A stretch of DNA of 64,000 nt, from assembly GCF_030518155.1 (NCBI RefSeq), contig NZ_JAULRU010000264.1:62001-126000 (forward strand). The letters run 5' to 3'. The DNA comes from Gilvimarinus gilvus. GTDB taxonomy: Bacteria; Pseudomonadota; Gammaproteobacteria; Pseudomonadales; Cellvibrionaceae. The notes beneath the pieces were generated by a model. The model was not told the DNA's origin. It worked only from the letters and a program-made list of their open reading frames with translations, and made no database searches. Below are positions 1-64,000 of this stretch, in pieces (within the stretch, counting starts at the first letter, position 1; each line of letters opens with the position of its first letter). The position numbers and the translations under genes were made by a program.

Positions 1-1028
1 AGCACGTCGACGCTGATTTTGTGCGCGATGGCACTGAACTGGCAATAGCAGAGATGATCCACTCTGGTACAACATGCTTCGCCGACATGTACTTTTTCCC
101 TGAGCAGGTAGCTCTAGCCGCAAAACGAGCCCACATGCGCAGCCAAATCACCTTTCCTGTACTTGATTTTGCTACCACTTGGGGCGACGGACCTAGCGAC
201 TACATCGCTAAAGGTCTAGAGCTGCACGATGAATACCGCGCCGACGATCTTATACGTATCGGCTTTGGTCCACATGCGCCTTACACGGTATCTGATAACC
301 ATCTCAAACGTATTGCGGTACTCGCGGAAGAGTTGCAAGCCCCGATTCAGATTCACCTGCACGAAACAGCAAAAGAGGTCGCCGACTCCATCGCAGAATA
401 CGGAATGCGGCCAATCGAGCGCATTAATAAACTGGGCCTATTAACGCCGAGAACGCAATGTGTCCATATGACTCAGATAGATGACTCGGACTTACAACTG
501 CTGACCAGCAGTGGCGCTCACGTTATTCATTGTCCAGAATCCAATCTAAAGCTTGCCAGCGGCTTTTGTCCCGTTAATAAACTTATCAATAACGGCAGCA
601 ATATTGCTCTGGGTACAGATGGCGCGGCCAGTAATAACGACCTCAATATGTTTGGTGAGCTCGAGACAACAGCTTTGCTCGCCAAAGGAGTTAGCGGTGA
701 TCCAGCCACACCCAATGCTCATGATGTCCTCGCCATGGCCACAATCAATGGCGCTAAAGCTCTGGGAATGGACGATGACATAGGCAGTATAGAGGTCGGT
801 AAATCGGCAGACATTATTGCTCTTGAAACAGATCCCATTGGCTCCCAGCCACTTTACGATATCGCCTCATCGCTCGCTTACAACAATCGGGCACTTGCGG
901 TGACACACAGTTGGGTAGCCGGTCGGGCCCTTATGCTTTCATCACACCTACAAACGCTTAACGAACGCGACATCGCCAGCAAAGCTCTCGCCTGGTCTAA
1001 AAAAATTAACGCAAAAGTGATTTTATGA
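1..1028 (+). CDS. mtaD: 5'-methylthioadenosine/S-adenosylhomocysteine deaminase, 3' part (MtaD)
   Basis: Amidohydrolase-superfamily deaminase acting on methylthioadenosine and S-adenosylhomocysteine in the purine and methionine salvage route, cytoplasmic. The frame is open from base 3 with no stop before the first in-frame GTG at 21, so the gene begins left of the window and only the last roughly 340 codons are present. Visible family motifs are HAPYTV, the metal-binding HLHE, HCPESN and the catalytic-Asp segment GTDGAASNND. It overlaps ubiG by 4 bases (ATGA), implying translational coupling. The neighbours ubiG, mupP and yciK are those of pseudomonads. Substrate choice within the family is inferred mainly from this context. 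Confidence 0.9.
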   Translation, partial: HVDADFVRDGTELAIAEMIHSGTTCFADMYFFPEQVALAAKRAHMRSQITFPVLDFATTWGDGPSDYIAKGLELHDEYRADDLIRIGFGPHAPYTVSDNHLKRIAVLAEELQAPIQIHLHETAKEVADSIAEYGMRPIERINKLGLLTPRTQCVHMTQIDDSDLQLLTSSGAHVIHCPESNLKLASGFCPVNKLINNGSNIALGTDGAASNNDLNMFGELETTALLAKGVSGDPATPNAHDVLAMATINGAKALGMDDDIGSIEVGKSADIIALETDPIGSQPLYDIASSLAYNNRALAVTHSWVAGRALMLSSHLQTLNERDIASKALAWSKKINAKVIL

Positions 1029-1744
1029 GCATTCAGAACCAATCAGACAATTTTGATCAAGATGAGCTCGACAAGTTTGAGCGGCTAGCGGACAGCTGGT
1101 GGGACAGCTCTGGTGAATTTAAACCGCTGCATCAAATGAATCCCGTGCGTGCGAACTTTATTGACGAGCGTTCTCCGGTCGCAAACATGAATATTTTGGA
1201 CGTCGGATGTGGCGGCGGCATTCTCTGCGAAGCACTGGCACAAAGAGGCGCCATAGTAACCGGGATAGACCTTGGCGATGCTCCCCTACAAGTTGCTAAA
1301 ACTCATGCGCGCAGCAGCGAGCTAGATATTCAGTACACAAAAATTAGCGCAGAAGAACTCGCGCTAAAACAACCCAAACAATTCGATATAGTAACTTGCC
1401 TGGAGATGCTCGAGCACGTTCCCGATCCCGAATCGATTGTGAACGCATGCAGCACGTTGGTAAAACCCGGTGGGCACGTTTACTTTTCGACACTCAATCG
1501 CAACCCTAAAGCATGGGCCTTAGCCGTTGTCGGGGCCGAATATATTTTGCGCCTGCTTCCCAAGGGAACGCACGACTACAAAAAATTCATCAAACCGAGT
1601 GAATTGGGGGCCATGGTCAGACGCGCAAATTTACAGACTCAGGAAGTGGCCGGCTTAATCTATAACCCACTGACCCAAAGTTTTCGAATCAGTAGCAACG
1701 ACGTTAGTGTAAATTACCTCTTGCACGCCCACCAACCTGCGTAA
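1025..1744 (+). CDS. ubiG: Ubiquinone biosynthesis O-methyltransferase UbiG
   Basis: SAM-dependent methyltransferase that performs the two O-methylations of ubiquinone synthesis. The 239 residues match the usual family length. The SAM-binding motif I, DVGCGGG, is at residues 59-65, followed by an acidic residue ending the second strand (TGIDLGD) and the LEMLEHVPDP segment typical of UbiG. The N-terminal WWD motif (residues 25-27) is also characteristic. The start codon overlaps the mtaD stop by 4 bases; mupP follows after 20 bases, so the four plus-strand genes look like one operon. Confidence 0.95.
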   Translation: MSIQNQSDNFDQDELDKFERLADSWWDSSGEFKPLHQMNPVRANFIDERSPVANMNILDVGCGGGILCEALAQRGAIVTGIDLGDAPLQVAKTHARSSELDIQYTKISAEELALKQPKQFDIVTCLEMLEHVPDPESIVNACSTLVKPGGHVYFSTLNRNPKAWALAVVGAEYILRLLPKGTHDYKKFIKPSELGAMVRRANLQTQEVAGLIYNPLTQSFRISSNDVSVNYLLHAHQPA

Positions 1745-1764
1745 CAAATCTGGAGCAACAAAAA

Positions 1765-2451
1765 ATGCCCGCTCACTTTGCTGCTGTGGTGTTCGACCTT
1801 GACGGCACCCTGCTCGATACTGCCCCCGATTTTGTATTGGCACTCAATCAAATGCGCCGCAAGCATAACAAGCCAGAGCTCAGTTACGAAATTATTCGCG
1901 AGCAAGTGTCCAACGGCGCGGCAGCACTGGTAAAGCTTGGCTTTAATGTCGACACAAACGATCAGGAGTTTGCCCAGCTGCGCCAAGAGCTGCTTGACCA
2001 CTACATCAAGATTATTGGCCAGCACAGTGAATTTTTCCCGGCAATTGAGGCGCTGCTAACTCGATTACATGACCTCAAGGTTCCATGGGGCATTGCAACC
2101 AATAAGCCGCGGCTCTACACCGATGCGCTCTTTGCCAAACTACAGCTATCCAATCCGCCAAACATCATCGTTTGCCCCGAAGACGTACGTCATCGAAAAC
2201 CCGACCCAGAATCTTTATTTGTGATTGCTGATCAACTAAACGTCAATAGTGCCGATATTATTTACCTGGGAGACCACCGGCGTGATATTGAGTGTGGAAA
2301 TGCGGCGGGGAGCACAACCATTGCCTGCAGTTACGGATACATTGAGTCTGTCGACCCTGCAGAAACATGGGGTGCGAATTTTTTAGTGCAAGACTCACGA
2401 CAACTTCCTGACTTAATCGAACACCTGCTGACGACACCAAGAGAGCACTGA
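1765..2451 (+). CDS. mupP: HAD phosphatase, probable N-acetylmuramic acid 6-phosphate phosphatase MupP
   Basis: HAD-superfamily hydrolase of 228 residues. The catalytic motif FDLDGTLLDT is at residues 10-19 (nucleophile D11, acid/base D13), the cap region follows, then ATNKPR and the metal-binding GDHRRD segment. General homologues are called phosphoglycolate phosphatase (Gph), but the position directly between ubiG and a YciK-type dehydrogenase is that of Pseudomonas mupP, whose product dephosphorylates MurNAc-6-P in anhydromuropeptide recycling. The MupP assignment therefore rests on gene order; Gph is the alternative. Confidence 0.82.
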   Translation: MPAHFAAVVFDLDGTLLDTAPDFVLALNQMRRKHNKPELSYEIIREQVSNGAAALVKLGFNVDTNDQEFAQLRQELLDHYIKIIGQHSEFFPAIEALLTRLHDLKVPWGIATNKPRLYTDALFAKLQLSNPPNIIVCPEDVRHRKPDPESLFVIADQLNVNSADIIYLGDHRRDIECGNAAGSTTIACSYGYIESVDPAETWGANFLVQDSRQLPDLIEHLLTTPREH

Positions 2452-2454
2452 AAA

Positions 2455-3222
2455 ATGAATGACAATATCCTCTGTGTGCCAACAGATTACATACCGGCTA
2501 AGGATGCATTGAAAGATCAAATTATTTTGGTTACCGGCGCCGGCTCCGGCATAGGCCGCTGCGCCGCTCTGACGTATGCCAAACATGGCGCGACCGTGGT
2601 ACTGCTTGGGCGCACGCTGCAGAAACTGGAAGTTGTTTACGATGAAATTGAAAGCGCAGGAGGACCTCAGCCGGCCATTTACCCAATGAATTTCGAAGGC
2701 GCGGCGGAGAAGGACTATGCCGATATGTGCGACACCCTGGATAGAGAGTTTGGCGGCCTGAGCGGCATCCTGCACAATGCTTCAGAGCTCGGGGATCGCA
2801 TGCCCATAAGTGATTATTCCTGCGACACCTGGAATCGAATTATGCAGGTAAATGCTAATGCGCCTTTCATGTTAAGCCAGGCACTCCTACCGTTATTGCT
2901 AAAAACGACGACGGGCATCGCTAATATTGTTTTCACTAGTTCATCGGTAGCTCGCCATGGGAGAGCCTACTGGGGAGCCTATGCCGCCAGTAAGGCTGCA
3001 CAAGAAAATTTAATGCAAACTCTGGCAGACGAGCTCGACGGCACCTGTGTTCGCTGCAACAGCATAAACCCGGGTGCTACCCGCACCGCTATGCGCGCTG
3101 CCGCCTACCCTGCAGAAAACCCGGACACGCTGAAAACACCGGAACAAATTATGCCCCTGTATATCTATTTAATGGAAAACGCCTCGCGCTCAATGAACGG
3201 GCAACGATTCAATGCCCAATAA
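2455..3222 (+). CDS. yciK: YciK-family short-chain dehydrogenase
   Basis: Short-chain dehydrogenase/reductase of 255 residues. The NAD(P)-binding glycine motif TGAGSGIG is at residues 27-34, an HNAS motif near 107-110, serines at 162-164 and the catalytic YxxxK at Y176-K180. Substrate is unknown for the family. It starts 3 bases after mupP, so it is surely cotranscribed with it. It converges on the minus-strand DUF2802 gene with only 16 bases between the two stop codons; no clear terminator is visible in that gap. Confidence 0.9.
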   Translation: MNDNILCVPTDYIPAKDALKDQIILVTGAGSGIGRCAALTYAKHGATVVLLGRTLQKLEVVYDEIESAGGPQPAIYPMNFEGAAEKDYADMCDTLDREFGGLSGILHNASELGDRMPISDYSCDTWNRIMQVNANAPFMLSQALLPLLLKTTTGIANIVFTSSSVARHGRAYWGAYAASKAAQENLMQTLADELDGTCVRCNSINPGATRTAMRAAAYPAENPDTLKTPEQIMPLYIYLMENASRSMNGQRFNAQ

Positions 3223-3238
3223 GCCGACTAAAAGCCCG

Positions 3239-3613
3239 CTAGGATGTGGGTTTCTTACGCAGCGCGTCTAGCAGGGATGCCTCCGCGCGCGACAAGCCAC
3301 AGCGGCTTGCCACCTCATCTCTTGAGATACCTTTTTCAAGCAGGTGCGTAGCTTCTGAATAGGGCCTGGAATTGACGGCTACGTCGGACTGAGGTGCCGG
3401 TGAGCGCGGACTAACCGAGCCCTCCATTGCCAATATACGCTGCCCCATCCCAATCGCCCCCGCCTTCAATGAGGACAACTCTTTCTCAACTTCGGTAATT
3501 TTAATGTGCAAACTGATATTTCGACGAGACAATAGACAGCACCATGCGCAGGCTGTAACGGCTAGCAAAGCCGCTGCTCCCGCCACCCATAGTATGATAT
3601 GACTGTCTGTCAT
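3239..3613 (-). CDS. DUF2802 membrane-anchored protein at the end of the chemotaxis operon
   Basis: Small protein of 124 residues with one N-terminal membrane helix (about residues 7-28), a short coiled-coil stretch (about 34-52), a Pro/Ser-rich linker, and a C-terminal helix-turn-helix-like segment (ISRDEVASRCGLSRAEASLL). This fits DUF2802 proteins, which in pseudomonads sit directly after cheW at the end of the flagellar chemotaxis cluster. No biochemical role is known to me. It lies 22 bases after cheW on the same strand and probably closes the parC-parP-cheW transcript. Confidence 0.8.
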   Translation of the reverse strand: MTDSHIILWVAGAAALLAVTACAWCCLLSRRNISLHIKITEVEKELSSLKAGAIGMGQRILAMEGSVSPRSPAPQSDVAVNSRPYSEATHLLEKGISRDEVASRCGLSRAEASLLDALRKKPTS

Positions 3614-3635
3614 GGTAAAAACCCGGCTACAGCGA

Positions 3636-4121
3636 TCAAATGTCTTCTAGCTCAGCCCACTCTCGATCGGTCAGCAATTTATTCAATTCGATCAGAATCA
3701 ACAATTCATTGTTTTTATGGCAGACACCCTGAATAAACTTGGCGCTTTCTTCGTTACCGACATTTGGCGCCATTTCTATCTCCGACTGACGCAAATAAAC
3801 CACTTCGGCCACACTATCGACCAAGATTCCAATGACGTGATTATCCGCCTCGATAATGACAATACGCGTGTTATCGGTTAAATCACCTGACGGCAATGCA
3901 AAACGATGACGCGTGTCAATAACGGTGACAACGTTACCTCTTAAATTGATGATACCCAGAACATAGGCTGGCGCGCCCGGAACCGGAGCGATTTCAGAGT
4001 AACGTAGCACCTCCTGCACCTGCATTACGTTTATACCGTAGGTTTCACCGTCAAGCCGAAATGTAACCCACTGCAATACCGGATCGTCGGCATTATGATT
4101 TTGATTGGCATTGCTAGCCAT
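3636..4121 (-). CDS. cheW: Chemotaxis coupling protein CheW
   Basis: Scaffold that links chemoreceptors to CheA at the cell pole. A single CheW domain fills the protein: the LxGETYGINVMQVQEVLR start, the IINLRGNVVTVID core strand pair, and IGILVDSVAEV are all present. Two ATGs lie two codons apart (4127 and 4121); the second is chosen because GAGG lies 8 bases upstream of it, while the first abuts the GAGGAA. parP lies 105 bases upstream and DUF2802 22 bases downstream. A weak sigma-54 candidate in the gap could add transcription. Confidence 0.95.
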   Translation of the reverse strand: MASNANQNHNADDPVLQWVTFRLDGETYGINVMQVQEVLRYSEIAPVPGAPAYVLGIINLRGNVVTVIDTRHRFALPSGDLTDNTRIVIIEADNHVIGILVDSVAEVVYLRQSEIEMAPNVGNEESAKFIQGVCHKNNELLILIELNKLLTDREWAELEDI

Positions 4122-4204
4122 GCACATTTCCTCGATTACGGGCCTTTAGCCTTTGATTCACTTTACGCTTATTCGCGATACCACTAACCATTACTATAGC
4201 TTAA

Positions 4205-4220
4205 CGCACAAAATGCGCCA
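4205..4220 (-). promoter_or_regulatory. Weak sigma-54 promoter candidate before cheW
   Basis: On the minus strand the sequence reads TGGCGCATTTTGTGCG, with GG and GC separated by the required 10 bases but mismatches around the -12 element (GTGCG rather than TTGCA). It sits just after the parP stop and about 85 bases before the cheW start. It is weaker than the other sites listed in this window. Confidence 0.3.
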
Positions 4221-4226
4221 GCAACA

Positions 4227-5117
4227 CTAGCCGGTTAAACCACCATGACCCCGCCCCTTATTACGATCGGCGTCGGTCAATAACTTACCTACCATTGGAA
4301 TATCTAAAAGTGCGCACATATGGGCCTTAACAGTACCTGCCAGCCAAGGGCGCTGAGTTCTCGAGCTGCGCCATTTGACATCCTCCGGATTCAAACTGAT
4401 GGGTTGCTCTACTGTATCCACCGCCAAACCCCACGGCACCCCGTTAATTGATATAACATACTTTGCCGTCTCCTCGAAAGCAGGATCGTAACGCTCAGGC
4501 ATGACAAAGCGCGCCGTGTTCACAGTTCTTACCTTGCCAGAGGGTGTTGGCTGCAGCCCCATAAACCAATCTGCCTGGCCAAACAGAGGTGTAAGCTCAT
4601 CAGTCAGCGGTTGAATCTGCCCCAGCGAGATAAGGGGAACGGCCAGAGTTAAACCACTGACTTTAAACAGCAGCACTTCGAAGGTTTCCTGTGCCCAACG
4701 CGGACGACCGTTCTCAAGCCACTCTAGTTGTTCGTCCAAAACGTTCAGCGCGACGGCATCTTCCAACACCTGCACCTCTGCCTGAGGAACCTCAACTTGT
4801 GGCTCTGGCGTCGGTCGCAATTCTGCCGCCCGCTCAGTGCTGGGCACCGGAACGCTGACTTTGTCCTCTGCAACTTGATCAACTTGAACCCGAGCGCTGT
4901 GCAACAGTTTCTGCAACTGCGCGCGCTTTGCCGCTAACAGCTCGGCATCCGCTACCGGCATCGTCTCAGCGCGAGGCTTTGGTTTGGCTTCTGGTTCGGG
5001 CGTTAACCCAGAGGGCTTGGGTTCTTTATCGCCGCGGAGCGTGTTTTGAGCTGGATGACGGCCGAGCAAGTCGCTGAAATAGTCCTGCAATACATCGCTA
5101 GAATTATGCTCACTCAT
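4227..5117 (-). CDS. parP: ParP-type CheW-domain protein for polar chemotaxis arrays
   Basis: Protein of 296 residues with a variable Pro/Glu-rich N-terminal half (to about 130) and a C-terminal CheW-like domain (about 145-285: FEVLLFKVSGLTLAVPL, then RTVNTARFVMPERY and VPWGLAVDTVEQP). This is the ParP architecture: in Vibrio, ParP ties CheA and receptors to the pole-bound ATPase ParC. The gene starts inside the last codons of parC (4-base overlap), which supports the pairing. It is not a plain CheW because of the long leader and the divergent coupling surface. The name is by context and architecture; pseudomonad annotation often just says CheW domain protein. Confidence 0.85.
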   Translation of the reverse strand: MSEHNSSDVLQDYFSDLLGRHPAQNTLRGDKEPKPSGLTPEPEAKPKPRAETMPVADAELLAAKRAQLQKLLHSARVQVDQVAEDKVSVPVPSTERAAELRPTPEPQVEVPQAEVQVLEDAVALNVLDEQLEWLENGRPRWAQETFEVLLFKVSGLTLAVPLISLGQIQPLTDELTPLFGQADWFMGLQPTPSGKVRTVNTARFVMPERYDPAFEETAKYVISINGVPWGLAVDTVEQPISLNPEDVKWRSSRTQRPWLAGTVKAHMCALLDIPMVGKLLTDADRNKGRGHGGLTG

Positions 5118-5929
5118 CCTCCCACTCCCATAATTTTAGGGCTGTGGTTAGCCGCCTGCTCGTGAGAGCGCGAAAGCCATTTGTAAAGAGAGCGATAAGC
5201 CTCCACTCCGCGACTTTGAGGTTCATATTGATGCGGCGGGATACCGGCTTTACTGGCGTCGCGAAACTTAGTGTCAATCGGGATCTTACCTGGCCAGGTA
5301 TGCGCAGGATAGTCATGACGAATAGTGCGCAGAGTTGAAACCGATGCTTGTGTTCGGCGGTCGTACATTGCCGGGACAATGCTGTAACTCACCTGCTTTT
5401 GGTTTGATTTCGCCATCATTTTTAAAGTATTGACCATTCGCTCCAATCCCTTCAGAGCCAGGAATTCGGTTTGAACCGGTATGATGAGTTCATCGCAGGC
5501 CGCGAGTGCATTAATCATTAACACACCTAAAAGCGGTGGCGTGTCGATAACTGCCAAATCATAATCGCAGCTTACACACGCCAAGGCTTCGCTGATCACG
5601 AGCCCCGCGCCACCTTGTCCGACCGCCTTTCGCTCCAGCGTAGCAAGGGCTGTAGCTGAAGGCACAAGATCAATACCATCAAAGCCGGTCGAAACGAGCA
5701 CTGAATGGACAAAGTCATGGGTTATTCGTTCACGCTCAGTAAAAAGAGTAAAAGCGCTTAATGTGACAGCATCCGGGTTGTGGCCAAAGTAGCTGGTTAG
5801 AGAGCCATGCGGGTCTAGATCGATCAGCAACACGCGCTTGCCCTGCTCGGCGGCCAGGCCGGCAAGAGCTGCGCTGGTGGTTGTTTTACCGACACCACCT
5901 TTCTGATTTGCCACGGTCCAAACGTTCAA
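5114..5929 (-). CDS. parC: ParA-family ATPase ParC, polar positioning of chemotaxis arrays
   Basis: MinD/ParA-type ATPase of 271 residues. The deviant Walker A motif KGGVGKTT is at residues 10-17, the switch I region DLDPHGS follows near residue 38, and the Walker B-like LAVIDTPP is near 130. Partnered with ParP (overlap 4 bases) it would place the chemotaxis array at the flagellated pole. Not a chromosome-partitioning gene, because no parB is near and the neighbours are mot and che genes. A good sigma-54 promoter lies 64 bases upstream, so the parC-parP-cheW block can be made separately from motCD. Confidence 0.9.
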   Translation of the reverse strand: MNVWTVANQKGGVGKTTTSAALAGLAAEQGKRVLLIDLDPHGSLTSYFGHNPDAVTLSAFTLFTERERITHDFVHSVLVSTGFDGIDLVPSATALATLERKAVGQGGAGLVISEALACVSCDYDLAVIDTPPLLGVLMINALAACDELIIPVQTEFLALKGLERMVNTLKMMAKSNQKQVSYSIVPAMYDRRTQASVSTLRTIRHDYPAHTWPGKIPIDTKFRDASKAGIPPHQYEPQSRGVEAYRSLYKWLSRSHEQAANHSPKIMGVGG

Positions 5930-5992
5930 ATATAGACTCCAACGTCAAAGTATTGCCACTATCCAATAAAATTAAAGCTTTGCTGTACATAC

Positions 5993-6008
5993 AGCAACTA
6001 TCGTGCCC
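5993..6008 (-). promoter_or_regulatory. Sigma-54 promoter for parC-parP-cheW
   Basis: Minus strand GGGCACGATAGTTGCT: GG, 10 bases, GC, with CACG and TTGCT both at consensus; only the first base departs from TGGCACG-N4-TTGCW. It lies in the 83-base motD-parC gap, 64 bases before the parC ATG. An inverted repeat TTGCTGT-ACAT-ACAGCAA (5980-5997) overlaps the -12 element. Confidence 0.7.
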
Positions 6009-6012
6009 ACCA

Positions 6013-6936
6013 CTATTGCCCTTGCCGAGGTAAGTCTGGGTCACTGCTAAACAGCAAATCCCCATCCTCCATCTCAACCGCCTCGATGGCCGAACCACCA
6101 TTGCCAGAATTTTGATCGCTATCGGTGCTATCGGCAGTGTCGCGATTTTCTCCAACAGAACCTTCCACTTGCTGCGCCGGCAACGCCTCTCCGGCCAAGT
6201 CATCAATCAAGTTGGTTGGGCGATCAAACTTATCGCGCGCGATCATAACCGCGACCCGTCGATTCTGTGCCCGCCCATCGGGCGTATCATTACTCGCTGC
6301 GGGCTGATGCTCTCCATAGCCTACGGCTGCAAGCCGAGATGCGTCAACTCCGTTAGCGACCATCCATTTAACAATAGCACTGGCTCGCGCTGCAGACAGC
6401 TCCCAGTTACTGGGGTAGCGCTCGGTACTGATCGGCATATTGTCGGTGAACCCTTCAATTTGAATGGGATTATCGGTCTCGGCCAATATACTCGATACTT
6501 GGGAGAAAATTTGCTTGGCTTGTGCGCTTGCATCAGCACTGGCGGAATCGAATAAAATGCTGTCGCGCAATTCGATTTGCAACCACATTTCATTGCTCGA
6601 AATACGCATTAATTCCTGATCGATAAGCTGATCAAACTCGTCCCGAAAGTTTTGCTCTAATACTCCCAAATTACCACCACGGGCCATGGTCAATTGAATG
6701 GGCGACTGGTTTTGCGACAATACAGGTCGGCCAACGGGCATTACCTGATCAGACCGGGTACTCGGCTTAAACGCTTGCTCTAAGGTGGAAGACAGTACCC
6801 GATATTTGCTTTCATTCACTTGCGAGATTGAGTACATAACGACAAAAAATGCGAACAGCAGCGTTATGAAGTCGGCGTAGGAGACGAGCCAGCGCTCGTG
6901 ATTAACTCTTAATTCTGATGATCGGCGGCGAGGCAT
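6013..6936 (-). CDS. motD: Flagellar stator protein MotD (MotB family)
   Basis: Stator subunit of 307 residues. One transmembrane helix at about 18-38 contains the YADF motif with D22, equivalent to the ion-carrying aspartate of MotB. A plug/linker region follows, then an OmpA-like peptidoglycan-binding domain (about 140-240) with the motif NWELSAARASAIVKWM and GYGEHQPAASNDTPDGRAQNRRV split across it. The acidic tail of about 65 residues (GDLLFSSDPDLP) is longer than in E. coli MotB. It lies 13 bases after motC, and MotC-MotD would form a stator complementary to a MotAB pair that is not in this window. Confidence 0.92.
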   Translation of the reverse strand: MPRRRSSELRVNHERWLVSYADFITLLFAFFVVMYSISQVNESKYRVLSSTLEQAFKPSTRSDQVMPVGRPVLSQNQSPIQLTMARGGNLGVLEQNFRDEFDQLIDQELMRISSNEMWLQIELRDSILFDSASADASAQAKQIFSQVSSILAETDNPIQIEGFTDNMPISTERYPSNWELSAARASAIVKWMVANGVDASRLAAVGYGEHQPAASNDTPDGRAQNRRVAVMIARDKFDRPTNLIDDLAGEALPAQQVEGSVGENRDTADSTDSDQNSGNGGSAIEAVEMEDGDLLFSSDPDLPRQGQ

Positions 6937-6949
6937 AGTGAGGCCTGCA

Positions 6950-7690
6950 TTAATCCAGGTAACCGCTCAGTTTTACCTGAATGGCTTTTGGGTTTTCGCC
7001 GTCGGCAATGCCCATGACGCCCTCTATAAAAAGCTCGTGAAATCGACTGTCTCGGTCGACACATTGGCGCAACTTATTCGCGATTGGCAATAGGAATAGA
7101 TTTGCCAGAGCCACACCGTAGATGGTAGCGACAAACGCTACCGCAATACCGGGCCCCAGTTGCTCTGGGTCCGCCAAATTGCGCATAACATGAATCAAGC
7201 CCATAACGGCGCCTATAATTCCAATAGTAGGAGAATACCCCCCCATACTTTCATAAACTCGCACTGCCTCCATATTTTTTTGCTCTTTCAGGATCATATC
7301 CCCCTCAAGAACACGCTTAATGCTGTCGGGCTCGTTGCCATCTACCAGCAGTTCGAGACTTTTTTTGGCGAATGGATCCTTTTCTTCATCCGCCAATCGC
7401 TCTAACCCTAGCAGCCCTTCCTTGCGGGCTACGGACGACCAATCTGAAATTTTCTTAACCCCTTTGGCATAATCGATCGCAGGGGGTCGAAAGACCCAAC
7501 TGAACATATGAAGCGCGCGCACCAAGCAATCTTTTGGTGTTTGTAGCATTGCGGCGCCCGCTGTGCCGCCAAAAACAATAAACGCCGCGGGTAGATTAAC
7601 CAGCGAACCCAGGCTGCCGCCTTCAATAAAGTTGCCGCCAATTATCGCGGCAAAACCGATAATTACACCTATTATACTAAGCAGGTCCAT
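6950..7690 (-). CDS. motC: Flagellar stator protein MotC (MotA family)
   Basis: Proton-channel stator subunit of 246 residues with four predicted membrane segments: near 2-25, near 30-50, and the pair near 150-170 and 180-205. The MotA/ExbB core segments GGYSPTIGIIGAVMGLIHVM and GIAVAFVATIYGVALANLFL are visible and give the conserved Pro of the motor loop. The start overlaps the cheB stop by one base, so che and mot genes are in one transcript. Confidence 0.93.
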   Translation of the reverse strand: MDLLSIIGVIIGFAAIIGGNFIEGGSLGSLVNLPAAFIVFGGTAGAAMLQTPKDCLVRALHMFSWVFRPPAIDYAKGVKKISDWSSVARKEGLLGLERLADEEKDPFAKKSLELLVDGNEPDSIKRVLEGDMILKEQKNMEAVRVYESMGGYSPTIGIIGAVMGLIHVMRNLADPEQLGPGIAVAFVATIYGVALANLFLLPIANKLRQCVDRDSRFHELFIEGVMGIADGENPKAIQVKLSGYLD

Positions 7691-8805
7691 TAACTGACCT
7701 CATCGGCCAGTGCAGGACCAATATCCTTTAAGGCCAACACACGGTCAGTTAGGTTTGCTCGTGCAACAGCCATCGGCATACCATATATCACACATGAAGC
7801 TTCGTCCTGACTCCAGATCTGCGCGCCTTTTTGTTTGAGCAGCTCCGCTCCTTTGCAGCCGTCAGAACCCATCCCTGTCAGTACCACACCCAATACGCGA
7901 TCGGTGAAGCTGTTGGCTGCGGAACCAAAGGTAATATCCAAACTAGGCTTGTAGTTTACCCGGTCATCATCGGGCATTACTTTTACAGAGGCGCCACGCG
8001 GGTCTACCATCATTTGCTTTCCGCCTGGCGCTAACAGAGCCACCCCGGGCCGCAACACATCGCCATCAACGGCTTCCCTAACTTCAATCGCACACTGCTT
8101 GTTAAGCCGCTCAGCAAATGCTTTGGTAAAATTTTCGGGCATATGCTGCACTAATAAAATGGGCAAAGGCAAATTGCGGGGCAACTTAGTCAAAACTTCC
8201 GTCAAGGCAACGGGCCCACCGGTAGAAGCGCCTATTACAAGCAACTTAGGCTTACTGAATTTTTTCCTCGGTGCGGGAGGGTTTGATGGCGCCACCGCAC
8301 GTTGAGCGGCCTCAACCGGGCGCTGTTGTGGATGTTGATGTGGGCGCGCTGCCTGCTGTGGAGAACTCGGCCTAGCCTGAGGAGCCCTTGACTCCTCTTT
8401 GCTGCTGCCCTGACGGGCCAGAGTAAGCAAACGTTCGTGCAACTTTTGGGTCAGACTAACCGAGTTGCGCGACACCTCAGCAAAATCTTTCGGAATGAAA
8501 TCCAACGCCCCCGCTGCCAGTGCATCAAGAGTAATGCGAGCGCCTTCGTAGGTCAGCGAGGAGAACATTAAAATTGGCGTTGGATCACTCGCCATAATAT
8601 GTTTTACAGCCGTAACCCCATCCATCACCGGCATTTCAAAGTCCATGGTGATAATGTCGGGTTTTACCTTTGCCACCAGATCAATAGCTTCACGGCCGTT
8701 ACTGGCGACAGCGACAACCTGAAGGTTCGCATTTTGCCCAATGATTTCTTTTAAACGGGTTTGAAAAAAATGCGAATCATCAACAATCATTACCCGCACG
8801 GGCAT
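7690..8805 (-). CDS. cheB: Chemotaxis response regulator methylesterase CheB
   Basis: Protein-glutamate methylesterase/glutamine deamidase that resets receptor methylation. An N-terminal receiver domain has acidic residues D9-D10 and the phosphorylation site D55 (MDFEMP). A Pro/Gln/His-rich linker (about 133-180) separates it from the catalytic domain, which shows the serine motif GASTGGP (S194), the histidine in VQHMPENFT (H221) and the aspartate region LTGMGSDG. Length 371 is normal with a somewhat long linker. Opposing CheR is encoded far away at 60961-61818. The gene is 39 bases downstream of cheA. Confidence 0.96.
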   Translation of the reverse strand: MPVRVMIVDDSHFFQTRLKEIIGQNANLQVVAVASNGREAIDLVAKVKPDIITMDFEMPVMDGVTAVKHIMASDPTPILMFSSLTYEGARITLDALAAGALDFIPKDFAEVSRNSVSLTQKLHERLLTLARQGSSKEESRAPQARPSSPQQAARPHQHPQQRPVEAAQRAVAPSNPPAPRKKFSKPKLLVIGASTGGPVALTEVLTKLPRNLPLPILLVQHMPENFTKAFAERLNKQCAIEVREAVDGDVLRPGVALLAPGGKQMMVDPRGASVKVMPDDDRVNYKPSLDITFGSAANSFTDRVLGVVLTGMGSDGCKGAELLKQKGAQIWSQDEASCVIYGMPMAVARANLTDRVLALKDIGPALADEVS

Positions 8806-8844
8806 GTTAAATCTCCATCAGGGGCAGAATGAGCGAGCCCTGCC

Positions 8845-11094
8845 TTAAACACCATTAGAATAGTATTGCAATAAACTCGGGACATCCAAAATCAACGCAA
8901 TGGTGCCATCTCCAGTGATCGTTGCTCCAGCCATTCCCGGGGTGCCCTGTAGCATTTTCCCTAGAGGCTTAATCACCACTTCTTCTTGACCAATGAGTTG
9001 ATCAACGACAAACCCTAATCGTCGCGTACCAACCGACACAATAACAACGTGGCCTTCTTTTTGAGTTTTAGTCGATACATGCTCGCCGTAAACCAACCAG
9101 TTTTTCAGAAAGAAAATTGGTATTGCCTGGTCACGGATGGCAACACACTCTTGTCCATCAACCACGTGGGATTTCGTCAAATCCATATGAAATATTTCGT
9201 TGACACTCACCAGTGGCAGTGCAAAGGTCTGATTCTCCAGCATGATCATCAAAGTAGGCATTATCGCCAGAGTCAGGGGCACTTTAATATTAAAGCGCGT
9301 GCCCTCACCCATTTTGGATTGAATTTCGATGGAGCCATTAAGCTGAGTAATTTTGGTTTTTACTACGTCCATGCCGACGCCGCGACCAGAAACATCGGAA
9401 ATTTCTTTTTTTGTAGAGAAGCCAGGTGCAAAAATCAATGCAAAAGCTTCTTCATCCGTCAATCGCTGTACGGCATCTTCATCGTAAACACCTTTCTCGA
9501 CTGCAATACCCCGCAACTTGTCTGGGTCCATGCCGGCCCCGTCGTCAGTAATGGACAACAGGATATGATCACCTTCTTGCTCTGCACCCAGAACTACCCG
9601 ACCTTTGCGCGGCTTCCCTTTCGCTTCGCGCACCTCGGGAAGCTCAATGCCATGATCGACGGAGTTTCGCACCAAGTGGACCAGCGGATCTGCCAGTGCT
9701 TCTACCAAATTTTTGTCAAGGTCGGTTTCTTCTCCAACCAGCTCAAGGTCGATTTCTTTTTTAAGACTGCGTGCCAAATCCCGAACAACCCGCGGAAACC
9801 GACCAAACACTTTCTTGATAGGCTGCATACGTGTCTTCATAACCGACGTCTGTAAATCGGCCGTCACCACGTCTAGGTTGGATACAGCTTTGCTGAGCGA
9901 TTCATTTTGTACCGTGTCACCCAAACGCACCAACCGATTGCGCACCAGAACCAACTCACCCACCATGTTCATGATTTCGTCAAGTCGTTGGGTGTCAACG
10001 CGAACAGTGGCATCTACCTGGGCGGGAACACCCTCTGCTTTTTTCGCTGCGCCGGGAGCGCCAGTGGATTTTGTCGGGGCGCTGGCAGCCGCGGGTTTTG
10101 GCGCTACGCTTGGCTCTGGAGCGGGCTCAGACTCAACTGTTGCCTTAGGGGGCGGAGGCGGCGCAGAATCTTTAGCGTCTCCCTTTGGGCTATTGCCTTT
10201 GCCGTGCAGCTGATCGAGTAACGCTTCAAACTCATCATCGCTGATGTCTTCGCCATTACTCGCGCTATCGCTAGTGGTAGAAAGATCGGTTGGAGTCGGC
10301 GCGCTTGTCGTTTTTTCCCCAGCTGGACTTTTTCCCTTGCCGTGTAGCTCATCCAGCAACGCTTCAAATTCGTCATCGCTGATTTCGTCAGAGGAGGTGT
10401 TTTTTGTTTGACCAGTCGCTGACTCTTTAGTAGACACTTGAGTCGAACCGGCACCCGGTGGTTTGCCTGAGCCGTGTAGTTGATCCAGCAGAGCATCAAA
10501 TTCGTCTTCCGATATTTCATCACCGCCCGAGCCTGAGCTTGCAGCAGGTGCTTCGTTGCCATTTAATGCATCCAACAAATCGTTAAACTCGTCGTCGGTA
10601 ATATCACTACCTGCTCGAACATTACCTGGACTTTCTGCTACGGCAGGTGCCGCCTGAGAGGCATCATCCTGCGGTACTGCCGTATTCGCCGCACCGGCAA
10701 GGTCTTCGCAAGCGACAAGCTTTTCTAGCTGAGCGATTAAGGCAGGATCGGCATCGGTAAGCGGTTCACGCTGTGATACCTGATCGAATTGAAGATTGAC
10801 AGCGTCTAGAGCTTGCAGCACTACGTCCATTAACTCTGATGTGACCGTGCGTTTGCCATTACGCAAAATATCAAACAAGTTTTCGGTAACATGGCAGCAT
10901 TCGACCATCGCCGTCAATTGCAAGAATCCTGCACCGCCTTTCACAGTATGGAACCCGCGAAAAATAGCGTTTAGCAAATCGCGATCGTCTGGTTTGTTTT
11001 CCAGTTCAACCAGCTGCTCGGAGAGATTCTCCAAAATTTCTCCGGCTTCTACCAGAAAATCCTGTAGAATTTCTTCATCATCACCGAATCCCAT
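8845..11094 (-). CDS. cheA: Chemotaxis histidine kinase CheA with FliM-like repeats in place of P2
   Basis: Central kinase of the flagellar chemotaxis pathway, 749 residues. P1 (Hpt) has the phospho-histidine H49 in FHTVKGG. From about 135 to 360 there is a low-complexity Pro/Ala/Ser linker carrying four near-identical peptides (residues 164-179, 192-208, 236-252, 282-298). P3 dimer domain follows (RVDTQRLDEIMNMVGEL, about 365-430), then the P4 ATPase with NLVRNSVDHGIE-like N box (LVHLVRNSVDHGIE), DDGAGMD and GRGVGMDVV, then the CheW-like P5 to the end. No segment resembling the globular P2 CheY-binding domain is visible. The gene follows cheZ by 11 bases. Confidence 0.96.
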   Translation of the reverse strand: MGFGDDEEILQDFLVEAGEILENLSEQLVELENKPDDRDLLNAIFRGFHTVKGGAGFLQLTAMVECCHVTENLFDILRNGKRTVTSELMDVVLQALDAVNLQFDQVSQREPLTDADPALIAQLEKLVACEDLAGAANTAVPQDDASQAAPAVAESPGNVRAGSDITDDEFNDLLDALNGNEAPAASSGSGGDEISEDEFDALLDQLHGSGKPPGAGSTQVSTKESATGQTKNTSSDEISDDEFEALLDELHGKGKSPAGEKTTSAPTPTDLSTTSDSASNGEDISDDEFEALLDQLHGKGNSPKGDAKDSAPPPPPKATVESEPAPEPSVAPKPAAASAPTKSTGAPGAAKKAEGVPAQVDATVRVDTQRLDEIMNMVGELVLVRNRLVRLGDTVQNESLSKAVSNLDVVTADLQTSVMKTRMQPIKKVFGRFPRVVRDLARSLKKEIDLELVGEETDLDKNLVEALADPLVHLVRNSVDHGIELPEVREAKGKPRKGRVVLGAEQEGDHILLSITDDGAGMDPDKLRGIAVEKGVYDEDAVQRLTDEEAFALIFAPGFSTKKEISDVSGRGVGMDVVKTKITQLNGSIEIQSKMGEGTRFNIKVPLTLAIMPTLMIMLENQTFALPLVSVNEIFHMDLTKSHVVDGQECVAIRDQAIPIFFLKNWLVYGEHVSTKTQKEGHVVIVSVGTRRLGFVVDQLIGQEEVVIKPLGKMLQGTPGMAGATITGDGTIALILDVPSLLQYYSNGV
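10201..10605 (-). repeat. Four copies of a [IT]S-D/E-DEF-ALLDxLHG peptide repeat inside cheA
   Basis: The encoded copies are ITDDEFNDLLDALNG, ISEDEFDALLDQLHG, ISDDEFEALLDELHG and ISDDEFEALLDQLHG, spaced 28, 44 and 46 residues start to start within an unstructured linker. At DNA level the copies are similar but not identical, with several synonymous changes, so the peptide rather than the DNA appears conserved. Consensus [ST]-x-D-E-F-[DEN]-[AD]-L-L matches the FliM N-terminus (TQDEIDALL) and the CheZ C-terminus (SQDEVDDLL) of this same cluster. Confidence 0.9.
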
Positions 11095-11105
11095 GCACTC
11101 TTCCT

Positions 11106-11900
11106 CTAGAAGCCAAGACTGGACAACAAGTCGTCCACTTCATCTTGACTAGAAACCACATCTTGTTTTTCTTTATTAATTTGCGGGCCTTCACCTTTTG
11201 TGTTGTCAATAACACGGGCCTTGCCTTCGTTATCGGCCTCTACGCTCAAACCTGTAATTTCTTCAACTTGCCCGGCAATTCGAACTAAGCTGACCAAATC
11301 CTGTTCGACTTCACTGATCAAGCCCATGACACGCTTAAGAACCTGCCCCGTTAAATCCTGAAACCCCTGTTCCAGAATGATATCCTGCAGGTTTTTGCCT
11401 AGCTGTTCGGTACCACTTTCCATTTGCCCGAGAAAGTCATCCATTCGGGTGTAAAGCGCGCGGAATTCATCGGCGCTCATATCACCGCTTTGCAAACGCG
11501 TCCATTCCGATCGCAATGAATTCGCTTCCTGACCTAAATTCATCGCAATGGGAGCGGCTTCTTCCACCATATCCATGGTTTTATCAGCAGCCTTTTGCGT
11601 GAGTTCAATAACGTAGCGTAAACGATCTGTCGCATCGCGTATTTCAGAACGCTCTATACTGGGGGGTTCAGAGGAGAGGTCACCATCGACATTAAAGTTA
11701 ACAATGGCGCTGTGCAGGCCTCGGGTAAGCCGACCTACTGATTGATACAAATGTTGATCGCGTGATGAGATAATGGATTGAATCAGCTGGGAGGCCTCAT
11801 CAAAATCGTTTCCCTGAAGCTTTTCAACCAGCAAACTGGCACTTTCTTGCAGTTCGTTAACGAACATCTGGTTGTCATGGTCCTGAATATCAGAAGTCAT
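11106..11900 (-). CDS. cheZ: CheY-phosphate phosphatase CheZ
   Basis: Cytoplasmic phosphatase that ends the chemotaxis signal by dephosphorylating CheY-P. 264 residues, mostly helical, with the active-site helix containing LEQGFQDLTGQVLKRV (the Q of QDLTGQ is the catalytic glutamine of the family). The C-terminal tail SSQDEVDDLLSSLGF is the tethered CheY-binding helix; it also resembles the FliM N-terminus. It is 27 bases after cheY and 11 before cheA. Confidence 0.95.
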   Translation of the reverse strand: MTSDIQDHDNQMFVNELQESASLLVEKLQGNDFDEASQLIQSIISSRDQHLYQSVGRLTRGLHSAIVNFNVDGDLSSEPPSIERSEIRDATDRLRYVIELTQKAADKTMDMVEEAAPIAMNLGQEANSLRSEWTRLQSGDMSADEFRALYTRMDDFLGQMESGTEQLGKNLQDIILEQGFQDLTGQVLKRVMGLISEVEQDLVSLVRIAGQVEEITGLSVEADNEGKARVIDNTKGEGPQINKEKQDVVSSQDEVDDLLSSLGF

Positions 11901-11927
11901 TTGAGTGCCTTTATTGTTTTAATTACC

Positions 11928-12311
11928 CTAGCCTACGCGCTCGAAAATTTTGTCAATTTTCTCTTTCAAGGCTGCCGCTGTAAAAGGCTTTACGACGTAG
12001 CCATTTACACCAGCTTGCGCGGCCTCGACTATCTGATCTCGCTTCGCCTCGGCCGTGACCATTAGCACCGGCAAAGTTGCCAGCTTTTCATCAGACCGAA
12101 CCTCCTTAAGCAAGTCAATGCCGGTCATACCTGGCATATTCCAGTCGGTAATTAAGAAGTCAAACCCTCCGCTTTTCAGCATCGGTAGCGCAGTCACACC
12201 ATCATCGGCCTCGTGGGTATTGGTAAACCCTAAGTCCCTAAGTAGATTCTTGATGATCCGCCGCATCGTCGAAAAGTCATCAACGATTAGAATCTTCATT
12301 TCTTTATCCAA
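11928..12311 (-). CDS. cheY: Chemotaxis response regulator CheY
   Basis: Single receiver-domain protein that, phosphorylated by CheA, binds FliM to change motor rotation. Acidic pocket DD near residues 12-13, phospho-acceptor in [10 protein letters not shown] (D of TDW), T/S switch in VMVTAEA, and the conserved K in VVKPF. The TTG start at 12311 is preferred over the ATG four codons later: GGAGG lies 5 bases upstream of the TTG, and the resulting N-terminus [12 protein letters not shown] aligns with E. coli MADKELKFLVVDD. With the ATG the protein is 123 residues. The 139 bases to fliA hold a hairpin but no clear promoter. Confidence 0.95.
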
Positions 12312-12406
12312 TGCTGCCTCCGTATCACTCTCTAAGGAGTCTGAATTACTTATATTCTAGCCGCTGTCCACAATGAATCCAGTGCCAGCGCCCAAATGAA
12401 GCTTCA

Positions 12407-12423
12407 GGCTCAGTATTTGAGCC
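12407..12423 (-). other. Small hairpin in the fliA-cheY gap
   Basis: GGCTCA-GTATT-TGAGCC forms a perfect 6-base-pair stem, extendable by four pairs (TTCA/TGAA) across a one-base bulge. No U-tract follows on the minus strand, so it does not look like an efficient terminator; it may stabilise or separate the fliA and cheY messages. Confidence 0.3.
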
Positions 12424-12450
12424 ATGAAATTAACCTTATTGTACCCTAAG

Positions 12451-13194
12451 TCAATCTTTCTGGGTCCAGTCGGACAGTCGTGATCTTAGCCGGCTGGCGG
12501 CCTGAGAGTGAATTTGGCTAACCCTGGACTCACTAACGCCTAATATTTGACCAATTTCTTTGAGATTTAGCTCTTCGTCGTAATACAGAGCCAGAACCAT
12601 TTTTTCTCTTTCCGGTAATTGGCTTATCGCCTGAGTCAGGGAGACCTTTAGACTTTCTCGCGTCATATTCTCCTGAGGGTTATCAAATTCACTCGATTCC
12701 CCGGAAAATGTGGCGCTGGCGTCATCAGCAAAGGTTTCTTCATAGCTAAACAATCGGCTGGAATTGGTATCGCGCAACATCGCATGGTATTCGTTGATTT
12801 CCACCCCGAGCTCTGCGGCCACTTCGCCGTCTTCAGCGTCACGGCCTTTACGGGACTCGACCCGCGATATTGCCTCACTAACCCTTCGTGCATTGCGATG
12901 CACCGATCTTGGAGCCCAATCACCGCGACGCATCTCATCGACAATCGCACCGCGAATACGTATGCCGGCATAGGTCTCGAAACTCGCCCCCTTCGATCCA
13001 TCGTATTTTTGGGCGGCTTCGAGCAGACCAATCATGCCCGCCTGAATGAGATCGTCAACTTGCACCGAAGCCGGCATGCGCACCATCATATGGTGCGCTA
13101 TACGTTTTACCAGCGAAGCGTAATCCTCGACCCTGATCGGATTCGCCTGAGTATTTGAATTACTGTACATAGCCAACCCATTTGCCGCGTTCAT
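12451..13194 (-). CDS. fliA: Flagellar sigma factor FliA (sigma-28)
   Basis: RNA polymerase sigma factor for late flagellar genes, 247 residues. Region 2 is visible as DLIQAGMIGLLEAAQKYD and the promoter-melting FETYAGIRIRGAIVDEMR; region 4 has the helix-turn-helix LNLKEIGQILGVSESRVSQIHSQA. The start MNAANGLAMYS matches pseudomonad FliA, which also has a second Met in MYS. It starts 3 bases after the fleN stop, so it belongs to the flhA-flhF-fleN-fliA transcript driven by the sigma-54 site upstream of flhA. Five sites matching its binding pattern occur in this window. FlgM, its anti-sigma factor, is not encoded here. Confidence 0.97.
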   Translation of the reverse strand: MNAANGLAMYSNSNTQANPIRVEDYASLVKRIAHHMMVRMPASVQVDDLIQAGMIGLLEAAQKYDGSKGASFETYAGIRIRGAIVDEMRRGDWAPRSVHRNARRVSEAISRVESRKGRDAEDGEVAAELGVEINEYHAMLRDTNSSRLFSYEETFADDASATFSGESSEFDNPQENMTRESLKVSLTQAISQLPEREKMVLALYYDEELNLKEIGQILGVSESRVSQIHSQAASRLRSRLSDWTQKD

Positions 13195-13197
13195 CGG

Positions 13198-14025
13198 TCA
13201 ATACCCCGACCCACTTGCCTGGAGCAGTCGCTCCACGAAGAATTCTAGTTTGCCTGTCGGCGCGGATGGTAGCGGCCAGTTATCCACCGAATTGGCCAAT
13301 TGGCGCACCGCTTGCGCCGCTTTACAGTTCGGGGCGAACTCAAGCAATGCCTTTTGTTTTTGCACGGCTTTGCGAACCGTTTCGTCGAACGGCACCTGGC
13401 CGACATACTGTAGCGTCACGTCGAGAAAACGCTCACATACGGCATTAAGCTTAGCGTACATCATCTGCCCTTCTGTCGCAGAACGCGTCATATTTGCCAC
13501 CACACGAAAACGCTGAACGCCATGTTCTTTATTCAGTAGCTTAATCAGGGCGTAGGCATCGGTGATCGACGAGGGCTCGTCGCAAACGACAACAATCACT
13601 TCATTCGCAGCCCGGGTAAAACTGACCACAGTATCGGAAATACCCGCTGCGGTATCGATAACCAGCACGTCCACCTGATCGCTCAAATCACTGAATGCAG
13701 AAATCAACCCAGCGTGTTCTTGCGGACTTAGCTCAGCCATTTTCTGCACACCTGAGGCAGCAGGTACTATCTTAATGCCAGCGGGCCCGGTGACTAAGAC
13801 ATCCTCCAAATCACACGTGCCGGATAATACGTCCGCCAGCGTGAACTTAGGAGAAATGCCGAGTAGTACATCGACATTTGCCAAACCCAAGTCGGCATCG
13901 AGTAAAACGACCCGACGTCGCAACTGAGCCAAGGCCACACTTAAATTCACCGAAATATTGCTCTTACCGACTCCGCCTTTACCACCGGATACAGCAATTA
14001 CCTGAACAGGGCGATTTTGACTCAT
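13198..14025 (-). CDS. fleN: Flagellar number regulator FleN (FlhG), MinD-like ATPase
   Basis: MinD/ParA-family ATPase that limits polar flagella to one, in Pseudomonas by antagonising FleQ. The deviant Walker A GGKGGVGKS is at residues 14-22, LLDADLGLANVDVLLG at about 40, and VIDTAAGI near 125. The internal ATG at 14025 is chosen over 14055 because GGAGAGAGAG ends 6 bases upstream of it and the protein then begins MSQNRPVQVIAVSGG like its homologues (275 residues). It sits between flhF and fliA, the invariant order in polar flagellates. Presence of flhF and fleN together implies polar, probably single, flagellation. Confidence 0.95.
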   Translation of the reverse strand: MSQNRPVQVIAVSGGKGGVGKSNISVNLSVALAQLRRRVVLLDADLGLANVDVLLGISPKFTLADVLSGTCDLEDVLVTGPAGIKIVPAASGVQKMAELSPQEHAGLISAFSDLSDQVDVLVIDTAAGISDTVVSFTRAANEVIVVVCDEPSSITDAYALIKLLNKEHGVQRFRVVANMTRSATEGQMMYAKLNAVCERFLDVTLQYVGQVPFDETVRKAVQKQKALLEFAPNCKAAQAVRQLANSVDNWPLPSAPTGKLEFFVERLLQASGSGY

Positions 14026-14107
14026 TGCAACTCTCTCTCCGCCGGCTCCATACACGTGAAGCCTATTATACTGGCTAGACTATCCATCCAATTTTTGTTC
14101 TGCCCCA

Positions 14108-15517
14108 CTAGCGCGTTACCCTGTGCTTTTGCCGAACGCTACTGACCAAGCTGGCTGCACGGCTCAAAATATTTGGCCCTTTGGCAACAGTGATATCATC
14201 GGGAATATCCTGCCCATCAGTAGTATAGGCTATTGGCAGCTTAGCCTGTATGGCACAATCAACCGCCTCCCCTATACTGGCGGTTTCATCCAGTTTAGAC
14301 AAGATGCAGCCTTTCAGCTCGGCACCGCTGTACGCATGCAGTGACGCTTTGAGCATCTGCGCCTGGCTATTGGCCGGCAAGACGACAAAACTCTGCACTC
14401 TGGGAATCTGCGAAAGTGCTTGCATTTGCTGTTTGAGAGCCGGGTCGCCATGGCGCAAGCCGGCGGTATCAATCAAGACCAGCTCTACATTGCGCAAGCT
14501 GCGCAACACCTGGGGCAATGCATTGTGCTCGTCCACAACGCGTAGGGGTACGTTCAAAATACTGGCGAGCGAGCGCAACTGATCGTGAGCGGCCAAACGA
14601 TGGGTGTCGGTGGTAACGAGAGCTACCTTGTCAGCTCCGTGTCGCATCACATAGCGTGCCGCCAACTTTGCCACCGTTGTGGTTTTGCCCGCTCCCGTTG
14701 GGCCGACAAAGGCGAATATTCCGCCCTTCGCTGTGACGTCTTCGCCGCAAACCGGTATCGCCTTAGCCAAACGAGCCATAGCCTCAGGCCATGCTTTCGC
14801 TACCAGGCGGTTTTTAAGAGGTCTCTTCATCAATGCCTGAGTGACCCGCTCAGAGAACCCCATGGACTGCAAACGCTGCACGATACTGCCCGAAGACGAG
14901 CCAGAAGCCGCGCGGCCGGGAGGCATGGGAGCAAAGATAGCCAACTTATCCTCAAGCAGCTGGCGCATTTGCAATATCTCTTCTTGCAGGTGGGCTATTT
15001 CCTGGCTGCCCGAATGCTCCACAGCAGTGTCTGCGGTGGGCTCGTCAAAAGCATCATCGCTCAACAAGCCATATCGCTCCGCAGCGCTCTGAAACTTAAC
15101 CGTATTATCCAAATATTGCTCTGGTGCCACTGTAGGAGCCGCGTCTAACCGGGGCGCAGGCACACGAATGCCAGCATTGACCACCTGGCGCTCACCGAGA
15201 AATTCGTCGGCTGATTCGTCAACGGATTGCCGCGCCGCTAAGCGACGGCTGGCCAGTTCAATGTCAGCCAATATTTGTTGTGAGTTTTTACCCGCTTTAT
15301 GGGCCTGATCGGGGAATAGTGAGTCAGAATATGCCGGTGTCGAAGATGCCACTTGCGGCGATGCATCACCCTGTGCAGCTGTCTCGCTACTGGCAAGTAT
15401 TTCAACGCCCTCCCTGACGCGCCGGGTAGAGAGTATTACCGCATCCTCACCTAGGTTCTGACGAACCATTTCAAGGGCACGACGCATGTCTTTGGCTACA
15501 AACCTTTTTGCCTTCAT
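14108..15517 (-). CDS. flhF: Polar flagellum placement GTPase FlhF
   Basis: SRP-family GTPase that marks the pole where the flagellum is built. 469 residues: a basic N-terminal B domain beginning MKAKRFVAKDMRRALEMV, a long variable linker, then the NG domain with G1 GPTGAGKTTTVAKLA, G3-like DTAG and SKLDETASIGEA. Slightly longer than pseudomonad FlhF (about 430) because of the linker. It lies 20 bases after flhA and 82 bases before fleN. Confidence 0.95.
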   Translation of the reverse strand: MKAKRFVAKDMRRALEMVRQNLGEDAVILSTRRVREGVEILASSETAAQGDASPQVASSTPAYSDSLFPDQAHKAGKNSQQILADIELASRRLAARQSVDESADEFLGERQVVNAGIRVPAPRLDAAPTVAPEQYLDNTVKFQSAAERYGLLSDDAFDEPTADTAVEHSGSQEIAHLQEEILQMRQLLEDKLAIFAPMPPGRAASGSSSGSIVQRLQSMGFSERVTQALMKRPLKNRLVAKAWPEAMARLAKAIPVCGEDVTAKGGIFAFVGPTGAGKTTTVAKLAARYVMRHGADKVALVTTDTHRLAAHDQLRSLASILNVPLRVVDEHNALPQVLRSLRNVELVLIDTAGLRHGDPALKQQMQALSQIPRVQSFVVLPANSQAQMLKASLHAYSGAELKGCILSKLDETASIGEAVDCAIQAKLPIAYTTDGQDIPDDITVAKGPNILSRAASLVSSVRQKHRVTR

Positions 15518-15537
15518 GTCTGTCTCCTACTTCATTC

Positions 15538-17745
15538 TCAACCGTCAGCGCTAACCGAGGCATCGATGGTAATTTGCTTGTTATCCGGTATTTCGGTGTA
15601 CGCCAGTACGTGAATATCGTGAGCACTGTGCCGGCAAAACTTAGCGAGCATATTGCGCAGTGGCGCAGCCACCAAAAGTACTGCAGGCTTACCTGCCATT
15701 TCTTGTTTTTGCGCCACCTCGGATATTGATCGCTGTAACTTCTCCGCCAAGCCAGGTTCGACAAAAGCGCTATCGTCAGCGCCAGCTTTTTGTGCTTGCT
15801 GAACAGTTCCCAGCAACAATTGTTCCAGTTGTGGGTGTAAGGTGATAACAGGCAGCTCAGCCGCGGTACCATTGATGCTTTGAATAATCTGCCGCCCTAA
15901 GGCGACACGAGCGGCAGCCGTCAACGCGGCGGGATCTTGACTCTTTCCCCCCACCCCCGCCAAAGCTTCGGCGATTGATCGTATGTCCCTAATCGCAACA
16001 CGCTCCTTGAGCAAGTTCTGCAGCACTTTTAACAGGACGTTCAGACTCACGGTGTTGGGAACCAACTCCTCCACTAACCGGGGAGATGACTTCTCCAGCA
16101 TATCGAGCAGTTTTTGCACATCCTCATGTCCAATCAGCTCGTGAATATTGTCCTGCAGGATATGGTTCAGATGCGTAGCGATAACGGTACTGGCATCAAC
16201 CACTGTATACCCCAGTGTTTGTGCCTGCTCCTTCTGCCCTGCGCTGATCCAGATGGCGTCTAGGCCGAAGGCCGGATCTTTGGTTTTAATACCCTCAATA
16301 TCGCCGAACACCTGACCAGGGTTGATTGCCAGCTCGCGGTCCGGATGCACCTCTGCCTCGGCAACGGTTACCCCCATCAAACTCAAGCGGTAGGCGTTAG
16401 GTGCCAGCTCCAGATTGTCGCGTATGTGAACCGTCGGAACCAAAAAGCCCATTTCTTGCGACAACTTTTTCCGAACCCCCTTGATTCTGCCGAGTAAGGT
16501 GCCGCCCTGATTCTTATCCACCATTGGAATCAACCGGTAGCCTACCTCTAGCCCTATGACATCAACGGGCTGGACATCATCCCAGCCTAACTCGATGTTT
16601 TCCGCCGGCGGTAAAGCCGCCGCACCGGTTGATGCGGGTGATGGCGCGACCTGGCCTGTCGCCTGTGGAGCAGGCGGGCGAGACGCACCACGTCCGCTGG
16701 GTATATAGTTATCCTCTACTGGCTCTGGCTGCTGCTTACGCCAGTGAATATAGTAAGATAGAGCCGCACAAATAATGGCCAAGCCCAAAAAGGCGACGTG
16801 TGGCATACCGGGAATCACGCCCATAATGAAGAGAATGCCTGCCGCGATCATCAGAGCTTTAGGCGACTCAAACATCTGTGAAAGTACTTGCGAGCGCATA
16901 TCCTGCGAGGTGTTGACCCGAGTAACCAATATTGCGGTTGCGGTCGATAGCATCAAAGACGGGATCTGTGCCACCAAGCCGTCACCTATGGTGAGCAAAA
17001 TATACTTTTGCAGCGCATCGGCAAATTCCAGGTCATGCTGGGCCATGCCTATCCCCAAACCACCGATGATGTTTATGGCTAAAATCATGATGCCGGCGAT
17101 TGCATCACCGCGAACAAATTTACTGGCACCGTCCATCGCGCCGTAAAAATCCGCTTCGCTAGCCACATCCTCACGGCGCTGCTTCGCTTCATCCTGATCT
17201 ATAAGCCCCGCGTTCAAGTCAGCATCAATCGCCATTTGCTTACCGGGCATTGCATCGAGGGTAAATCGGGCACTCACCTCCGATATGCGCCCGGCACCTT
17301 TAGTGACCACCACAAAGTTAATGATCATCAGAATTAAGAAAACCACCAGGCCCACAGCATAGTTGCCGCCAATCACCACTTCACCAAAGGCCTGAATCAC
17401 CTTGCCAGCGGCATCACCGCCCTCATGGCCGTTGAGCAGCACCACCCGGGTAGAGGCAACATTAAGAGCAAGTCGTAGCAAAGTGGCAACAAGCAAGATG
17501 GTTGGAAAGGCGGCAAAATCCAATGGCCGCAGCGCATAGACCCCAACTAATAAAACGACAATGGAGAGCGCAATATTGAAAGAAAAGAAAGCATCCAACA
17601 TGAATGCGGGCAAGGGCAAAATCATCATACCCAAAAGCATGACCAGCAATAGCGGAATACCGATATTGCCACCACCGAAGGTCTTGATTTGATCTAAGGC
17701 CGACTTTCCGTCAGCTTTGCTGAACTGCCCTAAAGATATTGCCAT
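15538..17745 (-). CDS. flhA: Flagellar type III export gate protein FlhA
   Basis: Membrane component of the flagellar export gate, 735 residues from the chosen ATG. The N-terminal half holds about eight membrane helices starting IPLLLVMLLGMMILP and the FHIPEP-family loop with RISEVSARFTLDAMPGKQMA; the C-terminal half is the cytosolic ring-forming domain. The reading frame is open back to a TTG at 17808, but that extension would cross the sigma-54 promoter at 17791-17806, so ATG 17745 (MAISLGQFS), giving the usual length before the first helix, is preferred. First gene of the flhA-flhF-fleN-fliA transcript. Confidence 0.96.
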   Translation of the reverse strand: MAISLGQFSKADGKSALDQIKTFGGGNIGIPLLLVMLLGMMILPLPAFMLDAFFSFNIALSIVVLLVGVYALRPLDFAAFPTILLVATLLRLALNVASTRVVLLNGHEGGDAAGKVIQAFGEVVIGGNYAVGLVVFLILMIINFVVVTKGAGRISEVSARFTLDAMPGKQMAIDADLNAGLIDQDEAKQRREDVASEADFYGAMDGASKFVRGDAIAGIMILAINIIGGLGIGMAQHDLEFADALQKYILLTIGDGLVAQIPSLMLSTATAILVTRVNTSQDMRSQVLSQMFESPKALMIAAGILFIMGVIPGMPHVAFLGLAIICAALSYYIHWRKQQPEPVEDNYIPSGRGASRPPAPQATGQVAPSPASTGAAALPPAENIELGWDDVQPVDVIGLEVGYRLIPMVDKNQGGTLLGRIKGVRKKLSQEMGFLVPTVHIRDNLELAPNAYRLSLMGVTVAEAEVHPDRELAINPGQVFGDIEGIKTKDPAFGLDAIWISAGQKEQAQTLGYTVVDASTVIATHLNHILQDNIHELIGHEDVQKLLDMLEKSSPRLVEELVPNTVSLNVLLKVLQNLLKERVAIRDIRSIAEALAGVGGKSQDPAALTAAARVALGRQIIQSINGTAAELPVITLHPQLEQLLLGTVQQAQKAGADDSAFVEPGLAEKLQRSISEVAQKQEMAGKPAVLLVAAPLRNMLAKFCRHSAHDIHVLAYTEIPDNKQITIDASVSADG

Positions 17746-17790
17746 ATTGGTACGGTTTTTTGACACTCGGTGGTTGTTTTTACCTACTGT

Positions 17791-17806
17791 CGCAAGAACC
17801 GTACCC
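17791..17806 (-). promoter_or_regulatory. Sigma-54 promoter for flhA-flhF-fleN-fliA
   Basis: Minus strand GGGTACGGTTCTTGCG, with GG and GC 10 bases apart and TACG/TTGC close to consensus. It lies 46 bases before the flhA ATG. In Pseudomonas flhA is a FleQ/RpoN (class II) promoter, which agrees. Confidence 0.6.
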
Positions 17807-17904
17807 AAGCGACAAAACTAGCGGCAGTATTCTAAAATAACCCTACAAATTCACCGGCAATGATTGCCACGCAGGCGTATTGTTCACTTCTCATTCAGCC
17901 CTCA

Positions 17905-19041
17905 TCAATCGTAACGCATATCGCGTGGAACATTGAGGTCACGAGGAAAGGCCGGTTTCTCGCCTTTACCCCGTCGATAATTGCGCAGCCCAAACACGTA
18001 CGCCAGTACCTGCGCAACCGCCATGTATAAGCCCGCGGGGATTTCTTCATCAACCTCAGAAGAATGAAAGATTGCCCTGGCCAACACCGGTGACTCAACA
18101 ATATCAATCTTGTTATTTTTCGCTATTTCACGGATTCGGAATGCCACCTGATCGCCCCCTTTTGCTAACAGCACAGGTGTTGCCATAGTTGCCGGGTCAT
18201 ATTTCAAGGCAACCGCAAAATGGGTCGGGTTGGTGATCACGACATCGGCGTCAGGGACCTGAGACATCATTCGGCGTTGGGCGATCTCTCGCTGTAGTTG
18301 GCGGATACGCCCTTTTACTTCCGGCTTTCCCTCTGTATCTTTATGCTCATCTTTTAATTCTTGACGCGACATTTTGAGCTTCTTTGAATGATCCCAAATC
18401 TGAAACGGAACATCGATAGCCGCGATCAATATGGTTACCGCGGCCATGGCTATCGTTGTAAAGCCACTAATTAGCAGTGACTCAACAATTGCCACATTGG
18501 TTTCAAGCGCAGCAAGCTGCATCATATCTTGCTGCCAGATCATCAGTGCAACAATCGCGACTGCCATCACCACGGCCACTTTACCGATAGATTTCGCCAA
18601 CTCCACTAAGGCCTTGACCGAGAACATTCGTTTCAAGCCGGCGAGAGGATTCATACGATTGAACTTAGGTGCCATTGCTTTGGCGCTTAGCATCCAACCA
18701 CCCAGTGCAATAGGGCCAACAATTGACGCAATCAAAAGCACCCCAAGAAAAGGAGCTATTGCAAGCAGACCTTCGTAGAAAGAGCTGGCCAAATGAATAA
18801 TCATGGCATTGGTGTCGAATACTTCCGCTCGACTCAACGTCAAATTACGATTAGTAAGTGCAACTATCCGACTACTGATAAAAAAACCAAAAACGTAGAG
18901 ACCTAGCGCCCCGGCGAGTAATATAAATGTTGTGGTTAGATCCCGTGAGCGTGGAATTTGTCCGTCTTCACGCGCTTTTTCAAGTTTTCGCGCTGAGGGT
19001 TCTTCCGTCTTCTCCTGACTGCTGTCATTATCTTCCGCCAT
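17905..19041 (-). CDS. flhB: Flagellar export switch protein FlhB
   Basis: Export-gate protein that switches substrate specificity from rod/hook to filament proteins. 378 residues with four membrane helices (about 36-60, 90-115, 148-170, 188-210) and a cytosolic domain carrying the self-cleavage motif NPTH at residues 271-274. Its start codon overlaps the last base of fliR. It ends the fliLMNOPQR-flhB block; 98 bases separate it from the flhA promoter. Confidence 0.96.
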   Translation of the reverse strand: MAEDNDSSQEKTEEPSARKLEKAREDGQIPRSRDLTTTFILLAGALGLYVFGFFISSRIVALTNRNLTLSRAEVFDTNAMIIHLASSFYEGLLAIAPFLGVLLIASIVGPIALGGWMLSAKAMAPKFNRMNPLAGLKRMFSVKALVELAKSIGKVAVVMAVAIVALMIWQQDMMQLAALETNVAIVESLLISGFTTIAMAAVTILIAAIDVPFQIWDHSKKLKMSRQELKDEHKDTEGKPEVKGRIRQLQREIAQRRMMSQVPDADVVITNPTHFAVALKYDPATMATPVLLAKGGDQVAFRIREIAKNNKIDIVESPVLARAIFHSSEVDEEIPAGLYMAVAQVLAYVFGLRNYRRGKGEKPAFPRDLNVPRDMRYD

Positions 19042-19826
19042 CAGGGCAACCTCATAAGAGAGCGTCCAAATAATCCCGCCGTATCAAACACTCGCTCAAA
19101 ATAGGGTAAAAAAACAATCAAACTCAGCCACATAAACAGTAGACCAAATATCAATGTAATCGGAAAACCAACCGTAAAAACGTTAATTTGCGGCGCAGAT
19201 CGGTTCATTATTCCGAATGCCATATTAATAACCAGCATGGCGGTAAAAAGCGGTAGAACAACGACCAGTGCAGCGCTGAACATCCAACTCCCCATACTCG
19301 CAATTTGAATAAACTGCTCTGAACCGAACCCGGCTCCACCAATAGGGAAGCTGCTAAAACTCTCCACTATTAGCGCAATCATTAACAAATGACCATCAAA
19401 TATCAAAAACAGTATTGTCGAAAGAAGCAAGTAGAACTGAGACAAAACCGTGACCGTGATGCCGTTACTTGGGTCATTCATGGAGGCAAAACCCAACCCC
19501 ATTTTCATTGCAATAAGCTGACCTGCAAGCACAAATATATGTAAAACCACCTGAAAGCTAAACCCTAAAGCCAAACCTATCAAAGCCTCGTTAGCCACCA
19601 TCATAAATGAGTTGACACTTAGAATGTCGACGCCGGAGGGGATCTCGATCATTGGACTTACGAGAATTGTAACGAATAGAGCCAACAACACACGAACTCT
19701 GGGGGTTACCGTTCTGGCCCCAATTACCGGGGCAGCCATAAACATGGCCCCTATTCTTATGAATGGCCAAAGATATTGCCCAATAAACTGCATGAGCTGG
19801 TCTGTGTTTAGGACAAGTTCCTGCAC
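19041..19826 (-). CDS. fliR: Flagellar export protein FliR
   Basis: Membrane component of the export gate core (FliPQR), 261 residues, with about six hydrophobic segments covering nearly the whole protein. Family features include the N-terminal LWPFIRIGAMFMAAPVIG stretch and the FSFQVVLHIFVLAGQLIAMK motif. It overlaps flhB by one base and follows fliQ by 3 bases, consistent with coupled translation. Confidence 0.95.
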   Translation of the reverse strand: MQELVLNTDQLMQFIGQYLWPFIRIGAMFMAAPVIGARTVTPRVRVLLALFVTILVSPMIEIPSGVDILSVNSFMMVANEALIGLALGFSFQVVLHIFVLAGQLIAMKMGLGFASMNDPSNGITVTVLSQFYLLLSTILFLIFDGHLLMIALIVESFSSFPIGGAGFGSEQFIQIASMGSWMFSAALVVVLPLFTAMLVINMAFGIMNRSAPQINVFTVGFPITLIFGLLFMWLSLIVFLPYFERVFDTAGLFGRSLMRLP

Positions 19827-19829
19827 AGT

Positions 19830-20099
19830 CTACCCGATCAGATTTGGAATGCTGTTAAATAGCCGGTTAAACAGATCGCTGAGCTCAGACACAAGCCAAG
19901 GCCCTACAATCATAATGGTAATTAACATGACAATCAGGCGCGGCAAGAAGCTCAAAGTTTGCTCATTAATCTGAGTGGCGGCCTGGAACATGCTCACAAC
20001 CAACCCGACCACCAAACTTGGCCCCACAATGATCAATACCATTATAACCGTGAGGTAAAGACCATCGGCAAATAAACTGAGCGCTATTTCTGGAGTCAT
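19830..20099 (-). CDS. fliQ: Flagellar export protein FliQ
   Basis: Small export-gate protein of 89 residues with two membrane helices (about 16-38 and 55-75), starting MTPEIALSLFADGLYLTVI as in other FliQ. A longer frame begins at 20159 but overlaps fliP and would add 20 polar residues absent from the family, so ATG 20099 is used. It lies 14 bases after the fliP stop. Confidence 0.94.
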   Translation of the reverse strand: MTPEIALSLFADGLYLTVIMVLIIVGPSLVVGLVVSMFQAATQINEQTLSFLPRLIVMLITIMIVGPWLVSELSDLFNRLFNSIPNLIG

Positions 20100-20113
20100 A
20101 GTCGTCTCAACCG

Positions 20114-20950
20114 TTACACACCAAAACTCGCCGCTAATGTGCCAATGATCATAGCCCAACCATCCACCAGAACAAACAGCATCAACTTAAATGGTAACGA
20201 AACGATGAGTGGGGACAACATCATCATACCCATCGCCATAAGCACACTGGCAACAACGATATCAATCACCAGAAACGGAATAAAGATAATAAATCCTATT
20301 TGAAACGCTGTTTTCAGCTCACTGGTGACAAAAGCGGGAACCAGAATGGAAAATGGCGTATCTTCCGGCGTTTGAATTTCGACGTTACCGGCAATACCAA
20401 CAAATAACTGGATATCACTCTCGCGAGTCTGCGCCAACATAAACTGATGAAAAGGTCGGGAGGCTTCAGCCAACGCCTGCTGAGCCGCGATTTCGCTGTT
20501 TAAGTAAGGCTGCAACGCGTTGACGTTAACCTCCTCAAAAACAGGCTTCATTATAAAAAGCGTCAAAAACAAGGATAGACCAATCAATATTTGATTGGAG
20601 GGTGACTGCTGCAGGCCTAACGCCTGCCGAAGGATGGCAAAAACAATAATAATTCGAGTGAAAGACGTCATCATCATGAGCAACGCTGGCAGGAAAGTCA
20701 GCATTGTCATAATGGCAAGAATCTGCAACGTTACCGTATACTCTTGCTCTCCATCCGCGTTCGTCTGAACCGTAAAAGCAGGTAAACCGGGAATGGCGGG
20801 TAGTGAACCGGGAGACGTCACTAACTCAGCGACATTTTCACCGGGAGTGAGAGTATCATCAGCCGGTTGGGCAAAAGCAGGCGCCGCCATTGCAGCTAGC
20901 ACGAGCAAAACCAAACCCACCATTGAAAACAAATATCGACGACTAATCAT
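20114..20950 (-). CDS. fliP: Flagellar export protein FliP
   Basis: Pore-forming export-gate protein, 278 residues from ATG 20950. It begins with a cleavable signal peptide (hydrophobic stretch ending AAPAFAQ), followed by membrane helices including [20 protein letters not shown] and the C-terminal [20 protein letters not shown]. The chosen ATG overlaps the fliO stop by 8 bases and places the signal peptide at the very N-terminus; the longer frame to 21031 would add 27 charged residues ahead of it. Confidence 0.95.
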
Positions 20951-21413
20951 CAGCGCCACTTTTGCTTTCTCCTTTGGAACTTTGCCCAATGTCGGAACCT
21001 CTCCCTGACATAACGGCAGCCAATTTTTCACTGAAAGCGCCGCTAACGTCCGAACTCATCGAAGTGATCGGCTCGTCAAACTCTTGTAGCAGCTGTATCG
21101 ATTGTGCGGTTACCCCGAGCAGCAAATGTTTTCCACCGACTTCTACCACGACTAACCGCTCGCGAGTGCCCAGAGCCATGCTAGCAGTTACTTTAATCGG
21201 TGCTGAGCGGGCCATAAAACCACCACCCATACCAATGCGGCGGACGAGCCAAGACAGTACAAAGATGATCGCGACAACCAAACACAGGGACAACAAAACC
21301 GTCAATAATTGACCGGACCCTACCCCTACTTTTACCGCGGTATTTCCTGCCTCTTGCGCTATTGTCGCTGAGCTAAGACCCCATATAATCGTACCAAAAA
21401 CATAAGTTCTCAT
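20943..21413 (-). CDS. fliO: Flagellar export assembly protein FliO
   Basis: Accessory membrane protein that helps FliP assemble. 156 residues: a signal-like N-terminus, one strong membrane helix (about 36-58, [21 protein letters not shown]), then a small cytosolic domain with [23 protein letters not shown], the segment that identifies FliO. It starts immediately after the fliN stop and overlaps fliP by 8 bases. Confidence 0.9.
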
Positions 21414-21881
21414 TTAGCGCAGCTTTTTAATACGTTCTGATGGACTGATAACATCGGTCATACGGATACCGAATTTTTCATTGACCACCACCACTTCTCC
21501 ATGAGCGATTAATGTGCCGTTAACTTTAACATCTAATGGTTCACCCGCCAGTCGATCCAGCTCAATGACCGAACCTTGATTCAACTGCAGAAGGTTGCGA
21601 ATAGTAATTGACGTACTTCCAACCTCCATTGAGATACTGACCGGAATATCGAGGATGAGATCAAGCTCGGGACCTAGCTCACGCGGGGCACCTTCATTTT
21701 TCAACTCATCCAAACCCATCGGGTTCGCTTCTGCCTCGGCCTGAGCGAGTACGTCGTCGACGTCCACTTCTCCCTCATCAGTAGCCACTTGCTCTTGCAT
21801 CGCAGCAGCCCACTCATCGGCCATAGCATCCTGATCTACGTCGGCATCCTCACCAGGATTGGTATCGTCATCATTTGCCAC
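21414..21881 (-). CDS. fliN: Flagellar motor switch protein FliN
   Basis: C-ring protein of 155 residues. The N-terminal half is acidic (residues 1-70) and the C-terminal half is the SpoA domain (about 75-152) with ILDIPVSISMEVGSTSITIR, LNQGSVIELDRLAGEPLDV and NGTLIAHGEVVVVNEKFGIR. It begins with GTG, preceded by the strong GGGGG purine run, and overlaps fliM by 11 bases. It works with FliM and FliG as the rotor switch and docking site for FliH. Confidence 0.96.
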   Translation of the reverse strand: MANDDDTNPGEDADVDQDAMADEWAAAMQEQVATDEGEVDVDDVLAQAEAEANPMGLDELKNEGAPRELGPELDLILDIPVSISMEVGSTSITIRNLLQLNQGSVIELDRLAGEPLDVKVNGTLIAHGEVVVVNEKFGIRMTDVISPSERIKKLR

Positions 21882-22878
21882 GTGAACCCCCTTCTGCTGC
21901 CGTTATATTGTATGCATTGCTGTGATCGATAAAATCATTAATTTTCAAAGATAGATTGCCTCGATGCTGCCCCAATTGCGTTCGGAATACCGGGACGCCA
22001 TTGGCCGTCATTATGTGCTGATCAGGCCACTCAATGGGGATTACATCGCCCGCCTCCAAATCAACAATGTCACGAAGTGTTATTTCCCGATTAACCAGTT
22101 CACATTCTAGTTCCACTGCGGCCGACAACACGTCTTCGCGCAAAGCTTTGACCCAACGTTCGTCTTGTTCATCGCTGTCACTTTGCAAGCCAGCATCCAG
22201 AACCTCGCGAATCGGCTCAATCATTGAATATGGAATTGTCAGATGCAGCTCGCCACCACCACCGTCGAGTTCGATATGGAACGTACTAACGACCACCACC
22301 TCACTGGGGCTGACAATATTTGCCAGAGACGGGTTAACCTCAGAGTTTATGTATTCAAACTCAATGGGCATGACAGCCTTCCATGCCTCACCGAGATCGA
22401 CAAACACTTGGTTCAGTACCATTTGTACAACACGCAATTCGGTGGGGGTAAATTCGCGCCCCTCAATTTTGGCATGTCGCCCATCGCCGCCAAAAAAATT
22501 ATCCACCAACTTAAAAACCAGGCGCGCATCGAGGATGACCAACGCGGTGCCCCGCAACGGCCGAAACTTAACCATATTCAAGCTGGTTGGTACATAAAGA
22601 GTGTGAACATACTCGCCGAATTTTTGAATCTGAATACCCCCTACCGAAACATCGGCTGTACGTCTAAGCATGTTAAACATACTAATTCGGGTATAGCGGG
22701 CAAAACGCTCGTTAATCATTTCCAGAGTCGGCATCCGACCTCGTACGATGCGATCCTGACTGGTTAAGTCATAGGATCTGACCGCACCGGGATCACCATC
22801 GCCCTCGGTATCAATATCGCCATCATCCACACCGTGAAGAAGCGCGTCGATTTCATCCTGGGTAAGTAAGTCCTGCAC
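21871..22878 (-). CDS. fliM: Flagellar motor switch protein FliM
   Basis: C-ring protein that binds CheY-P. The N-terminal CheY-binding peptide DLLTQDEIDALLHG is at residues 3-16, followed by an acidic linker, the CheC-like middle domain (about 50-230) and a C-terminal SpoA domain. 335 residues, normal length. It begins with GTG at 22878, with GAGG 8 bases upstream. It lies 10 bases after fliL. The N-terminal peptide recurs in variant form in CheZ and four times in CheA of this cluster. Confidence 0.97.
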   Translation of the reverse strand: MQDLLTQDEIDALLHGVDDGDIDTEGDGDPGAVRSYDLTSQDRIVRGRMPTLEMINERFARYTRISMFNMLRRTADVSVGGIQIQKFGEYVHTLYVPTSLNMVKFRPLRGTALVILDARLVFKLVDNFFGGDGRHAKIEGREFTPTELRVVQMVLNQVFVDLGEAWKAVMPIEFEYINSEVNPSLANIVSPSEVVVVSTFHIELDGGGGELHLTIPYSMIEPIREVLDAGLQSDSDEQDERWVKALREDVLSAAVELECELVNREITLRDIVDLEAGDVIPIEWPDQHIMTANGVPVFRTQLGQHRGNLSLKINDFIDHSNAYNITAAEGGSRGK

Positions 22879-22888
22879 GATTATGCCT

Positions 22889-23428
22889 CTATTGCAATAC
22901 CAAGTTGGTAAACAAAACCTGCTCTATTCCAGGCTGACCAATTTCGTCTTCCAGTACATCTTGTATCTTTAACAACGCCTGCTGGCGCAACAATTCTTTG
23001 CCTTCGGCTGTCTGCAATTCTTCATAATCTTGGTTTCGTAGCAACATGACCACCGCGTTGCGAAGGGCCGGCATATGTAATTCCAGGTCGGTCACGACAG
23101 TGTTATCCCGCAGCATTAATGTGACATGAAGCTGCATATAACGCTGACGACCGCGGACTTCATAATTAGTCGTAAACTCCGGTTTCATAGGGTAATAAAT
23201 TGCCGGTTGAATCTCAGGCTCCTCTTCTACCACCTCCTCGACTGCTTCACCCTCGGCCGACACCTCCGGATCGTCAAAGAAACCCAATAAGAATAAGGTT
23301 CCTCCTACCGAAGCGCCGACCAGCAGCAGTACCACCAGGGCAATGATTATCCATTTTTTTTTGCCACCAGAAGGCTTCTCTTGCCCCTCTTCCTCATTGT
23401 CTTCTTGCTCTAGCTCTTCATCAGCCAT
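22889..23428 (-). CDS. fliL: Flagellar basal body-associated protein FliL
   Basis: Inner-membrane protein that surrounds the stators and affects motor torque. 179 residues: acidic cytoplasmic start, Lys-rich patch, one membrane helix (about 27-50, IIIALVVLLLVGASVGGTLF), an acidic periplasmic linker and the FliL domain with RYMQLHVTLMLRDN and the C-terminal VLFTNLVLQ. First gene of the fliLMNOPQR-flhB transcript, 50 bases downstream of a consensus sigma-54 site. Confidence 0.94.
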   Translation of the reverse strand: MADEELEQEDNEEEGQEKPSGGKKKWIIIALVVLLLVGASVGGTLFLLGFFDDPEVSAEGEAVEEVVEEEPEIQPAIYYPMKPEFTTNYEVRGRQRYMQLHVTLMLRDNTVVTDLELHMPALRNAVVMLLRNQDYEELQTAEGKELLRQQALLKIQDVLEDEIGQPGIEQVLFTNLVLQ

Positions 23429-23477
23429 GTCAATTTACCGTCACATCCAATAAGCTTTGGTCTTATAACTATAGAAC

Positions 23478-23493
23478 AGCAAAGGCCGTGCCA
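23478..23493 (-). promoter_or_regulatory. Sigma-54 promoter for fliLMNOPQR-flhB
   Basis: Minus strand TGGCACGGCCTTTGCT matches the consensus TGGCACG-N4-TTGCW at every defined position. It lies 50 bases before the fliL ATG. The -24 half and spacer are also the downstream arm of the hairpin at 23482-23506. Confidence 0.8.
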
Positions 23494-23506
23494 TCGGCAC
23501 GGCCTT
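23482..23506 (-). terminator. Perfect 11-bp hairpin between fliK and fliL
   Basis: AAGGCCGTGCC-ATC-GGCACGGCCTT, a perfect stem with a 3-base loop, 60 bases downstream of the fliK stop. No U-run follows on the minus strand (TGCTGTTC), so termination would be weak or factor-dependent. It contains most of the fliL sigma-54 promoter. Confidence 0.5.
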
Positions 23507-23565
23507 GATTTAAGGTAGAAGTGTAACGAACCGCCGGGACAGGGACAACGAGAAAGCCAGCTCAC

Positions 23566-25344
23566 TTAAGCATAATGATCAATTAAACCCACACCAGTAG
23601 TGGCAATTGTGGTGGCCGATGAGCCGAATTCACCTTCTTCATCGCCGGCACTGTCGTTTGCACCGCCACTGCCGTTCTCACCGCCATGTTGATCGGCCCA
23701 TTTCTCCTCTTCGCCCGAAACGCCAACATCAACCTGGGTCATTCCTTGCTCAGCCAGCATTTCACGCAACCGATGGGCACTTTGATCCAGCGCTTCCCTA
23801 ACTACAGCCTGATGACTGGTAAAACTCACTTGCGCCTGATCATTGTTAATGGTGACCTTTACGTGCAGCGGCCCAAGATCTGGAGGGTCAAGGCGAATTT
23901 CAGCCGATTGAATACCTTGCTGTGCGAGCCATACGACCTGTTGATTCACAGCCTGCCCCCAGTTTGGCGAGCTGAAACTGGTTGTTACTTGAGCTTGGGC
24001 CACCGGAACCCTAACCTGACCTAAAGCTTGGGTCGCCTGACTGGTAAGTTGTGCCAGACTAGCCGCCGTGTTCACTGCCGGGCGATGATCTCCAGAAACA
24101 TCTGATTTCGCCGAAAATAGATTGTGCAGTTGAGCCGCTTCGCTGACCAATTTACCCTTGCCAGTGAGAGCCTGAGCCAATAGGCCATCAGCCAATTTCT
24201 CGGGCTGCAGCTTGACAATAACGGATGAGTTTTCAGCAGCGCCTGACTCACTTTTACCTTGAGTATCACCGGCTGCGAATTCGGCGCCTGCAAACGATCC
24301 CCTGCCGTCAAACGGAGTCGCCGAAAACGTTTTTACACCGCCGCCATTCGCGGCCAAAGCTCCATTCGCGCTCGTAGCCAATTGCTTTATACGTGTCGTG
24401 ACATTGGCCAAAGTAAGCGAAGCCTGTTGTAGCTGAGCGAGCTGCGCATGAATCGCCTGCACATCAAAACTACCATCATCATTCAAGAGAGACTTGAGAT
24501 CGGCCAGCACGCCCTGAGCGAGCTCTTCAGGTAGACCCTCCTCGTTTAGCAAAACCTCGAGCTTGTCAAAAGCCAGCTCGACATCGCCAGTCTCATCCAA
24601 CAGCTGAGCGAATTTGCCGAGCACCTTCTCCAGAGTCAACAGCGCTTGCGCAGTACTTCCCTCGAGCAAACCCGCCATATTAGGTGACAGTTCGCTAAGC
24701 TCGATTTCAGCGATGATTAAATCGAGTAACGCCGCCTGCTCAGTAATGGGTAGGCCTTTAATGGCAGCTTTTTGCTCTGTAGGCAACGCGTCCAGTAACT
24801 CTTGCTGCTCAAAATTTAGAGTTGCCTGGCCGTTTTCATCGGCACTTGCTGGCTGTATACCAGCCTGCCCCTCCTTAACGTCTTCCCCTTGCCCCGCAAT
24901 AACATCAGACTCTTGCGTTGTGTCAGCTTCAGACCCGACCTCTGGAGCAACCACTGCCGGTGCTTCTTCAGATACCTGATCTCGAGTAGGACGGGCGTCA
25001 GCGCTACGGGGCTCTGTGCCGACGCTAGAGTTTAAATTGTCAGCATCAGCGCTGCGATCCCCTGCGCTGTTACTGGAGTTGGAACTGTCGAGGTCTACCG
25101 CTTCCCTGCCGTGAAGATCGGCGCGATCACCTATATCCGAGGCAGTTTCGGCGCGCTGCCTCGTGGGTGAAGCACTTGAACTAGAGGGCACGCTGGGTTT
25201 TGCGGTACTTGCCACCCGGAGCGAAGTCGTGTCGAGCACCGATGCAAACATATCACCCGACGATTCCAGGCGACGAACGCCCCGATCTTTAACCGGTGCA
25301 CTCTGTAAGCCTAGTAAAGTGCTAATGCTGGTTGAGTCGGCCAT
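23566..25344 (-). CDS. fliK: Hook-length control protein FliK
   Basis: Secreted ruler that measures the hook and triggers the FlhB switch. 592 residues, long for the family (E. coli 405): a Ser/Ala/Glu-rich variable N-terminal part, a helical middle, and the conserved C-terminal domain with SAEIRLDPPDLGPLHVKV, ISFTSH-like QVSFTSHQAVVREALDQS and LREMLAEQGM. A longer hook ruler fits the large hook protein FlgE of this cluster. It has its own sigma-54 site upstream and ends before a hairpin. Confidence 0.92.
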   Translation of the reverse strand: MADSTSISTLLGLQSAPVKDRGVRRLESSGDMFASVLDTTSLRVASTAKPSVPSSSSASPTRQRAETASDIGDRADLHGREAVDLDSSNSSNSAGDRSADADNLNSSVGTEPRSADARPTRDQVSEEAPAVVAPEVGSEADTTQESDVIAGQGEDVKEGQAGIQPASADENGQATLNFEQQELLDALPTEQKAAIKGLPITEQAALLDLIIAEIELSELSPNMAGLLEGSTAQALLTLEKVLGKFAQLLDETGDVELAFDKLEVLLNEEGLPEELAQGVLADLKSLLNDDGSFDVQAIHAQLAQLQQASLTLANVTTRIKQLATSANGALAANGGGVKTFSATPFDGRGSFAGAEFAAGDTQGKSESGAAENSSVIVKLQPEKLADGLLAQALTGKGKLVSEAAQLHNLFSAKSDVSGDHRPAVNTAASLAQLTSQATQALGQVRVPVAQAQVTTSFSSPNWGQAVNQQVVWLAQQGIQSAEIRLDPPDLGPLHVKVTINNDQAQVSFTSHQAVVREALDQSAHRLREMLAEQGMTQVDVGVSGEEEKWADQHGGENGSGGANDSAGDEEGEFGSSATTIATTGVGLIDHYA

Positions 25345-25363
25345 CTTTGTGCTATCTCCTGTG

Positions 25364-25383
25364 AAAACGGCAAACCTTTGCCG
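25364..25383 (-). terminator. Hairpin with short U-run in the fliK leader
   Basis: Minus strand CGGCAAA-GG-TTTGCCG followed by TTTTC. It lies after hptB but also downstream of the sigma-54 site at 25419-25434, so it would be in the 5' leader of fliK, 20 bases before the fliK ATG. It may stop readthrough from hptB and could also dampen fliK expression. Confidence 0.45.
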
Positions 25384-25418
25384 CTTAAAGATACTATTTA
25401 GTTACCTAGATAGGAGGT

Positions 25419-25434
25419 AGCAAGGGGGATGCCA
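25419..25434 (-). promoter_or_regulatory. Sigma-54 promoter for fliK
   Basis: Minus strand TGGCATCCCCCTTGCT: TGGCA, GG and GC exactly 10 bases apart, TTGCT at consensus. It sits 2 bases past the hptB stop and 75 bases before the fliK ATG. Confidence 0.75.
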
Positions 25435-25436
25435 AA

Positions 25437-25778
25437 TTACAGGTATATATCTAGTTGACCTTTCACTAAATTGAACTCTTGTTGCAAATCAACAATTTGC
25501 ATTTCAATTCCGGCAAGGTCGGCCACTGCGGCCTTATCCTCTATGGCCTTACAAAGAGCAACCAAACCGCCAGCACCAATATTGCTACTACTGCCCTTAA
25601 AGCTGTGCGCCGCACGCCTTAGTTCGTCGCTGAGTCCGGCCGCTAACGCCCGTTGCATGTCTGTCATTTTTTGGCTGGAATCGCTAATGAAGGTTTCAAT
25701 AAGGTGTTGAAAATCATCTTCCATGACCTCCTGAAGAGTTGCCAAGGTGTCGTGGTCGATATGGTTATTTGCACTCAT
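25437..25778 (-). CDS. hptB: Histidine phosphotransfer protein HptB
   Basis: Single Hpt-domain protein, 113 residues from ATG 25778. The phospho-histidine is H58 in AAHSFKGSSSNIGA. The start was moved from a TTG at 25808 because GGAGG lies 7 bases upstream of the ATG. It follows hsbR by 26 bases. In P. aeruginosa HptB receives phosphate from hybrid kinases and passes it to HsbR, controlling swarming and biofilm through HsbA. There the order is hptB-hsbR-hsbA beside cheR; here it is hsbA-hsbR-hptB in transcription order, inside the fli genes. Confidence 0.88.
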   Translation of the reverse strand: MSANNHIDHDTLATLQEVMEDDFQHLIETFISDSSQKMTDMQRALAAGLSDELRRAAHSFKGSSSNIGAGGLVALCKAIEDKAAVADLAGIEMQIVDLQQEFNLVKGQLDIYL

Positions 25779-25804
25779 GGGCCCACCTCCTACGTTCCAG
25801 TCGA

Positions 25805-27508
25805 TCAATCATCACTGTGCCAGCGATACGTTGCCTTCACTAAATTCCCTGGGGGTTCTATCTTTAATGTATCACACAGCGACGACACCAAACGGAGACC
25901 CCTTCCACTGTATTCGACTTTGGGCCGATCTAATTCCAGCGCATTGAAATCGAAGCCTAAGCCGCTATCTTCAACAATGACACTCAGCACGCCACCATCG
26001 CTGGAGGTTTTGTGGGTAAGAGATATGCGAATAAAACCTTGTGTAATCTCCTTAGTGCGCTCTTTACGCAATTGATAGTACTGATCAAACCCCTCCGGAT
26101 CATTTTTTAACCCCGAATCTAGCCCTAAAACACCGTGCTCCAGTGCGTTGGTATACAGTTCAGAGATTACCGTGTACAAGGTGCCACTGTGGTTGCGCAA
26201 CCCCGGCACTTCGAGCAGCACACTCAGCAATAGTGGCAAAGGGTCGAAAATCGCAAAGCTGGAGGGTTTTACCTCGAATGACAGGCTCCACTCGGCCAAT
26301 TGAGACTGCGCTTTTGCAGGCTCGAAACGATCTTTGTAGGCAACATCAATAGGCGCCATTAATAACTCGACCAGAGACAAATCATCGCTTTTCTCGACAT
26401 CTCCTGTGAATGCTTTTACTTGTGCCAGTAGATCATCGAACAGCTGGTCGCGAACGGTATTACTGGCAAAAGTCGCCATTAGACGCTCCTCGCCAAACAT
26501 ATCGCCGTCGGCATTGCGAGACTCGTGAATACCATCCGACCACAAATAGAGGCGATCGCCATACTCAAGCTGAAGCAGTGCAGGATCTGCCTTGAAGTCT
26601 CGATTATTGAGTACACCGAGAGGCAAATGGGTTGATTTCATTGCCTCGACAGTACCCGAGTTTCGATAGATATAGGCAGGAGGCAGCCCACCATTCCAAA
26701 TACGAATCGACGATTTGCGAAAATTGACCTCTACCATAGTGGCACAGCAAAAAAGTCCAACAGGTAGAATGCTTTTTAATTTGCCATTAATTTCCGCCAG
26801 AATATCGGCCATTGAAAAGCCTTTACTGACCATGCCATAAAAGGTCGTAGCCAGTGGCATAGCGCCAATTGCTGCAGGAAGACCATGGCCCGTAAAATCT
26901 CCCAGCAACACCATAAAGTTACCCGCTGGGGTGGATGAGGCGACCATGACATCGCCATTGAATACAGCCAATGGGGACAGGAAGTAGCGCAGACTTGAGG
27001 TATTTAAATCGCCGCCGCTGGTAATATTATCGAATACTTGTTTGGCGACCGTTTGTTCCTGTAAAAAGTGCTCATTGTGTTTCACAATCTGATCGCGCTG
27101 ATTGAGCATCGTCCGGTTCATCGTCCTCATCCGATAAAACGCTTTGATCTTGGCTTGCAAAATGACGCGATTGTAGGGCTTCGACAGAAAGTCGTCTCCC
27201 CCGGCCTCAAGACACTTGACCAAAGACGGGGTATCGGTGAGCGAGGTAAGAAATATTATCGGAATAAGCTCTTCGCCTGCCAGCGACTTTATGCGTCTGG
27301 CAGCCTCAAAACCATCCATATTGGGCATCAGCGCGTCGAGTAATACTATGTCGGGACGACTGTTTTCGAATTGTTCTACGGCCTCAACACCATCACGGGC
27401 ACTGATAACCCGGTGCCCTTCTTTTTTAACAATAGTTTCAAGAATCAACCGATCCGTATCAGTATCGTCCGCCACCAGAACGGTGATCTCCCGATCATTA
27501 TTTATCAC
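25805..27508 (-). CDS. hsbR: Response regulator with PP2C phosphatase and HATPase domains, HsbR-like
   Basis: Partner-switch regulator of about 567 residues. Receiver domain first (acidic VADDTDTD, phospho-acceptor in VLLDALMPNMDG, about residue 58-60), then a SpoIIE/PP2C serine phosphatase domain (about 160-370: LGDFTGHGLPAAIGAMPL, LWSDGIHESRN), then a HATPase_c anti-sigma kinase-like domain (about 400-560: ELYTNALEHGVLGL, VIVEDSGLGFDF, GRGLRLV). This is the HsbR layout: phosphatase and kinase acting on HsbA. GTG 27508 is chosen (GGAG 5 bases upstream); a GTG two codons earlier abuts the ribosome site. Confidence 0.9.
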   Translation of the reverse strand: MINNDREITVLVADDTDTDRLILETIVKKEGHRVISARDGVEAVEQFENSRPDIVLLDALMPNMDGFEAARRIKSLAGEELIPIIFLTSLTDTPSLVKCLEAGGDDFLSKPYNRVILQAKIKAFYRMRTMNRTMLNQRDQIVKHNEHFLQEQTVAKQVFDNITSGGDLNTSSLRYFLSPLAVFNGDVMVASSTPAGNFMVLLGDFTGHGLPAAIGAMPLATTFYGMVSKGFSMADILAEINGKLKSILPVGLFCCATMVEVNFRKSSIRIWNGGLPPAYIYRNSGTVEAMKSTHLPLGVLNNRDFKADPALLQLEYGDRLYLWSDGIHESRNADGDMFGEERLMATFASNTVRDQLFDDLLAQVKAFTGDVEKSDDLSLVELLMAPIDVAYKDRFEPAKAQSQLAEWSLSFEVKPSSFAIFDPLPLLLSVLLEVPGLRNHSGTLYTVISELYTNALEHGVLGLDSGLKNDPEGFDQYYQLRKERTKEITQGFIRISLTHKTSSDGGVLSVIVEDSGLGFDFNALELDRPKVEYSGRGLRLVSSLCDTLKIEPPGNLVKATYRWHSDD

Positions 27509-27526
27509 GGCCACTCCAGGCAGGGA

Positions 27527-27832
27527 TTAATCGATATTGAATAGCTGTTCAAAGTTGGAGATTGTCAGTATACGTTTGACATCTGTACTGGTGTTCTTGA
27601 TTTCAATTTTTGCGTTATCACCGCCAGCATGGTCACGTAACAGTAACAACATACCCAGCGCAGAACTATCCAGGTAGGCCGTATCGCTCATATCAATCAC
27701 ATAGCGATGAGGCTTGATATCCAAATTCTCGTAAGCCCCTCTAAAGTCCTGATGCGAACTAAAATCAAACCGGCCCTTGATGGCGATGGTGAGCTCTGCC
27801 CCATCAGTAGAGACCGCTGAAGATATTGCCAT
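27527..27832 (-). CDS. hsbA: STAS-domain anti-anti-sigma factor HsbA
   Basis: Anti-sigma factor antagonist of 101 residues filling one STAS domain. The phosphorylatable serine lies in YLDSSALGMLLLL, with S56 at the same number as in P. aeruginosa HsbA. The ATG at 27832 has AAAGGGG about 7 bases upstream; a longer frame to 27910 adds 26 residues without family support. In Pseudomonas, HsbA binds FlgM when unphosphorylated and a diguanylate cyclase otherwise, linking motility and biofilm. The 146 bases to fliJ hold no promoter I could recognise. Confidence 0.9.
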   Translation of the reverse strand: MAISSAVSTDGAELTIAIKGRFDFSSHQDFRGAYENLDIKPHRYVIDMSDTAYLDSSALGMLLLLRDHAGGDNAKIEIKNTSTDVKRILTISNFEQLFNID

Positions 27833-27978
27833 AAAGTACCCCTTTATTAGCCTAGTAAGGCTCCCATTCCCTAAATCCCCAATATTAGCCGAGATAAACT
27901 TACGCGCCAATTTTGGTACCGACTACACCAAGAATAGCCTATTTTCTGACTTAAACGTAACCGTAGCCTTACGAGCTC

Positions 27979-28425
27979 TCACTGTTTAGGTCGATTGCGC
28001 GCCGCCCCCGCCATTTCGTCCAGTTCTTTCTGTAACCGCCGCTCGGCCTCTTTATCTTCACCACGGCGCAACCGAGCAATCAACTCTTCTATCGATTTAC
28101 AGCGATTTCGCTGCTGATACCAGTGCATACGCACCTTCTCCAGTTGCGCCTGCAGCTCCTCCAGCTTGTCTTTCTGTTGCTCCAACATCCCCTCGAGGTT
28201 ATGAATAAAGCCACTGTAGTGAGAAAGCTGAACTGGCGACATAGCGCCCTGGGAGGAAGTCATTCGATCCAGGTAGCTCGCCCGGTACTCAATCAGCTGG
28301 GCAAGCTGGGTCTGTTGTTCAGTAACGATTTGCTGATACTGGGTGAGGTACCCAGCGGCGTCTTGCTCGTGCTTTTGCGCCACTTTCAGAACTACCCCCA
28401 TTCGATCCGACCGACGTGGCGCCAT
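27979..28425 (-). CDS. fliJ: Flagellar export chaperone FliJ
   Basis: Coiled-coil stalk protein of the export ATPase complex, 148 residues, almost entirely charged heptad-like helices (about 10-140) rich in Gln, Glu and Arg. It starts 9 bases after the fliI stop and ends the fliEFGHIJ block. Sequence conservation in the family is low; identification rests on length, coiled coil and position. Confidence 0.9.
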   Translation of the reverse strand: MAPRRSDRMGVVLKVAQKHEQDAAGYLTQYQQIVTEQQTQLAQLIEYRASYLDRMTSSQGAMSPVQLSHYSGFIHNLEGMLEQQKDKLEELQAQLEKVRMHWYQQRNRCKSIEELIARLRRGEDKEAERRLQKELDEMAGAARNRPKQ

Positions 28426-28434
28426 TAGCTAGGA

Positions 28435-29820
28435 CTAACCTTTTCCATGTGCGGCCGCCAACGGGCTTACATTCCCAGGCTGACTAGGCGTTTTTTTCAA
28501 TACCGCGGTTAAGTTAGCGATAGATTCTGGCATATGCACTGATTGATTGAGACCCTGCTGAATAAAAGCCCGCAATTTCGGAAAACGCTCGATAGCCTCA
28601 TCGGTTTCTGGATCTGAGCCTTGACTGTAGGCGCCAATGGCAATCAGATCTCGGTTTTGCTGGTAGCGCGAGAGTAGCTGTTTAAATCTCTGCATCGATT
28701 TTAACTGCTCGTCTGGCACAATATTCGGCATAGCACGACTGATTGACGATTCAACGTCTATTGCCGGATAAATGCCTTCCTCGGCCAGCTGACGGGACAA
28801 AACAATATGCCCATCGAGAATGGCCCGCGCCGAATCAGCAATAGGGTCTTGCAAGTCGTCACCCTCGGTAAGTACCGTATAAAATGCAGTAATCGACCCT
28901 TCACCTTCGGCGGCATTGCCTGCCCGCTCCACCAGTTCTGGGATTTTGGCAAAAACCGAAGGGGGATAGCCTTTTGTGGCAGGCGGCTCACCGATGGCCA
29001 AAGAGATTTCGCGCTGGGCCTGAGCAAAGCGTGTTAAAGAGTCCATAAGCAAAAGAACATTAAGCCCCTGATCACGATAGTATTCTGCCACCCGACTGGC
29101 TAGCTGTGATGCCCGCAAACGCATCAGCGGTGCATCATCAGCAGGTGAAGCCACCACAACCGCTCGCCCCACGCCTTCTGGCCCGAGAATATGGTCAATA
29201 AACTCTTTTACCTCTCGCCCGCGCTCGCCAACCAACCCCACCACAACCACATCCGCAGTAGTGTATTTAGTCATCATTCCCATCAATACACTTTTACCCA
29301 CACCACTGCCTGCGAACAACCCCATTCGCTGGCCGCGGCCAACGGTAATCAACGAGTTGATGGCCCGAATGCCAACATCTAGTGGTTCACTGATTGGGTG
29401 TCGTTTGAGAGGATTAATATCGCTCGGCATCATATCCAGTATATCGCTTCCCTGCAGGGGACCTTTATCGTCTAAAGGCTGACCTAAACCATTGATGACG
29501 CGGCCCAATGTCTGCAAGCCAATACGCATCGCCGTGCCATGCGCCAGAGGAATCACCCGAGCACCTGGCTCGAGCCCTTCCACGCGCTTAACGGGCATTA
29601 AGTAGATGCTGGCGCCGGCAAAGCCAACCACCTCGGCCTCTACCCGGCGACCATCGCGCGACTGCACTACGCACTGCCTACCAACAGATACGTTGAGACC
29701 GACAGCCTCAAGAGTTAACCCTACCGATCGGATCAGACGCCCCTCTGCTTCGGGCTCAAGCGGTACACACTCTGGCAAATAACACCGTAAACGATAGGAT
29801 AAAGGTCGGCGTTCACTCAT
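28435..29820 (-). CDS. fliI: Flagellar export ATPase FliI
   Basis: F1-beta-like ATPase that energises flagellar protein export, 461 residues. Walker A GLFAGSGVGKSVLMG (about 168-182), Walker B VLLLMDSLTRFAQAQRE, and the family segment KGYPPSVFAKIPELVERAGN are present. It overlaps fliH by 8 bases and works with FliH and FliJ at the base of the export gate. Confidence 0.97.
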   Translation of the reverse strand: MSERRPLSYRLRCYLPECVPLEPEAEGRLIRSVGLTLEAVGLNVSVGRQCVVQSRDGRRVEAEVVGFAGASIYLMPVKRVEGLEPGARVIPLAHGTAMRIGLQTLGRVINGLGQPLDDKGPLQGSDILDMMPSDINPLKRHPISEPLDVGIRAINSLITVGRGQRMGLFAGSGVGKSVLMGMMTKYTTADVVVVGLVGERGREVKEFIDHILGPEGVGRAVVVASPADDAPLMRLRASQLASRVAEYYRDQGLNVLLLMDSLTRFAQAQREISLAIGEPPATKGYPPSVFAKIPELVERAGNAAEGEGSITAFYTVLTEGDDLQDPIADSARAILDGHIVLSRQLAEEGIYPAIDVESSISRAMPNIVPDEQLKSMQRFKQLLSRYQQNRDLIAIGAYSQGSDPETDEAIERFPKLRAFIQQGLNQSVHMPESIANLTAVLKKTPSQPGNVSPLAAAHGKG

Positions 29821-30751
29821 TGTCCGTGCCTTTTACGCTGCCATCTTGCTCCTGCTCATCCGAGTTCAATGGCGCGTTGCGATCATCGTTGGATTGGCTA
29901 GGATTTGCAGAATAGATTTCATCATCTTCAGTGGGCATTGCATCAAAATTCAGATCTTCAGCGTCATCCGCCGGCGCGGCTACCAGATCTTCGTTTGCCG
30001 TCACCTCATCCACATTTTGCTGCGTTTTAAACGCCGCAATAATCTCATCGAGCCGTCGCTCTACCGAACAATCTACCGTACTGTCACTGGTGATTACTTT
30101 CACTCCACCTGCGGCAATGTCTGGGTTTGCGTGAAAACGCCACTCAAGTGCGTGCTCTTCACAATAGCGTTGCACAATTGCTAAGTCATCAGGGTTTAAA
30201 TGTACGGTAATTTTCTCGCGGCCGGTCGGCAAAGACGCTACTGCCTTGCGCACCAATGCCACTATATCGCCGCGGTCAGTGGTCAGCTCTTTCATTACGA
30301 CCGCGCGAGCCAGCCGCTCAATGGAGGTTAACAGCAATGATTCAAGCAGGTCATCTTGCTGCTCAATGGGTTCAAACAAACTGGTCGCGATAGACTGAAA
30401 GGTTTTTTGCTCGGCAATCAACTGCTGGCGCATCTCCAGCAACCCTTGCTGCTGTCCACTTTTAAAACCTTCGTCATACCCCGTTTTAACTCCCTCGGCA
30501 TGGCCTTGAGCAAAGCCTTCTTCTTCCGCATTTTTTACAATGTCAGCCAACTGCTCAGCGGTAAGAGACTGCATGTGCGCCAAAGCATCCACATCGACCT
30601 CTTCAATGCTTTCGGCTTCACCCTCTAACGCCTGACGCCTTTGCGCATTGAGAACCTGCCCATCATCACCAATAACCGGCATCGTCCAGGACTCCCACGT
30701 TTCGCTTTGCGACGCAGGTATCCGATTAGGATTGGCTTTTGAATCTTTCAT
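29813..30751 (-). CDS. fliH: Flagellar export regulator FliH
   Basis: Negative regulator and membrane tether of FliI, about 312 residues. It shows the family's Gly-repeat helix (EGFAQGHAEGVKTGYDEGFK, about 83-102), followed by a long helix and the C-terminal V-ATPase E-like domain with KITVHLNPDDLAIV. The last 60 residues are an acidic tail not seen in shorter FliH. ATG 30751 is used; a GTG three codons upstream is possible. Confidence 0.92.
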   Translation of the reverse strand: MKDSKANPNRIPASQSETWESWTMPVIGDDGQVLNAQRRQALEGEAESIEEVDVDALAHMQSLTAEQLADIVKNAEEEGFAQGHAEGVKTGYDEGFKSGQQQGLLEMRQQLIAEQKTFQSIATSLFEPIEQQDDLLESLLLTSIERLARAVVMKELTTDRGDIVALVRKAVASLPTGREKITVHLNPDDLAIVQRYCEEHALEWRFHANPDIAAGGVKVITSDSTVDCSVERRLDEIIAAFKTQQNVDEVTANEDLVAAPADDAEDLNFDAMPTEDDEIYSANPSQSNDDRNAPLNSDEQEQDGSVKGTDNE

Positions 30752-30777
30752 GGACAACACGCTACCATAAGTAAACC

Positions 30778-31803
30778 TTAGAGCATTTGCTCACCGCTGC
30801 CGCCCAAAACAATTTCGCCAGCATCTGCCATTCTTCGCGCAATGGTAAGAATTTCTTTCTGCGCGGCCTCTACCTCAGACACACGAACCGGCCCTTTAAC
30901 CTCAAGATCATCACGCAGTAATTCTGCCGCTCGCTTCGACATGTTCTTAAATATTTTTTCCTGTAAATCACTTTCAGCGCCTTTGAGTGCGACTATAAGC
31001 ACCTCAGAGGAGACCTCCCGCAGTAACATCTGAATACCGCGATCGTCGACTTCCTTCAGGTTATCAAAGACAAACATCAGGTCCTGAATCTGATTACCCA
31101 TGTCTTCATCAATTTCTTTAATTGAATCCATGAGTTCGGCTTCAACACTACCTTCAAGATTATTCATAATCTCAGCGGCGACTTTATACCCCCCCATAGC
31201 CTTAGTTTGGGAGCCCGCTTTGCCAGAGAATTGCTTTTCCAGAATGTCATTCAGCTCTTGTAGTGCACTCGGCTGCACTGTATCTAAGGACGCTACGCGC
31301 ATCATGATATCGATCCGAACTTTTTCGGCAAAAAAGGTTAACACTTCGGCCGACTGATCGGCGTCAAGGTAGGCAATAACAATCGCTTGAATTTGCGGGT
31401 GTTCATTGCGGATGATGTCGGCAATTGACCGAGCCTCCATCCACTTTAAGGTATCAAGGCCCGTAGTACTGCCGCCGAGTAAGATGCGATCCACCAAAGA
31501 ACTGGCCTTGTCTTCCCCCAAAGCTGTCACCAGCATATTGCGTATATAACTATCGGCGCCCATACCCAAGCCTGTGAGCGTACGAGCCTCCTCCAGAAAG
31601 TTTTGCATTACTTCCTGCACATCGCGCTGTTGCACATTGGCCAAGGTAGACATGGCGCCGCCAATACGCTGAACTTCCTTAGGACCCATATGCTTGAGTA
31701 CTTCAGCGGCGTCTTGCTCGCCAAGTGACATCAGCAATATCGCAGCCTGATCAACCTTACTGAGATTGCTTCCGCTGGGTGCATCTTCTTTTTTTTCAGC
31801 CAC
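30778..31803 (-). CDS. fliG: Flagellar motor switch protein FliG
   Basis: C-ring protein that meets the stator and sits on the MS ring, 341 residues. The N-terminal domain binds FliF, the middle domain has the EHPQ motif (IIRNEHPQIQAIVIAYL), and the C-terminal charged torque helix region includes GPVRVSEVEAAQKEI. Normal length. It lies 5 bases after fliF and 17 or more before fliH. Confidence 0.97.
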   Translation of the reverse strand: MAEKKEDAPSGSNLSKVDQAAILLMSLGEQDAAEVLKHMGPKEVQRIGGAMSTLANVQQRDVQEVMQNFLEEARTLTGLGMGADSYIRNMLVTALGEDKASSLVDRILLGGSTTGLDTLKWMEARSIADIIRNEHPQIQAIVIAYLDADQSAEVLTFFAEKVRIDIMMRVASLDTVQPSALQELNDILEKQFSGKAGSQTKAMGGYKVAAEIMNNLEGSVEAELMDSIKEIDEDMGNQIQDLMFVFDNLKEVDDRGIQMLLREVSSEVLIVALKGAESDLQEKIFKNMSKRAAELLRDDLEVKGPVRVSEVEAAQKEILTIARRMADAGEIVLGGSGEQML

Positions 31804-31808
31804 AGTCG

Positions 31809-33503
31809 TTACTCTTCTTTGCTAATCCAGGACTTAACTACTTGAGCAACACGGCCTGGATCTTCGGCGATTAGCCCTTTAATAGCGTTCAATTGTTGTT
31901 CGTACCCCTCTTCCGGCCCCGGTAGAGCAACAGCCCCCCCTGTAAGAGTGACCGAGTCGCCCGACATATCTCCGCCTAACCCGGCTGCTTCCAGCGCTTC
32001 CAGTTGACGAGTCTCCTCTTCTTCCGCGCTATCGGCGCCCGAGCGTGCTATGGTTTTCAGAATGGGTCGCAACAGTCCAAATATTAGCGCTAATATCAAT
32101 AAAAAGCCCGCTAATGGCTTAACATAAGGCTGCAGCCACTGCTGCTGCCACCAGGGAACCTCAATCGCTTCGGGAATCACATCATCCCGAACCGCGAAGC
32201 TACTATTGATGACCGTCACGCTATCACCACGTTCCACGGAAAAGCCAACCGCATCGCGAACTAATGTCTCTAAGCGGTCTATATCTGCCTGCTCCCAAGC
32301 GACGCGAGTCTGCCCACCTTCGGCATCCAGTGCCAGCTTATCATCAAGCACCACGGCAACACTCAGGCGCGATATATTGCCCTGCTGGCGCCGAGTGTAG
32401 CTGATGGTTCGATCGACTTCATAATTTCGGGTCACATCTTCTCGACTGTGCTGAACGGGAGTGTCGCCGGTCGGCAAGCCAGTTACTGGGTCAATTTGTT
32501 CTGGCGCCTGGCCATCTGCAGGCGGCTGATTAGTCAAAGCACCCGGGATACCGCCCAGAGTGTTTTCGCCAACCCGACGTTCGTTCTGGGTGTGCTCACT
32601 GCGTATAGCAGGTTGCTCGTCATCGTAAATTTCTTGAGCTTGTTCCACGGCGGTAAAATCGACATCCGCGTTGATTTCTGCGCGAAAATTGCCCGCTCCC
32701 AATACCGGCTCTAGAATACTGTTAACACGCTTTAAAAGGCTTTGCTCTAGCTCGTTTGTGTACTGACGTTGGCGCCCGGCCAATTCCAGTTGAGGGGACT
32801 CGTCTGCTGTAGACAACAGACTGCCATGTTGATCAATAACGGTGACATCGTCGCTGCTTAGCTCAGAAATACTCGAGGCCACTAAATTTGCAATAGCCTT
32901 GACCTGGCGCGGGTCCACTTCGCGACCGGGGAACACCTCAAGAAACACCGAAGCGCTCGGCTTGCGGGCGTCGCGAACAAAAACGCTGCGCTTGGGGATT
33001 GCTAAATGAACTCGCGCCGAACGCACCGTATGAATACTGGTAATAGTTCGCGCCAGCTCGCCCTCGAGGCTGCGATGATAGCGTGCGCCTTCAATAAACT
33101 GACTCGTCCCCAAAGCTTGCTCTTCCTCTAAAAGTTCGAAGCCAACCGACTGATTAATACCAATACCGACTTCCGCCAACTTTAAACGCGCACTATGGAT
33201 CTCGCCAGAGGTGACCAAAAGCGCGCCGGTAGACGGTTCAATTTTGTATTCAATTTGATTTTGCTCGAGAATATCGACAACTTGCGATGAATCTAGCCGG
33301 TCCAAGCTGCCGTATAGAGGACGGTAATCCTCTCCCTGACTCCAGAGTACGACATAAAAGCCTATGGCTACCGAAGCGGCTAAGCCTACCATTAAGCCAA
33401 TTTGACGCAGCAAGGTTAGGTTGCTAAAACCTTCCACCAAATCGTTGCCCTTGGCCGACTTGTTCTCTGCTGCGCCCATATCAGTCATTTGTTGTTCTGC
33501 CAT
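31809..33503 (-). CDS. fliF: Flagellar MS-ring protein FliF
   Basis: Inner-membrane ring protein on which the basal body is built, 564 residues from ATG 33503. Two membrane helices flank a large periplasmic domain: near 38-58 (LMVGLAASVAIGFYVVLW) and near 445-465 (LAGFLLILALIFGLL). The YscJ/FliF ring-building domain is between them, with IEGARYHRSLEGELARTI. The C-terminal tail is the FliG-binding site. The frame extends five codons to a TTG, not used. fliE ends 16 bases upstream. Confidence 0.96.
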   Translation of the reverse strand: MAEQQMTDMGAAENKSAKGNDLVEGFSNLTLLRQIGLMVGLAASVAIGFYVVLWSQGEDYRPLYGSLDRLDSSQVVDILEQNQIEYKIEPSTGALLVTSGEIHSARLKLAEVGIGINQSVGFELLEEEQALGTSQFIEGARYHRSLEGELARTITSIHTVRSARVHLAIPKRSVFVRDARKPSASVFLEVFPGREVDPRQVKAIANLVASSISELSSDDVTVIDQHGSLLSTADESPQLELAGRQRQYTNELEQSLLKRVNSILEPVLGAGNFRAEINADVDFTAVEQAQEIYDDEQPAIRSEHTQNERRVGENTLGGIPGALTNQPPADGQAPEQIDPVTGLPTGDTPVQHSREDVTRNYEVDRTISYTRRQQGNISRLSVAVVLDDKLALDAEGGQTRVAWEQADIDRLETLVRDAVGFSVERGDSVTVINSSFAVRDDVIPEAIEVPWWQQQWLQPYVKPLAGFLLILALIFGLLRPILKTIARSGADSAEEEETRQLEALEAAGLGGDMSGDSVTLTGGAVALPGPEEGYEQQLNAIKGLIAEDPGRVAQVVKSWISKEE

Positions 33504-33518
33504 AAGCCCGTACCCCAA

Positions 33519-33884
33519 TTAAATCGGCATATTCATGATGTCACGGTAGGCTTCTACCAACTTATTTCGCACCTGAACGGCCGCCTCGAACGATACACTG
33601 GCTTTTTGCGACGCGATCATCACATCGGTTATATCCACCGAAGGGTCACCTTTTTGATAGGCTTCAGCCAGATTGCCGGCGTGCTGCTGCACGTCATTGA
33701 CAGAATTAACTGCGTTGGCCATAACTTCCGAGAAACCAGGAACCTGACTCGGCTGATTAACACTATTCGTGTTGGGAACCGCCATGCCCTCGTTGAGGCC
33801 TTGCGGCTTTTGAAAGGCTTGAGTTTGCGACTTGAGAGAACGCATCTCGTGCAGCAAATTATTAATGTCTACTCGATTGCTCAT
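33519..33884 (-). CDS. fliE: Flagellar hook-basal body protein FliE
   Basis: Rod adaptor between MS ring and rod, 121 residues from ATG 33884 (a TTG seven codons upstream is ignored). The C-terminal family segment is clear: DVMIASQKASVSFEAAVQVRNKLVEAYRDIMNMPI. First gene of fliEFGHIJ, with a sigma-54 site 73 bases upstream. Confidence 0.95.
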   Translation of the reverse strand: MSNRVDINNLLHEMRSLKSQTQAFQKPQGLNEGMAVPNTNSVNQPSQVPGFSEVMANAVNSVNDVQQHAGNLAEAYQKGDPSVDITDVMIASQKASVSFEAAVQVRNKLVEAYRDIMNMPI

Positions 33885-33956
33885 GACTGTGCCACTTAAG
33901 TCCAATATGACGAGAATTTGGCGGTTCCGTTAAAAACCGGCGTTTGCATCAAATAT

Positions 33957-33972
33957 TGCATAAAATGGGCCA
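33957..33972 (-). promoter_or_regulatory. Sigma-54 promoter for fliEFGHIJ
   Basis: Minus strand TGGCCCATTTTATGCA: TGGC and TGCA at consensus, GG and GC 10 bases apart. It lies 73 bases before the fliE ATG, between that gene and the fleR terminator. Confidence 0.7.
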
Positions 33973-34042
33973 GATATTGCCGCCGGCAATAAATCGCCGC
34001 AACAGATCAAAAAGAGCTCACTCTGATGGTTTAACAGGCACG

Positions 34043-34073
34043 AAAAAGCCACCATTACATTACGCAGGTGGCC
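34043..34073 (-). terminator. Terminator after fleSR
   Basis: Minus strand GGCCACC, 13-base loop, GGTGGC followed by TTTTTCG, 36 bases after the fleR stop. On the other strand the stem is also followed by a T-rich run, so it could work both ways. The loop is long and the stem only six pairs. Confidence 0.6.
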
Positions 34074-34108
34074 AATATTTTTTAATTTACTGCGCTGGTA
34101 GAGTTTAA

Positions 34109-35560
34109 TTACACATCCAACACAAAGCCTTCATCTTTAAGCCTGGCGATTTTATAACGCAATGTACGTGGACTTATGCCCAGCGTTTCAGCCGTATTTT
34201 TCCGACTACCACGCTCGCTCACCAGCGTCTGACGAATGATCTCAAACTCGCGCTGCTTTAGGTCGCTACCTAATTCAGCGCATGCAGCCGTAGAATCATT
34301 CAGTAAGCTGTCTTGCAGTGGTTGCATTTGAGCTTGGCCATGCGGTGCAGCGGCCAAATGACCTTCTAACACACTGGGCTTATCACTGAAGTTCGTTGTT
34401 TCAACCAAGCCTAAATCGGTGTTCGTTATCACACTTCCCGGCTGTAGAATTAAGGCGCGCTGCATAATATTATCCAGCTCGCGAACATTGCCGGGCCAGC
34501 GATAATCCAATAGTGCAGATTTGGCAAATTTGTCGAGTGAGGCGCCGCGTCGATTTTGTTTTTGGGCATGCTTTTGCAGTAGCTTTTCCGCAAGTGGCAC
34601 AATATCTTCGGGTCTATCCCGCAACGGGGCCCACTGCAGTGGTAGGATACTTAATCGATAGTACAGATCTTCCCTGAAATTGCCGGCCACCACAGCTTCG
34701 CGCATATCCCGATTAGAGGTGGCAATAACACGCACATTCAAGCGAATGGTTTTCCGCCCCCCTAACCGCTCTACTTCACGCTCCTGCAATACACGCAATA
34801 ATTTTGCCTGCAGACCAATATCCATTTCCGAAATTTCATCCAACAGCAAAGTGCCGCCGTTTGCCTGTTCAAACTTACCCGGAGCGCTACTATGAGCTCC
34901 GGTGTAAGCACCTTTTTCGTGACCGAAGAGGGTGGCCTCTAGCATATTTTCCGGGATAGCCGCGCAGTTAATGGCGACAAAAGGCTTATCCGCTCGCGGT
35001 GAACGATTGTGGATATAGCGTGCGAGCACCTCTTTACCGGTACCAGATTCGCCGATTATGAGCACTGTCGATTCAGACTGCGCAACGCGTTCAGCCAGCT
35101 GCAGAAGCTGCTTGCTCGATTCTGAATTGGCTACCGGCTCATCATCGCAAGCTCCGCCCCCCTGCCCCACATGTTTGGCGACAATATTGGTCAAGGCTTC
35201 CGGCTCAAAGGGTTTAACCAAATAATCGACCGCCCCTTCTTTGATAGCCATAACCGAATCCGCGATGCTGGCGTAAGCGGTGATTAGCACCAAAGGTATA
35301 TGGGGGTAGTCATTTTTAACCTGGCGCAATAAGTCGTAGCCTGACAATTTACCCATATTGACATCTGAAATGACCAGTCGAATGTCGCCATCGTTTTTAA
35401 GTCGAATAAACGCCTGCTCCGCGCAATCGGCTTCAAGTACTTCATAGCCTGACAACTCGAGGGTATCAACCAAGGCTTCTCGCAAATTGGGGTCATCTTC
35501 AGTGACTAAGATTTTTGTTCCTGCTGCTTCTATGCAAGGTGCAACGGCTGTATCGTTCAT
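34109..35560 (-). CDS. fleR: Two-component sigma-54 activator FleR
   Basis: NtrC-type response regulator that activates middle flagellar genes with RpoN, 483 residues. Receiver domain with acceptor Asp in LVISDVNMGKLSGYD, AAA+ domain (about 150-390) with Walker [10 protein letters not shown] and the sigma-54 contact loop GAYTGA (a Tyr variant of GAFTGA), and a Fis-type helix-turn-helix near the C-terminus (RKNTAETLGISPRTLRYKI). It follows fleS by 2 bases. Confidence 0.95.
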   Translation of the reverse strand: MNDTAVAPCIEAAGTKILVTEDDPNLREALVDTLELSGYEVLEADCAEQAFIRLKNDGDIRLVISDVNMGKLSGYDLLRQVKNDYPHIPLVLITAYASIADSVMAIKEGAVDYLVKPFEPEALTNIVAKHVGQGGGACDDEPVANSESSKQLLQLAERVAQSESTVLIIGESGTGKEVLARYIHNRSPRADKPFVAINCAAIPENMLEATLFGHEKGAYTGAHSSAPGKFEQANGGTLLLDEISEMDIGLQAKLLRVLQEREVERLGGRKTIRLNVRVIATSNRDMREAVVAGNFREDLYYRLSILPLQWAPLRDRPEDIVPLAEKLLQKHAQKQNRRGASLDKFAKSALLDYRWPGNVRELDNIMQRALILQPGSVITNTDLGLVETTNFSDKPSVLEGHLAAAPHGQAQMQPLQDSLLNDSTAACAELGSDLKQREFEIIRQTLVSERGSRKNTAETLGISPRTLRYKIARLKDEGFVLDV

Positions 35561-35562
35561 GT

Positions 35563-36813
35563 CTATTCACCCAACTCATCATCGTTGTGTATGGTTTCTG
35601 TTGCCGCCGACTCTTCGCACGGTAACAGTAAAGTGGCGCACACGCCTTTTCCTAACTCGGAGTGCATATGGAAATTACCACCATGCGCTTTAGCCACGGC
35701 CTTTACCACAGCAATTCCCAAACCGGTTCCTTGCGATTTAGTAGTAACAAACAAGTCGCCCAACGTCGGCAGCAAATCAGGTTCGATGCCCGGCCCATTG
35801 TCGACAACCTCAATGGCCAACCATTGTCGACTGGCAATCTGGTAAGCCTTAAAACCGATGCTGATACTCGCTTCTTTACCCACCGCCTGAATGGCATTGT
35901 TGACTAAATTAAGTAGCGCACTGACCAGGGCGTCACGATTACATTGTAAATAGCAATTATCTCCTTCACTGTGCCATTGCACATGACTATTGCTGGTGGC
36001 GACCGCCACCTCCAGTGCTTCGGCTAGTTCCGCACGCAACTCTGCGACACTACTCAAATCCTTTACCGGTAGTTCACCTTTCACAAAAAGTAGCATGTCC
36101 TGTACTTGGCGCTCCATGTGCAAAAGACGGTTTGATACCTTGCCGGCAAACGCCAGTCGCTTTTCCTCTGATAAGCTGTCACGTTTCAAATGATTGGAGT
36201 ACAGCAGCGCCGCTGACAACGGCGTGCGAATTTGATGGGCCAACGCAGAAACCATTTTCCCCAGAGCAGATAACCGCTCGTGCTTGGCCAGTTCGCCTTG
36301 TAGCCTGCGCGTTTCGGTTTGGTCTGTTAACAAGATAATTTGGCCATCGTCGCCAAGATTACGAGTGGCAATACTGATCCGGCGGCCGTCTTGCAGCGAC
36401 ACTTCGTGCCCATCGTCTTGCTTGGGTGCGAAGCTGCGGGCTATCACGTCCCTCCACAATTGTCCTTCCAGCGGCTCTCCTAATAATTCAATCGCTGCAG
36501 GATTGCTTTCGCGCACGTATCCGCGGGAATCCAGTACCACGACCCCTCCAGGTAAAACATTTAGTAAGCCTTCCAGTCGGTGAGCTAAACGCTCCTTTTC
36601 AGCTAACTCTTGCAACCGCTGATGGGTAACCTCGGTGAGCTCTTCGTTGAGCTCTGCGACACGCAATTCGAGTTGACGATAAGAGTCCGTTAATTGTTCG
36701 GACATTTCGGAGAACATCGAAAACGCCTCGGCCAACGCCTGAGCTTTATCGCCCTGCCGTCCGTCACTGTCGCGCGCTCCCGGTAATTGATGCACTTCGG
36801 CATTTTTCGCCAT
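35563..36813 (-). CDS. fleS: Sensor histidine kinase FleS
   Basis: Cytoplasmic kinase for FleR, 416 residues from ATG 36813. No membrane segments. A coiled-coil stretch, a PAS domain (about 80-180: LLNVLPGGVVVLDSRGYVRE), the H box ALAHQIRTPLSAALLYSNHL, and a HATPase domain with NLVNNAIQA, VDNGPGIEP and GTGLGIAVVK. It should sense assembly or cytoplasmic state rather than an outside signal. The start was moved from 36858 to the Met that begins MAKNAEVHQLPG; no strong ribosome site favours either. Confidence 0.94.
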   Translation of the reverse strand: MAKNAEVHQLPGARDSDGRQGDKAQALAEAFSMFSEMSEQLTDSYRQLELRVAELNEELTEVTHQRLQELAEKERLAHRLEGLLNVLPGGVVVLDSRGYVRESNPAAIELLGEPLEGQLWRDVIARSFAPKQDDGHEVSLQDGRRISIATRNLGDDGQIILLTDQTETRRLQGELAKHERLSALGKMVSALAHQIRTPLSAALLYSNHLKRDSLSEEKRLAFAGKVSNRLLHMERQVQDMLLFVKGELPVKDLSSVAELRAELAEALEVAVATSNSHVQWHSEGDNCYLQCNRDALVSALLNLVNNAIQAVGKEASISIGFKAYQIASRQWLAIEVVDNGPGIEPDLLPTLGDLFVTTKSQGTGLGIAVVKAVAKAHGGNFHMHSELGKGVCATLLLPCEESAATETIHNDDELGE

Positions 36814-36882
36814 GTATGTAACCCAATGCTTTTCGTTTAGCGACAAAAATATCGTCACTTTCTATAGCCTTGGATAAGCTTT

Positions 36883-36898
36883 TGCAATTGTAATGCCA
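36883..36898 (-). promoter_or_regulatory. Sigma-54 promoter for fleSR
   Basis: Minus strand TGGCATTACAATTGCA: TGGCA and TTGCA at consensus with GG and GC 10 bases apart, 70 bases before the fleS ATG. In Pseudomonas fleSR is activated by FleQ with RpoN, which agrees. Confidence 0.8.
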
Positions 36899-37050
36899 GC
36901 CGAACATCTTCAATGATTTCAGATGGTTAGGGTCGCCCCAATATTGGCGGGTCAAATTTTTGGCATCTGAGGCAGGCTTATAGTATGCCGATCTGAAATT
37001 GGAGTTTTATTGACGAAGAAAGTAGCAATAGCCTGGAAGGACAACAAGCT

Positions 37051-37088
37051 TAGCCGCTGTTGTAAAACCCCATACATGATGCTCAGCG
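37051..37088 (+). repeat. Dispersed repeat, copy A
   Basis: Contains GCTGTTG, AAAACCCCAT, ACATGAT and GCTCAGCG in order. The same blocks recur at 63852-63888 with one substitution in the core and two small indels. It lies in non-coding DNA between fleQ and fleS. The GCTGTTGAAAA start recalls ends of some insertion sequences, but no transposase fragment is present here. Confidence 0.6.
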
Positions 37089-37265
37089 AGGTTTCTGGGC
37101 TGGGCCACACTCGTCACTGTCGTTTTTTTTGTGGGTGGACACACAACAAAGTGGCGCCCAGATTGCGAACCCGCCTGAAAGCCTGAGTCAGTAGAGAGGT
37201 TTGCAACAGCTGCCGGAGGGGTGGTTTTTCTATCCTAAGGAACCTGGTCAAGGCCCCCTAAAAAT

Positions 37266-38702
37266 TTAGCGCTGCAAATCGTACTTGCGCATTTTCTCCA
37301 CCAGCGTCGTACGTCGAATTGACAACCGGTCTGCCGCCCGGGCCACAACTCCGCCCGTATCATTCAAGGCTTGCTGTATTAGCCCCTTCTCCAGGCCGGT
37401 TAGGTACTCGCGTAAGTCGATGCCCTGATCTGGCAGCAGCGGCGTATCGCTCAAGCTCACCATCGAGGTGCCTTTTACCTCGGCCGAAGCTTGCTCCACA
37501 CCGAAATTCTCATCTTCGACTTCGACGTGTCGGTACTTGGCCGGCAAATCCTGCACACCAATCACCGCATAGGGATGCATAATCGCCATACGTTCAACTA
37601 AATTTGCCAGCTCGCGGATATTGCCCGACCACGAATGACGGCACAGCGAAAGGATTGCAGCCGAATTGAAGCGAATAGAGCCACGCTTCTCACTTTCCAT
37701 TCGCGACACCAATTCATTAATTAATAACGGGATATCTTCGGCGCGATCTTTCAACGCGGGCAACTCAATGGGGAATACGTTCAGACGATAATATAAATCC
37801 TCGCGAAACCCACCGGTTGTGATCATCTCTTCTAAATTGCGGTGAGTTGCCGCGACGATGCGAACATCGGCGGGCACTGTTTTGTTGCTGCCGACACGCT
37901 CATAACAACGCTCTTGTAGCACACGCAGAATTTTCACCTGCATCGTAAGAGGCATATCGCCAATCTCATCGAGAAACAAAGTACCACCTTCGGCGAGCTC
38001 AAAACGACCGGCCCTAGCCGATATCGCACCGGTAAAAGCGCCCTTCTCATGCCCAAACAGTTCGCTTTCCAGCAGCTCGGCAGGTATCGCGCCACAGTTT
38101 ACCGGCACGAACGGCTTGTCGCGACGATCTGAGTGGTAATGCAAATTGCGGGCGACTACCTCCTTACCTGTACCGGACTCGCCGGTAATCAGCACCGACA
38201 CCTCTTTGTCAGCGACTTGAGACATCATCTCACGCACGTCCTGCACTTCGCGACTGGTCCCCACTAACGAGCGAAACAGGTGTACCGGACGCTGTTGAGC
38301 CCGTTTTTTATTGGCACTTTGCGCCTCGCAATACATCCGCGCCCGGTGAATAAGATCCACCAGAGGATTGTATGTGGCCGGGTACTCCAGTGCACCAATA
38401 ACCTTGCACTTTAATGGCGTGGCAAAATCGCTCAGCTCGGGCGCGCTACCAATCAGGGCGACGGCAACTTCGTCATTCCAGGCGTTGATTTTAGCCACCA
38501 GTTCTTCACCCCAATGCGGACAGTCATCGCCGATCAGGATGAGGACATAATCACCCCCCAAGGGTTCTGCAGCAATGTGCGCATCGAGCTCGTTAAAACC
38601 TATAAAGTGGCCGTCCTCGCCCAAAAAGTCCATGATCGCGCGCAATGTAGCGTTGCGAGCCTTATCATCTTCAAGGATTAAGAGTTTATTATTTCGACAC
38701 AT
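37266..38702 (-). CDS. fleQ: Flagellar master regulator FleQ
   Basis: Sigma-54 activator at the top of the flagellar hierarchy, 478 residues. The N-terminal receiver-like domain lacks a usual phosphorylation set but has the FleQ landmark [11 protein letters not shown]. The AAA+ domain (about 145-380) has Walker [10 protein letters not shown], the sigma-54 contact loop GAFTGA and the Walker [11 protein letters not shown]. The C-terminal Fis-type DNA-binding helix-turn-helix is [19 protein letters not shown]. In Pseudomonas it also binds c-di-GMP and is held back by FleN. It is transcribed separately from fleSR. Confidence 0.96.
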
Positions 38703-38783
38703 ACATCAACCAATTGGCTTGTAGATACTGACCGGAACCCGTCTCTGACGACAGCGCGTCAAAAAGAGCACACCCTATACAAA

Positions 38784-38812
38784 CAAATAGTCTGCCATTG
38801 AGCATTAGTCAA
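38784..38812 (-). promoter_or_regulatory. Possible sigma-70 promoter for fleQ
   Basis: Minus strand TTGACT, 17 bases, TATTTG, about 80 bases upstream of the fleQ start. The -35 box is good, the -10 box poor. No sigma-54 or sigma-28 site is seen here, consistent with a master regulator read by the housekeeping polymerase. Confidence 0.3.
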
Positions 38813-38869
38813 TCTTTTGACATGAAAAAGGGGCAAATAAAGAAAAAACAACAACTTACGAGGATTATC

Positions 38870-39268
38870 TCAAGCTTTTACTTCAGAGGCAATCCCATCC
38901 CAACCACTTTTAAGTGTCGTCAGGAGGCGGGAGACTTCGGCGAGTATTTCTGGGTTTTGCTGACGGGTGGCCTGAAATAGGCGATCTTCGCAATATTGAT
39001 ACAAGCTATCGAGCTGGACCGTCAAATCACCAGCATCGTCATCGAGGCTTTGCCGCAAGCCGACGATGACATCAATCGCACGACTAATAGAAGTGCCTGC
39101 CAATGCCACGTCCTGACGCTGCATGGCGCCCTGAGCCTGCTGCACGCGCTCGAGCGCGCCTTCAAACAAGAGTTGAATTAAGCGATGTGGCGACGCTGAT
39201 TCGATCTCTACGGACAAGCCCAGCTTGCGATACTGGGACGCCGCTTTGTGGCCGCTGTACCCTGCCAT
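38870..39268 (-). CDS. fliS2: Second flagellin chaperone FliS
   Basis: FliS-family chaperone of 132 residues. It has the family N-terminus with YRKLGLSVEIESASPHRLIQ, then LFEGALERVQQAQGAM and LDSLYQYCEDRLFQA. It is clearly paralogous to the product at 39570-39959 but diverged over most positions, so an old duplication. It closes the fliS-fliT-fliS unit. A second FliS beside two flagellins suggests each may serve a different client, which is inference. Confidence 0.92.
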   Translation of the reverse strand: MAGYSGHKAASQYRKLGLSVEIESASPHRLIQLLFEGALERVQQAQGAMQRQDVALAGTSISRAIDVIVGLRQSLDDDAGDLTVQLDSLYQYCEDRLFQATRQQNPEILAEVSRLLTTLKSGWDGIASEVKA

Positions 39269-39289
39269 AAAACCCTCGGGTATAATGAG

Positions 39290-39568
39290 TTATCCTACCG
39301 CGCGCTGCCTGGAAAGACGATCACACTCGGTCAACATTTGTCGATAAACAGACTTTAAATCTAGCAAAGCCTCAACCAGTATAGCGGTATTATCGCTATT
39401 TGCGCTCATCAATCCATCGACTACAGTTGCACATGTCTCATCCAGTTGACGCACACGCGCGTAGTCTTGCTCCGCCAGTGCTCGATACATGTCTCCCTGT
39501 AATTGCTTAAGCTGCTCGAGACCCGAGCTACCCGCTAGCGTAGGAGTGCCAACCAGATAAAATTCCAT
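39290..39568 (-). CDS. Small FliT-like flagellar chaperone (FleP position)
   Basis: Helical protein of 92 residues with two amphipathic helices (about 16-55 and 60-88) and no hydrophobic segment. It occupies the place of the small fliT/fleP gene between fliS and fleQ in Pseudomonas. It lies 1 base after the first fliS stop and 21 bases before the second fliS. Sequence similarity to FliT is weak by eye; the call is mainly by position and fold type. Confidence 0.65.
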   Translation of the reverse strand: MEFYLVGTPTLAGSSGLEQLKQLQGDMYRALAEQDYARVRQLDETCATVVDGLMSANSDNTAILVEALLDLKSVYRQMLTECDRLSRQRAVG

Positions 39569-39569
39569 T

Positions 39570-39959
39570 TTAGACTCCTGTATCGGCTATACCGTCCCAC
39601 GCAGTTTTAATTTCTGCGAGTAAACGGCCGCACTCGTCAAGTGAATTTGGGTCATCGTTGCGATTGGCTTCAATTAATTTTCTCACAACATAATCATAAA
39701 GCTGATCAAGGTTAGCGGTAAGCTCTCCGCCTTCATTGTCATTCAAGCTACCTTGTAACCCTTGAACAATCTTAATTGCCTTAGAAACTTTATCGCCCTT
39801 CAGCGCTATATCACTGCGCATCATTGCACCCTTTGCCTCAGCGATGCGTTGTAGTGCACCCTCAAACAACATTTGTACTAAACGATGCGGTGAAGCATCA
39901 ACAACACTGGATTGGACATTCACTTGCTGATAGTGGCGGGCTGCGCTGGTATAGTTCAT
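39570..39959 (-). CDS. fliS: Flagellin export chaperone FliS
   Basis: Chaperone that keeps flagellin unfolded before export, 129 residues. Family features: YQQVNVQSSVVDASPHRLVQ, MLFEGALQRIAEAKGAM and LDQLYDYVVRKLIEAN. First gene of a three-gene unit with its own sigma-28 promoter 60 bases upstream. It is separated from fliD by 263 bases, unlike the tighter fliD-fliS of many relatives. Confidence 0.95.
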   Translation of the reverse strand: MNYTSAARHYQQVNVQSSVVDASPHRLVQMLFEGALQRIAEAKGAMMRSDIALKGDKVSKAIKIVQGLQGSLNDNEGGELTANLDQLYDYVVRKLIEANRNDDPNSLDECGRLLAEIKTAWDGIADTGV

Positions 39960-40018
39960 AGGTCTTATCTCGAAGCGTGTGACAGATTATTCGCAATAGT
40001 GCGTGAGCTCTGTAAATG

Positions 40019-40045
40019 CTATCGGCCTACCTTCGGGAACCTTAA
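40019..40045 (-). promoter_or_regulatory. Sigma-28 promoter for fliS-fliT-fliS
   Basis: Minus strand TTAAGGTT, 11 bases, GCCGATAG, against the FliA consensus TAAAGTTT-N11-GCCGATAA. Spacing is exact and the -10 box has one mismatch. It is 60 bases upstream of the fliS ATG. Confidence 0.7.
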
Positions 40046-40097
40046 GAAACCTTTTCAATTTTTTCACCTAAAGTCGAGCTATTTCAACAATCAAGCG

Positions 40098-40113
40098 CCG
40101 TGTTAGTACACGG
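40098..40113. repeat. Short inverted repeat between fliD and fliS
   Basis: CCGTGT-TAGT-ACACGG, a perfect 6-bp palindrome upstream of the fliS sigma-28 site. No U-run on either strand, so a weak hairpin or a protein-binding site rather than a clear terminator. Confidence 0.35.
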
Positions 40114-40222
40114 TAAAAAGATATTAAGTCGCCGAAAGCCTTAAACCAGAAACAAAGAAAAGGCGGCCGCCCCGGCAACCGGAACAGATACGCGTTTTTC
40201 AAACACGGGTAACCATGGGTAC

Positions 40223-42241
40223 TTATTTTTTGGCTGTAAACGGTAAACGATCCAAAATACCGTCGAGGAATGACCCGGTATTATTTAGCGAACTTACAAT
40301 TTGTTCCATCGCAATAAACTGGCTCTGCAGGCGCGCCCGATAAGCCTCGGTACGGCGCTCAAGCTCAGAGCGATCATCATCAATTTCATCCAGCGAGTCG
40401 TTAAGTTCTGTAACGTGCTCTTTAATAAGACCATTACTGCGAGTAAATGTATCAATTAGACTAACCAAGCCCCCGGCAAATCCACGCGAGAAGTTAACAG
40501 TGGCGTTACTAGCCCCCGGCGTGATAGTCATACTCAAGCCATCCGCCTTAGTATTAATGGCCGGCAGGAGTATATTACCGTAACCAAATGCCTGCTCACC
40601 ATTGACTGTACCAACCACGTCTTTACCAGTTACACCGCTGCCGGCGGCAATACCAAGATCACCGAAGTCGCCTCCAACGGGGCCAAAAACGACTTTACTG
40701 TCAGAGCCATAAGCTTCAGAAGTGAATTCTAATGCACCAGATCCATTGATCGCGACATTTACCGTAACATTGGCAGCCTGCAAGCTTTCATCGAGATTGA
40801 TCAATGCCTGAAACTCCGCCGCAAGCTCTTCCCCTGTGTTGTAAGTAACACCATCAGGCAAGGAGATACTCGCCGTTTCTACACCGTCAATCGCCACCGT
40901 AAAACTGTAATCTTTACCTGTGGTATCAACAGGAAAACCCAGGGGGTCGCCGGTAAATACTCCCTGGGTGGGGTCTTGCGAAATAACCACTTCGTAGCTG
41001 CCCGCCTGAGTGCGGCCACTGTAGCCATTAATTTTAACTTTGCTGTTATCCGATTCAGTTGTCGGGACAAACAAGTCCCGCACCAAGTCGAAATTTTTAT
41101 CTATTGCCGCGCGAAAGTTGGTATTAGGTTCGTTGGGATTCTCAACAATATCCAAACTGCCATCGCGTTCGGTGCGAATTCCCAAATTCGATAATTGGGT
41201 GAAACCGTCGCTTAACCCAGACACGCTATTACCCAAATAGTTGCGCACCTGATCTATCAAGTTGTCGGCCAGTGCATCATTTTTAAGATTACCGTACTCG
41301 CCCGTTTCCTCATCAAAATCGGTGAGCTTTTTAGTTTCTTCAAGAAATGTATTGTAGGCTTCAACAAAGTCGCGAATAGCCGTTTCGGCAATGCTGCGGT
41401 CTGCGGAAATACCAATGTTTATTTCCTCGGTCGCGGACTTATTAAATATATCAAACTCTAACCCCTCTACAACATCGGTAATGCGATTGGAGTCGCGCGA
41501 GACCAAAAGACCGTTGACGCGAATTTGCGCATCGACGCCCTCTTGCTCCTGAGTCAAATTCTGCGTGGTTTCATCGAACGAGAAATCTGCCAGGCCTGGA
41601 GAGCCCGCATCTTCAGCGACCGCAATTTGCAGTTCATTGGTAGCACCGGATGGGCTGGTTACCAGCAATTTATACCCGCTGCCATCGGCAATGACCGTCG
41701 CCTGCACACCGATGTCAGCTTCATTAATAGCGTCACGGAGACCCGACAACGTATTGTTGGTATCATCAATTGTTATAGTGGCACCGGTTTTTTCGGGATC
41801 CACCGTAAACGTATCAAGCGCCGCGTTCCAGCCGCCAAACTGAAGCGTGATTTCGCCTTTGCCGATAACCGCATCTTTCGACGCGTAAGAACCAGAACTA
41901 AGCGATTGGGCCTGAGCCACCTCTTCGATTTTGATTCGGTAGTTACCCGCGGCAGCTGAAGAGTCCAGCTTGGTGAGGGCAATTAGGGAGGTATCAGGTA
42001 TGGCAACCGATTTGGCATCAAATGTATCGGAGCTGGAAACGGCGCTCACGGCGGCGTCAAGGTTGGATAAAGCGCTGCGCAACAGACCATAGTCCGAAAT
42101 TTGCGATTCCAGCTTCTCTTGGCGGGTATCCAGGCGTTGAGCCTCTGGCGCATTTTGTAGTGACACCAGCTCCTCAACCAAACTGCCGCTGTTGATGCCA
42201 GAGCCGCCGCCAAGTGAGTTTACAATATCGCTGCCAATCAT
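40223..42241 (-). CDS. fliD: Flagellar filament cap protein FliD
   Basis: Cap on which flagellin folds at the filament tip, 672 residues against 468 in E. coli. The N-terminal coiled-coil arm begins MIGSDIVNSLGGGSGINSGS and includes LVEELVSLQNAPEAQRLDTR; a flagellin-IN-like segment is near 165-205 (NTLSGLRDAINEADIGVQA). The C-terminal arm ends with a coiled coil (DSLDEIDDDRSELERRTEAY). The extra length lies in the exposed middle. It has its own sigma-28 site and follows a strong terminator. Confidence 0.95.
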   Translation of the reverse strand: MIGSDIVNSLGGGSGINSGSLVEELVSLQNAPEAQRLDTRQEKLESQISDYGLLRSALSNLDAAVSAVSSSDTFDAKSVAIPDTSLIALTKLDSSAAAGNYRIKIEEVAQAQSLSSGSYASKDAVIGKGEITLQFGGWNAALDTFTVDPEKTGATITIDDTNNTLSGLRDAINEADIGVQATVIADGSGYKLLVTSPSGATNELQIAVAEDAGSPGLADFSFDETTQNLTQEQEGVDAQIRVNGLLVSRDSNRITDVVEGLEFDIFNKSATEEINIGISADRSIAETAIRDFVEAYNTFLEETKKLTDFDEETGEYGNLKNDALADNLIDQVRNYLGNSVSGLSDGFTQLSNLGIRTERDGSLDIVENPNEPNTNFRAAIDKNFDLVRDLFVPTTESDNSKVKINGYSGRTQAGSYEVVISQDPTQGVFTGDPLGFPVDTTGKDYSFTVAIDGVETASISLPDGVTYNTGEELAAEFQALINLDESLQAANVTVNVAINGSGALEFTSEAYGSDSKVVFGPVGGDFGDLGIAAGSGVTGKDVVGTVNGEQAFGYGNILLPAINTKADGLSMTITPGASNATVNFSRGFAGGLVSLIDTFTRSNGLIKEHVTELNDSLDEIDDDRSELERRTEAYRARLQSQFIAMEQIVSSLNNTGSFLDGILDRLPFTAKK

Positions 42242-42271
42242 AATTCAACCACCAAATACCGTGTATAAAGG

Positions 42272-42298
42272 GTTTCGACCTAAACTGTCTAAACTTTA
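42272..42298 (-). promoter_or_regulatory. Sigma-28 promoter for fliD
   Basis: Minus strand TAAAGTTT (perfect -35 box), 11 bases, GTCGAAAC (five of eight at the -10 box). It lies between the flaG terminator and the fliD ATG, 31 bases before the latter. Confidence 0.55.
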
Positions 42299-42318
42299 GT
42301 CTTTTCTGAGCCCCCAAG

Positions 42319-42343
42319 CAAAAAAGGGTGCCCGAGGGCACCC
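42319..42343 (-). terminator. Terminator after flaG
   Basis: Minus strand GGGTGCCC-TC-GGGCACCC followed by TTTTTT: a compact GC-rich stem with a full U-run, 27 bases after the flaG stop. It separates the flagellin-flaG unit from fliD. Confidence 0.85.
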
Positions 42344-42369
42344 AATTTCCGTTTGCACTGCGCGTAAAG

Positions 42370-42768
42370 CTACGCTTGTGCTGACAAGAGATGTACCGGT
42401 TGATCGGCATTCAAATCACGGGCCAACTTTAAGAATATCTCATCGGGTATTTGTCTAATCACTTCCTTGGTGTTGCTATCCAAGACTCTCACAATAGTAT
42501 CACCTGAGTCACTGTCGTAGCTGAACTGCAGATCCCGTTTACTCGCCTGAATAAATTCATTCATGTGGGCAACGGCTTCTTTCACACTATTTTGAAAATC
42601 ACCTTTAGAGACGCTCTCGCGAGAGACTATTTCTGACTTTTCAGTCGGCTCAGGCGGCAATTCTTTGCCGCTTTGCTCAGCTTCTCGACTGGCCGGTGCT
42701 GATGAAGCCGCTCCTTTGCTGGCAGGAGCAGTGTACTTATTACCCCCAGTAGCGCTAACTTCATTCAT
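42370..42768 (-). CDS. flaG: FlaG-family flagellar protein
   Basis: Small protein of 132 residues with a disordered Ala/Ser/Glu-rich first half and the conserved FlaG domain in the second half (FSYDSDSGDTIVRVLDSNTKEVIRQIPDEIFLKL is the core, about 86-119). FlaG affects filament length in Pseudomonas and Vibrio. It lies downstream of the first flagellin past a hairpin, and before a strong terminator. Confidence 0.9.
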   Translation of the reverse strand: MNEVSATGGNKYTAPASKGAASSAPASREAEQSGKELPPEPTEKSEIVSRESVSKGDFQNSVKEAVAHMNEFIQASKRDLQFSYDSDSGDTIVRVLDSNTKEVIRQIPDEIFLKLARDLNADQPVHLLSAQA

Positions 42769-42790
42769 ACCTTAGTCCTCAATCAGAAAT

Positions 42791-42812
42791 GCCCGCCGAC
42801 TATTCGGCGGGC
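42791..42812 (-). terminator. Hairpin between the first flagellin gene and flaG
   Basis: GCCCGCCG-ACTATT-CGGCGGGC, a perfect 8-bp GC-rich stem starting 8 bases after the flagellin stop. The sequence after it on the minus strand (ATTTCTGATT) is only moderately U-rich, so it probably reduces rather than abolishes readthrough into flaG and may protect the flagellin message end. Confidence 0.6.
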
Positions 42813-42819
42813 CCCTCAC

Positions 42820-44862
42820 TTACTGCAGCAGTGACAGTACTTGCTGAGGACGGGCATTCGCCTGTGCCAGCATGGCTGTCGCCGCTTGTTGCAGTACCTG
42901 AGCCCGACTCAGGTTGGCCGTTTCCGCCGCGAAGTCCGCATCGGTAATCCGTGAACGAGCAGCAGACGTTTTCTCTGATACGTTGGACAGGTTAGATACG
43001 GTGAAGTCCAGGCGGTTGTTCACCGCACCCAACTGAGCGCGCGTATCGTTAATGGTGGTCAACGCATTGTCGATTACACCGATGGCTTTCTGTGCGTTTG
43101 CTGCCGTATCGATACTGATGGAGGTAATCGCCGTTCCGAAAGAGCCTTCAGCAGTGGAGTTAGACTCCAGGATACCGATATCAGCGGCTACGGCATCATC
43201 ACCCAACTCAACACTGATGGGATTGCCGCTAGCCGAAGTCAACTTAATACCACCGTTAACCACATCACCGGTAACGACGTCCGCTGCAGTACCGTCTTGC
43301 GATCTGGTCAAGTCAGCAATGTTAGTGCCGTCGCCTAGACCTGTCGATACTGTACCAGCAGCACCATCGCTGAAAGTGATAGAAGCGACACTGCCCTCCA
43401 GAACCACGCGAGTACCCAGAAGGCTCGCGCTTACACCGGTGCTGTCACTTTCAGCATTGAAAGCATCAACGATATCCGCAGTGCTTGTAACGGCGGTCAA
43501 ATCGATGGACGTACCATTCATTTCAAATGTTGTTGCTAGCGCCGTTACATCAACACCATCGAAATCCAAAGTAGCCGAAGAGAAGGCCTCAGCGGTCACA
43601 CCGGTTTCGTCCTGCACAGCGTTAATTGCATCTACCTTACCTGACAGGGAATCTGTGTCGTCGTTATCAATCTGCACACCATTGATAGTGACGTCACCTA
43701 CGCCCCAAGCGTTAGTGGGCGCGGCTATACCAACGCCCTCAATTGAGCCGGGCGATGTATTCTCACGGAAACCCAAATCTTCCAGCTGTGCCAAAGTACC
43801 GGTTGAGCCGCGGGTAACAGTGATCGGATCGTTGTTATCAGCGGTAAGTACCAATTGTGCTTGCGAGGTAGAACCATCCAAAGAAGTACCCGACGCATTC
43901 GCAGTATCGGCAAAAGCCAGAGACGCTACGTCGTTGCCGGATACAGTCAGTTCACCATCGTCATTGATGTCGGCGCTGATCAAACCACCGCCTTCCGCGT
44001 TAAGCTTATCAGCGAGCTCCTGTAACGACTGGGTGTCGGCAACCTGAATAGTGGTTGTGCTGCCATCCAGTTTACCAATGGTTACTTCAAAGACCTCAGC
44101 ACCTTCCAAAACACCGTCACCGACGTCGGTAGAGGAGCCCTGAGCATACGTGCTTGCCGTTACACCGTTTACATTGTCGTTGATGTAAGTAATAAGGTCT
44201 TCGGCGTTGTCAGCCGCACCGTCGAAGGTCTCTGTGCCCTTCACGATAGACTGACCGTTGATCAAAACATCGTTCTCACCCAGCTCCAACGCACCGGTCA
44301 ATGAAGCCAATGCTGACTCAGCGCCCAACATATCGACACTGACAGAGCCCATACCCAAGGTCTTGGCGTCCATTGCCTGAACTTCCAGGCTAATGGTTTC
44401 ATTGGCCTGTGAACCCACTTGCAAGTCAACCTTGCCCAGTGACCCGTCCAGCAGTTTTTGACCGTTAAAAGAGGTGGTGTCCGCAATACGATCGAGCTCA
44501 GAAACCAGCTGTTTCACCTCGGCGTCTAGCGTGGCGCGGTCGGCGTCAGAGTAGATGCCGTTGGCAGACTGAATGGACAGTTCGCGCATGCGCTGCAAAA
44601 TATTGGTGGACTCCTGCAGGGCACCCTCTGCGGTTTGAATCATCGACACACCATCGTTGGCGTTTCGAACGGCTTGATCCAGCCCACGGATTTGTGAGGT
44701 CATACGGTTGGAAATTGCCAGACCGGCGGCGTCATCTTTGGCTGAGTTAATGCGTTGGCCAGATGAGAGACGCTCGGTGGCACGATCGAGCTGCGAGCCT
44801 GAGTTCATCAGCTGGCGCTGTGAGTTCAGGGAGGCAACGTTAGTGTTAATTACTAGAGCCAT
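42820..44862 (-). CDS. fliC1: Flagellin FliC, copy 1
   Basis: Filament subunit of 680 residues. The conserved N-terminal D0/D1 (residues 1 to about 175: [32 protein letters not shown]) and C-terminal D1/D0 (last 95: [17 protein letters not shown], ending QVLSLLQ) flank a large central region of about 400 residues with flagellin-IN type motifs (INGQSI, INGVQI, MNGTSI). Its terminal domains are nearly identical in protein to copy 2, but the DNA differs at many synonymous sites and this copy uses more GC-rich codons. It has its own sigma-28 promoter. Likely the major filament protein, which is inference. Confidence 0.96.
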
Positions 44863-44959
44863 GAGTATTCTCCTAAGTGTTGTTCCTGTTCACAGTCTTG
44901 CCAGCTGTGACCAGCCGATAGATGAAGCCTGAAAAAGTGTTGCAGGACTTCTGTGTAGG

Positions 44960-44986
44960 TTATCGGTCGATAACTTAGGAGCTTTA
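44960..44986 (-). promoter_or_regulatory. Sigma-28 promoter for flagellin copy 1
   Basis: Minus strand TAAAGCTC, 11 bases, ACCGATAA, 98 bases before the ATG. One mismatch in the -10 box and two in the -35 box relative to TAAAGTTT-N11-GCCGATAA. Confidence 0.8.
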
Positions 44987-45134
44987 GGAAAAAATAATGT
45001 TTTTTTAAAATGATGCCATAAAGTGATATTTTCCTTATTAATCAATATGTTAACTAGACATACAAACAATACTTCAAGACACAAATTGTACAAATTTGCT
45101 CTATTTTTCGCTTTTTATATTTCATACAGGAATA

Positions 45135-45158
45135 ACGGAGGTAATTTCTTACCTCCGT
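45135..45158 (-). terminator. Terminator after flagellin copy 2
   Basis: ACGGAGGTAA, 4-base loop, TTACCTCCGT: a perfect 10-bp stem, followed on the minus strand by TATTCC. It lies 34 bases after the flagellin stop. The U-run is short, but stem strength and place support termination. Confidence 0.7.
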
Positions 45159-45191
45159 GACGATTAGCCTAGCCGTAAATTTCGCCTGCAG

Positions 45192-47240
45192 TTACTGAAT
45201 CAAGGAAAGTACCTGCTGAGGCCTGGAATTGGCCTGCGCAAGCATAGCGGTCGCCGCCTGCTGAAGAACTTGTGCACGACTTAGATTCGCGGTTTCTGCC
45301 GCGAAGTCAGCATCGGTGATACGGGATCTGGCCGCCGAAGTCTTTTCAGAAACATTGGATAAATTGGAGATAGTAAAATCCAGCCGGTTGTTAACTGCGC
45401 CCAACTGCGCCCTCGTATCGTTAATCGTAGTTAGCGCGTTATCGATTACGCCTATTGCCTTCTGCGCATTGGCAGCGGTATCAATACTAATTGATGTAAT
45501 GGCACTACCAAAACTCCCCTCTGCCATACTGTTACTGTCCAATAAACCAACGAAACTTTCTATCGCTGGATCGACATTGAGACTGATGGGCCCGCCATTT
45601 CGCGACTCAAGTTTCAAGCCACCATTGACGACTTCTCCATCGGCCACATCAATTGCTACCTGATCATAATCCTGCGATTTAACCAGCTGAGCGATGTTAG
45701 TACCATCACCCATGCCCGTGGCAACATTGCCTGCGGCGCCGTCACTGAAGGTAATTGACGCTGCCGCACCGCTCAACACGACCCGGGTACCTAATAACCT
45801 AGCTTGCACCCCCGTTTGGTCGGTAGCCGCATTAAATGCATCTACAATTTCATTTGTACTGGTTACAGCGGTCAAATCTAAGGAGACACCATTCATTTCA
45901 AATGTCGTAGCAAGTGCCGTCACATCCACACCGTCAAAATCCAATGTGGCGGAGACAAAAGCTTGCGCCTGCACACCTGTTTGCTCGGAAACAGCATTGA
46001 TAGCATCGACTTTTCCAATCAAAGAATCGACATTATCATTATCAATATCAACCCCATTGATCGAAAAATCACCTTGCTGCCAGACTTGACTAGGATCATC
46101 TAATCCAACCCCTTGAATCGTTCCACTATCAACTGTCTCAAAGTAACCAAACCAGCTCAATTGCTCCAGCGTGCCAACCGATCCACGGGTTACACTTATC
46201 GGGTCGCCACTGTCCGAGCTTAAAACGAGTTGCATTTCCTGATTCTGACCATCCATAGACGTCCCGGATGCATTGGATGTATCTGCAATATCAAAAGAAG
46301 CGACGTCGATGGCTGATATACGCAACTTGCCGTCGTCAGTCACACCCGCATCAAGAAGTCCTCCGCTTTCTGTACTCAGCTTACTGGCGAGCGCTTGCAG
46401 CGAGTCGGTATCGGTTACCTGAATGGTCGTAACACTATTATCCAGCTTAGTAATTTGCACAGAAAACACGTCCCCATTTTCAAGGACGCCGGTACCGGAG
46501 TCATCAGATACTGCTTCGGTGTAGGAAGAGGCAGATACACCACTAACATTATCGTTAATGTAATTAAGCAAGTCACCATAGGTATCCCCGTCTGCCAGAT
46601 CAAACGATTCAGTACCCCGAACAACTGATTGACCATTAATAAGAATCTGGTTTTCCGTCAGGGCGGCTGCGCCAGTAAATTGGCCAATTTGCGCTTCACG
46701 CCCCATTAAATCGGCACTTAGCGACCCCATCCCTAAGGTTTTTGCGTCCATAGCCTGAACTTCCATAGAAATAGTTTCATTCGCCTGGGACCCAACCTGT
46801 AGATCCACACCCCCCAGACTACCATCGAGCAATTTCTGGCCGTTAAAGGACGTTGTTTCTGCAATACGATCCAACTCTGATATTAGCTGTTGAACTTCTG
46901 CATCCAGAGTTGCCCTATCGGCATCTGAGTAAATACCATTTGCCGACTGAATTGAAAGCTCGCGCATTCGCTGCAAGATATTAGTCGTCTCTTGCAGCGC
47001 GCCCTCTGCTGTCTGAATCATGGAAATCCCGTCGTTCGCATTTCGAACGGCCTGATCTAAACCCCTAATTTGAGAGGTCATGCGATTCGATATTGCCAGA
47101 CCTGCGGCATCGTCTTTCGCCGAGTTAATTCTCTGCCCAGAAGATAACCGTTCGGTTGCACGATCCAATGCTGCACCGGAGTTCATTAATTGGCGCTGGG
47201 AGTTTAGCGCTGCAACATTTGTATTAATTACCAAAGCCAT
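45192..47240 (-). CDS. fliC2: Flagellin FliC, copy 2
   Basis: Filament subunit of 682 residues with the same layout as copy 1: N-terminal [19 protein letters not shown]-terminal QVLSLIQ, and a large central domain. N- and C-terminal domains match copy 1 at most positions, while much of the centre (about 180-420 and 540-590) has diverged; the block [20 protein letters not shown] is unchanged. Codons are more AT-rich than in copy 1. It has its own sigma-28 promoter with a weaker -35 box, so it may be a minor or position-specific flagellin. Confidence 0.96.
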
Positions 47241-47321
47241 TTTGCATATCCCTTATTCAAAATAATAAGTGGTGCGAACAGTCGGCAAGCTACATATTTG
47301 CCCTTCGCTTCAACAAAATAG

Positions 47322-47348
47322 TTATCGGTATAATTAGAGAATTCTTGA
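47322..47348 (-). promoter_or_regulatory. Sigma-28 promoter for flagellin copy 2
   Basis: Minus strand TCAAGAAT, 11 bases, ACCGATAA, 82 bases before the ATG. The -10 box is the same as in copy 1; the -35 box is poorer (five of eight). Confidence 0.65.
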
Positions 47349-47379
47349 GAGGAAAACAATAATTTTTGAAATGTATTAA

Positions 47380-47703
47380 CTACTTTTTATAGGCGCTAAT
47401 AGCCTTCTTAGCTTTTGCATACTCCCCCATATGAAATTTAACATCTGCCATAGTTTTAGCTGCATAGCCTTGCAAATATTGACTGAATTTTTTAGCACCG
47501 CGCACTTTCTCCTCGACCAACAAAGACTCTTCCGGAGTCAATCCTTTGAAGTTAACATCCAAAGACTGAAGCAGCTCTTCTCTGGACAAAACAACTTCAC
47601 GAAATTCGGACCAACGATCAGTCTTAGCAAGTTCAACTATTTTCTCTTCCATCTCTTCAGCCTGATTTAGAAGATCAAATAATGCTTCCAACTCCAAAGC
47701 CAT
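47380..47703 (-). CDS. FliT/FlgN-like chaperone candidate after flgL
   Basis: Helical protein of 107 residues, no signal or membrane segment. The pattern LLNQAEEMEEKIVELAKTDR then W at a fixed place, a charged helix ending REELLQSL, and a C-terminal KAKKAISAYKK resemble FliT (E. coli has QLMLRLATEEQWDEL and a late AY). The start is ATG 47703, five bases after the flgL stop; a TTG three codons earlier overlaps flgL. It is the last gene of the flgF-flgL run. Being beside flgK-flgL, it might be the chaperone for the hook-filament junction proteins, since no flgN is in the window. That role is a guess. Confidence 0.6.
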   Translation of the reverse strand: MALELEALFDLLNQAEEMEEKIVELAKTDRWSEFREVVLSREELLQSLDVNFKGLTPEESLLVEEKVRGAKKFSQYLQGYAAKTMADVKFHMGEYAKAKKAISAYKK

Positions 47704-47708
47704 TAGAA

Positions 47709-49325
47709 TCAACTCAAGAAGTTAAACAAAGAGAGGTTGCTCACCTTAATAAAACTCTGCTGTGACGCCGACAACACAAAGCTTTCAATCTCCAGCCGGG
47801 TCGCGGCTTCAGCATAATCCAAATCTCTAAGGTCAGAAAGCACAGTCTCTGTATAAAGCTTATTGTCTGCATTTAGCTCTTTGGCGCTTTCCAATGTATT
47901 CAAGCGAGCACCGACTTCACCCTGAACAATAGACAAATTGGTAACCGCGTTATCAAGATTGGTTATGGTTTTTGCAACAACATCCTCAAGGTGATCGCGA
48001 CTTTGCTGGGATCCGTCAAACTCTTTCATGGCTTGACTAAAACGTGACAGCGACGTGAGCAAGCCCTGCTTTTGAGTGGAATTTACGGTGAAGCTATCGC
48101 CCGCCTCTCCAACCACCCCGTCGACCGATGTTGTACCGACTCCTGTGGTCGCAAAACCCATAACACTGTCTGTATTTGCATCGCCATAGGCAACCGTAAC
48201 GTTCCAACCTCCTGCAACGCTAAAACCTGTTGCATCTACGTTTATCCCAAGCGATGACAACTTTGCCGCGTTCTGCGACGCTCCGCTATTGGCAACCGTG
48301 TTCGCAGTAGCCGTTAAGGCATTGGCCAAATCAGCCGCATTGGTTACATTTTGATCCAAAACAAGTGTTTCCGTGCGACCACCTACCGTAATGTTCACCT
48401 CAGAGGCAGCGGCGGAAAAGTCCACGGGCGCGCCAAATGTGAATGGCAAGGTTGCAGGTGTACTTGCCTGTCCTGGATAGGCCGCACCGAAAATATTGAA
48501 CTTAGCCCCCGCCACCTCAATTTCACCACCATCGACATAACGTTCATTGGCAAGAAGGACCTTGCCAGATGTACGTTCAAGCACAGTAAAATTTGACGCT
48601 GGCGGGTTGGTGTCTGAGGGGTTATTAAACCTTATGACCAAGTCATCAGGGTACAGCTCGTCAAACAACTCCTGATCTACTACTTCACCCACGCTGATAC
48701 GTGCGGGAGGATTGGCCTCGTTACTTGCACTAGCCTCGGTATAAAACGTGTTGTGACTGCTTTCAACATCAACAAATATACGCTTACCCGAATCGCTCAC
48801 CGGAACAGTGACACTATCGGATGCATTCAGACGAAGTTGACCTTCATCTCCATGATAGCTGTAGTTTCCACCACCATCAGCTTCAAAAGGTTTTGTCGCA
48901 CCTTGGTAACCTGCAAAAATATACTGGCCTGATGCGTTGCGAGTATTTTGTAAATTCAATAACTCATCGATACGGCTATCGGCTTCGGCAATAATTGCTT
49001 TGTAGTCGTCAGTGGTGAGCACCGCAGTATTACCAGCACTTACCGCTAACTCTTGCATTCTCTGAACAAGGTTGGTGATACTTTTAAGCGCCACCTCTTC
49101 AAGGTTGAGATTATTCTCAGCAATATCAATATTCTTGCTAAATTGCTCGGTGCGAGCGACCTCTTGCGTCAGCTGCAATATTTGGGTGGCAGCCACGGGA
49201 TCATCGGCCGGTGACAGTACCCGCTTACCCGTTGCGATTTGCTCCTGAGTTTTTGTTACCGCACTCTGGGCATTCGCCATGCCGATATTAGCAATATTGA
49301 AAATTTGAGATGTCGATACACGCAT
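47709..49325 (-). CDS. flgL: Hook-filament junction protein FlgL
   Basis: Axial protein joining hook and filament, 538 residues against 317 in E. coli. N-terminal MRVSTSQIFNIANIGMANAQ and EQIATGKRVLSPADDPVAA, and C-terminal coiled-coil (EVGARLNTLESAKELNADNK) are the conserved flagellin-like ends. About 200 extra residues sit in the middle, containing a flagellin-IN-like part (VNITVGGRTETLVLDQNV). It follows flgK by 29 bases. Confidence 0.95.
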   Translation of the reverse strand: MRVSTSQIFNIANIGMANAQSAVTKTQEQIATGKRVLSPADDPVAATQILQLTQEVARTEQFSKNIDIAENNLNLEEVALKSITNLVQRMQELAVSAGNTAVLTTDDYKAIIAEADSRIDELLNLQNTRNASGQYIFAGYQGATKPFEADGGGNYSYHGDEGQLRLNASDSVTVPVSDSGKRIFVDVESSHNTFYTEASASNEANPPARISVGEVVDQELFDELYPDDLVIRFNNPSDTNPPASNFTVLERTSGKVLLANERYVDGGEIEVAGAKFNIFGAAYPGQASTPATLPFTFGAPVDFSAAASEVNITVGGRTETLVLDQNVTNAADLANALTATANTVANSGASQNAAKLSSLGINVDATGFSVAGGWNVTVAYGDANTDSVMGFATTGVGTTSVDGVVGEAGDSFTVNSTQKQGLLTSLSRFSQAMKEFDGSQQSRDHLEDVVAKTITNLDNAVTNLSIVQGEVGARLNTLESAKELNADNKLYTETVLSDLRDLDYAEAATRLEIESFVLSASQQSFIKVSNLSLFNFLS

Positions 49326-49354
49326 GGTGTTTACCTTGTAATTACCTCACTGCA

Positions 49355-52096
49355 TTACACTGAGTTTAGCAGCGTATCAAAAATGTCTCTAGCGACTGAA
49401 ATAACCCGGGCGTTGGCGTTATAGACCTGTTCAAACTTAATCAAGTTTGCCGCCTCTTCGTCCAGGTTAACACCCGATATACTGTCACGTAAGGTTTGCG
49501 ATTGTTGCAGCAAATCCTGCCCTGCACTGGTATTGATGCGCGACAAGCTGCTTTTGGTCCCTACAGCTTCGACTAAGCGACCATACGCTTCAGAGAAGCT
49601 TAACGTCTCCCCTTCTACAGTTCCAAACGTTTCAAGATCTGCAAATCGTAATGCGTTGCGATTGTCATTGGTAGCATCTGTATTGAAATCTATAGTAAAG
49701 GTATCACCCGCTTCGGGCTGCCCCTGCAGCTTTACCTGAAAACCGAGATAAGCCGATTGCGCGAAATTCGTAGCACTGCTATCACCCAATATTTGACTGT
49801 CTGTAGGCCCGGTGGCCAAGCTAACACCATCTGCCATTGTGATGTCGATCCGTCCACCTACTGTTACTGCGCTTTGATTACCGACACCCGCGCCACTGAG
49901 TATGACGCTAGGGTTTCCCGTTGAATCATTAACCGCCAATGAATCGGCCGCCGACGCCCCCTCCAGTCGGATGTCGAGATTCACGCCTGTATCGGCGACC
50001 AGTCGGATTTCTGCTCGGCCGGTGTTCGCATTAGCGCCACTAACCGCCGTAATTCCCTGTGCGGCCAAGGCATCATTGCTGTTAATTTGCTCGGCAATAA
50101 AGTCGTAAAACTCTATCGTGCCGTTGGCAGGTTCCGGTACGGAGCTTGCGATGCCCGAACCGTTATAAGGAATGATTGCCTGTCCATTCACGGTTAACTG
50201 GAGTGGCGCCGTAAAGCTATCGACATTAAAGTCTGTCAATGTCGCAGTAGTAAAGGCGTTAGCCGACACACCCGGTACAGCGCTAATCATCGCCGCAGTC
50301 TGTGCGGCGGATCCGTTTGGTGCAGTCACCAACGCTTGCGAACTCGACGCACCCGTCTCCGGATCTACTGTAGTGAAGGTATACTGCTCGACTGGGTAGC
50401 CATTAGCTGCCGCCGGGTCATTCACCAGCAATGCACTGGCAAGGGCACCGGCCGGCAACCCAGTGCGAGCACCATCACCGTTGACTAAGGTCGCACCGGA
50501 GTCCTCACTAAACACAGAGTTTTCCATGCCAGGAATAAACTCCAAATGCTGCATGGGTGGGTCAAGCGGTACGGGATTAGCCGGATCAGAATTATCCAGT
50601 ACTTCATAGGTAGTCGACGAAGTAAAGCGAATAACTAAAGGTGGGGACAGTTCGCCTGGATTTGAAAAAATGGGCAAACGATCGCCAACTGCATCAAACA
50701 CTTGCAGAACTTCGCCGGCGCTAATCTCGCCCGTGCCGGAGTTACCTATATCTGAGCCCGTGCGAACAGGAGATGCTAGCGCCAAATCTTCGGGGCGAGT
50801 TAATAAAGCCTCAATATCTCTTGCCGCGTTAGCCGTAGGCTTAATCGTAAAAGTATCGCCGCCCTGAAAGGTGCCTGCTTCAAAAGTGAGTACCAAACCA
50901 TCAAAGGTGATTTCAGACGGCATAGATCCTGGCAGAATGCCTTGGGTAACAACCGTGTCGTCCTCCAAACGAGTAACAACATAATTATTTGAACCCGCTG
51001 GGATCTTCAAAGAATAGTCACTGGTGGTTAACTGGCTGACATCGTCAAACGTCAACGATAACACTCGATTAGATGGGGGCGGATTGTCTCCGTGCTCTAT
51101 TCTACCCCGAGCGAGACTAGGCTGATTAATATCGCCAAAAATGTCCTGTCCGTAGTCGCCATCTAAGTCGAGACCTTGTTGTTGCAGCCGATTAAACTCA
51201 TCAGCCAGGACAATAGCGACCCTCCCCAGTTCATTCATTGACGGATGCAGTACATCATCCCGGAAACTAAGCAGGCCACCGAGCTTTCCGCCGGTTATTT
51301 GCTCGGTCACATTGGCTTGCTGAACACTATTGGCAAGACGAATTTGACCAAACCTATCAACATCGAAAGAGGAGACAGTAGACCCCACCACCAGAGGTTG
51401 GCCGCTGCCGATAAACACGTTCACTTCACCACCGGTCACCGGAACGACCTGTACCGACACCAACTCCGACAATTGCCGCAATGCTTCATCGCGCTTATCA
51501 AGCAAATCATTGGGCTCACCATTCGCGCCGCCCGAAAGTTCACTGATTTTACGGTTCATCTGCGCCACAGATTCTGCAATCGTGGTAATTTGTTGGGTAA
51601 CCGTATCTAGCTCAGAATTGATCGCTGTTTCTATACCCGCCAAACGATCGTGCAAATTATTAAAACGAACACTAAGACTTTCAGCTTCATCCAGAAAAAG
51701 TTGCCGAGCCGGAGTTGAAGACGGATCATCAGCGGCATTTTGAATGGACGCAAAAAAATTCTGTAAGCCGCTGGCTAAACCAGTATTCACATCAGCGAAC
51801 AGTCTATCAATTTTACCAATGTTAACATCATAAGTTTGTAACTGATTGTAAGCGGCGGTATCCAGACGCAGCTGGCCGGTGACAAATTGATCAACAATAC
51901 GTTCAATGGAAGTCGTTGTAACGCCACTGCCGATAAACCCCGCCTGACCGATCCTTTGCTCTGGCCGGGTACCATATTCAACTTGCTGACGGCTATATCC
52001 ATCGGTATTCGCATTCGAGATATTGTGACCAGCAGTGCGCAATGCATTTTGGCTAGCTTGCAAACCAGAAATTGCATTGGATAAGATGCCAGACAT
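49355..52096 (-). CDS. flgK: Hook-filament junction protein FlgK, enlarged
   Basis: Hook-associated protein 1, 913 residues against 547 in E. coli. The N-terminal rod/hook motif SGLQASQNALRTAGHNISNA-like segment (residues 10-29), the flagellin-like D1 region, and the C-terminal GVNLDEEAANLIKFEQVYNA are intact, so the gene is not broken. The extra material is in the exposed middle (about 330-780) and includes a segment at about 565-645 related to part of FlgE. It overlaps the flgJ stop by one base (TAATG). Confidence 0.95.
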   Translation of the reverse strand: MSGILSNAISGLQASQNALRTAGHNISNANTDGYSRQQVEYGTRPEQRIGQAGFIGSGVTTTSIERIVDQFVTGQLRLDTAAYNQLQTYDVNIGKIDRLFADVNTGLASGLQNFFASIQNAADDPSSTPARQLFLDEAESLSVRFNNLHDRLAGIETAINSELDTVTQQITTIAESVAQMNRKISELSGGANGEPNDLLDKRDEALRQLSELVSVQVVPVTGGEVNVFIGSGQPLVVGSTVSSFDVDRFGQIRLANSVQQANVTEQITGGKLGGLLSFRDDVLHPSMNELGRVAIVLADEFNRLQQQGLDLDGDYGQDIFGDINQPSLARGRIEHGDNPPPSNRVLSLTFDDVSQLTTSDYSLKIPAGSNNYVVTRLEDDTVVTQGILPGSMPSEITFDGLVLTFEAGTFQGGDTFTIKPTANAARDIEALLTRPEDLALASPVRTGSDIGNSGTGEISAGEVLQVFDAVGDRLPIFSNPGELSPPLVIRFTSSTTYEVLDNSDPANPVPLDPPMQHLEFIPGMENSVFSEDSGATLVNGDGARTGLPAGALASALLVNDPAAANGYPVEQYTFTTVDPETGASSSQALVTAPNGSAAQTAAMISAVPGVSANAFTTATLTDFNVDSFTAPLQLTVNGQAIIPYNGSGIASSVPEPANGTIEFYDFIAEQINSNDALAAQGITAVSGANANTGRAEIRLVADTGVNLDIRLEGASAADSLAVNDSTGNPSVILSGAGVGNQSAVTVGGRIDITMADGVSLATGPTDSQILGDSSATNFAQSAYLGFQVKLQGQPEAGDTFTIDFNTDATNDNRNALRFADLETFGTVEGETLSFSEAYGRLVEAVGTKSSLSRINTSAGQDLLQQSQTLRDSISGVNLDEEAANLIKFEQVYNANARVISVARDIFDTLLNSV

Positions 52097-53031
52097 TAGC
52101 TATTACCTCCGGCGAATACGGAGCCAAGATTATTGCGATCGATAATCGACAGAATTTTTTCGGCATACACGGGGTCTGTCGCATATCCAGCCTGCTGCAG
52201 ACCACGCACAAAGCCCTCCACATCTTTTCCTGCCTTTATTGCGTCAGCATAGCGTGGATTCTTTAACAGTTCGACATAGTCAGAAAAACTTTCAAACAGC
52301 GAACGGTACTGCTTAAACTCTGCATTGACTGGCTCTTTAACACCATCAATGAACTCAGAGGTGGCAACCTCTATTGAGTCTCCTTGCCAACCACCGGTTG
52401 TCTTAATATTGAACAGATTATTTGAGCTAACACCGTTCGGATCTTTTAAGACATATTGCCCCCAGCCTGTTTCTAATGCGGCTTGTGCCACCAATGCCGT
52501 CGGGTTGACGCCAAGCTTACTGGCTGCCCACTGAGCATAAGGCTTTATTTGATCAATAAACTGGCTCACTTTCTCAGCAGAACCTTCTTCATCGCTATTG
52601 GTCGATTGTACACTTGCCGTATCCGCTTTTTGTATGGGCAGCTCTATGCTCTTTTTCTGTTCGGTACTTTCCGCGCTTGGGCTGTCGAAGTGGTCGCCAT
52701 AGCTTTGCAGCATTTGTTGATACATAGCATCAGCCAAACCGAGACCTCGCCCTTTGGTTAGTTCTAACGAGAGCTGTTGATCCAACATTTGCTGATAGAA
52801 ATCGGACTCAGAAGACTTCATATAATTGCCCTCTGAAAAGACGTCACTTGCTGCGCGCATACTTTTCATCATTTGTTGCACAAACAGTGATTCAAACTGT
52901 CGAGCCATTTCTCGCAAAGCGGCGGGGTTATCTTTACGCCCCATACTTCTAACAGATTCCAAACCTCTACTGTCTAGAAAGGTATCCTGTACCATGGCGC
53001 CGGCTTCTGTGCTGCCCAAAGTGTTCATCAA
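52096..53031 (-). CDS. flgJ: Flagellar rod assembly protein and peptidoglycan hydrolase FlgJ
   Basis: Rod cap with a muramidase/glucosaminidase domain, 311 residues. The N-terminal rod-binding domain has [22 protein letters not shown] (in two parts) and the C-terminal hydrolase domain (about 155-305) shows [16 protein letters not shown], where the Glu of LETGWG is catalytic, and the substrate loop [11 protein letters not shown]. It cuts the cell wall to let the rod through. Overlaps flgI by 4 bases. Confidence 0.95.
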
Positions 53032-54131
53032 ATCACCATTAAATCTGCCTTGAGTGCGCCCGACTGCTTTAACGCCTCAAGGATGGCCATCAGGTCGGCC
53101 GGTGAAGCCCCAACATCATTAATACTTCTGACAATGTCTTCTAAGGTTGCTCCCGGCGAAAATTTGAACATCGGGTTCAACTCCTCCTCAATATCCACTT
53201 CAGAATTTGGCGTAACAACCGTTTCGCCCCTACCAAATGGATTGGGCTGGCTAACGTCGTAATCTTCGGATATTGAAACGGTTAAGCTGCCGTGGGTGAT
53301 CGCAACAGGGGAAACACGAACGTGCTCGCCAACGACTATGGTTCCGGTACGTGAATTAATCACTACACGGGCGGGTTCATCTCCGGGCTGCACTTCAATA
53401 TTCTCCAAAAGTGCCAAAAAGTCGACCCGATGCGCAGGGTTAACCGGTGCTGTCACGCGAACGGAAACAGCATCCATTGGCATCGCCACCTCAGGCCCAA
53501 GCATGTCATTAATTGCTTTGGCAACACGGTTAGAGGTCGTGAAATCCGGGTGGTGAAGGTTGAATACTATAGGCTGGCCATTCGCGAAATTGTTGGGAAC
53601 CACTCGTTCGACAAACGCACCGCCCGGAATGCGACCTACACTGGGTATATTCACTGTGATACTGGACCCATCGCTACCCTGCGCGCCAAACCCGCCTACG
53701 ACCAGGCTACCTTGCGCTACTGCATACGTGTTGCCGTCAATACCCTTGAGTTCAGACATCAACAAACTGCCACCGCGTAAACTTTTGGCATTGCTGACAG
53801 AGTTGACGGTAACATCAAGCTTTTGCCCAGGCTTTGCAAATGCCGGAAGCTCTGCCTGAATCATAACTGCGGCGACGTTTTTCATTTGCATACGCGTACC
53901 CTCTGGCAGCGTAATACCAAACTGTTTGAGCATGTTGTTGAAGGACTGGGTTGTGAAAGGGCTCTGCGTGGTTTGGTCACCTGTACCATCTAAACCTACC
54001 ACCAAGCCATAGCCGATCAATTGGTTGGGACGAACACCTGCAACCTCGGCAATATCCTTAATGCGCTCTGCAAAAACACCGGGTGCTAGCAGTACAAACA
54101 CGATCACTGCAATGATTTTTTTCACAGTCAT
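53028..54131 (-). CDS. flgI: Flagellar P-ring protein FlgI
   Basis: Periplasmic ring around the rod, 367 residues. A Sec signal peptide (about 1-21, hydrophobic core [16 protein letters not shown]) precedes [20 protein letters not shown], the family's N-terminal signature; [13 protein letters not shown] and [20 protein letters not shown] follow. Its partner chaperone FlgA is encoded at 63123. Three bases separate it from flgH. Confidence 0.97.
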
Positions 54132-54134
54132 CTC

Positions 54135-54815
54135 CTAGAAAGGCCAATAGGCGCTATTGAAAAACTTTGATAACCAACCCATATTCTGCGAGCTGGCAAG
54201 CTCGCCGGTTCCACTGTATGAGATTTGTGCGTTGGCAAGACGCGTAGAAGGAACAGTGTTCTGCGGGCTGATATCCTCTGACCTCAGTATTCCGCTAACA
54301 CGTATAAACTCATCACCGCGGTTGAGTGTCATCCATTTTTCGCCCCGTACAACCAGGTTACCGTTAGGCATAACATCAGCGACGGTCACCGCTATGCTAC
54401 CTGTTAGACTGTTACTTTGATCTGCCCCGCTGTCACCTGCAAAATCACGATCCTGGCTAACACTGGTATCAAACGGAGAGCCATCTAACGTTGGCGACAT
54501 GCCAAATATGGTCCCCGCAGGCAAGCTTGTGGAACTTTCTTTTGTTACATTCACACCCGCGCTTTTGCTCGACACCGTTCGCTCGCTTAGAACGATGGTA
54601 ATAATGTCACCCACATTTCTTGCCTTGGCATCGGTAAACAGGGTCATCCCCTGCTTCGACTGAAACAGTGAACCACTGGTATTGATAGGCTCCTTAGCCC
54701 GGGATGTTGACACCGGTGCGTAGTAGGGGTCACCTGGTTGCGGGCGAGGACCAGTTGCGCACCCAACCAAGAACATCAAGAAAAAGATTACACCAATAGT
54801 TGTTAACCGTTTCAT
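54135..54815 (-). CDS. flgH: Flagellar L-ring lipoprotein FlgH
   Basis: Outer-membrane ring protein, 226 residues from ATG 54815. The lipoprotein signal ends in the lipobox LVGC, so the mature protein is lipidated at that cysteine. Family segments LFTDAKARNVGDIITIVL and VRGEKWMTLNRGDEFIRVSG are present. A GTG three codons upstream is possible, but GAG at a proper distance favours the ATG. It lies 12 bases after the flgG stop. Confidence 0.95.
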   Translation of the reverse strand: MKRLTTIGVIFFLMFLVGCATGPRPQPGDPYYAPVSTSRAKEPINTSGSLFQSKQGMTLFTDAKARNVGDIITIVLSERTVSSKSAGVNVTKESSTSLPAGTIFGMSPTLDGSPFDTSVSQDRDFAGDSGADQSNSLTGSIAVTVADVMPNGNLVVRGEKWMTLNRGDEFIRVSGILRSEDISPQNTVPSTRLANAQISYSGTGELASSQNMGWLSKFFNSAYWPF

Positions 54816-54827
54816 GTTAGCCACTCG

Positions 54828-55613
54828 CTATAAAGTCTGCGTAATGTACTGCAGCATTTGGTCAGCGGTTGATACCACCTTCGAATTAAGCTCGTAGGCG
54901 CGCTGAGTGGTGATCATATCGACCATCTCCTCAACAATTTCTACGTTAGAGTTTTCTAACATTCCCTGTTGCACACTGCCTAAACCGTTTTGCGCTGGCG
55001 CACCAATAAGTGGATTGCCGCTGGCAACAGACTCCACGAAAAGATTGCCGCCGATTGCCTGCAGACCGGCAGGATTGACGAAATCAGCCAACTGAATATC
55101 ACCTAACTGCTGTGGTTCTACCTCACCTTCAATAAACGCATTGACAACACCGTCGGTACTTATGGTGACCTTACTGGTACTCTCAGGGACGTTGATTGCA
55201 GGCTCAATTAAAAAGCCATCTGCGTTCGTCAACTCACCTTCACCATTAATTTGTAGCTGTCCGTTACGGGTATATGCCAAGGTTCCGTCCGGGCGCAAAA
55301 CCTGTAGAAAACCGCGGCCGTTAATCGCGATGTCCAGTGCCTGATCGGTCACTTTTAAGCTCCCTTCGGTAAACTGTTTTGTCGTGCCCACCACCCGCAC
55401 CCCGGTACCTAGTTGGAGGCCCGACGGTAGCTCGTTGTCCTGAGTGGTTTGGGCGCCCGGCTGGCGCTGAGTTTGATACAACAAATCCTCAAAAGTCACC
55501 GAATCCCGCTTAAATCCGACCGTCCCCACATTAGCCAAATTATTTGAAATAGTGGTCAGTTGCTTATCCTGAGCCGTCAGGCCTGTCTTACTGACATAGA
55601 GTGCTGCGTGCAT
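54828..55613 (-). CDS. flgG: Distal rod protein FlgG
   Basis: Rod protein, 261 residues as usual. N-terminal LTTISNNLANVGTVGFKRD and LYQTQRQPGAQT (the FlgG-specific segment that sets rod straightness) and C-terminal VEMVDMITTQRAYELNSKVV are clear. It lies 27 bases after flgF with a good ribosome site (AGGAGG). Confidence 0.97.
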   Translation of the reverse strand: MHAALYVSKTGLTAQDKQLTTISNNLANVGTVGFKRDSVTFEDLLYQTQRQPGAQTTQDNELPSGLQLGTGVRVVGTTKQFTEGSLKVTDQALDIAINGRGFLQVLRPDGTLAYTRNGQLQINGEGELTNADGFLIEPAINVPESTSKVTISTDGVVNAFIEGEVEPQQLGDIQLADFVNPAGLQAIGGNLFVESVASGNPLIGAPAQNGLGSVQQGMLENSNVEIVEEMVDMITTQRAYELNSKVVSTADQMLQYITQTL

Positions 55614-55640
55614 GTTCGTTTCCTCCTAAAGCCGGAAGGC

Positions 55641-56384
55641 TTAACTCATTCGCAATAGACTGGATGAGCTTTCCGAGTTCTGCTCAACCGACTTCATTAG
55701 TTTTATTTGCATTTCGTATTGACGCGATAAAGTCAAAATATCTGTAAAGGCATCAACGGCATTGACGTTGCTGCCTTCTAGGGCACCGCTGGTTACCTGA
55801 ACATTCGCATCAGCCGGCAGCACCGCCTGCTCACGATCACGAAAAAGCCCATCGGGCGACTTCTCAAGGTTACCCAGCTCTGGCAAAACCAACTTGATTC
55901 GGTCAATCGCCACAAGAGTTTCCGGGCCCTCTCCTTGCGCGACAATTGACACCGTGCCATCACTGCCAATCGCCACTTTTTCGATTGGAGGCAAGGCTAT
56001 CGGGCCGTTATTGCCCATAACCGCCAGGCCATTCCCGGTACGTAAAATACCGTTGGTATCAAGTTGAAAATCTCCGGCGCGGGTATACGCCTCAGAGCCA
56101 TCCTTACTTTGCACCGCAAAAAAACCGTCGCCATTGATCGCCACATCCAGATCGCGATCTGTAACGTTTATTGGCCCCTTTTCGAAATCAGTTGCCGGTG
56201 ACTCTGTCAGTGCATAGGCGCGAGTGGGTTGTCCGTCGCCGTAGTAAACCCCCATTGCCCGAGCCTGCGCAAAGTCGGCGCGAAAACCTGTGGTGTTCAC
56301 ATTGGCCATATTATTGGCGTGATTCGCCTGAGCCATCATGTTGTGCTTGGCTCCGGTCATTGCCAGATAAAGGGCTTTATCCAT
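55641..56384 (-). CDS. flgF: Proximal rod protein FlgF
   Basis: Rod protein, 247 residues as usual. N-terminal AQANHANNMANVNTTGFRAD, the FlgF/G domain GDGFFAVQSKDGSEAYTRAG and C-terminal FTDILTLSRQYEMQIKLM are present. First gene of the flgFGHIJ(KL) transcript, 60 bases downstream of a consensus sigma-54 site. Confidence 0.96.
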   Translation of the reverse strand: MDKALYLAMTGAKHNMMAQANHANNMANVNTTGFRADFAQARAMGVYYGDGQPTRAYALTESPATDFEKGPINVTDRDLDVAINGDGFFAVQSKDGSEAYTRAGDFQLDTNGILRTGNGLAVMGNNGPIALPPIEKVAIGSDGTVSIVAQGEGPETLVAIDRIKLVLPELGNLEKSPDGLFRDREQAVLPADANVQVTSGALEGSNVNAVDAFTDILTLSRQYEMQIKLMKSVEQNSESSSSLLRMS

Positions 56385-56443
56385 GATTCACTCCGCTAGT
56401 TTTCTGTCACTTTGACGAAAAATGTATCTGCTGACTGAGCTAT

Positions 56444-56459
56444 TGCAATGGCTGTGCCA
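56444..56459 (-). promoter_or_regulatory. Sigma-54 promoter for flgF operon
   Basis: Minus strand TGGCACAGCCATTGCA, identical to consensus in both boxes with the correct 10-base GG-GC spacing, 60 bases before the flgF ATG. Confidence 0.85.
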
Positions 56460-56589
56460 AACGGCGAAACGTTAGCGAAAATGAGAATTTTTCTATAAAT
56501 ATCATGACCTTACTGTAAATCTGCAAGCGAGCCGTAAGAGTCAGAAAACACGACAAGAAATGGATTTAGAGGGAGTACCTGAGAACAGC

Positions 56590-56633
56590 GCATAAAAGCG
56601 GCAAACAACTACCGTTGTTTGCCGCTTTTATGC
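56590..56633 (-). terminator. Long perfect hairpin after flgE
   Basis: A 20-bp perfect inverted repeat (GCATAAAAGCGGCAAACAAC and its complement) with a 4-base loop, starting 6 bases after the flgE stop. The stem carries A and T runs near its base, so it can act as a terminator although no separate U-run follows. It isolates flgBCDE from the flgF promoter. Confidence 0.75.
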
Positions 56634-56639
56634 TTGCGA

Positions 56640-58994
56640 TCAGCGAAGGTTAATGATGGTCTGGGTTGTCTGATTAGCCGTTTCAATGGTTTTGGCGCTG
56701 GCCTGGAAGTTGCGCTGAGCAACAATCAAGTTTACCAACTGCTCGGACAAATCCACATTGGACTCTTCCAGTGCACCCGAATTAATGGCTCCGAGTGACG
56801 CGGTGCCAGGGGTGCCAATAACGGCCTCACCCGTGTCCGAGGTCTGCGCCCACATGGTATTTCCCACAGGTTTAAGCGCTTCGACGTTATTGAAATTCGC
56901 CAGAGCGACCTGCCCCAATGCCTGAGCCTCACCGTTGGTAAAACGAGCAAAGATCACTCCACTGTCGCTGACATCTAAGCCCGCGAGGCGTCCTGTGGTA
57001 TACCCATTTTGGTCCAATTGTTCGACACCAAATTCAGCACCAAATTGAGTGGAGCCACTCAGGTCAATTAGAAAGTTGGAGCTTGAGGGTGGCTCAACCA
57101 CTGGAATTACACCGCCTTGTAGCACGTTAAGAGGCCCAAGGGAGCCGGTTTCATTGCCGCTTTCATCCCGTGGGGTCCAGTTAGACACCAACATAGAATC
57201 AGTCAAAGAGCGATTGAGGCTGCCGTCCTCGTTGAAGTGCACGTTGTAGGACGCCTGGGTGGGTAAGGTATTTTCTGGCGATGGCAATGTGGGATCGGGA
57301 TCACCCACGTCCTGACCATCAATTTGTACAAACATCAACCAGTGATTGGGGGATGTTGAACCATCGGCCGGATCATAGGGCTGCTTAACAAAATACTGAG
57401 TCATCACATGCGGATTACCTAAGCTGTCGTAAACCGTCGCCGAGGTTGCATGGTTGTATGTTGCCTGATCATTGGGATCAAATGAATTGATGGGTACATC
57501 GGTGAAACTAGCCGCCGTTAGGGGCGCGAATAAGTTACCCACCGCGGGTACACTATCGGCAACAACATAACCCTCTTCCATGATAATGGAAACTTCACCG
57601 CCAACAACGAGCCCGTCGTTAATTGCCGACAAATTCTGTACGCCGGTACCGCTTCGGCCAATCACATCGATAACGCCAGCGGTGGGGTTGATATCACCAT
57701 CAAAGGCAAAACTAAGATCAGTGCCCACATTTGATGTAATGACCAGGTCGCCGGCAATGTTTACTTCAGCCGTAACACCCGGCAACGTTGACGTAGAAAG
57801 CGCATTGATCTCGCTGGCAAGATTCGCAACCGTATTTGACGCCATGACCACGCCATTGATCGTTAAATTGCCGTTGGTGTTGTCTAAAGTGCCTGACTGC
57901 ACTGTTGCAACGGTTGTCGCCGATGCCGTGATGCCGGCCAGGGAGTTAAGCTCAGATGCCGTTTGCGCGGCTGACGCGCCGTCATCGGATGTAAAAGATA
58001 CAGAGCCACCATTGGGACCTTCGATTTCTATAGTCTGCGCCAGGTATCCGTTATCTACTGCCGGCACACCCGCTGTAGATGCGGGCGCCGCACCTAATGC
58101 CGTTGACAGACCATTAGCGCCTGTCACGTTGGCAACAGCGATCGAGCTAGGAACCCCCTCATTGATATCCCGCAACTCTAGATTGCCGCCGCTGGCGACT
58201 GCCTGAACGTTAATCGGGGTGGCACTGCTAAAAATAGCGCTGTTTATCAGGTTGGCAACATCTTGTACCGAGTTTGCGGTCGACGAATCAAGCACGAGAC
58301 TCAGGGTGCCATTGCCTGAGGCTGGTACTGAGCCCGACAGGGTCAAATCAAATGTGGTAGGGTTAGCGCCAAAATCAATCGGTACCGCAACTGCACCTAA
58401 ATTAGTCGTCGTAATCGTTGCATCACTAATTCCCACTTGGGCGACCCCGATGGCGGAGCCATCTGTCGCAAAGCTAGTACCGATTGACTCCAGTACATCC
58501 TGATTGGCGTTCAAGTTAAGCGTAGCGGCTACATTCGTCGTTTGGCGCGGGGCTTGAGTGCTTACATCAACCTGCAAATCACTTAAGATCCCACTGATAT
58601 TACCGTCCTCGTCTGCCTCATAGCCCTGCAGATTGATGCCGGTATTAGTGACAATGTAACCGTCGCTATCGAGCCCAAATGCACCAGAGCGAGTGTAGAG
58701 TTGCTCGCCTTCATCGCTCACCACAAAAAAGCCGGCACCATTGACAGCCAGGTCCAATTGACTGTCGGTAAAGTTCAGGTTGCCCTGACCAAATTGCTGG
58801 CGAATCTTTAACAGGTTTACACCGCTACCGGGGGTATTGGAACCACTGCCCAGCAGGGAGCTGGCATAGACATCGCCGAATTCCACCCGCGAGGTTTTGA
58901 AGCCTGTGGTACTGGCGTTTGCGATGTTATTGCCTGTTACCTCGAGATCGGTATTGGCGGCTCTGATACCGCTAAGCGCAATATTAAATGGCAT
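56640..58994 (-). CDS. flgE: Flagellar hook protein FlgE, enlarged
   Basis: Hook subunit, 784 residues against 402 in E. coli. The ends are typical: GIRAANTDLEVTGNNIANAS-like N-terminus (residues 9-28), LDLAVNGAGFFVVSDEGEQL, and C-terminal SEQLVNLIVAQRNFQASAKT. About 380 extra residues lie in the middle (roughly 150-480), Ala/Thr/Asn-rich, with a segment at 316-385 related to FlgK and flagellin-IN motifs. It is intact and has AAGGAG upstream. The hook would be unusually thick, fitting the long FliK. Confidence 0.95.
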   Translation of the reverse strand: MPFNIALSGIRAANTDLEVTGNNIANASTTGFKTSRVEFGDVYASSLLGSGSNTPGSGVNLLKIRQQFGQGNLNFTDSQLDLAVNGAGFFVVSDEGEQLYTRSGAFGLDSDGYIVTNTGINLQGYEADEDGNISGILSDLQVDVSTQAPRQTTNVAATLNLNANQDVLESIGTSFATDGSAIGVAQVGISDATITTTNLGAVAVPIDFGANPTTFDLTLSGSVPASGNGTLSLVLDSSTANSVQDVANLINSAIFSSATPINVQAVASGGNLELRDINEGVPSSIAVANVTGANGLSTALGAAPASTAGVPAVDNGYLAQTIEIEGPNGGSVSFTSDDGASAAQTASELNSLAGITASATTVATVQSGTLDNTNGNLTINGVVMASNTVANLASEINALSTSTLPGVTAEVNIAGDLVITSNVGTDLSFAFDGDINPTAGVIDVIGRSGTGVQNLSAINDGLVVGGEVSIIMEEGYVVADSVPAVGNLFAPLTAASFTDVPINSFDPNDQATYNHATSATVYDSLGNPHVMTQYFVKQPYDPADGSTSPNHWLMFVQIDGQDVGDPDPTLPSPENTLPTQASYNVHFNEDGSLNRSLTDSMLVSNWTPRDESGNETGSLGPLNVLQGGVIPVVEPPSSSNFLIDLSGSTQFGAEFGVEQLDQNGYTTGRLAGLDVSDSGVIFARFTNGEAQALGQVALANFNNVEALKPVGNTMWAQTSDTGEAVIGTPGTASLGAINSGALEESNVDLSEQLVNLIVAQRNFQASAKTIETANQTTQTIINLR

Positions 58995-59116
58995 GGTCCG
59001 TTTCTCCTTTAGAAACTAGCCGCTTGGCATATGAGGGCAAATTTAAACTGTCTGAAGACAAAATCATGCGACTGTTGAATCGCAGTAGCCTGTATGTCAG
59101 ATAGAGTAAACACACC

Positions 59117-59833
59117 CTAGTTAAACTGGGTGACTTCGCTGATATCGACAGCGCCGACACCGGCAAGGTTAAGCGTGATGGAACCATCGTTGCCGAGAGT
59201 CACGCTGTTTACGTTAGCACCGAGCGAGGTTTGCAATTGCTCGGCTTCGCCATCAACCATGGCATTTACTTCGAACCGGTACTCGCCAGGTGGAAATGGT
59301 TCCTCGCCGGTACTCCAATCGATGAGCTCACCATCGACTTCCATAAATTGGCCATCCCAGCGGAACACCATTTCGCCAGCGCTGCGTCCGCCCAACGGGA
59401 CATTACCGATGAGTGATCCACTTTGGTCATAAATGCTGATTTCTGTTGCGGAACTCGACTGTTCAAAATTCACCGAACCCGCAACGATACCGCCATTCAT
59501 TAATAATGTGGTGTCGGTAGGGACGGCCACCGAGCGGCCCACCAAAGACGATGCTTGCAGGGCCTGATTAGACATAAAATTACCGTTGAAACTTTCAAAT
59601 TGCTCATTAAGGCGCTCTAATCCTTCAACGGAACTGAACTGGGCTAACTGAGCAATAAATTCGGTATTGTCCTGTGGGCTAAGAGGATCCTGATTGTTCA
59701 TTTGGGTAATCATCAGCTCGAGAAAGGCCGACTGACCAAGCTCATTACTCTGTTGTTCCGGTTGCTTGTTGGCAATACTGAGGTTGCCAAGAATATTGGC
59801 TGCAGCATTGCCCTCATTGGATACCTGTGTCAC
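59117..59833 (-). CDS. flgD: Hook cap protein FlgD
   Basis: Scaffold for hook assembly, 238 residues. The conserved N-terminal SAFLELMITQMNNQDPLSPQ and NTEFIAQLAQFSSVEGLERL segments and a C-terminal FlgD Ig/Tudor-like domain (about 75-235) are present. It begins with GTG, 6 bases after AAGGAG, and lies 11 bases after flgC. The 122 bases to flgE show no promoter. Confidence 0.95.
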   Translation of the reverse strand: MTQVSNEGNAAANILGNLSIANKQPEQQSNELGQSAFLELMITQMNNQDPLSPQDNTEFIAQLAQFSSVEGLERLNEQFESFNGNFMSNQALQASSLVGRSVAVPTDTTLLMNGGIVAGSVNFEQSSSATEISIYDQSGSLIGNVPLGGRSAGEMVFRWDGQFMEVDGELIDWSTGEEPFPPGEYRFEVNAMVDGEAEQLQTSLGANVNSVTLGNDGSITLNLAGVGAVDISEVTQFN

Positions 59834-59843
59834 GGCCGGCTCC

Positions 59844-60290
59844 TTACTGTCCCAGGGTCAAAACACGTTGCGCCATTTGCTTGGCCGCATTCATCACCTC
59901 TACGTTGACCTGAAAAGATCGAGAGGCAGAAATCATATTGGTCATTTCTTCAACTACGTTGACGTTCGGGTAAAATACATATCCCTCTTCATTTGCCAAA
60001 GGGTGCTCGGGCTCGTAACGCTGTTCATAAGGCGCATCGCTTTCCACCACACCCAATACGGTTACACCGGCACTGGCGTCGCGATCAGCGCCATCAATCG
60101 CTGAGAAAGCGCCACCATTCATCATATCTTTTGCCACCGCGGCAAATACCGGCTGGCGCGAGCGATATACATCACCGGCACTTGAGCTCGCAGACTGGGC
60201 ATTGGCAAGGTTGCTTGCTGTCGTGTTCAGGCGCAGGCTTTGTGCGTTCATGCCGGAGCCGGCAACATCGAAAATTGTATTGAGACCCAT
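59844..60290 (-). CDS. flgC: Proximal rod protein FlgC
   Basis: Rod protein, 148 residues. N-terminal NAQSLRLNTTASNLANAQSA and C-terminal PNVNVVEEMTNMISASRSFQ and KQMAQRVLTLGQ are family signatures. It lies 12 bases after flgB. Confidence 0.96.
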   Translation of the reverse strand: MGLNTIFDVAGSGMNAQSLRLNTTASNLANAQSASSSAGDVYRSRQPVFAAVAKDMMNGGAFSAIDGADRDASAGVTVLGVVESDAPYEQRYEPEHPLANEEGYVFYPNVNVVEEMTNMISASRSFQVNVEVMNAAKQMAQRVLTLGQ

Positions 60291-60301
60291 GAGAATATCC
60301 C

Positions 60302-60700
60302 CTACTGTCCGGTCAGAGCCTTACTCAGGCCTTTGAACTTTTTATTTAGCATCATGAAGCTGGTTTGAAATTCCAGTGCATTTTTCATGAACTCAGCGTG
60401 CTCCACCTGATCTTCCACGGTATTTCCGTCAATCGATGGTTGATGTGGCGTGCGGTAGGCTAATGAGTGCGCAGACGCGTCGGCGCCGAATGCGTTCATA
60501 TGCGCATTGGCAGTTTTGGCCATTGCAAAAGGTTGCGACTTCGAAGCTTCGGCCAGTGCGCCACTGAAATCAAAGTCGCGGGCCTTGAATCCGGGAGTGT
60601 CGGCATTCGCTAAATTGTTGGCCAGCACTTCAGCGCGCTGAGAGCGCAGCTTTAGAGCGGGTTCAAATACGCCCAGTGCCTGATCAAATGAAATTGCCAT
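60302..60700 (-). CDS. flgB: Proximal rod protein FlgB
   Basis: Rod protein, 132 residues from ATG 60700, beginning MAISFDQALGVFEPALKLRS as in the family, with LANNLANADTPGFKARDFDF following. The longer frame to 60754 would begin upstream of the sigma-54 promoter and is rejected; GAGG sits 5 bases before the chosen ATG. First gene of flgBCDE. Confidence 0.96.
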   Translation of the reverse strand: MAISFDQALGVFEPALKLRSQRAEVLANNLANADTPGFKARDFDFSGALAEASKSQPFAMAKTANAHMNAFGADASAHSLAYRTPHQPSIDGNTVEDQVEHAEFMKNALEFQTSFMMLNKKFKGLSKALTGQ

Positions 60701-60734
60701 GTCTGCCTCGTTACGTTGGTTACAAATGCAATAA

Positions 60735-60750
60735 AGCATAGGCTGTGCCA
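60735..60750 (-). promoter_or_regulatory. Sigma-54 promoter for flgBCDE
   Basis: Minus strand TGGCACAGCCTATGCT, with TGGCACAG at consensus, GG and GC 10 bases apart, and only one -12 mismatch (ATGCT). It is 35 bases before the flgB ATG and shares TGGCACAGCC with the flgF site. Confidence 0.8.
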
Positions 60751-60829
60751 ACACGACAATGAAATTGTATGTGACTGTATTTATTAGACTTTTACTAGAG
60801 GAGCGTACAGAGACGCCAGAGCAAGAAAG

Positions 60830-60876
60830 GTTAAAAATAAAAAAGGCGGCAAGGCATTACCGCTCTTGCCGCCTTT
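60830..60876 (-). terminator. Terminator after cheR
   Basis: Minus strand AAAGGCGGCAAG, 11-base loop, CTTGCCGCCTTT: perfect 12-bp stem followed by TTTATTTTTAA. It lies about 85 bases after the cheR stop and shields the flgB promoter. Confidence 0.88.
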
Positions 60877-60893
60877 GTTTAGAGTCGCTATTT

Positions 60894-60964
60894 CTAGCAG
60901 CAACTGTGTTCAGATCGGGGGAGCCATATAAGCCCATCATCATCTAGAACACAGTTGCGGCTAG
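60894..60964. repeat. Interrupted 18-bp inverted repeat over the cheR stop codon
   Basis: The arms CTAGC-A-GCAACTGTGTTC (60894-60911) and GAACACAGTTGC-G-GCTAG (60947-60964) pair at 17 of 18 positions with a 35-base centre. The right arm includes the cheR stop codon. No reading frame lies in the centre. Confidence 0.7.
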
Positions 60965-61818
60965 ATCGCCCGATAGAGGATTCCTGGCTCGCAACGGACC
61001 ATTTCAAACAAATTAGACGCAGGGCCCACACCTTCCGATGAGCCAAGAAAGAGTACCCCCCCGGGTTTGAGGCTGGCATGAATTTTCTGCAAAATTTTAA
61101 GCTTTAAATCTGCGTTGAAGTAAATAAGAACATTGCGACAGAAAACAATATCGAATCTCCCTAACGCCGCATACGAGTCCATTAAGTTCAATGGGCGAAA
61201 CTCCACTCGCTCACGCAAGGGGGCCTTAACGCGCCAGTTGTTTTCATCCACCGTCTCAAAGAACTGTTCCCGGCGCTCTGCCGACAAGCCTCGCATAACA
61301 GACAGGCGGTCATAAGTACCTTTGCGGGCCTGATCCAGCACAATAGACGACAAATCAGTTGAAATGATTTGTACAGGCCTTGCTAGAGACCCCATAGCCT
61401 TACGCTTATATTCCTCGGCCACCATGCTTAACGAATACGGCTCCTGACCCGACGAACAGGCGGCTGACCAAATGCGGACGGGACCATACATTTTATTGGC
61501 CGGTGCCATTAAGTCAGGCAAGAGTACGTTTTTCAGGTATTCAAAAGGGTAACCGTCACGAAACCAAAAGGTTTCATTGGTCGTCATCACGTCGATTACC
61601 TGATCGCGAAGACGACGATTAGTGTTGCTTTTGAGCGCCTTCACCAATTCGGTAAAGCTTTGCAGGTTGTACTCTTCCAGCAGGCGACGCACTCGGTTTG
61701 CCACTAAATACTGTTTGTTTTCGCCTAGCGCGATACCACAGGCATCTTTAAGAAAATCCCGAAATTGGTCGAACTCTGCCTGTTCCAGAGTGTGTACAGA
61801 TTTTAAATGGCTACTCAT
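60961..61818 (-). CDS. cheR: Chemoreceptor methyltransferase CheR
   Basis: SAM-dependent methyltransferase that adds methyl groups to receptor glutamates, opposing CheB. 285 residues: helical N-terminal domain, then the catalytic domain with TTNETFWFRD, IWSAACSSGQEPYSLSM (SAM motif I) and DIVFCRNVLIYF, ending GGVLFLGSSEGVG. No C-terminal receptor-tail-binding extension. It follows cheV by 76 bases in which I see no promoter. Confidence 0.96.
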   Translation of the reverse strand: MSSHLKSVHTLEQAEFDQFRDFLKDACGIALGENKQYLVANRVRRLLEEYNLQSFTELVKALKSNTNRRLRDQVIDVMTTNETFWFRDGYPFEYLKNVLLPDLMAPANKMYGPVRIWSAACSSGQEPYSLSMVAEEYKRKAMGSLARPVQIISTDLSSIVLDQARKGTYDRLSVMRGLSAERREQFFETVDENNWRVKAPLRERVEFRPLNLMDSYAALGRFDIVFCRNVLIYFNADLKLKILQKIHASLKPGGVLFLGSSEGVGPASNLFEMVRCEPGILYRAI

Positions 61819-61894
61819 AGCGATCCTTAAAAGGCATATTCACCAATACAACTTACTTTAAGTAAGCAGCCTAACTCATTGAACGAAAACATTT

Positions 61895-62857
61895 TTAATC
61901 ATTTCCGCCCTGTTCCTGCAACAGGTCTTCACCAGTGATCGCCAACACCCGATCGTTTACTCGCTTGGCTAGTTCATCTGGGTGAAATTTCGCCAAGAAA
62001 TCATCAGCCCCGACCTTCTTAACCATGGCAGCGTTAAAAACGCCGGAAAGCGATGTGTGCAGAACGATAAACATATTTTTTAACTGCGGATGTGCACGAA
62101 CCTCAGCGGTAAAGGTGTAGCCGTCCATCTCAGGCATTTCAATATCGGAGATGATCATGATGAGCTCATCATAGGGGTTCTTGCCCTCCTCCAGCATACC
62201 GTGGACGTACTCGAGCGCCTCCCGACCATCTTTTTTCAACGTGGTGGCGATCCCCATGGATTCGACCACGCGCTGAATTTGCTTGCGGGCGATTGTGGAG
62301 TCATCGACGATCAAAATGTGTCGCTTGACAACACGCTCACTTAAACCGTCTTCGACGACTCCCGCGCTGATGGTTTCATTCACGGGCGACACTTCGGCGA
62401 GAATTTTTTCCACATCCACAATCTCCACCAGGCGGTTCTCGACCTCAGTAACCGCGGTAAGGTAATGCTCTTTACCTGCGCCCATGGGTGGCGGGTGTAT
62501 GTCGCCCCAATTCATGTTGACGATGCGCTCTACCGCACGGACCAGAAACCCCTGCAACGTGCGGTTGTATTCGGTAATAATGACAAAGCAGTTTTCAATA
62601 TCCTCGAGGGGGCTACGCCCGATGGCTTGATTCATATCCATGATGGGGATTGTGCCCCCGCGAATATGAGCCACACCTCTGACCACTCCGCTACGCCCGG
62701 GTATCTCATTGAGTTTAGGGCACTGCAATACTTCTTTAACTTTGAAAACATTAATACCGTATATTTGTTGCCCCTTGAGCTTAAACAGCAGAAGTTCTAA
62801 TCTGTTTTGACCCACCAGCTGCGTGCGTTGGTTCACGCTGTCGAGTACACCGGCCAT
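61895..62857 (-). CDS. cheV: Chemotaxis adaptor-receiver protein CheV
   Basis: CheW domain (about 20-160: LLFKLKGQQIYGINVFKVKE, GGTIPIMDMN) fused to a receiver domain (about 175-305: HILIVDDSTIARKQIQRV, acceptor in IISDIEMPEMDGYTF, K in a divergent VGADDFLAKF loop). It can couple receptors to CheA and be tuned by phosphorylation. 320 residues, typical. A sigma-28 site about 100 bases upstream matches a late-gene role. Confidence 0.95.
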   Translation of the reverse strand: MAGVLDSVNQRTQLVGQNRLELLLFKLKGQQIYGINVFKVKEVLQCPKLNEIPGRSGVVRGVAHIRGGTIPIMDMNQAIGRSPLEDIENCFVIITEYNRTLQGFLVRAVERIVNMNWGDIHPPPMGAGKEHYLTAVTEVENRLVEIVDVEKILAEVSPVNETISAGVVEDGLSERVVKRHILIVDDSTIARKQIQRVVESMGIATTLKKDGREALEYVHGMLEEGKNPYDELIMIISDIEMPEMDGYTFTAEVRAHPQLKNMFIVLHTSLSGVFNAAMVKKVGADDFLAKFHPDELAKRVNDRVLAITGEDLLQEQGGND

Positions 62858-62922
62858 AGTCTTGCCTCAGTTATTCTTTACATCAAACCCTAACAAAGCC
62901 TCAGGCTGTTTGCCTACACCCA

Positions 62923-62938
62923 AGGCACGGTCTTTGCA
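62923..62938 (+). promoter_or_regulatory. Sigma-54 promoter for flgA
   Basis: Plus strand AGGCACGGTCTTTGCA: GGCACG and TTTGCA at consensus with 10-base GG-GC spacing. It reads toward flgA, whose ATG is 184 bases away, giving a long leader. It faces the cheV sigma-28 promoter. Confidence 0.7.
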
Positions 62939-62957
62939 GTAATTCCGTTACACGTTA

Positions 62958-62984
62958 ATAACGGCTAAATTTTGACACTCTTTA
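62958..62984 (-). promoter_or_regulatory. Sigma-28 promoter for cheV-cheR
   Basis: Minus strand TAAAGAGT, 11 bases, GCCGTTAT: six of eight matches in each box and exact spacing. It lies 101 bases before the cheV ATG, and its transcript would start near that of the opposing sigma-54 promoter. Confidence 0.6.
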
Positions 62985-63044
62985 GTTAAACTCCATCAAA
63001 TTTGACAATTTGTACATGGATTGAACGTAAATTGAGCCAAGCCT

Positions 63045-63075
63045 GCCGATGCTTTCCAGAATGAAGCATATCGGC
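63045..63075 (+). other. Hairpin in the flgA leader
   Basis: GCCGATGCTT, 9-base loop, AAGCATATCGGC: ten pairs with a two-base bulge. It lies about 48 bases before the flgA ATG and would form in the long leader made from the sigma-54 promoter. No U-run, so not a terminator. Confidence 0.4.
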
Positions 63076-63122
63076 TATCGGTACAACGTCAAATGCCGCT
63101 CTGTTTATAGGATAGGACAACT

Positions 63123-63854
63123 ATGCACCGTGTACGTACTTTTTGTGCCAAATCCTGCCAGCTCGGCTTGTTATTGCTTGGCTCATTGGCTATTTATGCC
63201 TGCGACGTCGCAGCCTCGGCAAACGCACAGGATCTTGAATATTTGCGCCAGTCGGTAAGGACTCATCTTCTTACTCACTACGAAAACCAGTATGAAACCG
63301 TAGAAATTGAGGTGAACAGACTCGACCCACGACTCCGCTTAGAGGACTGCAAAGACCAATTGGCCTTCAGCATTCGCGATCTATCAAACAACGGCGGCGC
63401 GGTAAGCGTTAAGACTGAGTGTCGCTCGCACTCCCCCTGGACTGTCTATATAGGCGCCCAAATCAAGGTGTTTGAAGAGGTTGTGGTGGCACGCAGGGCC
63501 CTCAGCCGAGGTGATATTATTCAACCAAGCGATCTGACCCACAAGAAAATGAACAGTTCAGAGCTGCGCAATGGCTACTTCCTCGACGTCCAGGCAGCGC
63601 TTGGCAAGGAAGTCAGGCGCAACCTGGATGCCGGCGAAATCATGCGCGACGGTGTGCTCAATATCCCGTTGGCCATAAACCGTGGCGATATCATCACTCT
63701 CGCCTCCAGCAATGGCGCAATCACGGTAAATACCCGTGCCGAAGCGCTCAGTAACGGCCGTGTCGGTGAGCAAATTCGGGTGCGAAATCTAACGTCAGAA
63801 CGGATTATTGTCGCAAATATTGTTAAATCTGGTGTCGTCGAGGTCAAATACTAG
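63123..63854 (+). CDS. flgA: P-ring assembly chaperone FlgA
   Basis: Periplasmic chaperone for FlgI, 243 residues. A signal peptide (hydrophobic core about 14-28, LGLLLLGSLAIYA) is followed by a helical part and a C-terminal SAF-like domain (about 120-240) with VVARRALSRGDIIQPSDL, RNLDAGEIMRDGVL and GRVGEQIRVRNLTS. The only flagellar gene on the plus strand, divergent from cheV. flgM usually follows it; here a repeat begins at its stop codon instead. Confidence 0.94.
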   Translation: MHRVRTFCAKSCQLGLLLLGSLAIYACDVAASANAQDLEYLRQSVRTHLLTHYENQYETVEIEVNRLDPRLRLEDCKDQLAFSIRDLSNNGGAVSVKTECRSHSPWTVYIGAQIKVFEEVVVARRALSRGDIIQPSDLTHKKMNSSELRNGYFLDVQAALGKEVRRNLDAGEIMRDGVLNIPLAINRGDIITLASSNGAITVNTRAEALSNGRVGEQIRVRNLTSERIIVANIVKSGVVEVKY

Positions 63855-64000
63855 CAGGCTGTTGAAAACCCCATGCATGCTCAGCGTAGCGTGAAGCGTG
63901 CAGATGTTGTGTCTTGTCTCGACGGACAGGGTGGTTCCCTTTGCTAGAGGCAAGGCGCTGCAGATGTGCGCTTCAGGCAACGCCCTGCGGGACTTCCAGG
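63852..64000 (+). repeat. Dispersed repeat, copy B, with unassigned DNA to the window end
   Basis: Bases 63852-63888 (starting with the flgA stop TAG) match copy A at 37051-37088: GCTGTTG-AAAACCCCAT-GCAT-GCTCAGCG. The remaining bases up to 64000 are GC-rich with no supported gene. It could be the edge of a mobile or repeated element continuing past the window. Confidence 0.55.

Follow-up and report, generated by a model that had tools for sequence, protein, structure and literature searches.

The window, by which we mean the whole stretch of 64,000 nucleotides that was analysed, belongs to a genome of 4.78 Mb and carries a cluster of chemotaxis genes on its minus strand. From position 12311 down to position 4227, the gene order is cheY, cheZ, cheA, cheB, two mot-like genes (recognized by eye), parC and parP. 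CheY (11928..12311, minus strand, as are all features described below) matched the NCBIfam CheY equivalog with 199.5 bits against a cut-off of 189, and CheZ (11106..11900) was identified by Pfam with an E-value of 2.6e-70. Pfam also identified CheB (7690..8805), which has a receiver and a methylesterase domain. ParC (5114..5929) is a ParA-type ATPase (Pfam AAA_31, E-value 2.1e-42); ParP (4227..5117) has a CheW-like C-terminal domain with an RPWLAGTV box, as seen in the Pfam CheW match and in an alignment of 24 sequences. The names of both Par proteins were assigned from homology and from gene order.

The cheA gene (8845..11094) codes for a protein of 749 aa with the domain arrangement P1-P3-P4-P5, without P2. 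Pfam places Hpt at aa 8-99 (the P1 domain, 10798..11073, E-value 4.2e-18), H-kinase_dim at aa 362-421 (the P3 dimerisation domain, 9832..10011), HATPase_c at aa 469-608 and CheW at aa 615-743, so the four domains of a CheA histidine kinase stand in the correct order. The closest named CheAs are those of Gilvimarinus. Matches of the window CheA to SHOCT (PF09851, 22.2 bits) and to GemA (PF06252, 25.3 bits) both fell under the Pfam gathering score of 27, and membership in either family was rejected.

The initial annotation had claimed that the linker between P1 and P3 holds four short peptides resembling the CheY-binding peptide of FliM, at 10201-10605, in place of a globular P2 domain. We confirmed the four near-identical peptides, all in frame, and the span proved correct within 3 bases. 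They follow the pattern I-[ST]-[DE]-D-E-F-x-x-L-L-D-x-L-x-G. Copy 1, ITDDEFNDLLDALNG (aa 165-179, 10558..10602), is the most diverged one and was found by a motif HMM with an E-value of 9.1e-5. Copy 2, ISEDEFDALLDQLHG (aa 194-208, 10471..10515), copy 3, ISDDEFEALLDELHG (aa 238-252, 10339..10383), and copy 4, ISDDEFEALLDQLHG (aa 284-298, 10201..10245), were each recognized by sequence, by a helix in the AlphaFold2 model and by the motif HMM. When the residues of the linker were shuffled 20,000 times, not one shuffled sequence contained even a single match to the motif, compared to the four matches observed. A search of the whole genome with the 18-column motif HMM returned the four CheA copies at E-values from 2.1e-11 to 9.1e-5 and no other motif-bearing protein, the next match having an E-value of 1.43. 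The possibility that the copies are a recent repeat at the DNA level was rejected because Tandem Repeats Finder reported zero arrays at 9000-11500 and because copies 2 and 4 have 9 synonymous and 2 non-synonymous codon differences among 15 codons.

The absence of P2 was supported by three lines of evidence. Among the Pfam matches of the window CheA listed at E≤1, there was no P2 or CheY-binding model (the Pfam entries for the P2/CheY-binding domain of CheA are PF09078 and PF07194). Neither did our own P2 profile, described below, detect the domain. In the AlphaFold2 model of aa 1-360 (46-row alignment, mean pLDDT 69.6), P1 was predicted with high confidence at aa 1-127, followed by a linker of low-confidence coil. 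Within this linker the four predicted helices, at aa 167-178, 196-207, 240-250 and 286-296, coincide with the four motif copies, as suits the short elements that had been proposed; no other helix or strand was predicted there. In a Foldseek search the model matched CheA P1 structures; the top match, 2lp4, consists of P1 with P2 and superposed with an rmsd of 16.9, with P1-only structures close behind. A P2 fold hidden in the linker, which had been named beforehand as an observation that would overturn the claim, was therefore looked for by Pfam, by profile and by structure prediction, and none was found; the window CheA does not belong with the CheAs that have P2.

For the analysis of conservation we scanned 210 CheA proteins (205 distinct). 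This set combined a draw of genomes from the class (281 genomes, 106 of which had a CheA match at E≤1e-150), relatives, a named scan and five CheAs from a draw at the level of the phylum; the sampling was thus made of even draws of genomes plus one named scan, mostly Cellvibrionales and Pseudomonas. To enter the set, a protein had to score more than 500 bits against the window CheA, a threshold that L139-L142, included manually, exceed as well. We observed that 204 of the 210 CheAs carry one to four copies of the motif in the scanned part, with four copies in 61, three in 86, two in 48, one in 9 and zero in 6. Of the six CheAs with zero copies, L095 has a broken frame, with one copy present outside the scanned part, and the sequences of L100, L108, L122 and L138 are truncated or masked. 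The sixth, L143 (503 bits), is complete and lacks the motif. A further 14 CheAs beyond the 210 had three or four copies each, and named loci of Pseudomonas and Stutzerimonas had two to four. The guess that similar repeats exist in pseudomonad CheAs was thus borne out, as was the suggestion that the copy number might vary among linkers, which it does from one to four among the motif-bearing proteins. The motif is a feature of the window type of CheA.

From the motif-bearing CheAs we collected 607 units, under a rule that demanded F or Y at position 6. Their consensus reads I (95%), T/S, D/E, D/E, E, F, E/D, A, L, L, continued after the two leucines by D (95%), Q, L (87%), H (72%), G (80%), K, G. 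In most cases the first copy has diverged further than those that follow it. The linker as a whole is variable in both sequence and length, with a mean majority fraction of 0.38 in the spacers compared to 0.84 in the motif columns and 0.83 in P1. The columns between P1 and P3 that are conserved at 80% or more are those of the motifs with adjoining residues, four isolated prolines and the start of P3. For the last three copies, a comparison with seven CheAs of the same genus gave 166 synonymous and 15 non-synonymous codon differences, with 134 codons identical; because of this excess of synonymous changes, we conclude that the motif copies are maintained by purifying selection.

The motif and the P2 domain were not found in the same protein. 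The Pfam CheY-binding domain was absent from all 45 CheAs of the window type that were searched (44 motif-bearing ones and L143), and it was present in 8 of 24 CheAs of other types; a further 11 CheAs, 8 of which have a receiver domain, also had no match to it. With a P2 profile built from the 24 CheAs of other types, 256 CheAs were divided into 204 with the motif only, 27 with P2 only, none with both and 25 with neither, the last class including the five broken, cut or masked proteins named above. It should be noted that 21 of the 27 P2-only CheAs were rows of the profile itself, and six (L024, L029-L032 and L176) were not. The mutual exclusion mostly follows clades and reflects few independent events. 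It is consistent with a replacement of P2 by the motif, without being proof of it.

How closely the CheA units resemble known CheY-binding peptides was assessed with the two candidates inside the window. The C-terminal peptide of CheZ, SSQDEVDDLLSSLGF (11109..11153), which we take to be CheY-binding, was the top-scoring 13-mer of the window outside CheA. The N-terminal peptide of FliM is LTQDEIDALLHGV (22828..22866). The FliM ORF (21871-22878) was identified by its own sequence and by matches in 29 of the 30 genomes queried; 25 FliM heads were read by script, those of L307 and L315, read separately, also have the motif, and those of L312 and L316 were not recovered. In the available part of PMC5677366, the N-terminal CheY-binding motif of FliM is given as LSQxEIDxLL. 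The CheA units share with it the succession of a hydrophobic residue, S/T, acidic residues, E, a hydrophobic residue, D/E, any residue and L-L. They differ from it in having D/E for Q, F for I/V and the sequence D-x-L-H-G after the two leucines, and also in being internal and repeated, whereas the FliM motif is N-terminal and single. With the CheZ tail they have in common L-L-x-x-L and a G close behind; unlike the units, the CheZ tail has a Q-D-[DE]-V-D-D core, is located at the extreme C terminus and occurs in one copy. The Q was found in all 25 FliM heads and in all 185 CheZ tails that matched the script pattern (200 tails were available, and on visual inspection most of the remaining 15 seem to be variants). 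At this position 98% of the 607 CheA units have D or E. At the position of the I/V of FliM and CheZ the units have F, the frequency of which among the 607 is high by construction, because the collection rule demanded F or Y; under a looser rule, open to I, V, L, M and W as well, F was present in nearly all motif-like units. Thus, the general form of the FliM-type motif (hydrophobic, S/T/N, then E, hydrophobic, D/E, x, L-L) is found in the CheA units, while the strict form, with Q third and I/V sixth, is found in 25 of 25 FliM heads and is absent from the CheA units.

In a six-frame search of the 64-kb window, a loose pattern matched the FliM head, the CheZ tail and CheA four times, with no other match. 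A stricter pattern had 408 matches in 10,793 ORFs (2.45 million aa), every one of them in CheA; this set of ORFs left out the FliM loci, and the usual CheZ tail does not fit the stricter pattern. A BLOSUM-smoothed profile built from 46 CheA units ranked the four copies first among the 31,962 13-mers of the window, with the CheZ tail fifth and the FliM head eighth. The scores were close to each other: 15.04 bits for CheZ, 15.00 and 14.76 for two unrelated peptides of the window and 14.40 for FliM. Among 2,579,826 13-mers from proteins other than CheA, the highest score of the smoothed profile belonged to the CheZ tail of L131, while 74 scored at or above the CheZ tail of the window and 95 at or above its FliM head. 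Of 1,369 such 13-mers with more than 8 bits, 1,027 came from proteins with a label other than CheZ or FliM. A helix in a family of proteins of about 700 aa, probably FlhA, outscored both the CheZ and the FliM peptide of the window. With the unsmoothed profile the window FliM peptide scored -5.2 and the CheZ peptide 3.5, and the motif HMM did not retrieve FliM or CheZ from the genome at E≤10. Pfam SHOCT, a model that begins with I-T-x-E-E-F, matched 22 of 45 relatives at E≤0.01; the relative L120 passed the cut-off of 27 with 32.6 bits for the whole protein (L034 had 22.1 and L035 21.4). Because of the narrow ranking, the unrelated high scorers and the SHOCT matches, part of the likeness to FliM and CheZ may be that of a generic acidic helix N-cap. 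The description of the peptides as FliM-like therefore stood in part: the likeness is above background, and it is not identity, with D/E and F occupying the positions of Q and I/V.

We propose that CheY docks on the four candidate peptides, which would be short linear motifs arranged in tandem and would take the place of P2, a reading that we consider to have roughly an even chance of being right; the initial interpretation, that CheY or another protein is recruited by the peptides, is plausible and partly supported by the data above. The CheY of the cluster is the presumed reader, with CheB as a possible additional one. Each peptide would form an N-capped amphipathic helix, with I-S/T-D-D-E-F as the cap and L-L along one face, and would be expected to bind the face of CheY that is used by the FliM and CheZ peptides. 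Strung on a disordered tether between P1 and P3, the peptides would keep CheY beside phospho-P1 and, because of this, could do the work of the missing P2, with an effect on phosphotransfer that we infer from the arrangement. In a CheA dimer, eight weak sites may keep CheY at high concentration nearby or serve as a local reservoir of it. The linker peptides would thus have in common with P2 the location between P1 and P3 and the presumed function; P2 is a globular domain, of which the linker of the window CheA has none. One consideration counts against docking of CheY: FliM peptides favour phosphorylated CheY, and a dock for the substrate would need the opposite preference. As for class, the window CheA is likely to belong to F6. 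In the available part of PMC7184735, the CheY positions that face P1 and P2 differ between F6 and later F7 systems, which fits a CheA of F6 systems contacting CheY in a different way.

The strongest competitor for the role of reader is ParP. In the accessible portions of PMC5706961 and PMC7534058, ParP binds a region of CheA, the LID, that is situated between P2 and P3 and is said to exist only in CheAs with ParC/ParP; because of this published binding site, ParP remains a live alternative. The repeats might themselves be the LID, with the CheW-like domain of ParP reading at least one copy and the C-terminal LHGKG part as a possible contact, which we regard as somewhat unlikely. The window motifs are similar to the Vibrio LID, known here by description only, in being positioned before P3 in CheAs with ParC/ParP. 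Both Par genes lie in the same cluster here and near cheA in many relatives, and the motifs are almost the sole conserved elements between P1 and P3. Of 69 genomes searched with a profile of 24 ParPs, 60 matched at 1e-6, several of them only as CheW. Unlike the LID as described, the motifs also occur where ParP was not recognized. The profile had no genome-wide match in G182 and G262 and matched only CheW-like proteins in G035 and G046; in the neighbourhood of cheA, the only place searched for ParC, these four genomes had no ParP, and none of their ParC-like matches scored above 39 bits. The ParC-like matches of 31-39 bits located upstream of cheY in three of them are probably another ParA relative. 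Still, their CheAs retain the motif core, in two copies (G035), one (G046), three (G182) and two (G262), so the claim that the LID exists only with ParC/ParP fits the motifs poorly, although a diverged ParP could be missed by the profile. A diverged ParP may exist in eight other genomes without a clear one (G113, G240, G154, G242, G073, G183, G274 and G199, where the match spans only 49 profile positions), all with a neighbouring ParC that scores above 180 bits. The genomes G152, G049, G167 and G284, also with no ParP match, are less clear cases (a family member with ParC, a contig end, masking and a short flank). The LHG extension does not track ParP either. It is retained without a recognized ParP in G035 (one LHG and one LYG) and in G046, and it is missing from G127, G220 and G292, all of which have ParP. 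A role of the LHGKG tail as a ParP-specific element, hinted at by G182 and G262, was left unsupported because tail and ParP dissociate in both directions.

It is also conceivable that the linker is a hub for two readers, with CheY bound by the core I-T-D-D-E-F-E-A-L-L and a second protein of the array (ParP, CheB or CheV) by the LHGKG tail or by some of the copies. The core is indeed constant where the tail changes (ITDDEFEALLNQRD in G182 and ITDEEFELLLQMRE in G262), and a first copy that usually stands apart from the others would suit such a scheme; since tail and ParP do not co-occur consistently, we consider it unlikely, and less probable than ParP as the reader. CheZ as the sole reader was not supported, since G046 and G105, both motif-bearing, have no CheZ match. 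In G035, G046, G105, G182 and G262, cheY and cheA share a locus. No CheY was found in the examined stretch at 12 motif-type loci, nine of which have short flanks or contig ends; the other three, L085, L087 and L103, belong to one family and were searched over 12.7-20 kb. The helices might also act within CheA, where binding to P1, P4 or P5 would adjust kinase activity with no external partner, and their position between P1 and P3 would be well suited to it. We find this improbable, as copy number (1-4) and spacing vary, unlike what is expected of a latch, and as the likeness to the CheZ and FliM peptides would be left unexplained. Hardly credible, finally, is an acidic tether with helices that have no specific partner: the variable sequence and length of the linker and the low model confidence outside the helices would agree with it, but the motif columns are as conserved as P1, and their codon changes are overwhelmingly synonymous.

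The preferred reading, docking of CheY by the linker peptides, bears on CheAs without P2 in general, which make up over half of CheAs according to the available part of PMC10782961. That part of the survey describes no repeated motif like the one in the window CheA, and the words "FliM" and "disordered" are absent from the text of the paper. We found no description of these CheA repeats in the open-access library that was searched, and subscription journals may contain one. The second CheA of the window genome (G000:C302, L001) has four linker repeats unrelated to those described above: APYGLYDDP, NWGLFDG, EAFGFFEPL and AAFGFFEDI. Their common form, [FYW]-G-[FL]-[FY], was also observed as a linker repeat in three other genomes, with four copies in L033 and L330 and three in L159. 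Pfam found no P2 in L001, L033 and L159. The P2 profile did not match L001 and L033, gave 0.2 bits for L330 and scored L159, itself a row of the profile, at an E-value of 1.1e-4, just outside the threshold. Alphaproteobacterial CheAs with one or two peptides similar to L-x-P-G-E-V-S-L-D-E-L-E-x-A-F were found in 7 of 27 and in 6 of 16 cases, with two genomes common to both sets. Such repeats and peptides are leads for class-specific peptides in CheAs without P2. They suggest, tentatively and with less conviction than we attach to the docking of CheY in the window type, that the loss of P2 is a general swap in which each class without P2 has its own candidate docking peptide in the linker, often repeated, matched to its own CheY and insulating parallel systems from each other.

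According to the accessible text of a paper from 2026, a CheA without P2 should not be able to drive the motor directly (PMC13390405); if the linker peptides dock CheY, this inference fails. Chemotaxis of the Pseudomonas type would then gain a concrete step of CheY recruitment, competing with FliM and CheZ for one face of CheY, and the avoidance of cross-talk among several chemosensory systems per cell would become a testable rule. If ParP is the reader instead, the LID would gain a precise and repeated recognition sequence.

The second CheA of the window's own genome (L001:514-2493, minus strand; L-numbers denote CheA loci from the sampled genomes) is distinct from the window CheA, and its P1-P3 linker carries a short repeat, [FYW]-G-[FL]-[FY], which is unrelated to the main motif, I-[ST]-[DE]-D-E-F-x-x-L-L-D-x-L-x-G. 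We found three to four copies of this short repeat per linker in L001, L033, L159 and L330, with EAFGFFEPL as one example. In the window itself, the region of the CheA repeats is overlapped in a different frame by an ORF of 152 aa (10104-10562, minus strand).

Inspection of the linkers of L016, L018 and L020 by eye showed, along with the main motif, an acidic peptide similar to GVELFGE or GIDLFDD that occurred once or twice close to P1. Among alphaproteobacterial CheAs, the P1-P3 linkers of L150, L157, L161, L170, L172, L173, L259, L260, L264, L265, L274, L276 and L283 had a peptide resembling L-x-P-G-E-V-S-L-D-E-L-E-x-A-F, present twice in L274 and weak in L276. The linkers of other alphaproteobacterial CheAs (L273, L278, L279, L282, L286 and L287) contained an apparently folded segment which, judged by eye, may resemble a truncated haemoglobin.

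The CheA family of L120 and L131 retained ITD[DE]EFE-x-L-L inside a longer and different unit (LPEGVDPDGDITDDEFEALLNQRD in L120), and a search that included a profile of 24 ParPs found no ParP for this family. Both P2 and the main motif were absent from the related CheAs L143 and L147. In place of the motif, their linkers carried DDINWDALHAVL or GPEWEKLFGAI, which may be a peptide that has diverged.
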